This document shows, one piece after another, positions 1-35,733 of a stretch of DNA of 35,733 bases. The notes under the pieces are model-generated. The model was not told where the DNA came from and ran no database searches. It saw only the letters and a program-made list of their open reading frames with translations. The DNA lies in contig WGDG01000264.1 of NCBI GenBank assembly GCA_015493425.1, forward strand, positions 1 through 35,733, in the 5' to 3' direction. Position 1 is the first letter of the stretch, and every line of letters begins with the position of its first letter. Made by a program: the position numbers and the translations under genes. The DNA comes from Sulfurovum sp. GTDB taxonomy: Bacteria; Campylobacterota; Campylobacteria; Campylobacterales; Sulfurovaceae.

Positions 1-2
1 AG

Positions 3-62
3 GAGATACTGGAGATACTCCGTGCTTTGGAAGATGAGATTAATGCACTGGAAGGGGGATAG
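3..62 (+). CDS. 3' end of upstream ORF (possibly the HsdS specificity subunit C-terminus)
   Basis: Open frame EILEILRALEDEINALEGG* ending at TAG 60-62, just before the hsdR GTG start at 64; HsdS assignment rests only on gene order. Confidence 0.35.
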   Translation, partial: EILEILRALEDEINALEGG

Positions 63-63
63 A

Positions 64-3000
64 GTGGAGAAGATCACCGAAAATGAGATAGAAGAATTTG
101 CCATAGAACTGTTAGAGCAGCAAGGATACACCTATGTCTACGCTCCGGACATTGCCCCTGACAGTGAAACACCCATGCGAACCTCTTTTGAGGAGGTACT
201 GCTCAAAGAGAAGACACTCTCCGCCCTCCAGAAGATCAACCCCACTCTTGACTATGACCTGATAGAAGAAGCCTATAAACAGATAGAACGCATCAAATCG
301 CCTGACCTTTTGGTGGATAATGAAACCTTTCATACGATGCTGACAGAGGGCATTACCGTAGAACGGCAGCAGGACGGTGTGGCCAGAGGAGAGATCGTCA
401 AGCTGGTGGATTCTGATGATGTGCAATCGAATGACTTCATGGTAATGAACCAGTTTACTGTTGTAGAAGACGGTGTGAACAAGCGACCGGACCTCATACT
501 CTTTGTGAACGGGTTGCCGTTGGTGGTCATAGAACTGAAAAACCCTGTCGATGAGAATGCGACCATCAAGTCCGCCTACAAGCAGATACAGACCTATAAA
601 AGCTCCATTCCTTCCCTCTTTACCTACAATGCCTTCTGTGTTATCTCTGACGGGCTGGAAGCCAAAGCCGGTACCATCTCGGCAGGCTGGACGCGCTTTA
701 TGGCGTGGAAGAGCAGCGACGGCAAGGGTGAAGCCTCCAAGCTTGTTTCCCAGGTGGAAACGCTCATTAAAGGGATGCTCAATCCTGTAACATTGCTCGA
801 TTTGGTACGCAGCTTCATTGTTTATGAAAAGAGTGCCAAAGAGGACAGCAAAACAGGACTGACGACTATAGAGACAGTGAAAAAGCTGGCTGCATACCAT
901 CAGTACTATGCCGTCAACAAAGCTGTAGCTTCTACACTTCGGGCAGTTGCTATGGATAACTATGAAGATAAAGTAGCCGAAGATCCTGTGGCGTATGGGC
1001 TTCCCAGTGTAGAGAACCAGCCCAAAGGAGACAGGAAAGCTGGGGTAGTGTGGCATACACAGGGGAGCGGAAAATCGCTTTCGATGGTATTTTATACTGG
1101 GAAGATCGTATTGGCACTGGACAACCCAACGGTACTGGTGATCACGGACAGAAACGATCTGGATGATCAGCTCTTCGATACCTTCGCCTCCTCACAAAGC
1201 CTGCTCAGGCAGACACCAGTACAGGCAGAAGACAGGGAACACCTGAAAACACTTTTGAAAGTGACTTCCGGCGGTGTGGTTTTTACCACCATTCAGAAGT
1301 TCCAGCCCGAAGAGGGGAATGTATATGATGTGCTTTCTGAGAGAAAGAACATCATTGTCATCGCAGATGAAGCGCATAGAACGCAGTACGGGTTTAAAGC
1401 CAAGACCGTAGATGAGAAAGATACCGAAGGGAATGTCGTTGGCAAAAAAATCGTCTATGGGTTTGCCAAGTATCTCAGAGATGCCCTGCCCAATGCCACC
1501 TATCTCGGATTTACCGGAACCCCCATAGAGAGTACCGATGTCAATACGCCTGCGGTGTTTGGAGATTATGTCGATATTTATGATATTTCACAGGCGGTGG
1601 AAGATGGTGCTACGGTCAAGATCTACTATGAGAGCAGGCTGGCGAAGATCAATCTAAGCGATGAAGGAAAGAAGCTTGTTAAAGAGCTAGATGATGAGCT
1701 TCGAGGTGACGACCTGAGTGAAACACAGAAAGCCAAAGCCAAATGGACACAGCTTGAAGCACTCATAGGGAGTGAAGACCGTATTCGAGAGGTCGCCAAA
1801 GATATTGTCACCCACTTTGAAGCCAGACAGGAGGTGTTCGAGGGTAAAGGGATGATCGTAGCGATGAGCAGACGGATTGCGGCGAAGCTGTATGAGGAGA
1901 TTATCAAGATTAGACCTCAGTGGCACAGTGACGATCTGGACAAGGGAGCCATTAAGGTAGTGATGACTGCCAGTTCCAGTGACGGACCAGAGATCGCCAG
2001 ACACCATACAACCAAGCAGCAGAGACGGGAACTTGCCAATCGCATGAAAGACCCTACTGATGAACTGAAATTGGTCATCGTGCGTGATATGTGGCTGACA
2101 GGTTTCGATGCACCTTCATTGCATACACTCTATATAGACAAACCAATGCAGGGTCATAACCTGATGCAGGCGATCGCAAGGGTCAACAGGGTTTACAAGG
2201 ATAAGCCGGGAGGTTTGGTGGTGGACTACCTGGGAATTGCCAGTGACCTAAAAAAAGCACTGTCGTTCTACAGTGACAGCGGAGGCAGGGGAGACCCGGC
2301 ATTGGCACAGGAACAGGCTGTAGCACTTATGTTGGAAAAACTGGAAGTGGTCTCGCAGATGTTTCATGGATTTGCCTATGAAGAATACTTTGAGGCAGAT
2401 ACCAGAAGGAAGCTCTCCATCATTCTTGAAGCGGAAGAGCATATATTGGGACTGGAAGACGGTAAGAAACGCTATATCGATGAAGTGACGGCACTCTCTC
2501 AGGCATTTGCCATTGCCGTGCCGCATGAAGAGGCGATGGATGTCAAAGATGAAGTCTCCTTCTTTCAGGCAGTCAAAGCCAGACTGGTGAAGTTTGACAG
2601 TACCGGCAGCGGAAAGAGCGACGAGGAGATGGAGACGACCATCCGGCAGGTCATAGACAAAGCACTGGTGACCGAACAGGTAATAGACATCTTCGACGCA
2701 TCGGGGATCAAAAAACCGGACATCTCCATTCTCTCCGAAGAGTTCCTCTTGGAAGTGCAGGGGATGAAACATAAGAACATCGCCATGGAAGTCCTCAAAA
2801 AGCTGCTCAATGACGAGATAAAGACCCGCGCCAAAAAGAACATCGTACAGAGCAAGACACTGATGGAGATGCTGGAAAACTCCATTCAGAAGTACCATAA
2901 CAAGATCATTACCGCAGCAGAAGTGATTGAGGAGTTGATACAGCTTAGTAAGGAAATTCACAAGATGGATGAAGAGCCCAAAGAGATGGGATTAACCGAC

Positions 3001-3276
3001 TTTGAGTATGCATTCTATACCGCAGTATCCGACAATGAAAGTGCGAAAGAGGTTATGCAAAAAGAGGTGCTACGTGACTTGGCTGTTGTATTGACTGAAA
3101 GAGTGAAGGCTAACGCCTCAATTGACTGGACGATCAAGGAAAGTGTTAGGGCAAAACTAAAGGTAATCGTCAAGCGAACATTGCGACAGTTTGGGTACCC
3201 ACCCGATATGCAGAAACTGGCAACCGAAACCATACTTAAGCAGGCGGAGATGATAGCGAGTGAGTTGGCGGCATAG
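64..3276 (+). CDS. hsdR: Type I restriction-modification system, restriction (R) subunit HsdR
   Basis: Nuclease motif RPDLILFVNGLPLVVIELKNP; Walker A HTQGSGKS; DEAHRTQYG; GFTGTPI; helicase motif VI-like region QAIARVNRVY. Likely GTG start at 64 (residue 15 of the ORF track). Confidence 0.95.
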   Translation: MEKITENEIEEFAIELLEQQGYTYVYAPDIAPDSETPMRTSFEEVLLKEKTLSALQKINPTLDYDLIEEAYKQIERIKSPDLLVDNETFHTMLTEGITVERQQDGVARGEIVKLVDSDDVQSNDFMVMNQFTVVEDGVNKRPDLILFVNGLPLVVIELKNPVDENATIKSAYKQIQTYKSSIPSLFTYNAFCVISDGLEAKAGTISAGWTRFMAWKSSDGKGEASKLVSQVETLIKGMLNPVTLLDLVRSFIVYEKSAKEDSKTGLTTIETVKKLAAYHQYYAVNKAVASTLRAVAMDNYEDKVAEDPVAYGLPSVENQPKGDRKAGVVWHTQGSGKSLSMVFYTGKIVLALDNPTVLVITDRNDLDDQLFDTFASSQSLLRQTPVQAEDREHLKTLLKVTSGGVVFTTIQKFQPEEGNVYDVLSERKNIIVIADEAHRTQYGFKAKTVDEKDTEGNVVGKKIVYGFAKYLRDALPNATYLGFTGTPIESTDVNTPAVFGDYVDIYDISQAVEDGATVKIYYESRLAKINLSDEGKKLVKELDDELRGDDLSETQKAKAKWTQLEALIGSEDRIREVAKDIVTHFEARQEVFEGKGMIVAMSRRIAAKLYEEIIKIRPQWHSDDLDKGAIKVVMTASSSDGPEIARHHTTKQQRRELANRMKDPTDELKLVIVRDMWLTGFDAPSLHTLYIDKPMQGHNLMQAIARVNRVYKDKPGGLVVDYLGIASDLKKALSFYSDSGGRGDPALAQEQAVALMLEKLEVVSQMFHGFAYEEYFEADTRRKLSIILEAEEHILGLEDGKKRYIDEVTALSQAFAIAVPHEEAMDVKDEVSFFQAVKARLVKFDSTGSGKSDEEMETTIRQVIDKALVTEQVIDIFDASGIKKPDISILSEEFLLEVQGMKHKNIAMEVLKKLLNDEIKTRAKKNIVQSKTLMEMLENSIQKYHNKIITAAEVIEELIQLSKEIHKMDEEPKEMGLTDFEYAFYTAVSDNESAKEVMQKEVLRDLAVVLTERVKANASIDWTIKESVRAKLKVIVKRTLRQFGYPPDMQKLATETILKQAEMIASELAA

Positions 3277-3389
3277 AGGTTTTGTGTATCAGGGGTAAAG
3301 AGTAATATCAGATATATTTTGGTATCATTTAAGAAATTATTAAAAAAAGGGTGCGAAGTTGCAACATAGTACCCTTTAATGGATACCTT

Positions 3390-5702
3390 ATGAAACGAAA
3401 AGCCACTTTCTTTCCAAAACCGCCCAAAAAAAATTCCTCCGACCACAATTCTAGAAAAGAGATACCCAAATATCTTATCGAGACAGACCCCAATTTTTCA
3501 GGTAATTATTATGAGAGGATAGCTCCATATTTAAACGATGAACAGTTTAAGGAGTTGGCTAAAAAAGTCTATAACGAAAAATTTATTGAAAGGACAGGCC
3601 AAAATCAAAAGATGCAAAAAAAGCAGGTTGAAGCACTACTAAAAGAAGTAGTTATTAGTACTGAAGAACATCATGGGAAAGAAGATATTCTTGAACTGTT
3701 CGATATGTTGAAAAAGGAAAAAGCTGAAGAAAATCATCATCAAAAGTCGATGTCGGAGAATTTGTTGAAACCATATGTTTCTCCTGCGGAATATAAATTA
3801 CCAAAAAAATTGAAAATTAAACGCAAGCCAAAAAAAGAAAACTTGGATGAGACGGGTTATCATATCCTGGAACTGGCTGGACATTATGACGAAGGTCATT
3901 TTGTGAGAACAGGCAAGTGGGAAGGATTGAGTTATTATCCGTCTCGGGATATCATGTTGAAAGATGATGGAAAGTGGTACATAAAAAGCAATGAGTTAAG
4001 TGAACGAACAGATGAAGATGTTTTTGATGTGTTGGCTGATATGTCTGAATTTGAAAAGGTTTTTAATTATCATTGGCATGTCAAATATACCGATTTTAAT
4101 ATCGAAACAGGGCTGACAGCACGTTTTTCAAAGCGGGAGATCTCCGGTGAGGGTAGGCTAAAAAAGGTTGCAAAATATCTAGGACTACGGTATGTACCGG
4201 AAGAAAAAATACCCTTGGCACAAGGTGTTAAATCGATAAAAGAGCAGCATCATATCGATAGACAAAACAAATATAGACAGCTAATGATGAAATTTAAGCA
4301 TATAGAACAGCAGCAACAAAAAGATGCAAAAATAGAGAGCGTGGAGCAACATTTGGCGAAGCAAGTTACCCGTAAACATGAAGAACAAAGAAATTCATTT
4401 TACCTACAGGGAAATCTTACAGCTTTGTATCAAGAGATATTAGAATTGAAGATGACACTGCAAGATACGGAAGAGAAGTTGAATTCGCGAGAGAATCGGG
4501 TTAAGGAATTGGAAGATCAGGTTGTAAAAAAAGAGGCCAAAGTTACCGAGCTTGCATCAAAAGTGAATGAATTGGAGAAAAAATATAATCAAGAAGTTCA
4601 ACTAAGAAAAACAAAAGAAAACGGCCTTGCCAGGGAGAAAGATGCCGTTAAGGTGCTAACAAGTGAGTTAGCTTCAAAAACAGAACAACTAAATAAGGTA
4701 AACAGTAAAAAAATAAATGTAGAAAAAGAGCTCAGTACCACTAAGAAGACATTGAAGGAAAAAGAGAAAAAAAATAAAGAGCTTAAAGAAAGAGTTGAAC
4801 AACTGAAAGAGCTTGCGTATAGCGATCGAGACGGGTATAGAAATGGAGAGAAAACAGGTAGGAAGTTGACATATAAGCACTTGTATGAATTTAGAGAACA
4901 AAATATTAAAACCCTGAAAGATCAAATCAAGGAAAAAGAAGATGAGATTGCTGGTTTTGGGGCAAAAGTAGAAGAGTTAGAGACAAAGAAAAACCAGGAA
5001 GTTCAAAACAGTACTGAAAAAGAAAAGGAACTTGCAAAGGAGAAGGATGCCTTTAGTGAGATTAAGAGTAAGTTTGACTCACTAACAGAGCAATTTAATG
5101 AGTTAACTAGTGAAAAACTAAATTTAGAAGAAGGGCTCATCAGTGCCAATCGATCATTAAAAAGTGAAGAGAAAGAAAATGAAAACCTTAAAAAGGAAAT
5201 TGATAAACTGAGTGGACTTGTATATAGTGACCGTGATATATATCGAAATGGGGAGAAAACAGATAAAAAATTTACATATAAGCGCTTGTTTGAACTAAGA
5301 GATGAAAAACTACGTTTGTCTCAGAGTACTGTTGAAACGTATGATAATGAGAACAAAAAATTGCAAGAAGATATTACCCAGAGAGATTTAGAAATTGAAT
5401 GGCTTAGCGAACAACTTTTATTATTAAAGGAAAGTATACCTGAGTTGGATGAGCCTGAACTATTTATTGATGGGGAAGAATCTTATGCCAATATAGAGCT
5501 TGAAGCAAAGAAAAAAGAAAATGAAAATCTCACAGAAGTGATTTATAAGATGAGGGATTATGATATACCGAAGAGTGCTCTTGAAGGAGATATAGAAAAT
5601 ATTGTAAAAACAGTTAAGGAGGGGATATGGAGAAAACGAATCCAACCTCAAAAAAATACAGCTAGTTACAAGAGTAGTGGTGGTTTCAAACCTGGCAGAT
5701 AA
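3390..5702 (+). CDS. Large coiled-coil protein with N-terminal domain containing YHWHVKY (HxH) motif; function unknown
   Basis: Long open frame; N-terminal region HILELAGHYDEGHFVRTGKWEG...FNYHWHVKYTDFNIETGLTARFSKRE followed by an extended heptad-like Glu/Lys-rich coiled coil; ATG at 3390 preferred. Confidence 0.8.
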   Translation: MKRKATFFPKPPKKNSSDHNSRKEIPKYLIETDPNFSGNYYERIAPYLNDEQFKELAKKVYNEKFIERTGQNQKMQKKQVEALLKEVVISTEEHHGKEDILELFDMLKKEKAEENHHQKSMSENLLKPYVSPAEYKLPKKLKIKRKPKKENLDETGYHILELAGHYDEGHFVRTGKWEGLSYYPSRDIMLKDDGKWYIKSNELSERTDEDVFDVLADMSEFEKVFNYHWHVKYTDFNIETGLTARFSKREISGEGRLKKVAKYLGLRYVPEEKIPLAQGVKSIKEQHHIDRQNKYRQLMMKFKHIEQQQQKDAKIESVEQHLAKQVTRKHEEQRNSFYLQGNLTALYQEILELKMTLQDTEEKLNSRENRVKELEDQVVKKEAKVTELASKVNELEKKYNQEVQLRKTKENGLAREKDAVKVLTSELASKTEQLNKVNSKKINVEKELSTTKKTLKEKEKKNKELKERVEQLKELAYSDRDGYRNGEKTGRKLTYKHLYEFREQNIKTLKDQIKEKEDEIAGFGAKVEELETKKNQEVQNSTEKEKELAKEKDAFSEIKSKFDSLTEQFNELTSEKLNLEEGLISANRSLKSEEKENENLKKEIDKLSGLVYSDRDIYRNGEKTDKKFTYKRLFELRDEKLRLSQSTVETYDNENKKLQEDITQRDLEIEWLSEQLLLLKESIPELDEPELFIDGEESYANIELEAKKKENENLTEVIYKMRDYDIPKSALEGDIENIVKTVKEGIWRKRIQPQKNTASYKSSGGFKPGR
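4812..5621 (+). repeat. Internal approx. 135-codon tandem duplication in the coiled-coil protein; most conserved part (L.YSDRD.YRNGEKT.-K.TYK-L.E.R) at about 4812-4895 and 5217-5300
   Basis: LAYSDRDGYRNGEKTGRKLTYKHLYEFRE at 4812 and LVYSDRDIYRNGEKTDKKFTYKRLFELRD at 5217; offset exactly 405 bp; preceding coiled coils also align. Confidence 0.8.
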
Positions 5703-5967
5703 TATTTTAATAGAATAAACATTATGTTAATCAAAATATATATTTACAACACAATACTATATTATATTATGAAAAATATTTAAATTTTGATGTTTTAAAT
5801 ACAGTATCTATTCTTGCACTAAAAAAGAGGTATATTTTGATGGTGTATTATGTTATGAATTATTTTTAGGTGCTAAAATCTATTTAAAATTATACAAAAG
5901 TAGATTTATATTTAAAACAAGAACAAAATCTGTTATAAATACATAAAAGTATAATTTTGAGGTAATT

Positions 5968-6234
5968 ATGTCAAAGGGCAAACAGGTAAAACCATTACCG
6001 ACTCCAGATCTTAGCCAACAGCTGTCATTGAAGTTGATCGGTGAAGTGATAAAGGCAAGAAGAACACAGCAGATGCTGGACATGAAAACTGCTGCAATGC
6101 TTTGCAATGTTTCCATCGTCACCCTAAACAAGATAGAAAACGGCTCTCCAGGTATACGTATGGATTCTGTTCTTAAAGTAATGTCAGCACTCGGTATCCA
6201 TATACACATCGAGTCATGGGAGAGTGATGTTTGA
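5968..6234 (+). CDS. XRE-family helix-turn-helix protein, HipB-like antitoxin
   Basis: LIGEVIKARRTQQMLDMKTAAMLCNVSIVTLNKIENGSPGIRMDSVLKVMSALGIHI is a canonical XRE HTH. Confidence 0.85.
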   Translation: MSKGKQVKPLPTPDLSQQLSLKLIGEVIKARRTQQMLDMKTAAMLCNVSIVTLNKIENGSPGIRMDSVLKVMSALGIHIHIESWESDV

Positions 6235-6305
6235 AAAGATTAGAAGTCAATTTAAATGAGTTTCACGTCAGGACATTGTGTGTTGATTTCAAAGAGAATC
6301 AATAA
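6231..6305 (+). pseudogene. hipA-like N-terminal remnant (24 codons then stop)
   Basis: TTG at 6231 overlaps the stop of the XRE gene; translates to MKRLEVNLNEFHVRTLCVDFKENQ*, resembling the HipA N-terminus; no kinase domain downstream. Confidence 0.6.
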
Positions 6306-6365
6306 AGCGTTTTTGAAAAAATTTACTACCCGAAGACAAAGGTCTCGATGTAAATTGAATTAAAT

Positions 6366-6388
6366 ATTTCGGGAAAAATTGTAGAGTG
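6366..6388 (+). repeat. Dispersed motif copy 1: atttcgggaaaaattgtagagtg
   Basis: 22/23 identity with 31247-31269 (atttcgggagaaattgtagagtg). Confidence 0.65.
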
Positions 6389-6420
6389 AGTGAAAGGACT
6401 ACACCCTTCTGGGACAACAA

Positions 6421-6492
6421 TAAGAGGCAATCTGCAAACAAAAAAACATATGGTCAGTTTTTCATATTTGTTCATTCTCGTCTTGCCTCTTA
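6421..6492. repeat. Perfect 10-bp inverted repeat TAAGAGGCAA...TTGCCTCTTA bounding a 52-nt spacer
   Basis: 6421-6430 is the exact reverse complement of 6483-6492; lies downstream of the minus-strand RND operon. Confidence 0.7.
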
Positions 6493-6535
6493 AAAATTCA
6501 AGGGGCAGTTCTGATCCTGCATTATCAGCACAAGA

Positions 6536-9500
6536 TCATCCCTTTCCGTCTTTCTTTTGAGAAAAGTGCAAATATAGAATCGGCAGGACGATCAGTGTCA
6601 GCAGCGTAGAGGAGATAAGTCCACTTATCACTACGATCGCCAGCGGCCGCTGGATCTCCGAGCCCGGACCTGTAGCGAAAAGCAGAGGCAGGAGGCCCAA
6701 TGCCGCGATCAGTGCTGTCATCAGTACGGGGCGTAGACGCTTGATGGAGCCTTCGACGACTGCCTCCCTGAGATCGGAACCGTTTTTCACCAGGTAGTTG
6801 AAGTAGTTGACCAGTACGACTCCGTTCAAAACGGCAATACCAAGAAGGGCGATGAAGCCTACCGAAGCCGGTACTGAGAGATACTCCCCACTGAAATAGA
6901 GCCCGATAAATCCTCCAATAAGTGCCAATGGTACATTGATAAGCACAATCATCGCCTGTCTGAGGGAACTGAAAGAGATAAAGAGCAGTATGAAAATTAG
7001 AAAAAGAGCTAACGGTACGATGATTGCCAGTCTGGATGCAGCCCGCTGCTGGTTTTTGAACTCACCGCCGTATTCGACATAGTAACCCGGAGGCATCTTG
7101 ATATCCTGCACTACTCGTTTTTGAACTTCTTCGACAAAACTGACAAGGTCTCGCCCCTCGACATTGGACTGCACGATGGTCTTTCTGTAACCGTGTTCAT
7201 GCTCGATCTGCACAGGACCTGAACTGGAGACAAATTTTACGAAGTTGCTCAGAGGGATTGCCTTGCCTTCCGCAATAGGGTAGTAGAGGTTGCGTATCTT
7301 ATCCAAAGAGTTACGCAGATCCTTCTTTCCCTTGATCGTAAGTGGAATACGTCGCATCCCTTCCTGAATGATCCCCACATCCACACCGGTAAGCATCGAT
7401 TTAAGGAAACTGTTGAGTGCCTCTTGACTAATACCGTAGTAAGCCATCGTTTTTTTGTCAAACTCCAACTCGAAGTACTCGACACCCTCATTGGCTTTTT
7501 TGTAGACATCAACATTTCCCGGGATTTTTTCGAGAAGTGATTTGATCTTCACAGCAATCTCTTCAAGCTTCTTATTGTCATTTCCGAATATCGCAATAGC
7601 AAGGTCACCTCTTACACCTGTCAACATTTCAGACACACGCATCTCAATGGGTTGGGTGAAGCTGTATTCGATCCCGACAAACTCATCGAGTACTTTCCGT
7701 ATCTCATTGATAACAAATTCTTTGGAAGGTATACGCCACTCTTCTTTGGGTTTAAGTACCAAAAAGGTATCGGTATCGTTCAGCCCCATAGGGTCAAGTC
7801 CGAGCTCGTCACTTCCGGTTCTTGCAATAATCTCTTTGATCTCGGGAACATGAGTAAGCAGCTTTTTTTGCACCTTCAAGTTCAAAGCAAGACTCTCTCT
7901 GAGTGAAATGGAAGGAAGCATCTCCACACCGATAATAATGCTCCCCTCATCCATTGTCGGCATAAAGGTCTTTCCGGTTTTATCGGCAAATACCAATGAA
8001 ATGCCAAAGAGTACCAAAACCGCTGCGATGGTTACTTTTGCATGCTTAATGGCAGAGTTGAGTATGGGACGATATTCCTTGACAATCATTCTAACAATAG
8101 GTGACTCTTTGTCCGGACGCTTTTTGAGAATAAACGAACTGAGCACGGGAATAAGTGTGAGTGCCAGTATCAGTGAACTGAAAAGTGCAAAGATGATACT
8201 CAGTGCCACCGGCTTAAAGAGTTTCCCCTCCAGCCCTTCCAGGGTCAGCAGCGGCATAAATACAATGATGATGATCAGTACACCCGTAATGATAGAGGGT
8301 GCCATCTCCACTGTAGCTTCATAGATAATATGCAGCTTGCTCTGGCGTTTTCGCTTGGAGTTGCCAAGCTCCGCCGTAATATGTTCCACAACGACCACGG
8401 CTGAATCCACCAGCATACCGATTGCAATGGCAAGTCCTCCTAGACTCATCAAGTTCGCAGTCAAACCGAAGTACTGCATGGCGATAAAACTCATCAAAAG
8501 GGCAAAGGGCAAAATGAGTGCGACGCTAACCGCCGATGCCAGGTTGCCCAGCATCAGAAGCAGAATAACCATAATGAGGATGATCGCTTCGTAAAGTGCT
8601 TTCTTCACTGTATCGGTAGCAAGGTTAACTAGATCGGAGCGATCATAAAATATATTTATTTTCGTACCGTTTGGCAGCATCTTTTCGATACGGGAAAGTT
8701 CCGCTTTGACGGCGTTGAGAACCAACTCGGTGTTGATACCTTTGAGGCCCAGCACTAGTCCTTCGACCGCTTCACCTTCACCGTTCTTGCTGACAAACCC
8801 CGATCGTGTCAAGTGTCCAAAATGCACCGTCGCCACATCTGCAATCGTTACGACACGGGAATCTATCTTCTTGACCGGAAGCGTTTTAATGTCATAAATA
8901 TTTTTCAGTCTGCCGACACTACGTATCAGAATACTCTCTACCCCCTGTGATACCCGTCCCGCACCGTCATTTCGGTTGTTCTTCTCAAGCGTCAGAAGAA
9001 TATCATCAAGTGTCACGCCCATAGCACGCATTCTGTCCAGATCTGGCACCACTTCATACGTCTTGACCTTTCCGCCAAGTGCATTAACCTCTGCAACACC
9101 GCTGATTGCCCTCAGTTTCGGAGCGATGACCCAGTCAAGGAGTGTACGTTTTGCTTCCAGACCCAGTGCATCCGACTCTATCGTAAACATCAATATATCA
9201 CTAAGCGGCGTAGAGATCGGTGCCAATCCGCCGCTGATATCAGCCGGCAGTTCATCTTTGACCTCTCCCAGACGCTCACTCACCTGCTGTCTTGCCCAGT
9301 AGATGTCGGTACCATCCTCAAAATCGATCGTAACATCACACAGACCGTATTTGGTGGTCGAACGCATCATGGTCTCGTGGGGAATACCCACCATCTTCAT
9401 CTCAATAGGCGTAGTAATACGTGACTCGACCTCGGCAGGTGTCATCCCGCTGGATTTCATAATAATCTTCACCTGTGTCGGAGAGATATCGGGAAAAGCA

Positions 9501-9610
9501 TCGACAGGAAGCTCATTATAGGTCTTGATTCCGAACCCGAGAATCGCAAGTGCCAGCAGTGAAACAAAGAAGCGTCTTGCGAGAGCAAAACTGATGATCT
9601 TATTCATCAT
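6536..9610 (-). CDS. CusA/CzcA-family heavy-metal efflux RND transporter
   Basis: 1024 aa; DFEDGTDIYWARQQVSERL, ALNSFLKSMLTGVDVGIIQEGMRRIPL, LFATGPGSEIQRPLAIVVISGLISSTLLTLIVLPILY are typical of HME-RND. Confidence 0.92.
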   Translation of the reverse strand: MMNKIISFALARRFFVSLLALAILGFGIKTYNELPVDAFPDISPTQVKIIMKSSGMTPAEVESRITTPIEMKMVGIPHETMMRSTTKYGLCDVTIDFEDGTDIYWARQQVSERLGEVKDELPADISGGLAPISTPLSDILMFTIESDALGLEAKRTLLDWVIAPKLRAISGVAEVNALGGKVKTYEVVPDLDRMRAMGVTLDDILLTLEKNNRNDGAGRVSQGVESILIRSVGRLKNIYDIKTLPVKKIDSRVVTIADVATVHFGHLTRSGFVSKNGEGEAVEGLVLGLKGINTELVLNAVKAELSRIEKMLPNGTKINIFYDRSDLVNLATDTVKKALYEAIILIMVILLLMLGNLASAVSVALILPFALLMSFIAMQYFGLTANLMSLGGLAIAIGMLVDSAVVVVEHITAELGNSKRKRQSKLHIIYEATVEMAPSIITGVLIIIIVFMPLLTLEGLEGKLFKPVALSIIFALFSSLILALTLIPVLSSFILKKRPDKESPIVRMIVKEYRPILNSAIKHAKVTIAAVLVLFGISLVFADKTGKTFMPTMDEGSIIIGVEMLPSISLRESLALNLKVQKKLLTHVPEIKEIIARTGSDELGLDPMGLNDTDTFLVLKPKEEWRIPSKEFVINEIRKVLDEFVGIEYSFTQPIEMRVSEMLTGVRGDLAIAIFGNDNKKLEEIAVKIKSLLEKIPGNVDVYKKANEGVEYFELEFDKKTMAYYGISQEALNSFLKSMLTGVDVGIIQEGMRRIPLTIKGKKDLRNSLDKIRNLYYPIAEGKAIPLSNFVKFVSSSGPVQIEHEHGYRKTIVQSNVEGRDLVSFVEEVQKRVVQDIKMPPGYYVEYGGEFKNQQRAASRLAIIVPLALFLIFILLFISFSSLRQAMIVLINVPLALIGGFIGLYFSGEYLSVPASVGFIALLGIAVLNGVVLVNYFNYLVKNGSDLREAVVEGSIKRLRPVLMTALIAALGLLPLLFATGPGSEIQRPLAIVVISGLISSTLLTLIVLPILYLHFSQKKDGKG

Positions 9611-10673
9611 TTCCGCCTAACAGGTTCTTCAGAATGGCAAGGGAGTTCACCGCAACCTCACCTTTTAGCAGAGCCGAAGGCTTGATATAGTAGAAGGTAT
9701 CATCTTCCGCCATCACCTCTACTGGAATAGCTCTAAATCCAAACTGCGTCCGCATAAAGACGATCTGTGTACCTCCCTCTTTGATCACGGCACTCTTTTT
9801 CAGTTTCAGTACATCTCCAAAAACGATCAGGTCAGCACTCAGTATCAAACCAGAAGCAAGCTGTACACTTTCCGGGACAGAAAAACGCACCCTTCTTGTC
9901 TGATTTTCACGGTTAATCACATCCGAAAGCTGCAAGACACGGGACTCGAACACTTTATCGGCTACCGAAAGCCGTACCCTTTCTCCTTCCTTCAATTTAA
10001 GTGTACGCAGTGCTTCGATATTGGCTTCGATCCAGAGTGATCCTTTTTGTTTGATCACAAAGAGCGCATCAGAGGGACTTGTACTCTTACCCGGTGTGGC
10101 ATTGAGCACAATGATACTTCCTGACACATCACTTTTCACCTTGAGAGTCCTTGCAATTTTCAAACTTTTGAAAAGAGCCTTAATACTTTCACGGTCCGCA
10201 CCGTAACTCTCTAACAGTGCTTTGGCAGCTGCAATCTTGATTTTGTCCGTTTCTAATTCGGCACGTGCAGCCTTACACTCTTTTTTTGGAATGATCCCCT
10301 CTTTACAAAGCATAATCTTTCGCTCTGTCAAATGTTTGTGATGACGGTACTCAATGGCATCTGCAATGGCTTTCTGCTGCACTACAATCCATTTGGTTCC
10401 TGTCACTTCCGCCAATATCTCGCCTTGCTTCACCTTTTGGTACTTTGCGACATAAAGTTTATGTACATTGGCCTCAAACGGCAAAGATATCGTATGCAGC
10501 AGTGTCGGAGGAGTTACTACTTCAACGATAATCCTCCCCAGAGGGTAACTATCGGCTCTTGCGGGTTCGGCTACCTTGATATCCCAGTTCTTCTCCTGTT
10601 TCGGCGTCAATTTCACTTCTTCAGCCTGGACAAAGCACATAAGGGTTGCAAGCAGTATCAATCGTTTTTTCAT
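9600..10673 (-). CDS. RND efflux periplasmic adaptor subunit (CusB/CzcB-like)
   Basis: Signal peptide; barrel-sandwich and helical hairpin pattern; overlaps the RND gene by 11 bp. Confidence 0.85.
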   Translation of the reverse strand: MKKRLILLATLMCFVQAEEVKLTPKQEKNWDIKVAEPARADSYPLGRIIVEVVTPPTLLHTISLPFEANVHKLYVAKYQKVKQGEILAEVTGTKWIVVQQKAIADAIEYRHHKHLTERKIMLCKEGIIPKKECKAARAELETDKIKIAAAKALLESYGADRESIKALFKSLKIARTLKVKSDVSGSIIVLNATPGKSTSPSDALFVIKQKGSLWIEANIEALRTLKLKEGERVRLSVADKVFESRVLQLSDVINRENQTRRVRFSVPESVQLASGLILSADLIVFGDVLKLKKSAVIKEGGTQIVFMRTQFGFRAIPVEVMAEDDTFYYIKPSALLKGEVAVNSLAILKNLLGGNDE

Positions 10674-11869
10674 TTTTTATCCTTTGTTTCACTGATCGTA
10701 TAAAATCTAAACAGTGTTGTATAGTAAGCTTCCTTTTCCGCATAGATCGCCTGTCGTATCTGATAAAGCTTTTGTCTGTTCATCAAATACTCCAAAACCG
10801 AGATCTCTCCAAGGGAAAAGCTCTTTTGTACCATAGGGAAAAGCTTTTGGGTATAATCATATTCATTCTTTCGCAAGGCATTGATCATTAGGGCATGACT
10901 CTGCAGCTGTGAACGCAGTTCCATAAGCGCACTCCGTTTCTGATGCATCTTCTGTTTGAACTCATACTGAAGTGCACTATTCTTATACATAGCAGCTGCA
11001 CGCTCCTCCTCAAAACGGCGATTGGTGAAATTCAGAGGAATAGAGACCCCTATAGCATATCTCTCCGTATCCAGTTCATTGATGTACTGTACATAAGTGT
11101 CAATAGAGTCAACTGACCTGGAGTAGCGTTTCAGCCTATCCTCGGTACTTTGTATGCGTTTTTCATACGCTTTTTTTGACAAGGAGAACGGCTCTTTGTA
11201 GTCTACCCTGCTTTGGACAGGATACATATCACGGCAGGAAAAAACGACACTCTCTTTGTTCGGAATGTTCCCGAGTATCATTAACCTCTGTCTGGAAATA
11301 CGCTGCTGCATCTTCAGTGCCTGAAGCTGTGCATAAAGTCTGTTCTTTTCAGTCTCCAGCTGAATAAGCTCCATTTTGGAGATCTCCTGATGCAGATAGG
11401 CTTTCTCTTTCTTTTTATAGAGCTTGACAAAATCCAGATAGCTTGCTCTGAAACTTCTGTACTTCTGTGCATCAAGACAGTGCTGATGATAGAGGTTTTT
11501 CATACCGTTCTCAAAATCGAGCAGTTCCATCTCTTTTTCCAGCATATAGGCATCATTGGAGAGCTGTGTAATACGCTGCTCCTGTGAAAGCACGCCAGGC
11601 ATCATCATCTTCTTTGAAAGACCTATGGTATACTCAGTACCGCTTTTACCAATGTACGGAACGGCATGTGCCCCTGCTGCTGTCAACGAGAAAGGGTCTC
11701 CTGCCGTATCTGCCCGGTTCTTTGCCGCAAGAGAGAGTCTTTCGTAATATTGTGCCTTTGTCAGTGCACCATCTTTTTTTATCGATGCCAATACTTTATC
11801 AAGTGTATACGTCGATGCATATGCCCCGTGCATTAGTAAAAGGGCATACATTATATATCTCAGTTTCAT
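10670..11869 (-). CDS. TolC-family outer-membrane efflux protein (CusC/CzcC-like)
   Basis: Signal peptide, long alpha-helical repeats, overlaps adaptor start by 4 bp. Confidence 0.8.
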   Translation of the reverse strand: MKLRYIMYALLLMHGAYASTYTLDKVLASIKKDGALTKAQYYERLSLAAKNRADTAGDPFSLTAAGAHAVPYIGKSGTEYTIGLSKKMMMPGVLSQEQRITQLSNDAYMLEKEMELLDFENGMKNLYHQHCLDAQKYRSFRASYLDFVKLYKKKEKAYLHQEISKMELIQLETEKNRLYAQLQALKMQQRISRQRLMILGNIPNKESVVFSCRDMYPVQSRVDYKEPFSLSKKAYEKRIQSTEDRLKRYSRSVDSIDTYVQYINELDTERYAIGVSIPLNFTNRRFEEERAAAMYKNSALQYEFKQKMHQKRSALMELRSQLQSHALMINALRKNEYDYTQKLFPMVQKSFSLGEISVLEYLMNRQKLYQIRQAIYAEKEAYYTTLFRFYTISETKDKK

Positions 11870-12222
11870 TGTTTTTTTCCTTTTTCATTGGCATTCCGGT
11901 CTGTTGTTTTGGAGATGACCGCCCCGTCCAGTGCATTAATCTCTATGGTGCAGTGTTCCGTAGCAATGCGGTAAAAGAGCAGCTGTCCTTTATGTTTCAG
12001 CTTTCTGGAACGAATCTTTCGTGCATGGCACACTTTCATTGCGATCCGTTCGGCCTCTTCCGGTTCTGTTTGGCACAGTCGCTGCAGCTTCTGTCGGTGA
12101 TGCAACTGCACGCTTGGTCTGTGATTGTAGATCGTGAGCGGTATGGAGCTCTCTACCTTCAACTGCTCGGCAGCTGCCATACCGGCTATAAAAAGTGGTA
12201 TAACCCATACTGTTATTTTCAT
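11866..12222 (-). CDS. Small exported protein, first gene of the efflux operon (weak PepSY-like C-terminus)
   Basis: Signal peptide MKITVWVIPLFIAGMAAAEQ; 4-bp overlap with the TolC gene; C-terminal TEHCTIEINALDGAVIS. Confidence 0.65.
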   Translation of the reverse strand: MKITVWVIPLFIAGMAAAEQLKVESSIPLTIYNHRPSVQLHHRQKLQRLCQTEPEEAERIAMKVCHARKIRSRKLKHKGQLLFYRIATEHCTIEINALDGAVISKTTDRNANEKGKKQ

Positions 12223-12289
12223 ATACCTGTTCCTTTTCTTACTATTCTGTTATGTTGATTGAGCCCTTAAAACTCGCTATTCTGAACTT

Positions 12290-12311
12290 TATTCGAAATC
12301 CATATTCGAAA
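12290..12311. promoter_or_regulatory. Direct repeat TATTCGAAA (12290-12298 and 12303-12311), 13-bp spacing, upstream of the efflux operon
   Basis: Two identical 9-mers, each containing TTCGAA, 68-90 bp upstream of the first gene (minus strand). Confidence 0.45.
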
Positions 12312-12412
12312 ATACCCATTAAAGGGTGAAGCTAAAACAAGTTTAAAATGATGGCACAAAACAGTCTGTTTTTTTATGATGCTTGAGTCAAGGGTAGTGT
12401 GAGGTAGTAGAA

Positions 12413-12715
12413 TTATACTATCGGGGGTTTGATGATGCTCTTTTTATAGGGTAGAATATACTCTGGTATGTAATACTCAATGGTTTGTTTCTTGGTATGA
12501 ATATCCATAGAGGGAAACTCTGTATAGACAAGTGCAACAAAATGAAACATATTATGTAGTTGATGGATATCCGTACTTGCTTCCGATACTGTATAACTCT
12601 CCAACGAGGAGATCACACCGGCCTTATTGTTGTGATCAATCATTGTGAGTACTGTATCGTGCACAATAACAAAAGAGAGCATAAATACAACGAGAAATAC
12701 TAGTTTGGATCGCAT
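12413..12715 (-). CDS. Hypothetical exported/membrane-anchored 100-aa protein
   Basis: Hydrophobic N-terminus MRSKLVFLVVFMLSFVIVHD; open frame with no overlapping better candidate. Confidence 0.5.
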   Translation of the reverse strand: MRSKLVFLVVFMLSFVIVHDTVLTMIDHNNKAGVISSLESYTVSEASTDIHQLHNMFHFVALVYTEFPSMDIHTKKQTIEYYIPEYILPYKKSIIKPPIV

Positions 12716-12769
12716 TACACTCCTTTATTTTCTAATGAATGAGGAACTTTACACCAAAACCTCTTAATT

Positions 12770-13576
12770 CTAAATGAAAAAAATTATCGTTTGAATCACG
12801 GTTGTTTTTGCATATTGCCAAAAAGGGAGTAGATACTCCACCTGCTCGTCGCTCAGTATTGCAGTGGTATCGGCAATACATTTGAGATGCATTCGTGTTG
12901 CTTCAAGCTTCAGTGCAGCAATCTTTTTGAGCTGTTTCTCTATACTTTTGGGATCCTCTCTGTCGATCATCGCTTCAGAGACTTCATCGGTCAAGGGTTT
13001 TAACTTCTTTTTGATACACTTGACTGTCCGCAAAGTTTCTTTGCCTACCTTCATGAGGTTCTCTTTTTGTTTTTTACCGAGGTCAAGACCTCCTTTGTCC
13101 CAGTTTAGAACCAAAAGCTTTGTAAAGTGCGGCAGTGAATCACTGTTGATCAAAAAAGGCGAATTGCTCAGTGCATAAATTTTATCGTTTGCCTGCATCT
13201 CCTTAATCATCACAGTGAAAGAACCCTGCAGGTATCCTGCCAGCATATAGTTCGCTATCTCTTCAAGCTCTTTCTTGTTCACCTTTCCTTTTTGTGAAGG
13301 CATCATCCCGAATTTGGCTACCTTGTTTGATTCACATATCGATTTGGAAACATCGGGATTGAGCACATAGTCGACGATAAATGCCTCTTGCTCTTCAGAC
13401 TTTTCTTTTGCAAGTTTTACATGGAAAACCACTGCATCTATTGCCGGCGCAGTCAGGTTTTGCAGCTCGAAAAACTGCGGTGTTTTCAGCATATGACAGA
13501 AGGCACAATTATTCGTCAACAGCTGTGCATCATTTTCCTGTGCCAGGAGAATTGTAGTGAGGGCGGATGCTACCAC
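12770..13576 (-). CDS. Exported cytochrome c-like protein (one CxxCH)
   Basis: CAFCH heme motif; KFGMMPSQKGKVNKKELEEIANYM block shared with the protein at 18925-19350. Confidence 0.75.
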   Translation of the reverse strand: MVASALTTILLAQENDAQLLTNNCAFCHMLKTPQFFELQNLTAPAIDAVVFHVKLAKEKSEEQEAFIVDYVLNPDVSKSICESNKVAKFGMMPSQKGKVNKKELEEIANYMLAGYLQGSFTVMIKEMQANDKIYALSNSPFLINSDSLPHFTKLLVLNWDKGGLDLGKKQKENLMKVGKETLRTVKCIKKKLKPLTDEVSEAMIDREDPKSIEKQLKKIAALKLEATRMHLKCIADTTAILSDEQVEYLLPFWQYAKTTVIQTIIFFI

Positions 13577-13630
13577 GAGTATTTTTTTAGCCTTATTGTT
13601 CCTTGTATAACATTTACATTGTGTGTTTGC

Positions 13631-13681
13631 TATATCAACTGTATGTGAATTTTTTACCTGAATTCACATACAGTTGATATA
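13631..13681. repeat. 21-bp perfect inverted repeat with 9-nt spacer in a divergent intergenic region
   Basis: tatatcaactgtatgtgaatt (13631-13651) / aattcacatacagttgatata (13661-13681). Confidence 0.9.
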
Positions 13682-13791
13682 CAATGATTACACTATGCAG
13701 ATAACAAATTACTTATATTATTTTTTTATTTTTGGGGAATAGCTCCCGAAAACTGATAAAATAGTGAATCATAGATACAAAAGGCTTTGAA

Positions 13792-13977
13792 TTGCAAAGG
13801 AAAATATTGCTTCTCGAAGACGATCTGCAGCTGAACCATACCATCAGGCAGTTCCTTGAGCACCATGCGTATGCCGTACTCTCCGCCTACGATGCCCACC
13901 AGGCAAAAGATATACTCTATGAAACCGATATAGACCTGATGCTTCTGGATATCAAGGTGCCGCCATTCGCCTTCTAG
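13792..13977 (+). pseudogene. Truncated response-regulator receiver domain
   Basis: MQRKILLLEDDLQLNHTIRQFLEHHAYAVLSAYDAHQAKDILYETDIDLMLLDIKVP then frame loss; aligns with the intact RR at 15893. Confidence 0.8.
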
Positions 13978-14258
13978 ACAACCTCATATCAAACGCCATC
14001 AAATACAACAGAACCGGCGGCAGTATGGAGATCAGTTTGACATCTCAGTATTTCCGCATCAAAGACAGCGGCGTCGGCATTGCCCAGAAAGAACTCGCTA
14101 CGATCCAAGAACGCTTCAAACGTGCCAACAGCATCGAGGGCGGATTCGGCATAGGGCTCGATATTGTCCATCAGGTAGTGAAGTCTTACGGTTTTGAGAT
14201 AACGATAGACTCAAAAACAGATCAGGGAACGGAGGTAAGTGTTACATGGCAAAAATAG
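13962..14258 (+). pseudogene. Histidine kinase C-terminal (HATPase) fragment fused out of frame to the receiver fragment
   Basis: AIRLLDNLISNAIKYNRTGGSMEI (N box), IKDSGVGIAQKEL (G1), GGFGIGLDIVHQVV (G2); no DHp domain upstream. Confidence 0.85.
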
Positions 14259-14614
14259 TATTCATTTTCTGCATGGCATTTTTTTCATTATGGGGAGAGA
14301 ATCATGTAGATGAACATTTACTGCAAAAAGCATGTTTATCCTGTCATGCACAACAGCAGATCCCTTCGGAGATAATCTACCGCCGCTACCTGCTGAAGTA
14401 CTCTTCCACGTCAGTCATCAGACAGAAGATCTACGCGTACTTAAAGGCACCCTCCACCCAGGCATCGATCATGCCCAAACCGTTCTTCAGGAAGTTCCCT
14501 CTCAAAGAACCGTCAGAACTCGATGACAAAACACTGCAGAAGTTGATCGATGCCTATGTCGATCTCTATGATGTCAGGATGAAGATATATGTTGTACCCG
14601 AGAAAACCGATTGA
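14246..14614 (+). CDS. Small exported cytochrome c-like protein (CxxCH)
   Basis: Signal peptide; CLSCH motif; MPKPF block. Confidence 0.7.
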   Translation: MAKIVFIFCMAFFSLWGENHVDEHLLQKACLSCHAQQQIPSEIIYRRYLLKYSSTSVIRQKIYAYLKAPSTQASIMPKPFFRKFPLKEPSELDDKTLQKLIDAYVDLYDVRMKIYVVPEKTD

Positions 14615-14621
14615 TGTCAAA

Positions 14622-14639
14622 GTAACAATCAACTAACAA
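14622..14639 (+). promoter_or_regulatory. Candidate response-regulator site: GTAACA-N5-CTAACA (11-bp spacing)
   Basis: 14622 and 14633, followed by TTTATACTATAAT, upstream of the 14672 operon. Confidence 0.45.
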
Positions 14640-14671
14640 AAACTTTATACTATAATGGCAAAGGAGAATAT

Positions 14672-15106
14672 ATGAAGCAACTATTTATTTTAGTCTTATC
14701 GCTATTTGTAACTGTTTCTCTGTTAAGTGCCAATAAGAAAACATCTGACGAACAGACAGTAAAGCAACTTGTACAAAAAGTTAAACAAAGTCAAGGCGAC
14801 GAACGCCGAAAAGCGATGAATGCCCTCAAAGTCCAACTGCGTTCCATGAACCAAAATACACGCCGAAAAGTCATGATGGATCTTCAAAAAGGTTTTTCCG
14901 GTGAGCGACACGGTATGCAACGAGGCATGCAGAAGCATACAAGTCATGAAGGTCTTTCTTCAGGCCCTGTACAAAACATGCCCTCTTCCGGAAGAATGCA
15001 GACACATTCTTCACCACAATCACCCCTTCAATCCGCCCCCTCAATGCCTCATAAAAGTCCACAAATGCCTTCTCAGCATTTCAGGCAACCAGGAGGCCAT
15101 AGATAA
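14672..15106 (+). CDS. Exported Gln/Met/His/Ser/Pro-rich protein
   Basis: Signal peptide MKQLFILVLSLFVTVSLLSA; low-complexity C-terminus MPSSGRMQTHSS...MPHKSPQMPSQHFRQPGGHR; overlaps next gene. Confidence 0.7.
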   Translation: MKQLFILVLSLFVTVSLLSANKKTSDEQTVKQLVQKVKQSQGDERRKAMNALKVQLRSMNQNTRRKVMMDLQKGFSGERHGMQRGMQKHTSHEGLSSGPVQNMPSSGRMQTHSSPQSPLQSAPSMPHKSPQMPSQHFRQPGGHR

Positions 15107-15900
15107 TGCTTCCTCGTCTCGTCGGCTTTTTTTTCATAGCGAGTGTATTGCTGTTCGGATACACTGACAGTGATATTGACGGTGTAGACGACAGCATAGA
15201 CCTTTGCCCCGGCACACCTTTTGATGAACTGGTTGACAAATACGGCTGCTCCCAAAACAAACTCTTTCCCGGAAAACTCATTGTACAGATCGGAAGTGAT
15301 ACCAGTTTCAACCAGATAGACGACACTGTCAGCAATCTGAATATCTATGCCAACTATATGATTAAAGAGTGGAATTTTTCCATTGCCAACAGTAACTACT
15401 ATGTAACCAACCTTTCCAACGATGTTGCAGAGAACAATCTTTACCTGACCGCAGGCTATACATTCGTCAAAGACAATATACGCACGCGATTCTCTGTGGG
15501 TACCAAATTTGATCTCAGTGACCGGGAAAGCAGGGAACAGGAGAGAGATAACGACTATTACGCTTCCGTGAATGTCGAATACTTCTTCCAAAAGAAACAC
15601 AATCTCTTTTTCTACTACAGCTATACCGCCAGTGGAGACAGCGATGTCATCGATTATGAGAATTTCCACTCTGTTTCTGCAGGGTACGGCTACAGCGTCA
15701 CCGACAAGTGGTACACGGCACTCTCATACAATTATGCGCAGAACTACTACCCAGATACCGATGATTACCGGGCTGTTTCATGGTACAATTCCTACCGGTT
15801 CAACCAATCTGTCTATGCCACGCTGAACTATAGCCATACATTTGATGACATTTCCTACAGCCATATCGTTACCTTTACCATAGGAGCTTACTTTGATTAA
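15106..15900 (+). CDS. Predicted outer-membrane beta-barrel protein with TSP3-type Ca-binding motif
   Basis: DSDIDGVDDSIDLCPGTPFDELVDKYGC, followed by alternating aromatic beta strands ending in a terminal aromatic pattern (FTIGAYFD). Confidence 0.75.
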   Translation: MLPRLVGFFFIASVLLFGYTDSDIDGVDDSIDLCPGTPFDELVDKYGCSQNKLFPGKLIVQIGSDTSFNQIDDTVSNLNIYANYMIKEWNFSIANSNYYVTNLSNDVAENNLYLTAGYTFVKDNIRTRFSVGTKFDLSDRESREQERDNDYYASVNVEYFFQKKHNLFFYYSYTASGDSDVIDYENFHSVSAGYGYSVTDKWYTALSYNYAQNYYPDTDDYRAVSWYNSYRFNQSVYATLNYSHTFDDISYSHIVTFTIGAYFD

Positions 15901-16522
15901 ACTTCTTTTGCTTGAAGATGACCCCAATCTTGCCAAAACACTCAAGAAGTATCTCGAGCGCAACGGCTACAGTGTAACATGGGCAAAAAACGGAGAGGAG
16001 GCGATGGAGCTTACCTACGCCAACAGCTACGACCTATATCTTTTCGACATCAATGTCCCGCTCATTAACGGTATCGATCTGCTGAGTGACCTGCGCGATG
16101 CCGAAGATACGACACCGACCATCATCATCTCGGCACTGGTCGATGTGGAAAGCGTGACCAAAGGCTTCATTGCAGGTGCCGATGACTACCTGAAAAAGCC
16201 TTTTGATCCCGACGAACTTCTGGTGCGCATTCAGGCAAAGACATCCGGCTTGAAAAAAACCCTGAAGTTCAAAAACTTTGAAATAGACCTCCGGGATGAC
16301 AGTGTCTATAAAGATGGAGAGGAACTTTACCTGGGACAGGTACAAAAAAACATACTGCTGGCACTCATCAAAAACCACCCCAATCCTGTGACCAAAGAAG
16401 AGCTGCTTCTGCTTCATGAGAACCCGAGCGATGTCGCCCTGCGTGTGAATATCACAAAACTGAAAAAAAGTCTTAACGTATCCATAGAAAACGTTAGAGG
16501 AGTCGGCTATAAAATTATCTGA
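15893..16522 (+). CDS. OmpR-family response regulator
   Basis: Receiver: LLLEDDPNLAKTLKKYL, DLYLFDINVP, KKPFDPDELLVRI; winged-helix C-terminus ENVRGVGYKII. Confidence 0.93.
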   Translation: MIKLLLLEDDPNLAKTLKKYLERNGYSVTWAKNGEEAMELTYANSYDLYLFDINVPLINGIDLLSDLRDAEDTTPTIIISALVDVESVTKGFIAGADDYLKKPFDPDELLVRIQAKTSGLKKTLKFKNFEIDLRDDSVYKDGEELYLGQVQKNILLALIKNHPNPVTKEELLLLHENPSDVALRVNITKLKKSLNVSIENVRGVGYKII

Positions 16523-16562
16523 AAAAGAGTCGCTGATCAAGAGTTTTCTCCTCTTTTTTCTG

Positions 16563-17549
16563 GTGATAGAAGCTTTTTTGACCTTCATCTTCTACCAGTA
16601 CGAAAAGATAGAGGAAGAACATTTAAAAGAAAACCTTTTTCTCGAGATGAAAAACTACAGTTTCTTTTTTGACGATACCCGTTTCGACATAGACATTGTT
16701 CCGCACAAAAAAAACAGATCCCCCTATGAACTCTATATGGATAACAGATCGCTTTACATACTTGTACCCATGCCCTCTTCTCCCCGGGACATGCTCAAGG
16801 TCTATTACCCCAGAACAGCATTCACCAAACAGGTTGAGACATTGAGAAAAGGCATTCTGTACCAGTTTCTTTTTCTTACCCTGCTTGCCTTCATCATCTC
16901 TCTGCTTTTCTCTTTTTATGCGCTCAATCCTCTGCGAAGGTCTTTGTCACTGCTGGAGACTTTCATAAAAGATATCATACACGATCTCAATACTCCCATC
17001 AGCAACATCCTTATCAATCTCAAGATGATGGATGCCAAAAATGAGGAGGTGGAGAGCATTACACGCAGTACCAAAGCGATCTCCATGCTCCACAACAACC
17101 TCAATGCCTACCTGGAAAAAACAAAAAGTGAGAGTGAACGGTTCAGACTTCAGGAAGTGGTAGACGAACAGGTCGCCTTTTTTGCGCCCATGTATCACTA
17201 TCTTCAGTGGACTGTCGAAGAGGATGAACGTATTTTACTGACAGACCGTCATGCCTTCAGCCGTATTATTTACAATCTTCTCAGCAATGCATGCAAATAC
17301 AATACTTCTAATGGTTTCATACGTATTGAGACCATTGGAGATTCTCTGATCATCACTAACAGCAGTCATGGTATCAAAGAGCCTTCCAAGGTTTTTGAAC
17401 GTTTCTACAAAGAGAGTGAACGGGGACTCGGCATCGGCCTGCATATCGTCAGGGGACTCTCTGAGCAACTGCATATCAAACCCCGTCTCACTGTTGAGGG
17501 AACAACAGTAAAGGTAACACTTCAGCTTTCCAAGGTAACACTTAAGTAA
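16563..17549 (+). CDS. Sensor histidine kinase
   Basis: H box IIHDLNTPISNI; N box NLLSNACKYN; G2 RGLGIGLHIVRGL; two hydrophobic segments. True start probably a little upstream, overlapping the RR stop. Confidence 0.9.
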   Translation: MIEAFLTFIFYQYEKIEEEHLKENLFLEMKNYSFFFDDTRFDIDIVPHKKNRSPYELYMDNRSLYILVPMPSSPRDMLKVYYPRTAFTKQVETLRKGILYQFLFLTLLAFIISLLFSFYALNPLRRSLSLLETFIKDIIHDLNTPISNILINLKMMDAKNEEVESITRSTKAISMLHNNLNAYLEKTKSESERFRLQEVVDEQVAFFAPMYHYLQWTVEEDERILLTDRHAFSRIIYNLLSNACKYNTSNGFIRIETIGDSLIITNSSHGIKEPSKVFERFYKESERGLGIGLHIVRGLSEQLHIKPRLTVEGTTVKVTLQLSKVTLK

Positions 17550-17552
17550 CAC
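17514..17552 (+). promoter_or_regulatory. Candidate response-regulator sites: GTAACAC at 17514, 17535 and 17546
   Basis: Three identical heptamers; 21- and 11-bp spacing; located across the HK stop codon, upstream of the DUF2202 lipoprotein gene. Confidence 0.45.
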
Positions 17553-17596
17553 TACTGATTCATACTTCTTCTATCATTTATCAAAAAGGAGAACAG

Positions 17597-18799
17597 ATGA
17601 TCAAAAAATATATATTCGGATCGGCCATTACAGCTTCATTACTTTTAGTGGGATGCAGCGGAGGAAGCGATACTGTTACCAGTACAGATTCAACCTTGAG
17701 CACAGCAACAGGGTATGTGGTGGATTCAGCCGTACAAAACATGGACTATGACTGTGTAGCAGACAATGAGATGGACAAGGTCACCGGCGCAGACGGTGCA
17801 TTTACCTGTCAGAACATGAACCAGGTACGTTTCAGAATCGGCAAAATGGTACTGGGTGAGATCGAAACATTGCCTCAAGACGGTTATGTTCTTCCACAGG
17901 ACATGGTAGGAACAGACAGAGAGAACGTTACTGATCTGAAAGTGACTGCTATGGCACAGCTTTTGCAGTCACTCGATGAAAATGACGACTTAAGTGACGG
18001 CATTCAGATCCCTGATAATGTCAAAGCCCTCTTTGAAAATGAAAATTTCCATGAAGGAAACCTGATGCAGTATATGTCTCAGGCATCTATTGCACATGTT
18101 CGTACGCAGACAGAAGCACAGGAACACCTCAGAGAGACCATGCGGGACATGGGAATGGACCACAATGGTTCAGATTCGGAACATGGTATAGATCTTTCAC
18201 AGTATCCTATGTCAGATTTGACAGATGCACAAAAATATACCATTGCCTATATGTGGAATGAAGAAAAACTGGCAAAAGATCTTTACCTGGAACTCAATAA
18301 GATCTATCCGACACAACAGCTTGAGAAGATCGCAACACAGTCGGAAACGAAACACCAGGCGATGGTCGAGGCACTTGTTCAACGCTATGATCTGAACATC
18401 ACCAACCTTGTTGACTACAAAGAAAACTACTCAGAAGAGGAGTTAAGAGCATTTGGGCCGGGAGAATTCGGCGTACAGGATATTCAGGACCTGTACGACA
18501 CACTATATACAGAAGGACAAGCTTCTCAGCAAGCGTCACTTGAAGTCGGGTGTAAAGTTGAAGTCACTGATGTAGAGGATCTTCTCGATGAGATCCAAAT
18601 TGCAGAAAAGGTTAATGCGAGCGATCTCGTAGCAACATGGAATGTACTTCTCAGCGGAAGCTACAAGCACTACTGGGCATTTGACAAAGGACTAAAAAAC
18701 AAAGGTGTGACCGAAGGGTGTTGTTCACTTGGAACAGATTTCTGTCATCCCGAATATCCTCAAAATGAGAATGGTGGTAAAGGACAGAATAAACACTAA
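17597..18799 (+). CDS. Lipoprotein with C-terminal DUF2202 (ferritin-like) domain
   Basis: Lipobox LLLVGCSGG; EEKLAKDLYLELNKIYPTQQLEKIATQSETKHQAMVEALVQRYDL; GSYKHYWAFDKGLKNKGVTEGCC...FCHPEYPQ. Confidence 0.85.
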   Translation: MIKKYIFGSAITASLLLVGCSGGSDTVTSTDSTLSTATGYVVDSAVQNMDYDCVADNEMDKVTGADGAFTCQNMNQVRFRIGKMVLGEIETLPQDGYVLPQDMVGTDRENVTDLKVTAMAQLLQSLDENDDLSDGIQIPDNVKALFENENFHEGNLMQYMSQASIAHVRTQTEAQEHLRETMRDMGMDHNGSDSEHGIDLSQYPMSDLTDAQKYTIAYMWNEEKLAKDLYLELNKIYPTQQLEKIATQSETKHQAMVEALVQRYDLNITNLVDYKENYSEEELRAFGPGEFGVQDIQDLYDTLYTEGQASQQASLEVGCKVEVTDVEDLLDEIQIAEKVNASDLVATWNVLLSGSYKHYWAFDKGLKNKGVTEGCCSLGTDFCHPEYPQNENGGKGQNKH

Positions 18800-18827
18800 T
18801 TCTTTTCTCTCCATCTCTTCCTTCTTT

Positions 18828-18851
18828 CCAGCCTGCCAGGATGCAGGTTGG
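18828..18851 (+). terminator. Putative terminator hairpin CCAGCCTGC...GCAGGTTGG
   Basis: 9-bp stem with one G-T pair; related hairpin follows the second DUF2202 gene. Confidence 0.55.
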
Positions 18852-18924
18852 AACATTCTATCTAATCCACTTTTAGTTCATAAACAAATATTATAATATC
18901 TATAACCAAACTAAAAGGATTCCT

Positions 18925-19350
18925 ATGATACACAAAAACACTCTTCTTATTACAGCTGTTTTACTTTCAACCGTCACCGCTGCGACTGCACAAAATCCAG
19001 AAACGCTCTTTGACAACAAATGCGGTATCTGCCACGTCAAGACAAAACCTGCCGATATGTCATCCCTGATGGCACCGCCCCTTATGGGTGTTATGCGTCA
19101 TGTAAAAATGAAATACCCTACAAAAGAGCAGGCTGTACCATTCATGGTCGACTATGTACTTCAGCCCAGTAAAACAAAAGCCGTCTGCATGCCACAGAAG
19201 ATTCAGAGATTTGGTCTGATGCCTTCACAAAAAGGAAATGTGACAAAAACCGAACTTGAAGCTATTACAGCATGGATGTACGACAATTTCCCGCCAGCAG
19301 ATTTTAAAGGCGGGCAAGGACGAGGAATGGGCATGAAAGGCAAGATGTAA
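18925..19350 (+). CDS. Exported monoheme cytochrome c-like protein with Gly/Met/Lys tail
   Basis: Signal peptide; CGICH; RFGLMPSQKGNVTKTELEAITAWMYDNFPP; C-terminus GGQGRGMGMKGKM. Confidence 0.8.
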   Translation: MIHKNTLLITAVLLSTVTAATAQNPETLFDNKCGICHVKTKPADMSSLMAPPLMGVMRHVKMKYPTKEQAVPFMVDYVLQPSKTKAVCMPQKIQRFGLMPSQKGNVTKTELEAITAWMYDNFPPADFKGGQGRGMGMKGKM

Positions 19351-19361
19351 TTTTGCAACGG

Positions 19362-19379
19362 GTAACACCAAGGTAACAC
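19362..19379 (+). promoter_or_regulatory. Candidate response-regulator sites: GTAACAC at 19362 and 19373 (11-bp spacing)
   Basis: Exact direct repeat followed by TATACT at 19388; non-coding. Confidence 0.5.
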
Positions 19380-19449
19380 TCTTACTTTATACTTTGCATA
19401 CTCCATGGAAACAACTACATGGTACATATTGATCAAAAAAGGACAAACT

Positions 19450-19707
19450 ATGAAAAAACTTTTACTTACTTCACTGCTTCTCACCACCATCACACTGACG
19501 GCAAATGCTTCAGAAACGAATCAGGAGGCATACCGGAATCAAATGAAAAATAAATACGGTGCCGGTGCCAACGAAGCAAAGTACCAGGAAAAGCAACAAT
19601 ATCGTTACGGTTCAACCGGTTCAGGTCATGGAGAACAAAAACGACTGAGAGATGGATCTGGCGGTGGTCAAATGCATGGTAAAGGTGGCGGTCGCGGAAA
19701 ACGATAA
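19450..19707 (+). CDS. Small exported Gly/Lys/Arg/His-tailed protein
   Basis: Signal peptide MKKLLLTSLLLTTITLTANA; C-terminus GSGGGQMHGKGGGRGKR. Confidence 0.65.
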   Translation: MKKLLLTSLLLTTITLTANASETNQEAYRNQMKNKYGAGANEAKYQEKQQYRYGSTGSGHGEQKRLRDGSGGGQMHGKGGGRGKR

Positions 19708-19724
19708 GTCTCCCTTTTTCAAAT

Positions 19725-19742
19725 GAGGAGAGTACTCTCCTC
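19725..19742 (+). terminator. Palindromic hairpin GAGGAGAGTACTCTCCTC, probable terminator
   Basis: Perfect 18-bp palindrome 18 bp after the stop codon, with T-rich sequence downstream. Confidence 0.5.
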
Positions 19743-19822
19743 TATATTCCATTTTTCTTCTCACCCTTTTGTGGGTACAGTATCTTCATTTTTTACTCTT
19801 CATTTTATATAAGGAAACTTTT

Positions 19823-21058
19823 ATGCGCTATGCCTTCTATCTACTCCCCGCTTTTCTACTCTTAGGTTGTGGTCCAGGAGACCATATGGATGATTCAATG
19901 GATGAGACAACTGTTGTCACGACCGTTAATGATACCCTCTACTATGGAGACATCATCAACAATGATGTTATCGGACTGGATCTCAAACTTATGCAGCAGG
20001 TACAAACGATCAGCAGCAATGGTGAATATCCGTATGAGATCGCACAAGCACTGGGGGATGAACTCTATGTCCTTAATCGAAAAGACTATGTCATAGGTAT
20101 ATTAGACCCCATCACGAATACGGTCACAAAAGAGGTTCCTTTATCTTTTTATCCCCGCTCCATCAAGATCAATCTCAATGACATCCTGCTTACCTCTGCC
20201 AATGAACCAGCTGCTGCGATCATCAATTCCGATGTTGCCTCTATGACCTATGCAGATTCAAGCTACACAGAACCAATCTCGTATGGAGGAAGCAATGCGA
20301 CCGGACACCCGGTTTGGGTAGACGATACACATTTCCTGATTCTGGACAGAACAGAGAATACCGTTGAACTCTATGAGAAGGGTAATTTCCTCCCGATCGA
20401 TAAATTCATTACCAAAAGTTCAGTGCACCATGTGATGTTGAAAGAGGGTATATTTTATGGTATCGAGGAGGGAGAACAGAATGCTGCCTCACCCGGTATC
20501 TTGAAATTTTCCGTTGTGCACGGAAAGATCAACGTACTTATGGAGCGTCTGTTGTCAGACTTGAGTGGATTACCCGATGACTTCACCGCTGCAGGATGGG
20601 GTGCACATCACGGTGCATTTCACCCTACTCAAAACTATATCTATATAGGTTCAGCTGAAGGTAATGTTTTTGTTTTGGACCTTGCAAACCTGGGTCTTGC
20701 CGATACATTCAAATCAGGGAAAGGTATAGGACATTTCACCTTCTATGGTACTATGCTTATCACCACAAACCATTATGACACTTTCAAATCATTTTATAAT
20801 GCCAGCAACCCGAAAGATCACAAACTGATTAAGACATTGACTTTTGACGACCATATTTATGACGGTATCACCATGCAGTCACATACCACACATATTGTAG
20901 ATAACAAACTCTACTTTATGTTCAATACCGATCATGACAGTACTCTCTACAAGATAGATCTTGACACGATCAGTATTGAGAAGAATATACAATTACCGAA
21001 CCGTTACTGTCTCATGGGTTCTCTTCTTTCAGAACATACGACATCCACAGGTATGTAA
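19823..21058 (+). CDS. Predicted lipoprotein with beta-propeller-like repeats, His-rich
   Basis: Lipobox AFLLLGCGPG; repeated strand pattern; AAGWGAHHGAFHPTQNYIYIGSAEGNVFVLDL, ITMQSHTTHIVDNKLYF; start ATG 19823 preferred over the upstream start in the ORF track. Confidence 0.65.
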   Translation: MRYAFYLLPAFLLLGCGPGDHMDDSMDETTVVTTVNDTLYYGDIINNDVIGLDLKLMQQVQTISSNGEYPYEIAQALGDELYVLNRKDYVIGILDPITNTVTKEVPLSFYPRSIKINLNDILLTSANEPAAAIINSDVASMTYADSSYTEPISYGGSNATGHPVWVDDTHFLILDRTENTVELYEKGNFLPIDKFITKSSVHHVMLKEGIFYGIEEGEQNAASPGILKFSVVHGKINVLMERLLSDLSGLPDDFTAAGWGAHHGAFHPTQNYIYIGSAEGNVFVLDLANLGLADTFKSGKGIGHFTFYGTMLITTNHYDTFKSFYNASNPKDHKLIKTLTFDDHIYDGITMQSHTTHIVDNKLYFMFNTDHDSTLYKIDLDTISIEKNIQLPNRYCLMGSLLSEHTTSTGM

Positions 21059-21091
21059 TACCTTGCAACAGATGATAAAAAATCAATTCAC

Positions 21092-21129
21092 ATATAATTT
21101 ATAGTATATGCATATACTATGAATTATAT
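21092..21129. repeat. 38-bp palindrome (one symmetric mismatch; central 20 bp perfect ATAGTATATGCATATACTAT)
   Basis: Read from sequence; lies 34 bp upstream of the second DUF2202 gene. Confidence 0.85.
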
Positions 21130-21162
21130 TAGAACACTTTATAACAAAAAAGGAAACTTGAT

Positions 21163-21924
21163 ATGAAGAATCTCATCCGAAACACACTCTCAATCGGTGC
21201 TGTATTGGCTATAGCCATAGGTCTGAACGCATGTGGAGGCGGCAGCTCAGGTACAGGAAACCCGGGAGGCTCAACATCTTCAGGGGAGCTTCCCGCTGAT
21301 GTCCAGACTGCCATTGACGGTCCTATGTCAAACCTGACACAGGAAACAAAAGATGCTTTGGCCTATATGTACAGTGAAGAGGGTCTGGCACATGATGTTT
21401 ACATCAATATCTATACCATACAGCCTGCCAAACAACTGAAGAACATTGCTACCAAAGCTGAAGTCAAACATATAGATGCAGTCAACCAGTTGGCACAAAA
21501 ATATGATCTGAATATGACACAGTACCCCGACACGGATATACCTTACAGTATCGCAGGTATCGGTAACGGTACCTACCCTGTTGAGCAAGTACAATACCTC
21601 TACGACCTGCTTTACGACAAAGGCATACAGTCAATGCAGGATGCACTGGAGGTCGGGTGTATGGTCGAAGTCGTTGATGTCAGTGATCTTGATGAAGATA
21701 TCCAAAAGGCGCAGGCTTCCAATGCTGCAGATGTTGTAACCGTATTCGAGTTTTTAAGAGACGGAAGCTATAACCATTACTGGGCATTTGATCAGGGACT
21801 GAAAGACATGGGGATCACCGATGGCTGCTGTTCAATTCCTGATGCACTTGGATACAGTTTCTGTCATCCTGAATATCCCCAAAATGACAAAGGCAATGAA
21901 AATGGCGGAAAAGGACGTGGTTAA
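21163..21924 (+). CDS. Lipoprotein with DUF2202 domain (paralog of 17597-18799)
   Basis: Lipobox GLNACGGG; SEEGLAHDVYINIYTIQPAKQLKNIATKAEVKHIDAVNQLAQKYDLN; GSYNHYWAFDQGLKDMGITDGCC...FCHPEYPQ. Confidence 0.85.
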   Translation: MKNLIRNTLSIGAVLAIAIGLNACGGGSSGTGNPGGSTSSGELPADVQTAIDGPMSNLTQETKDALAYMYSEEGLAHDVYINIYTIQPAKQLKNIATKAEVKHIDAVNQLAQKYDLNMTQYPDTDIPYSIAGIGNGTYPVEQVQYLYDLLYDKGIQSMQDALEVGCMVEVVDVSDLDEDIQKAQASNAADVVTVFEFLRDGSYNHYWAFDQGLKDMGITDGCCSIPDALGYSFCHPEYPQNDKGNENGGKGRG

Positions 21925-21946
21925 ACACTAACCTTCTTCCCTTTTA

Positions 21947-21972
21947 CCATCCTGCTTTTGCTTGCAGGTTGG
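21947..21972 (+). terminator. Putative terminator hairpin CCATCCTGC...GCAGGTTGG
   Basis: Same 3' arm as the hairpin at 18828-18851. Confidence 0.5.
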
Positions 21973-22004
21973 CACATACTTACATAAAAATTCTGTTCGA
22001 AATA

Positions 22005-22592
22005 TCAAACAATCTCTATTACAAGTTCCTTATTGTCGAATATCTTTTTAACCATCTCCTGGAAACGTGTCGGGAAAGAGGCTTTGTCCTCTTCTGTCGC
22101 ATTTTCTCCGATGGCGCTCATCAGTATCTGCATGGGGTTGACAACCTTACCCGGACGATAGTTCACTTCTACCGATGCTCCCGTGTCAAGACGTGTTAGG
22201 CGCACATCACTTTCAATGTCCGCTCCGTAAAAAAGCAGATTTCTTCTATTGAACTTTCCCCCAGGAATGCCGCCAAAACCATAATCGGTCGTTGCTCCGG
22301 TAATATTGGAGAGTACGCAGCCTACTACACCGGCGTTGTCCTCTTCAGGCTTACGTTTAAGCTCAACTTTTATCTCTCCCCGCTTTGGTACCTTCTCACC
22401 AAAAAGTGCTTTGAATCCCATCTCGGCCGTCAGGTAAGCACCCGCCACTGTACCACAGCTGTGTCCTGCTGTCTTGACAATGTCGATATAGCTAATCTCA
22501 ATGATTCCGTCACTGTTCACACCGAGAAATTTTGCCAATTCATCCTGAAGTTTGATCTGTTCTATCTCATCAAAAAACGCTTTATATTCCAT
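22005..22592 (-). CDS. FmdE-like domain protein
   Basis: DIVKTAGHSCGTVAGAYLTAEMGFKALFG resembles the FmdE N-terminal GH.C motif. Confidence 0.55.
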   Translation of the reverse strand: MEYKAFFDEIEQIKLQDELAKFLGVNSDGIIEISYIDIVKTAGHSCGTVAGAYLTAEMGFKALFGEKVPKRGEIKVELKRKPEEDNAGVVGCVLSNITGATTDYGFGGIPGGKFNRRNLLFYGADIESDVRLTRLDTGASVEVNYRPGKVVNPMQILMSAIGENATEEDKASFPTRFQEMVKKIFDNKELVIEIV

Positions 22593-22747
22593 TTGCTTAT
22601 CCTTATGTTAATCTAAACAAATATACTCTTTCAATATTAACCGAGTATGAATCTTTGATATTTCATCCATCCTATGAGACAAAATACACATTTAATTCAT
22701 GTTATTTCACTATGATGCAGTCACTTTAACACATAAGGATACTTTTT

Positions 22748-23173
22748 ATGAAAAAACAATTAATCGCTCTTGGCATGCTCTGCGCCGCACTGACTGTACA
22801 GGCTGAGACTTTGACAGTGGTAGCGACAGGCTTAAAGAATGACACAGGAGAGGTACAATTCTCTCTTTACAATAAAGAGGGAAGCATTCCGGACAAAGCA
22901 TTGAACAAGTATTATAAAATGCAGCGTGTGCCCATAACCGGCACAAAAGCAAAAGCAGTATTCAAAGATCTGCCCAAAGGAAAATATGCTGTCAGTATTT
23001 TTCACGATGCAAATAACAACCACAAGATCGACAAGGGGCTGATCATGCCTGAAGAAGGTGTAGGTCTTTCAAACTTCAAGACGATCAATTTTTTCAATTT
23101 GCCGGACTTTAAAAAGGCAAGCTTTCCAGTGGAGCAGGACAAAGAGGTCACAATCAAGATCATCTATCTTTGA
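22748..23173 (+). CDS. DUF2141-family exported protein
   Basis: Signal peptide; GEVQFSLYNKEGSIP...FKDLPKGKYAVSIFHDANNNHKIDKG. Confidence 0.8.
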   Translation: MKKQLIALGMLCAALTVQAETLTVVATGLKNDTGEVQFSLYNKEGSIPDKALNKYYKMQRVPITGTKAKAVFKDLPKGKYAVSIFHDANNNHKIDKGLIMPEEGVGLSNFKTINFFNLPDFKKASFPVEQDKEVTIKIIYL

Positions 23174-23212
23174 TTGAATCCGGCTTCTGCCACACATACC
23201 TGTAAAGAAGGG

Positions 23213-23226
23213 GAAACGCCCGTTTC
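23213..23226. terminator. Bidirectional terminator-like hairpin GAAACG CC CGTTTC between convergent genes
   Basis: 6-bp inverted repeat flanked by A/G-rich and T/C-rich tracts. Confidence 0.4.
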
Positions 23227-23241
23227 TCTTTGCAGAGAAAA

Positions 23242-26200
23242 CTACATCTCCATCTTTCTGATACTGGACTCTTTGACCGTCCAGATGAAAACGATCGGAA
23301 TGAAGATCAGCGTCATCAGCGTTCCGACGATGAGCCCGCCGATGGCCACTGCGCCAAGTGGAGCGAGTCTCTCCAGACCGATAGCGGTCCCCTGCGCGAT
23401 TGGAAGCATACCGACACTCACGGCAAAAGCGGTCATAAGTACCGGACGGGTACGTATCTTGATCGCTTCAAGCATCGCTTCGCGCTTGGCTTTGCCCAGC
23501 TGTATCTGCTCCATTGCAAAGTGGATCAGCAAGATGGCATTGTTGACGATGATACCCGAGAGGAGCATAAAGCCCATCATCGCCGGCATGGAGACATGGT
23601 AGCCGATGGCCAGCATCGTCCATGAAGCACCGATGACTGTCAACGGAATCGAGAAGAGGATCATCAATGAGATCTTGATATTGCCAAACAACACAATGAG
23701 CGTCAGGAATATGAGCACCACCGCCGTAATAATAGCACCGATCATCCGCTCTGCCGATGCTTTGAACTGTTTGATCTCCCCTGTCTGCTCGAGTGTGACA
23801 TCTTTCGGGAGATTCACCGAAGCCAACTGCTTTTCAAAACTTGCCATAATGTGAGAGATCGCTGCCTTTTCTCTATCACCATAGACCTCGAGTGTATACT
23901 GCAAACCGTCTCTTGTAATAAGGCTTGGCTCTTTATAGGAGTCAAGCGAAGCGATCTTGCCCAACGGAATCTTTCCTTTTGGTGTATCTATCAGCATCTG
24001 CATCACTGTGCTAAGCTGATCACGCTGCTTGGCAGGCAGCCATACCCGTACACTGTAGTCCGCACTGTTGACCCGGGCAAATGTCGCTACCGGTGCCCCG
24101 CGCAGTGCCAGCTGGAGCTGTGTGACCACATCGGCACGTTTCAGTCCGTAGCGCATCGCTTCAGCCTCATCCACTTTAAGATCGTAGATCACTTTGTCTT
24201 TGTCCCATGTCGTCGCGGTCGACACAACGCCTTGTGTATGGGAGAGTGCTTTTTGCACCTTTTTGCCTGCATTCAAAAGCGGATCGAGTGTATCACTGCT
24301 CAACGTGGCATCGACCGCTGCACGGATACTCGAAAGCGGCGTAGAACCGTAAGGGGCTACCTCAAGATACTTTACATCCGGGATTTTTGCTATCTTTTCT
24401 CTAAGGTCGCGTGATATATCCCAGATACTTGCTTTTCTGTGGTGTCTGTCCACATAGGTCGCTACGATCAAAAGATGGTCCGTACCGCTTCCGGTACCGA
24501 TGCTCATCACCCCGGCTTCGGAACCGATGCTTCCCGAAGCACGCAGCAGCGCATTCTCCTCCCTGATGATCGTGGAGACTTTTTTCATGATCTCTTCACT
24601 CTTTTCTATGGGAAGGTTCGCAGCGGTTGTGATGCGGATATTAACCGCTCCGGTATCCATTGGCGGCATCAGTTCCTGCCCCACCGTCGGCATAACCAGT
24701 TTGACCGAAGCGATAAAGAGTGCGATCAGCACAAAGACCGATACAAAACCCAATGCCCTTGAAGCTGTCACGGCACGTACAATATTGGCGAAGAAGCCCT
24801 GTATAAGATCGTTGGCTTTTCCTATGATCGAGTGGAAAAATGCTTCACTTTTGAGCAATAGAGGATTGTTCAGTGCCAAAATATGCAAAGAGAGCAGTGG
24901 TACGGCAACGATGGAAATGACATACGATGCCACCAGCGCAAGAAGCAGTGTGCCTACCAGCGGTGCAAAGACCGTTTGGGGGTACCCGCCGACGAAGAGC
25001 ATAGGTGCCAGGGCGATCATCGTGGTGATCGTACCGGAGAGGTCTGCGAACATGATCTCTTTGGTACCGTCAAAGACCGCCGCATGGATCTCCTTGCCAA
25101 GCTCACGATAATGCCGTTCGATATTTTCCATCACCACGACCGTGTCATCCAGCAGCAGTCCAAGCGCCAGTATGATCGCCGTAAGCGTCACGACATCGAA
25201 CTCTATGCCTACCAGCCACATCAGCGCTACTGTCGAGGCATACACCAGCGGAATGGTCACCAACACCACGAGGATCTGACGGAAACTTGCCAAAAAGAGA
25301 AAGACTATGATCGTGGACATGACAATGGCATCTCTAAGCGACTCGAACATATTCGTCGTACTCTGCTCGATCGTATCTTTCTGGGTGTCACTGATCTCGA
25401 AGCTGATGTTCGGATAGCGTTTTTTAAATGTCTCGAGTTGGTTTTCAACTTTTTCAATGGTTTTGATCACATCTGCCGAGAGGGCACGCTGTACCGCAAT
25501 AGCGATAGCGGGCTTGCCATTACCGTAATAGGCGGCACTGTTTTCATAGTGTCCAAAGTAGACTTTTGCCACATCAGCAAGCTTCACGTCGGGAGTGATG
25601 TTGAGTGCTTTGATCTTATCGACTTTGTCGCGTTTTCCTTTGGACATCAATAGATAGCGATGCTCCTCATTGGTCACGAACCCTACGGCATAATCACTGT
25701 CGTTTTTCTGCAGTGTGGCGATCACCTCTCCAAGTGAGAGGTGATAGGCATCCAGTTTTGACTTATCGACAATGATCTGGACCTCTTTCGTGTATCCGCC
25801 GAAAATATCGACATTAGCGATCCCTTCTGTTTTAAGAAGTGTATGCTTGATGCTTCCTTCCGCAAGATCACGGATATCGTCCAGGCTCAACGATGCCCCC
25901 TCTTTGGAAGACATCGCAACGACGACTACCGGTGCGGTCGCTTCGGTAATCTTGATGATCTGCGGCTCTTTAATGTCCCTGGGCAGCTTGGCCCGTATCT
26001 TGGAGACGGCATTGGTGACATCATTGACAGCAGTATCGATATCTTTGGAATAATCAAACTCTGCACGGATCACCGTCACTTCGTCTATCGTCGTAGAGTA
26101 TGCACGTCGTATCTCATCAAGTGCGTAGAGCTCCTCTTCAACAGGCACGGCAATGTTGCTTGCCATTGTCTTGGCCGATGCACCCGGCTCCACGATAACC

Positions 26201-26361
26201 ACCGCCACTTCAGGGTAGTTGGAGTTTGGAAAGAGATTTCTATGAATCTTGTTGTACCCCATAACCCCCATCATCAAAAAAAGCGCGAGAAACGAGATGA
26301 TAATATGCGGTTTTTTCAGTATCCGCTCAACCCAGGTAGAAGACCCCTCTTTACTGCTCAT
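23242..26361 (-). CDS. Efflux RND transporter permease, AcrB/HAE1-like
   Basis: 1039 aa; NLFPNSNYPEVAVVIVEPGASAKTMASNIAVPVEEEL, LDDTVVVMENIERH, SGIIVNNAILLIHF. Confidence 0.9.
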   Translation of the reverse strand: MSSKEGSSTWVERILKKPHIIISFLALFLMMGVMGYNKIHRNLFPNSNYPEVAVVIVEPGASAKTMASNIAVPVEEELYALDEIRRAYSTTIDEVTVIRAEFDYSKDIDTAVNDVTNAVSKIRAKLPRDIKEPQIIKITEATAPVVVVAMSSKEGASLSLDDIRDLAEGSIKHTLLKTEGIANVDIFGGYTKEVQIIVDKSKLDAYHLSLGEVIATLQKNDSDYAVGFVTNEEHRYLLMSKGKRDKVDKIKALNITPDVKLADVAKVYFGHYENSAAYYGNGKPAIAIAVQRALSADVIKTIEKVENQLETFKKRYPNISFEISDTQKDTIEQSTTNMFESLRDAIVMSTIIVFLFLASFRQILVVLVTIPLVYASTVALMWLVGIEFDVVTLTAIILALGLLLDDTVVVMENIERHYRELGKEIHAAVFDGTKEIMFADLSGTITTMIALAPMLFVGGYPQTVFAPLVGTLLLALVASYVISIVAVPLLSLHILALNNPLLLKSEAFFHSIIGKANDLIQGFFANIVRAVTASRALGFVSVFVLIALFIASVKLVMPTVGQELMPPMDTGAVNIRITTAANLPIEKSEEIMKKVSTIIREENALLRASGSIGSEAGVMSIGTGSGTDHLLIVATYVDRHHRKASIWDISRDLREKIAKIPDVKYLEVAPYGSTPLSSIRAAVDATLSSDTLDPLLNAGKKVQKALSHTQGVVSTATTWDKDKVIYDLKVDEAEAMRYGLKRADVVTQLQLALRGAPVATFARVNSADYSVRVWLPAKQRDQLSTVMQMLIDTPKGKIPLGKIASLDSYKEPSLITRDGLQYTLEVYGDREKAAISHIMASFEKQLASVNLPKDVTLEQTGEIKQFKASAERMIGAIITAVVLIFLTLIVLFGNIKISLMILFSIPLTVIGASWTMLAIGYHVSMPAMMGFMLLSGIIVNNAILLIHFAMEQIQLGKAKREAMLEAIKIRTRPVLMTAFAVSVGMLPIAQGTAIGLERLAPLGAVAIGGLIVGTLMTLIFIPIVFIWTVKESSIRKMEM

Positions 26362-27439
26362 GTTTCACTCCGGTCACTGCAATGTTGTCAAAGGCAGGAA
26401 GCGCAGAAAGTCTGGTCTCGCTGACACTGGCAACCGGTGATGCGGGACACTCTTTGAGCAATATGCGGTTTTTCCCCGAAAGCAGTATCTCTACCTTCTT
26501 CGGTGTGAACCTGCCTTTTTGGTATACCATCACATAGGTACCCTCTTTTTTGTGCACAACCGTAGTATCCGGCACAATACACCCTTGAGCCTTCCCGGTC
26601 AACACTTCCACATTGATAAAGCTGCTCACAGGAAGCGCAAGCGTCTCATTCAAAGCCACTTCAGCCACACGCAAACCGTTCTGGGCGGCAGGATAGATCG
26701 ACTTGACATATCCGATCACCCTGTCGCCGTAAAACACATCCTGCTCTTTTTTGATCTGTGGATCCGCCGAAGGCGTATAGGAGAAAAGCAGTTTCTGCTT
26801 CTCATTGCTCATGGTCAATATGGGTTTCCCCGTGACGGCAAGGTCTCCTTCGTGCAGAACAACACGGTCGATCACACCATCAAAAGGGGCTTTGATCTTG
26901 AGGTAGGAGAGTTGATGCTGCAGCTGAGCGATCTTCTGTTTGGTGCCATCGAGTGCGGAAGCTTTCATCTCCATCGCTACTTTCGATGCGGTAAAGTTTT
27001 CCTTGGAAATGCCGCCGATGGCAACGAGCTTTCTGTTTCGCGCATAGATGCTCTCTGCCAACGCCAGATCACTCTTTTGTGCCGTGAGTGTCTTTTGAAG
27101 CGCATCGATGCTGGAGCGAAGTTCGAAGGAGTCGATACGTACCAGCGTATCACCCTTTTTGACCTTTTGTGACTCTTCAACCATGACTTTTTCCACATAT
27201 CCCGGCAATTTGGTGGAGAGTTCTATGCTTTTGTCTGCAAGTATCTCTGCAAGGAAGGGGGTCCTTTCCTCCAAAACACCTTGCTTGGCTGTCACTACGG
27301 GAACCCACAGCTTTTCAGCAGACGGAGTAGGCTGGTCTTTTACTTCTACCCTTCGTTCATCCAACAGACCCTTGCCTTTGATAAGCAACAGTGCAACCAC
27401 TACAATAGATACAATTGTTACAATTCTTTTCCTACGCAT
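26351..27439 (-). CDS. RND efflux periplasmic adaptor subunit
   Basis: LSTKLPGYVEKVMVEESQKVKKGDTLVRID; LKIKAPFDGVIDRVVLHEGDLAVTGKPIL. Confidence 0.88.
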   Translation of the reverse strand: MRRKRIVTIVSIVVVALLLIKGKGLLDERRVEVKDQPTPSAEKLWVPVVTAKQGVLEERTPFLAEILADKSIELSTKLPGYVEKVMVEESQKVKKGDTLVRIDSFELRSSIDALQKTLTAQKSDLALAESIYARNRKLVAIGGISKENFTASKVAMEMKASALDGTKQKIAQLQHQLSYLKIKAPFDGVIDRVVLHEGDLAVTGKPILTMSNEKQKLLFSYTPSADPQIKKEQDVFYGDRVIGYVKSIYPAAQNGLRVAEVALNETLALPVSSFINVEVLTGKAQGCIVPDTTVVHKKEGTYVMVYQKGRFTPKKVEILLSGKNRILLKECPASPVASVSETRLSALPAFDNIAVTGVKHEQ

Positions 27440-28758
27440 TACTTCACTCCTCTTTCCAGCAGATAATTCATATAGAACTTCTCTTTTTGATAATTATATT
27501 TACTCTCTATGAGCTTCGCTCTTGCAATATGTGCCTGACTGCTTGCATAGAGCAGATCATTGATCGTCGATACACCGCTTTTGTAACGTACACGCTCGAT
27601 CTTTTCACTCTCTTTGGCCAGAGCATACTGTTTGGTGTTTCCTCTGTAGTTCGCATAGGCCTGTTTCATTTTCTCATAGGCTTCTACCAGTGATTTACGA
27701 AGATCCAGCAGCGTTTGATGCTTGTCAAAGGTCGCCTGCATTTTGGCGATCTTTGCTTTTTGTGTCGCGGCATCATTCTTTCCAAAATCAAACAGTGTCC
27801 ACTTGGCATTTACACCGACCTGCCAGTTCTTCTGTGAATTGAAATCGCCGGGATACATGTTGGAACCGTCATTTTCACCATAGTTGTACCCATAGTAAGA
27901 GCTGAACGAAACCTGGGGATAACGGCTCGATTCACTTTTTTGTACCCCTTTGTCCGCCTTTTTGACATTCAGCTCGGCAATATGTACCCTGTTGAGTGAG
28001 GAGGCATTCCGGAGGAGGCGTTCTATGGAATAGTTTGGTCTCTTCACTATGACCTTTATCGGCTTTATTTTCCCAACATGTTCAAGACCCACAAGACTGG
28101 CCAATGAAGCCTTTGTCATGGCGATATTGCCTTTGAGTACTTCTTCATAAGAGAGGTTACCATAGAGATCGTTTTCTGCTTTCAGCAGGTCAATATGAGC
28201 CTTCTTGCCAAGCGCAACCTCCCTTTTTATAATATTTGTGAGTTTTTTCAAGGCTGTGACATGCTCATGCTGCGCATAGAGCATATCCTGCAGTGCCAAT
28301 ATGGAAAGATAGAGCGATGCCACATTGTATGCAAGCTGCTCTTTGGTCAGAGAGAGTCTGCTTTTCGAGAGTTCTGTTGCGATAGTGTCCATCTCTACCT
28401 GTCTGGTCTGTGCAAAACCTGTGAAGAGAGGTACCGTGTACATGATGCCCGTTCCGAAAAGATTGGTCGTGGTCGGCACACTTGCAGGATCGCTTAGAAT
28501 GCTTGCAGGGGTAAGCGGTGCGAGTGTTCGCGGAAGGTTGTAGTGCGTGTAGCTTCCTACCAGATCAATGCTGCCCATGCGGGCGGCTTTACTCTCTTGA
28601 CGCTTTGCCCGTGCCGATTCCATCTGTGCCTTGCTCTTTTTCACTACCATACTATGCTTTACGCCGTAATCTATCAGTCTGTCAAGCGTAAGTGTATCGG
28701 AAAAAAGATGGGGGGAGAAAAGTGAAAAAACCAGTGCACTCAGCAAAAAATTTTTCAT
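27439..28758 (-). CDS. TolC-family outer membrane protein
   Basis: MKNFLLSALVFSLFSPHLFSDTLTLDRLIDYGVKHS; TLFDFGKNDAATQKAKIAKMQATFDKHQTLLDLRKSLVEAYEKM; signal peptide favours the internal start near 28758. Confidence 0.88.
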   Translation of the reverse strand: MKNFLLSALVFSLFSPHLFSDTLTLDRLIDYGVKHSMVVKKSKAQMESARAKRQESKAARMGSIDLVGSYTHYNLPRTLAPLTPASILSDPASVPTTTNLFGTGIMYTVPLFTGFAQTRQVEMDTIATELSKSRLSLTKEQLAYNVASLYLSILALQDMLYAQHEHVTALKKLTNIIKREVALGKKAHIDLLKAENDLYGNLSYEEVLKGNIAMTKASLASLVGLEHVGKIKPIKVIVKRPNYSIERLLRNASSLNRVHIAELNVKKADKGVQKSESSRYPQVSFSSYYGYNYGENDGSNMYPGDFNSQKNWQVGVNAKWTLFDFGKNDAATQKAKIAKMQATFDKHQTLLDLRKSLVEAYEKMKQAYANYRGNTKQYALAKESEKIERVRYKSGVSTINDLLYASSQAHIARAKLIESKYNYQKEKFYMNYLLERGVK

Positions 28759-29136
28759 CATTATTGTTATTCCTTTAAAAATCAAAACCATAGGGTAGCC
28801 GATTCCTATGAATTGAATATGAATTATCTTTTTTTTACTATTCAGACATGATATACAATCTAAAGGAACAATAAAAATGAAGATCGGAAACAGAAGAATA
28901 ACAGAGTGCAATTCAAAAGTTCAGGCTAAATCATCCTCGTATTTTCAGTATCACTTGGAAAACTGTTTACAAGACATACAACATCCTTCTCTCGACGAAT
29001 GACAGTGTGCTGCAAAAAAACAGAGAACCTGTCATTGGTTGCCAAAGGAATTTCATAAAATAATCTCTCATCAAAGTTAAAATCCATTAAGCTATAATAT
29101 TGCATAAGACCACGTTTCAAGAAAGGGGGATGACGA

Positions 29137-30531
29137 ATGTCACCAGAAGAACGTTACAAAAAACTCAAAGAGTACCTTTCGGCGGAGAACCCGGTACTTT
29201 TGGATGTGATCGACGAATACGAGGCCCTGGATAACATAGGCCGTAAGATCGGCTTGCTGGAAGAGAACGAGACCTATACAAGCCATATATCTTGGTGGCC
29301 GATGATCTCGGTGCTTGGGACCTTTTCCGCGGGAAAGTCGACCTTCATCAATGAATACATTGGCAAAGAAGTACAAAAAAGCGGAAGCCAGGCGGTCGAT
29401 GACAAGTTCACCGTTATCTGCTACGGTGGAAGTGAAGAGGTAACAACGCTTCCAGGTATCGCATTGGATGCCGACCCCCGTTTTCCTTTTTACAATATCA
29501 GCGAAGAGATCAACCAGGTTGATGAAGGGGAAGGTGACCGTGTCAACCAGTATCTGCAGCTAAAAACACTCAAGTCCCCAAGAACCAAAGGAAAGATACT
29601 CATAGACTCCCCGGGCTTCGATGCCGACAGTCAGCGTGACGGGATATTGCGTATCACCAGCCATATTGTCGAGATCTCCGATCTTGTACTCATCTTTTTT
29701 GATGCACGCCATCCTGAACCAGGAGCAATGCGTGATACATTACAGCACCTGGTCGCAACGACCATCAAACACAGAGATGCCAACAAGGTACTTTACATTC
29801 TCAACCAGATCGATGCGACCAGCAAAGAAGACAACCTCGAAGATGTCATCGCATCCTGGCAGCGCGCGCTCTCCAATGAAGGACTGATCTCCGGGAACTT
29901 CTACAGCATTTACAATGAAAGTGCCGCCAACGATGCGGGTGGCGAAGTACTCGATCGTCTCAAAGAGAAGAAAAATGCCGATATGCAGCGTATCGTCGAA
30001 CGGATGGATAAAGTAAGCATCGAACGTGCCTACCGTATCATCAAATCGGTAGAGGGGTTTGCCAAAGAGATCAAGGAGAAGCAGCTGCCGAAACTGCATG
30101 AGGCTCTTCGTGCGTGGAGAAGAAACGTGCTCTGGAGTGATGCTGCGGTACTTGGACTTATTCTCGTCCTGTTCGGTCTGCTCCAGTCTCAGTTTGACCT
30201 TCTAAGCTCAGCGGTCGGCTCTCTTGTCTTTGGCGGCATTGCTCTTGTCATCCTCCTGGCAGCCCATGCAAAAGTACAGAGTTTCTTCGCACACAAAGCG
30301 GCAAAGTCCTGGGAAGAAAAAGACCCTGCGATCTCCAATGCGATCCTTCACAATGCAGGCTGGTGGCGTGCACTGTTAGGTTTTGGTCCCGCTTGGCAGA
30401 AGACTAGCAAGAAAAAACTCGATACCCTGAGTGCAAAGAGTAAAAAGATCATTCAAAAACTCAATGACCAATTTGTGAGTACTGCAACAGCGGCAGATGA
30501 GCCACACGATGAAGAGTTGCAACAGCAGTAG
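29137..30531 (+). CDS. Dynamin-like/EHD-like membrane GTPase
   Basis: GTFSAGKST (G1), DSPGFD (G3), NQID (G4); two predicted TM segments near residues 335-385; RBS AAGGGGGAT. Confidence 0.85.
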   Translation: MSPEERYKKLKEYLSAENPVLLDVIDEYEALDNIGRKIGLLEENETYTSHISWWPMISVLGTFSAGKSTFINEYIGKEVQKSGSQAVDDKFTVICYGGSEEVTTLPGIALDADPRFPFYNISEEINQVDEGEGDRVNQYLQLKTLKSPRTKGKILIDSPGFDADSQRDGILRITSHIVEISDLVLIFFDARHPEPGAMRDTLQHLVATTIKHRDANKVLYILNQIDATSKEDNLEDVIASWQRALSNEGLISGNFYSIYNESAANDAGGEVLDRLKEKKNADMQRIVERMDKVSIERAYRIIKSVEGFAKEIKEKQLPKLHEALRAWRRNVLWSDAAVLGLILVLFGLLQSQFDLLSSAVGSLVFGGIALVILLAAHAKVQSFFAHKAAKSWEEKDPAISNAILHNAGWWRALLGFGPAWQKTSKKKLDTLSAKSKKIIQKLNDQFVSTATAADEPHDEELQQQ

Positions 30532-30599
30532 GGACTTCTACTCCTTACTGTTGCCCAAATACCTGACGACCAGCACACCAATCGTATAATTATGCTCGA

Positions 30600-31211
30600 C
30601 TGTTTTGAGCACAAATAGAGCCAAAAAATCATTCTTCTGTAACCGATTTCAAAAGGTATTTTTTTTAGCGATTCGTATTCGGTAAGTGCCATCTTTGGAT
30701 TTTCAATCCCTTCTGTATCAAAAGGATCTTCCTTTTTTGCCTCTATGAGTTAGATAATATGCTCAGGTAGATAAGTGAAACGATAGTGGCATATTGTGTC
30801 GATAATATCTTGACCGAGAAAGTTTCGTTCTCTCAGTAAATACACCACATCATATAGGTCCCGAATCTTGTTACGATCAAGGAGCAGAAGAGATTTAAGT
30901 TTGAAAATCACCTCTTCCGAAGCAATTCTAAAGGAACCAAAATGTTTGACATTGTCTTTTTGGAGTATTCCGCTCTCATAGATATTACTTGAAAATTTGA
31001 TCACAAAATTGACTTTGACGCCATTGATTATAAAACTCCTCATCATTTCGGCTATATCACCACCTTCATTGATTGCAGTATGGATAATCCCCTGATCAAA
31101 CTCGATGGAAATCACTTCATCAAACTGTTCCAAAAATTCAAGGGAGGGTAATTTATCAGCAAAAGGGAAACAGATGTCAAGATCAAAATGGTAGGTTATA
31201 ATTCTGATAAA
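30600..31211 (-). pseudogene. Decayed AbiEii-like nucleotidyltransferase (toxin-family) gene
   Basis: Frame ...FIRIITYHFDLDICFPFADKLPSLEFLEQFDEVISIEF...KLKSLLLLDRNKIRDLYDVVYLL...LPEHII*LIEAKKEDPFDTEGIENPKMALTEYESLKKIPFEIGYRR; in-frame TAA at 30752-30750 and an in-frame TGA upstream with no N-terminus. Confidence 0.65.
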
Positions 31212-31215
31212 TCAA

Positions 31216-31238
31216 AGATGGCGGCTGCGTAGCCATCT
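31216..31238. repeat. Hairpin AGATGGC-GGCTGCGTA-GCCATCT
   Basis: Perfect 7-bp arms directly at the broken end of the nucleotidyltransferase remnant. Confidence 0.65.
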
Positions 31239-31246
31239 GACACAAA

Positions 31247-31269
31247 ATTTCGGGAGAAATTGTAGAGTG
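31247..31269 (+). repeat. Dispersed motif copy 2: atttcgggagaaattgtagagtg (contains AATTTC GGGA GAAATT inverted repeat)
   Basis: 22/23 identity to 6366-6388. Confidence 0.65.
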
Positions 31270-31427
31270 TTAGATTAAGTGTTGGTTAGTACACTTTATG
31301 CCTCATAAAAACCTTATGACTACAAAGTTGCAGAAAAAACAATTACTTACTGAATTTTATAACAGTTGCTACCTGAGGGTATTTGACCCTTTTCTTTATC
31401 AATTCATTACTACAAGTCCAATTTACA

Positions 31428-32795
31428 CTAATGTCTTAGCGTCATTTGCAGGATAAGCAATGCGACATAGCCCCATATGACAGAAGAAGCTACAGTCCAG
31501 GCAGCCATTTTTTTACCTAAAGATACTTGGTACACCTTCATACGTTCAAAAAGCAATCCTAAACTCCACACTGCACCAAGAAAACCGAAAAGAGAGAAGA
31601 TATGCACCCATCCGTCACGCATGGTAGCCAAAGGCTTCATGACTTCACTGCTTCCTATCAACCAATAAAATGCGTTTGTGAGATCGCTGGCATAATGCAG
31701 GAAAAAGAAGGTACCGATATGGGAAAGTGAACCAATGAGCATCACGGGAGCCAATGCATAGCTGTTATGATGCAGGAACTTTTTGAAAGGTTCTTTTACA
31801 ATGGCTGAGGCGACCTTAAATCCGCCAAGAACCAGAAGCAGTGTCAGAATTAAAGCGGTGAGCAGCGCATAAAAGCCTACCCAGTCAAGTCCTACAGGCA
31901 ATAGGCTTTCTGTCCATTTCCCCCAATGATACCAGGGTAGTGATGTTTTGAGTGATGAATGTCCCAAACCATGATGCAGGCGCATTGTCATAGTAATCAC
32001 GGCAAAAAGAAGGATGAAGACCCAGGTATGGATTGTATTACGGTCCTTTATCTCTCCTGTCAGTCCGGATGCAGGTTTGGTAATGGAAAATGAGACCGCT
32101 TCACAGGCCTGTGCACAATCCATACAGAGCGTGCACTCTTTCATGGAATTCTTCTTTTCAAACAAGAAAGGCTGTAATCCGGACTCACATGCTTTGGCAC
32201 ATTCAAACGTTTGACAGCTCGAACAGGCATTTTGATACGTTTCAAGCTTTGCCATACCTACTTTACCATATGCTTTGGTTACAGCACCAATAGGGCAAAG
32301 GTAGGTGCAGTAGCTCATGTTTTTATATTGAAAATAGGCGAAGGCAGCCAGCAGGGTGAGTATCAAAAAAAGCAAAGAGGCTATCCATGGTGTTTTCAAC
32401 AAACCGGGGAAAAGATAAACGGGTATCCAGTAGGCAGACAGAAGAATGCCCAGCCCGATGCCTCTGTGTTTCATCCATGCAGGCATCTCTTTTTGTCTGC
32501 CGATCTTTGTCAGCCATCTTCCCATAACACCGTGGGGACATATGCCGCAAAAAGCCGGGCCGATCAGGATAAGAGAGACGATCATGAAAAACGGCCAGAA
32601 AAGTGACCAGAAGATAGCGGTCGTATAGGGATTGGATGCGCTTTGAGGATAGGCAAAACCAAAATAGAGTGCGGAAAGGAAAAGCAGCATGGTAGCAGTC
32701 CGCACTGTAAAGAGCACTTTTTTATTTTTGAAGAGAAGACCTATGACTGGCCAACCGAAAATATCTGTGCCTTTTCTCTGAATATGTTCGACCAT
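31428..32795 (-). CDS. Membrane polyferredoxin (NapH/NosR/CcoG-like 4Fe-4S protein)
   Basis: Multiple TM helices; FCGICPHG; CTYLCPIGA; CSSCQTFECAKACESG; CTLCMDCAQACEAVSF. Confidence 0.8.
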   Translation of the reverse strand: MVEHIQRKGTDIFGWPVIGLLFKNKKVLFTVRTATMLLFLSALYFGFAYPQSASNPYTTAIFWSLFWPFFMIVSLILIGPAFCGICPHGVMGRWLTKIGRQKEMPAWMKHRGIGLGILLSAYWIPVYLFPGLLKTPWIASLLFLILTLLAAFAYFQYKNMSYCTYLCPIGAVTKAYGKVGMAKLETYQNACSSCQTFECAKACESGLQPFLFEKKNSMKECTLCMDCAQACEAVSFSITKPASGLTGEIKDRNTIHTWVFILLFAVITMTMRLHHGLGHSSLKTSLPWYHWGKWTESLLPVGLDWVGFYALLTALILTLLLVLGGFKVASAIVKEPFKKFLHHNSYALAPVMLIGSLSHIGTFFFLHYASDLTNAFYWLIGSSEVMKPLATMRDGWVHIFSLFGFLGAVWSLGLLFERMKVYQVSLGKKMAAWTVASSVIWGYVALLILQMTLRH

Positions 32796-32804
32796 ACTTT
32801 CTCC

Positions 32805-34925
32805 TTAGAATGTGTAGCTGTATGTCAGCATGGCAAACCGGGGTGATGCCGGTGTGTAATAGTATTTATCACCCCAGCTTGCAGATGTTTTTTTCACTTC
32901 CGTCGCATAGGTTTTGTCGAACACATTGTTTACATTCAGCTGTACCCTGTGGTTTTCATACTGATATCCAAGCATCACATTGGTGATCAATTCGAAACCG
33001 TCGTATTTCTCCGTATTGGCATCATCCATATAGTAAGGGCCGTAGGTCAATGCTTCCACTCTTGCACTCAAACCGTTCAGATGATAGCCTGCAAAGAGTG
33101 AATACTGGTAGTCAGGGATAAATCGCTGTTTGTTCCCGGAGTAATCCACACCGTCGGAAACATAGTCCACATATTCATAATCATAAACGGAAGCATTCAT
33201 TCCCAGGTCAAATACCTCGGTGATGAAGTAATCCAGCGCCAGTTCCGCACCGATTCTTCTGGTCTCTCCAGCATTCTCATAATAGGTCGCCCCCTCTGCG
33301 CCGGGTACTGCAACGATTTCATCTTTGATCTTGTTGTAATATACAGAGAAATCCATACTCCATATTTTGCTCCTCTGTTTCAATCCGACTTCGTAGTTGA
33401 TGGAAGTGGACTTGTCCAAGGCGGGGAGTGTTGGGTCGTACCCTCTGTTGTTGCGTACTTCATTGTCTGTAGGTGCCTGATTCGCAGAGGCAATCAGGGC
33501 GTAGGCATTCATTGTCTTGTTCAAAGCATAGGTCGCGCCTATCTTGGGAGAGTACAGATCGAAAGACTGCTTGATCTCGTAGGCTCCCGAACCCGGTACA
33601 TAGTTACCTGCGCCATAGTCATAACGCGTTATTTCATTACCGTTCGTGTCGAATTCGAGGTGGTCATAGCGCATCCCTATATCGACAAGCAGTTTTTCTG
33701 TCGGAGAAAATGTCTCCTGCAGATATCCGCCAAAGAGCGTATTGTCGCCTGCTTCCGTATTAGCCAATGCACCTCTTTCATCAGAAGTAACACGAACGAT
33801 CTTTGTAGTGGGGCCATGGTAGCCATAGGATGTTTTCGTGTCATAGTCACGGTATTCATACTTCTTGCTGTCGTCATGCTTGTCGAGTCTTCCTGTCAGA
33901 CCGAAGACCAGGTTCGCATCCTGACTGAAAAGCGTATGCGAATAGTCAAAAGCAAGATCCAACCCCATGACGTAATTATCTTTGGAATCATTGATCATAC
34001 CAGTAACGGGATGATAGTGCTCCCATTGGGTGAAATAAGCCTGTGGCTTGAACAACAGATCACCGAACTCTTTTTCATAGTGTGTATTGAAAAAGAAACT
34101 TTTGCTGTATCGTCCGCTTTTCTGCCAGGCACCTTCATCGTCGCCATTTTTCGTTTTCCCGGTATCAAGGTAATACTCATAGCCTGTTTTTCCAAGCGAT
34201 TGCGGCAACTGAAGATTCGCTTCGGAGTAAGCAAATTCTGTTTCGAGTGTCGATTCATCTTCAAAAATATGACCATACTTCAAGCTCAACTGTGTTGTAT
34301 CAAAGTCGTTCCACTCTCTCCAATCATTGGAAGATTGTCTGCGCGAGAGGCTCACCCCGATATAATTGGAATCATCAATTTTGTAACTTCCTTTTACATT
34401 GGCGTTGAGTGTATCAAAGCTTCCATATCCAATCTTGACACGATTCGTTTCAGTATCAAAGACCGATTTGGATTTGATATACACAACACCGCCTGTTGCG
34501 TTTGCCGCATAGATGGAACCAGGTCCCTTAAAGACTTCAACACTTTCCATATCATCGATGTCGACAAAATCCATCCGGGTAAAACTGTCGGGGTCGGTCA
34601 TAGGTACACCATCTCTCATCACCATGATCTCCCTGATACCGTAACGCGCTTTCAGCCCTGCACCTCTGATAATCAGTCTGCTGTCATAGCCGTTGTTTTT
34701 TCCCATAGAAATGACTCCGGGAACCGTTTCGAGCACATCCTTTACATTCAGAACATTACGCTCCTCGATCTCTTTTGAATCAATGACGGCAATACTCTGC
34801 GGTACCTCTTTGCTCATGCGTTCAAATTTCGTTGCCGTAACAGTCAATGTGTCCAGATCGAGATTCTCCCCCACAAGAAACGTAGCAGTTAGACTGCTGA
34901 TCAATAACATTTTCCTCATATACAA
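32805..34925 (-). CDS. TonB-dependent receptor
   Basis: DLDTLTVTATKFERMSKEVPQSIAVIDSKEIEE plug; GPGSIYAANATGGVVYI; C-terminal aromatic barrel signature; 9 bp before the polyferredoxin start. Confidence 0.92.
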   Translation of the reverse strand: MYMRKMLLISSLTATFLVGENLDLDTLTVTATKFERMSKEVPQSIAVIDSKEIEERNVLNVKDVLETVPGVISMGKNNGYDSRLIIRGAGLKARYGIREIMVMRDGVPMTDPDSFTRMDFVDIDDMESVEVFKGPGSIYAANATGGVVYIKSKSVFDTETNRVKIGYGSFDTLNANVKGSYKIDDSNYIGVSLSRRQSSNDWREWNDFDTTQLSLKYGHIFEDESTLETEFAYSEANLQLPQSLGKTGYEYYLDTGKTKNGDDEGAWQKSGRYSKSFFFNTHYEKEFGDLLFKPQAYFTQWEHYHPVTGMINDSKDNYVMGLDLAFDYSHTLFSQDANLVFGLTGRLDKHDDSKKYEYRDYDTKTSYGYHGPTTKIVRVTSDERGALANTEAGDNTLFGGYLQETFSPTEKLLVDIGMRYDHLEFDTNGNEITRYDYGAGNYVPGSGAYEIKQSFDLYSPKIGATYALNKTMNAYALIASANQAPTDNEVRNNRGYDPTLPALDKSTSINYEVGLKQRSKIWSMDFSVYYNKIKDEIVAVPGAEGATYYENAGETRRIGAELALDYFITEVFDLGMNASVYDYEYVDYVSDGVDYSGNKQRFIPDYQYSLFAGYHLNGLSARVEALTYGPYYMDDANTEKYDGFELITNVMLGYQYENHRVQLNVNNVFDKTYATEVKKTSASWGDKYYYTPASPRFAMLTYSYTF

Positions 34926-35155
34926 TTCTCCTTCAATATCTTTTGAAGCGAGAATGCTAACGCAGTAGAGTTAATTTTGTGTTAAGAGCTAATTTAGGGT
35001 GTTTTTCCACAGCAAGAGTTAACGCAAGAGATTGAAGAATCTGATGAAAATAAAATGCCTACCAAAACACACCGGCCGGATACGTAAACGTACCACTGGG
35101 CTTAAACGCTACCTATTTTTCACACTAAAACCAAAAACCTTATAATCTAACATTT

Positions 35156-35407
35156 ACCCATGGTGGGCGGGGTGCACTAGAACTTTCAACACGTTACTCC
35201 ACACTTGATCTTAATGATGGTCTGGTAGAAGGTGGTGAAATGCAGATCACATCAGTAGGACTCATCTGGCATACCCAAAAAGAATCACAATTCCATCTGC
35301 AGTGGAGTCGTGCACATTTAGAAAGATATGATCTATCAACACATAGCATACCACTGCAAAGTGATACAGATATAGTACAGTTTAGATGGGTGTATCTTCT
35401 TGATTAA
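35156..35407 (+). pseudogene. C-terminal remnant of an OprO/OprP-type (phosphate-selective) porin
   Basis: Frame GALELSTRYSTLDLNDGLVEGGEMQITSVGLIWHTQKESQFHLQWSRAHLERYDL...SDTDIVQFRWVYLLD*; no N-terminal part upstream. Confidence 0.65.
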
Positions 35408-35491
35408 GAGCTAACTAGATAGGCTGGACTCTAACAGAAGATTTGTTTTTTTTCAAACCTTAAAAAATATATAATTTTATAAGGTTTTAAT

Positions 35492-35733
35492 TTATAAAAC
35501 ATTCTTCAAACTCAATCCCACCTTCCCCTTCTCCGCATCCACAGAGATCACCTCTATCTGGGGAAGATACTGGTTGACCGAAAGCACTTCAAGCGGATGG
35601 GCAATGCGTTTTTGGCTCATCTGTGAGATATGGATCATCCCGTCGTTCTTGAGGCCAATATCTACAAAAGCGCCGAAGTCTGCAATGTTCCTCACGACTC
35701 CTGAGACAATGCTTCCTTCCCTCAGCATACTAA
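35492..35733 (-). CDS. tex: C-terminal S1 RNA-binding domain of Tex-like transcription accessory protein (truncated by window end)
   Basis: REGSIVSGVVRNIADFGAFVDIGLKNDGMIHISQMS is a typical Tex S1 domain. Confidence 0.8.
   Translation of the reverse strand, partial: SMLREGSIVSGVVRNIADFGAFVDIGLKNDGMIHISQMSQKRIAHPLEVLSVNQYLPQIEVISVDAEKGKVGLSLKNVL

Follow-up and report, generated by a model that had tools for sequence, protein, structure and literature searches.

Gene content of the block

The stretch of DNA analysed here (the window, 35,733 nucleotides of a contig from Sulfurovum, a sulfur-oxidising bacterium) holds ten contiguous genes in one orientation, on the forward strand, between positions 14246 and 21924. 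An earlier note had described this arrangement correctly but had counted nine genes. Signal peptides and lipoboxes were called by eye from the sequence, without a predictor, and by this reading all products other than the response regulator (RR) and the histidine kinase (HK) are exported or lipoproteins, in agreement with that note. The exported peptide small1 (14672..15106) opens an operon read as autoregulated, and is followed by a putative outer-membrane β-barrel protein (15106..15900), the OmpR/PhoB-type RR (15893..16522) and the sensor HK, which has a short periplasmic domain (16533..17549). The barrel has an N-terminal TSP3-like calcium motif; the profile match is weak (E 0.023), although the DxDxDG motif itself is plain. 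Further downstream lie the lipoprotein gene DUF2202a (17597..18799), with a terminator-like stem 3' of it (18826-18853), cytB (18925..19350), encoding an exported c-type cytochrome-like protein with a CGICH motif, small2 (19450..19707), encoding an exported peptide with a Gly-rich tail, a gene for a His-containing β-propeller lipoprotein (19823..21058) and DUF2202b (21163..21924), encoding a ferritin-like lipoprotein. Both DUF2202 proteins pass the PF09968 cut-off as had been expected (73.7 and 83.9 bits respectively, against 22).

The other of the two predicted CxxCH proteins, cytA (14246..14614; CLSCH), was also found, but not as a gene of the module. It lies outside the core because it is the final gene of another two-component operon, RR2-HK2-cytA, of which the window retains RR2 and HK2 only in truncated form. 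The upstream remnant (13792..14255, forward strand) joins RR2 residues 1-74 to HK2 residues 296-386 and is itself outside the module. The second system is intact at L135, elsewhere in this genome, and at L156 in G016, and the RR2-HK2-cytA order is seen in L030, L037, L135, L147 and L156.

Profile searches identified a receiver and a winged-helix domain in the RR (Response_reg 8e-28, Trans_reg_C 1.4e-6) and HATPase_c in the HK (1.6e-12), with HisKA just under its cut-off (24.9 bits against 26.9), which places the pair in the OmpR/PhoB two-component family. HK residues H20, E28 and M29, numbered from GTG 16563, are invariant in 26 HKs; the sequence suggests that translation probably begins at a CTG near 16533 and not at the listed GTG 16563. 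The RR matched none of the NCBIfam copper regulators over its cut-off (TIGR01387, 94 bits against 279; the copper/silver RR model, 80 against 420), nor did the HK match the heavy-metal model TIGR01386 (63 against 293), so that orthology to a named copper regulator is not supported.

A common operator and promoter

The window contains, all within the block, three exact copies of a direct repeat, STAACA-N5-STAACA, with an 11-bp period and a -10 element at a fixed 9 bp downstream; none was found in 100 shuffles of the window. The first copy (GTAACAATCAACTAACA, 14622..14638, forward strand), with the -10 region just 3' of it, belongs to the promoter of small1-barrel-RR-HK, the second (GTAACACTTAAGTAACA, 17535..17551, forward) is 62 bp upstream of DUF2202a and the third (GTAACACCAAGGTAACA, 19362..19378, forward) is upstream of small2. 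Pattern searches of this genome returned these three operator-plus-promoter sites and no others. The geometry is well constrained: GTAAC pairs occur 36 times at a spacing of 11 and at most 4 times at any other spacing, and TANNNT is found at the identical offset in 52/58 operator sites, though their selection ignored TANNNT.

These data strongly support one regulon with a common operator for the promoters of the block, and thereby the proposal that its genes are co-regulated. That the entire block forms one regulated set was upheld in part, as no operator copy of their own was found for cytB, the propeller gene and DUF2202b in the window. The RR of the block would be the protein that binds the STAACA-N5-STAACA box. 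The PhoB box is likewise built of direct repeats with an 11-bp period, which replace the -35 element and have the -10 element at a fixed distance. The block operator resembles it in period, in standing in the -35 place and in its fixed -10 distance, but the half-site GTAACA is different and so is the regulon. Across the genus, 36/73 operator sites are away from any RR orthologue, and 20 of these 36 are in genomes without an orthologue of at least 54% identity, which counts against the proposed regulon. Together the operator and the promoter geometry open the way to regulon prediction in uncultured Sulfurovum.

Sites of the form TTAACA-N5-TTAACA were considered as regulon members and rejected, as they form a second class, present in nearly every genome and probably serving other regulators. 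They were left out of the regulon count, even though L127 has this variant in the slot of a multicopper oxidase (MCO), there a lipoprotein-MCO fusion.

Conservation and the effector slot

The earlier note had named a neighbourhood not conserved in other genomes as grounds for abandoning its proposal. The comparison showed the opposite: the core small1-barrel-RR-HK-DUF2202 recurs across Sulfurovum and is conserved in dozens of genomes. RR orthologues of at least 54% identity were found at 24 loci in 22/78 Sulfurovum genomes, the barrel is present in 28/60 genomes, and small1 is conserved beside barrel/RR/HK at 27 loci, including the window. A DUF2202 gene lies within 5 kb of the RR at 14 of the 24 loci (chance about 1e-26) and a Cu-oxidase_2 protein at 4, while the two never occur together within this distance (0/24); at the other 6 neither effector was found within 5 kb, some of these contigs being short. 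The last group counts against the proposed regulon, but in the other loci DUF2202 and the multicopper oxidase replace each other at an effector slot beside the RR.

Copper-type targets in relatives

In relatives, the operator lies upstream of CueO-like multicopper oxidases, either in the DUF2202 slot or alone. Operator-bearing lipoprotein-MCO fusions occur in L049/L128 and L122, and in L136 a stand-alone MCO begins 62 bp downstream of the box. In L157 the operator is found at an OMP-203 aa-CopA operon, the CopA of which is 81% identical to an L122 protein assigned to TIGR01511 (579 bits, cut-off 397). Other operator targets in relatives are solitary DUF2202 genes, a β-propeller protein and Gly/Arg-tailed peptides. 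Copper genes under the operator, as in a CusRS/CopRS-type system, are thus found in relatives (MCO, CopA operon), and the copper link is drawn from them because no copper-annotated gene with the operator is present in the genome itself. Within the phylum, CueO and CopA are among the genes reported as induced by copper in the Nitratiruptor transcriptome (PMC10092412), whose passages on the copper response name no gene of the module.

The block had been suggested to be a regulated envelope system for metal or redox stress. The evidence favours the metal side, and we infer that the signal can be narrowed to copper. A precedent is CopMRS of Synechocystis (copMRS and copBAC operons), where the gene of a small exported Met/His-rich protein is upstream of the RR-HK pair that regulates it (PMC4335983); both systems have a peptide gene ahead of RR-HK and periplasmic copper-type targets. 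They differ in that CopM is a DUF305 protein and small1 is not, in the barrel gene that intervenes in the block, and in the common target, which here is DUF2202 or MCO and not an HME-RND pump. The likeness to CusRS, CueO and CopA of E. coli lies in an OmpR-type system for periplasmic metal, and in the operator-bearing CueO-like MCO and CopA-type ATPase of relatives, whereas the effector slot is mostly occupied by DUF2202. In E. coli, CueO and CopA are controlled by CueR.

The DUF2202 proteins

DUF2202 is distributed from archaea to bacteria and has solved structures, but its function is unassigned; neither DUF2202 nor MJ0754 is named in the paper collection searched. An operator common to DUF2202, CueO-like oxidases and the CopA operon gives the family a testable role in copper defence. 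DUF2202a consists of an N-terminal domain, which recurs in a propeller protein (3e-14) and has a weak counterpart in an MCO (5e-8), and a C-terminal ferritin-like DUF2202 domain. For DUF2202b, the AF2 model (pLDDT 80.7) has MJ0754 as its best PDB match (Foldseek E 1e-7, 35% identity), followed by a weak match to bacterioferritin (E about 0.01). The model predicts a four-helix bundle with paired E/ExxH ligands, as in the ferritin-like superfamily, and E72, E73, E100, H103, E169 and H205 are invariant in 24/24 proteins. MJ0754 (PDB 3q4n, 3q4o, 3q4q, 3q4r) thus has the family and fold of the block proteins, which differ from it in being lipoproteins and in their two probable disulfides, Gly-rich tail and, in DUF2202a, the extra N-domain.

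A Cys4 metal site was rejected: C166 and C222 are both present in 17/24 proteins and both absent in the remaining 7, and C223/C234 co-vary likewise, as two disulfides would. Copper chemistry at DUF2202 is unproven because the ligands are a carboxylate/His set, as in a di-iron or zinc site, and the four cysteines of the C-terminal domain look like disulfides. DUF2202 may oxidise or store metal. Perhaps, and we offer this tentatively, the DUF2202 lipoproteins stand in for CueO without being homologous to it: as a ferritin-like envelope enzyme or store, di-iron or copper-loaded, such a protein would clear Cu(I) under very low oxygen, conditions in which a multicopper oxidase, being dependent on O2, would not work.

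Proposed mechanism and alternatives

We favour, with moderate confidence, the interpretation of the block as an autoregulated envelope stress regulon similar to CopMRS and CusRS, with PhoB-type architecture, most likely for copper, and with a lipid-anchored ferritin-like DUF2202 protein, instead of the oxidase, as its chief effector. The gene conservation, operator, promoter geometry, target list and mutual replacement behind it are all read from sequence. The HK would respond to a signal in the periplasm, most likely an excess of copper as Cu(I), and phosphorylate the OmpR/PhoB-type regulator, which would bind the 11-bp-spaced repeats substituting for the -35 element and activate the three promoters of small1-barrel-RR-HK, DUF2202a and small2. 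The products would reduce free copper outside the cytoplasm: the His/Met-rich and Gly-rich peptides may bind it, and DUF2202 would work at the slot held by a CueO-type multicopper oxidase in other species. Such a system would be a pointer to how vent bacteria living with little oxygen might cope with metal-rich fluids.

The same regulon might instead sense divalent metals in a general heavy-metal envelope response (Zn/Cd/Co/Ni/Cu); DUF2202 would then sequester metal by binding Zn/Fe, and the adjacent HME-RND would be the pump. We consider this unlikely. The block does lie between two RND operons, as had been noted, and the left one is of the CusA/CzcA family (1013 bits, cut-off 701), equally close to the zinc pump ZneA and to CusA; an HME-RND operon adjoins a related barrel-RR-HK set in L130, and one MJ0754 entry was solved with zinc. 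Against this, no operator was found upstream of either flanking operon in the window, which gives no ground for counting either as part of the module, and the named operator targets elsewhere are copper-type (CueO-like oxidases, CopA-type ATPase). The left pump was also rejected as evidence for copper, as it has no operator and does not keep the CusA methionine triad Met573/Met623/Met672: two of the three ligands are missing and Met is kept solely at the aligned M672 position. The L130 pump has no Met at the aligned M573 position.

Less probable still is an envelope response to redox or oxidative stress from reactive species of oxygen, sulfur or nitrogen. DUF2202 would then act as a peroxidase- or rubrerythrin-like di-iron protein, with the cytochromes as electron carriers. 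The ferritin-like fold with its invariant E/ExxH/E/H ligands and the proximity of cytA and cytB agree with it, but cytA belongs to another operon, cytB is outside the conserved core, and the common targets MCO and CopA are left unexplained. A copper-supply regulon (starvation or cuproenzyme loading) serving nitrous oxide reductase and cbb3 oxidase is very improbable: in G016 the block has NosZ and a TonB copper-receptor-like gene nearby, L030 has a NosL gene, and CopA-type ATPases can load cuproenzymes too, but CueO-like oxidases serve detoxification, the TonB receptors have the different TTAACA box, and autoregulated small His/Met peptides suit excess more than lack.

Small peptides, cytB and propeller

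Under the preferred copper-stress interpretation, small1 would be one of the copper-binding peptides; it has a conserved helical core, MNxLKxxLRxMN, and a His/Met/Gln-rich tail, and a Pfam search gave no family over cut-off, so no DUF305 domain. The tail of small2, LRDGSGGG..GGGRGKR, is common to DUF1104-type peptides of relatives. CytB scores under the Cytochrome_CBB3 cut-off (21.1 bits against 27); in the closest relatives its gene sits beside DUF2202a or beside small2. The AF2 model of the propeller protein (pLDDT 75) has Foldseek matches to propellers; an AztD-like zinc chaperone was rejected, AztD being merely one among many generic propellers matched. The propeller gene is possibly co-transcribed with small2, and in L054 a relative has its own operator.

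Gene content and conservation of the block

The block at 14246-21924 lies in a Sulfurovum-like genome of 1.98 Mb (G000, of which the window is contig C264) and comprises ten genes, all in the same orientation, confirming the co-oriented gene block of the earlier note. Pfam supported its response regulator (RR) and kinase (HK) and both DUF2202 domains, as that note had claimed, and family matches were weak or absent for the cytochrome-like, barrel, peptide and propeller genes. A scan of Campylobacterota with the RR as query gave 34 loci (L023-L056) with an RR 54-92% identical. In an all-against-all comparison of 35 loci, window included, RR and HK were nearly always paired, the exported peptide small1 and the barrel were each present in 27, and DUF2202 in 23, many of the loci lacking DUF2202 or another part of the set being cut by contig ends. 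The core genes of the neighbourhood, whose conservation had been proposed as a check, therefore recur in relatives.

Among 78 Sulfurovum genomes, 22 carried 24 loci with an RR orthologue (at least 54% identity). Within 5 kb of it, DUF2202 was found in 14 loci, a multicopper oxidase (MCO; Cu-oxidase_2) in its place in four, both together in none and neither in six. The chance of these co-occurrences is about 2e-26 for DUF2202 and 1e-5 for MCO, the gene copy numbers behind the estimate being rough.

A common operator and promoter

GTAACA repeats 11 bp apart were seen by eye in the intergenic DNA upstream of small1, DUF2202a and small2. Over 455 kb (window plus loci), spacing 11 accounted for 36 GTAAC pairs and no other spacing for more than four. 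The box STAACA-N5-STAACA has three copies in the window versus none in 100 shuffles, and four in the whole genome, three of them in the block; the fourth precedes a ribosomal-protein-like gene, without a promoter element. Alignment of 58 sites within 100 bp of a start, not selected for a -10 element, placed such an element (TATACT/TATAAT) at a single fixed offset, with TANNNT 9 bp downstream of the box in 52 sites and its A and last T invariant in all 58; these sites are not all independent because some stem from closely related loci. Such a geometry is typical of an OmpR/PhoB-type activator substituting for the -35 element. From linkage, autoregulation and co-occurrence, we infer that the block's own RR binds the box. 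The envelope module is conserved and, judged by its sequence, co-regulated, and the shared box and -10 element before small1, DUF2202a and small2 support the co-regulation proposed earlier.

Box and -10 element together occurred at 73 sites in the 78 genomes, against at most one hit of a reversed control pattern on each strand of a genome. An RR orthologue was within 5 kb of 37 of these sites; the 22 genomes with an orthologue contained 53 and the other 56 contained 20. Away from the block, the box stands 62 bp before a stand-alone CueO-like oxidase gene (L136) and heads an OMP-203 aa-CopA operon (L157), solitary DUF2202 genes (L137, L138) and genes for a lipoprotein of 213-215 aa (L140, L148) and for peptides with a Gly/Arg tail (L146, L153). 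Other sites precede genes with no obvious tie to copper, such as hydrogenase- and biosynthesis-like ones, and may reflect chance or other regulators. At L146:1824-2763 (G029) the box-bearing gene for a Gly/Arg-tailed peptide lies directly before that of a membrane protein of 210 aa, which on inspection only resembles cytochrome b.

Apparently exchangeable effectors and the DUF2202 protein

The position after HK, held by DUF2202a in the window, is occupied at L049/L128 and L122 by a box and a lipoprotein-CueO-like fusion (NF008205, 300 bits, under the equivalog cut-off of 525), at L127 by such a fusion with a TTAACA-type box, and at L054/L129 by the propeller protein. DUF2202a shares its N-terminal domain with the protein of propeller type at L133 (E 3e-14) and, more weakly, with the L049 oxidase (E 5e-8). 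It thus looks as though DUF2202, propeller and oxidase were exchangeable heads of one lipoprotein plan under one switch.

The predicted model of DUF2202b (pLDDT 80.7) matched MJ0754 (3q4n, 3q4r) first in a structure search and bacterioferritins next, weakly. Ten residues invariant in 24 of 24 DUF2202 sequences (E72, E73, D78, E100, H103, E169, D172, D175, D190 and H205) are a predicted ferritin-like metal site. The cysteines co-vary in pairs, C166 with C222 and C223 with C234, a pattern that two disulfides would produce. Removal of Cu(I), by oxidation or storage, is a tentative suggestion for the role of this protein.

Copper as the putative signal

The best inference from sequence context is that the module responds to copper, because, among the box targets with a known function, the clearest are CueO-type oxidases and CopA-type ATPases. 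In G028 and G005 the block has CopA copies next to it, and genes for TonB copper-receptor-like proteins, NosL and NosZ are nearby in other relatives. Induction of CueO and CopA in Nitratiruptor, which belongs to the same phylum, occurs with Cu only (PMC10092412). The gene order of copMRS (PMC4335983) parallels the peptide-(barrel)-RR-HK order of the block. In the window's own genome none of these copper genes carries the box, and at the residues tested the RND pumps do not resemble Cus. The observation of the earlier note stands, and its interpretation is sharpened toward copper and partly corrected, as to cytA.

A second two-component system and other features

The sequence at 13792-14255, what is left of a second two-component system (TCS), joins RR2 residues 1-74 to HK2 residues 296-386, which may be a real deletion or an assembly join. 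The window's genome (contig C292, L135) and G016 (L156) have RR2-HK2-cytA sets that are intact, and therefore cytA, previously counted in the module, and cytUp, upstream of the remnant, belong to that other system. Between the divergent cytUp and the remnant lies an inverted repeat (13631-13681) with perfectly matching 21-bp arms around a 9-bp loop. Contig C292 also holds a paralogous RR-HK-peptide-barrel set (L135:636-3483; RR 48%, barrel 26%); the pairing of barrel and TCS has therefore been duplicated.

Upstream of a TonB-dependent receptor gene on the minus strand (32808-34925), at a distance of 60 bp, lies a TTAAC-type repeat with an 11-bp period (34925-34985). The TTAACA-N5-TTAACA class, present in nearly all Sulfurovum genomes and in relatives also upstream of TonB copper-receptor-like genes, may belong to a further OmpR-type regulon. 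At its left end (22-5702) the window encodes HsdR of a type I restriction system (TIGR00348, 598 bits) and an SMC-like protein of 783 aa.
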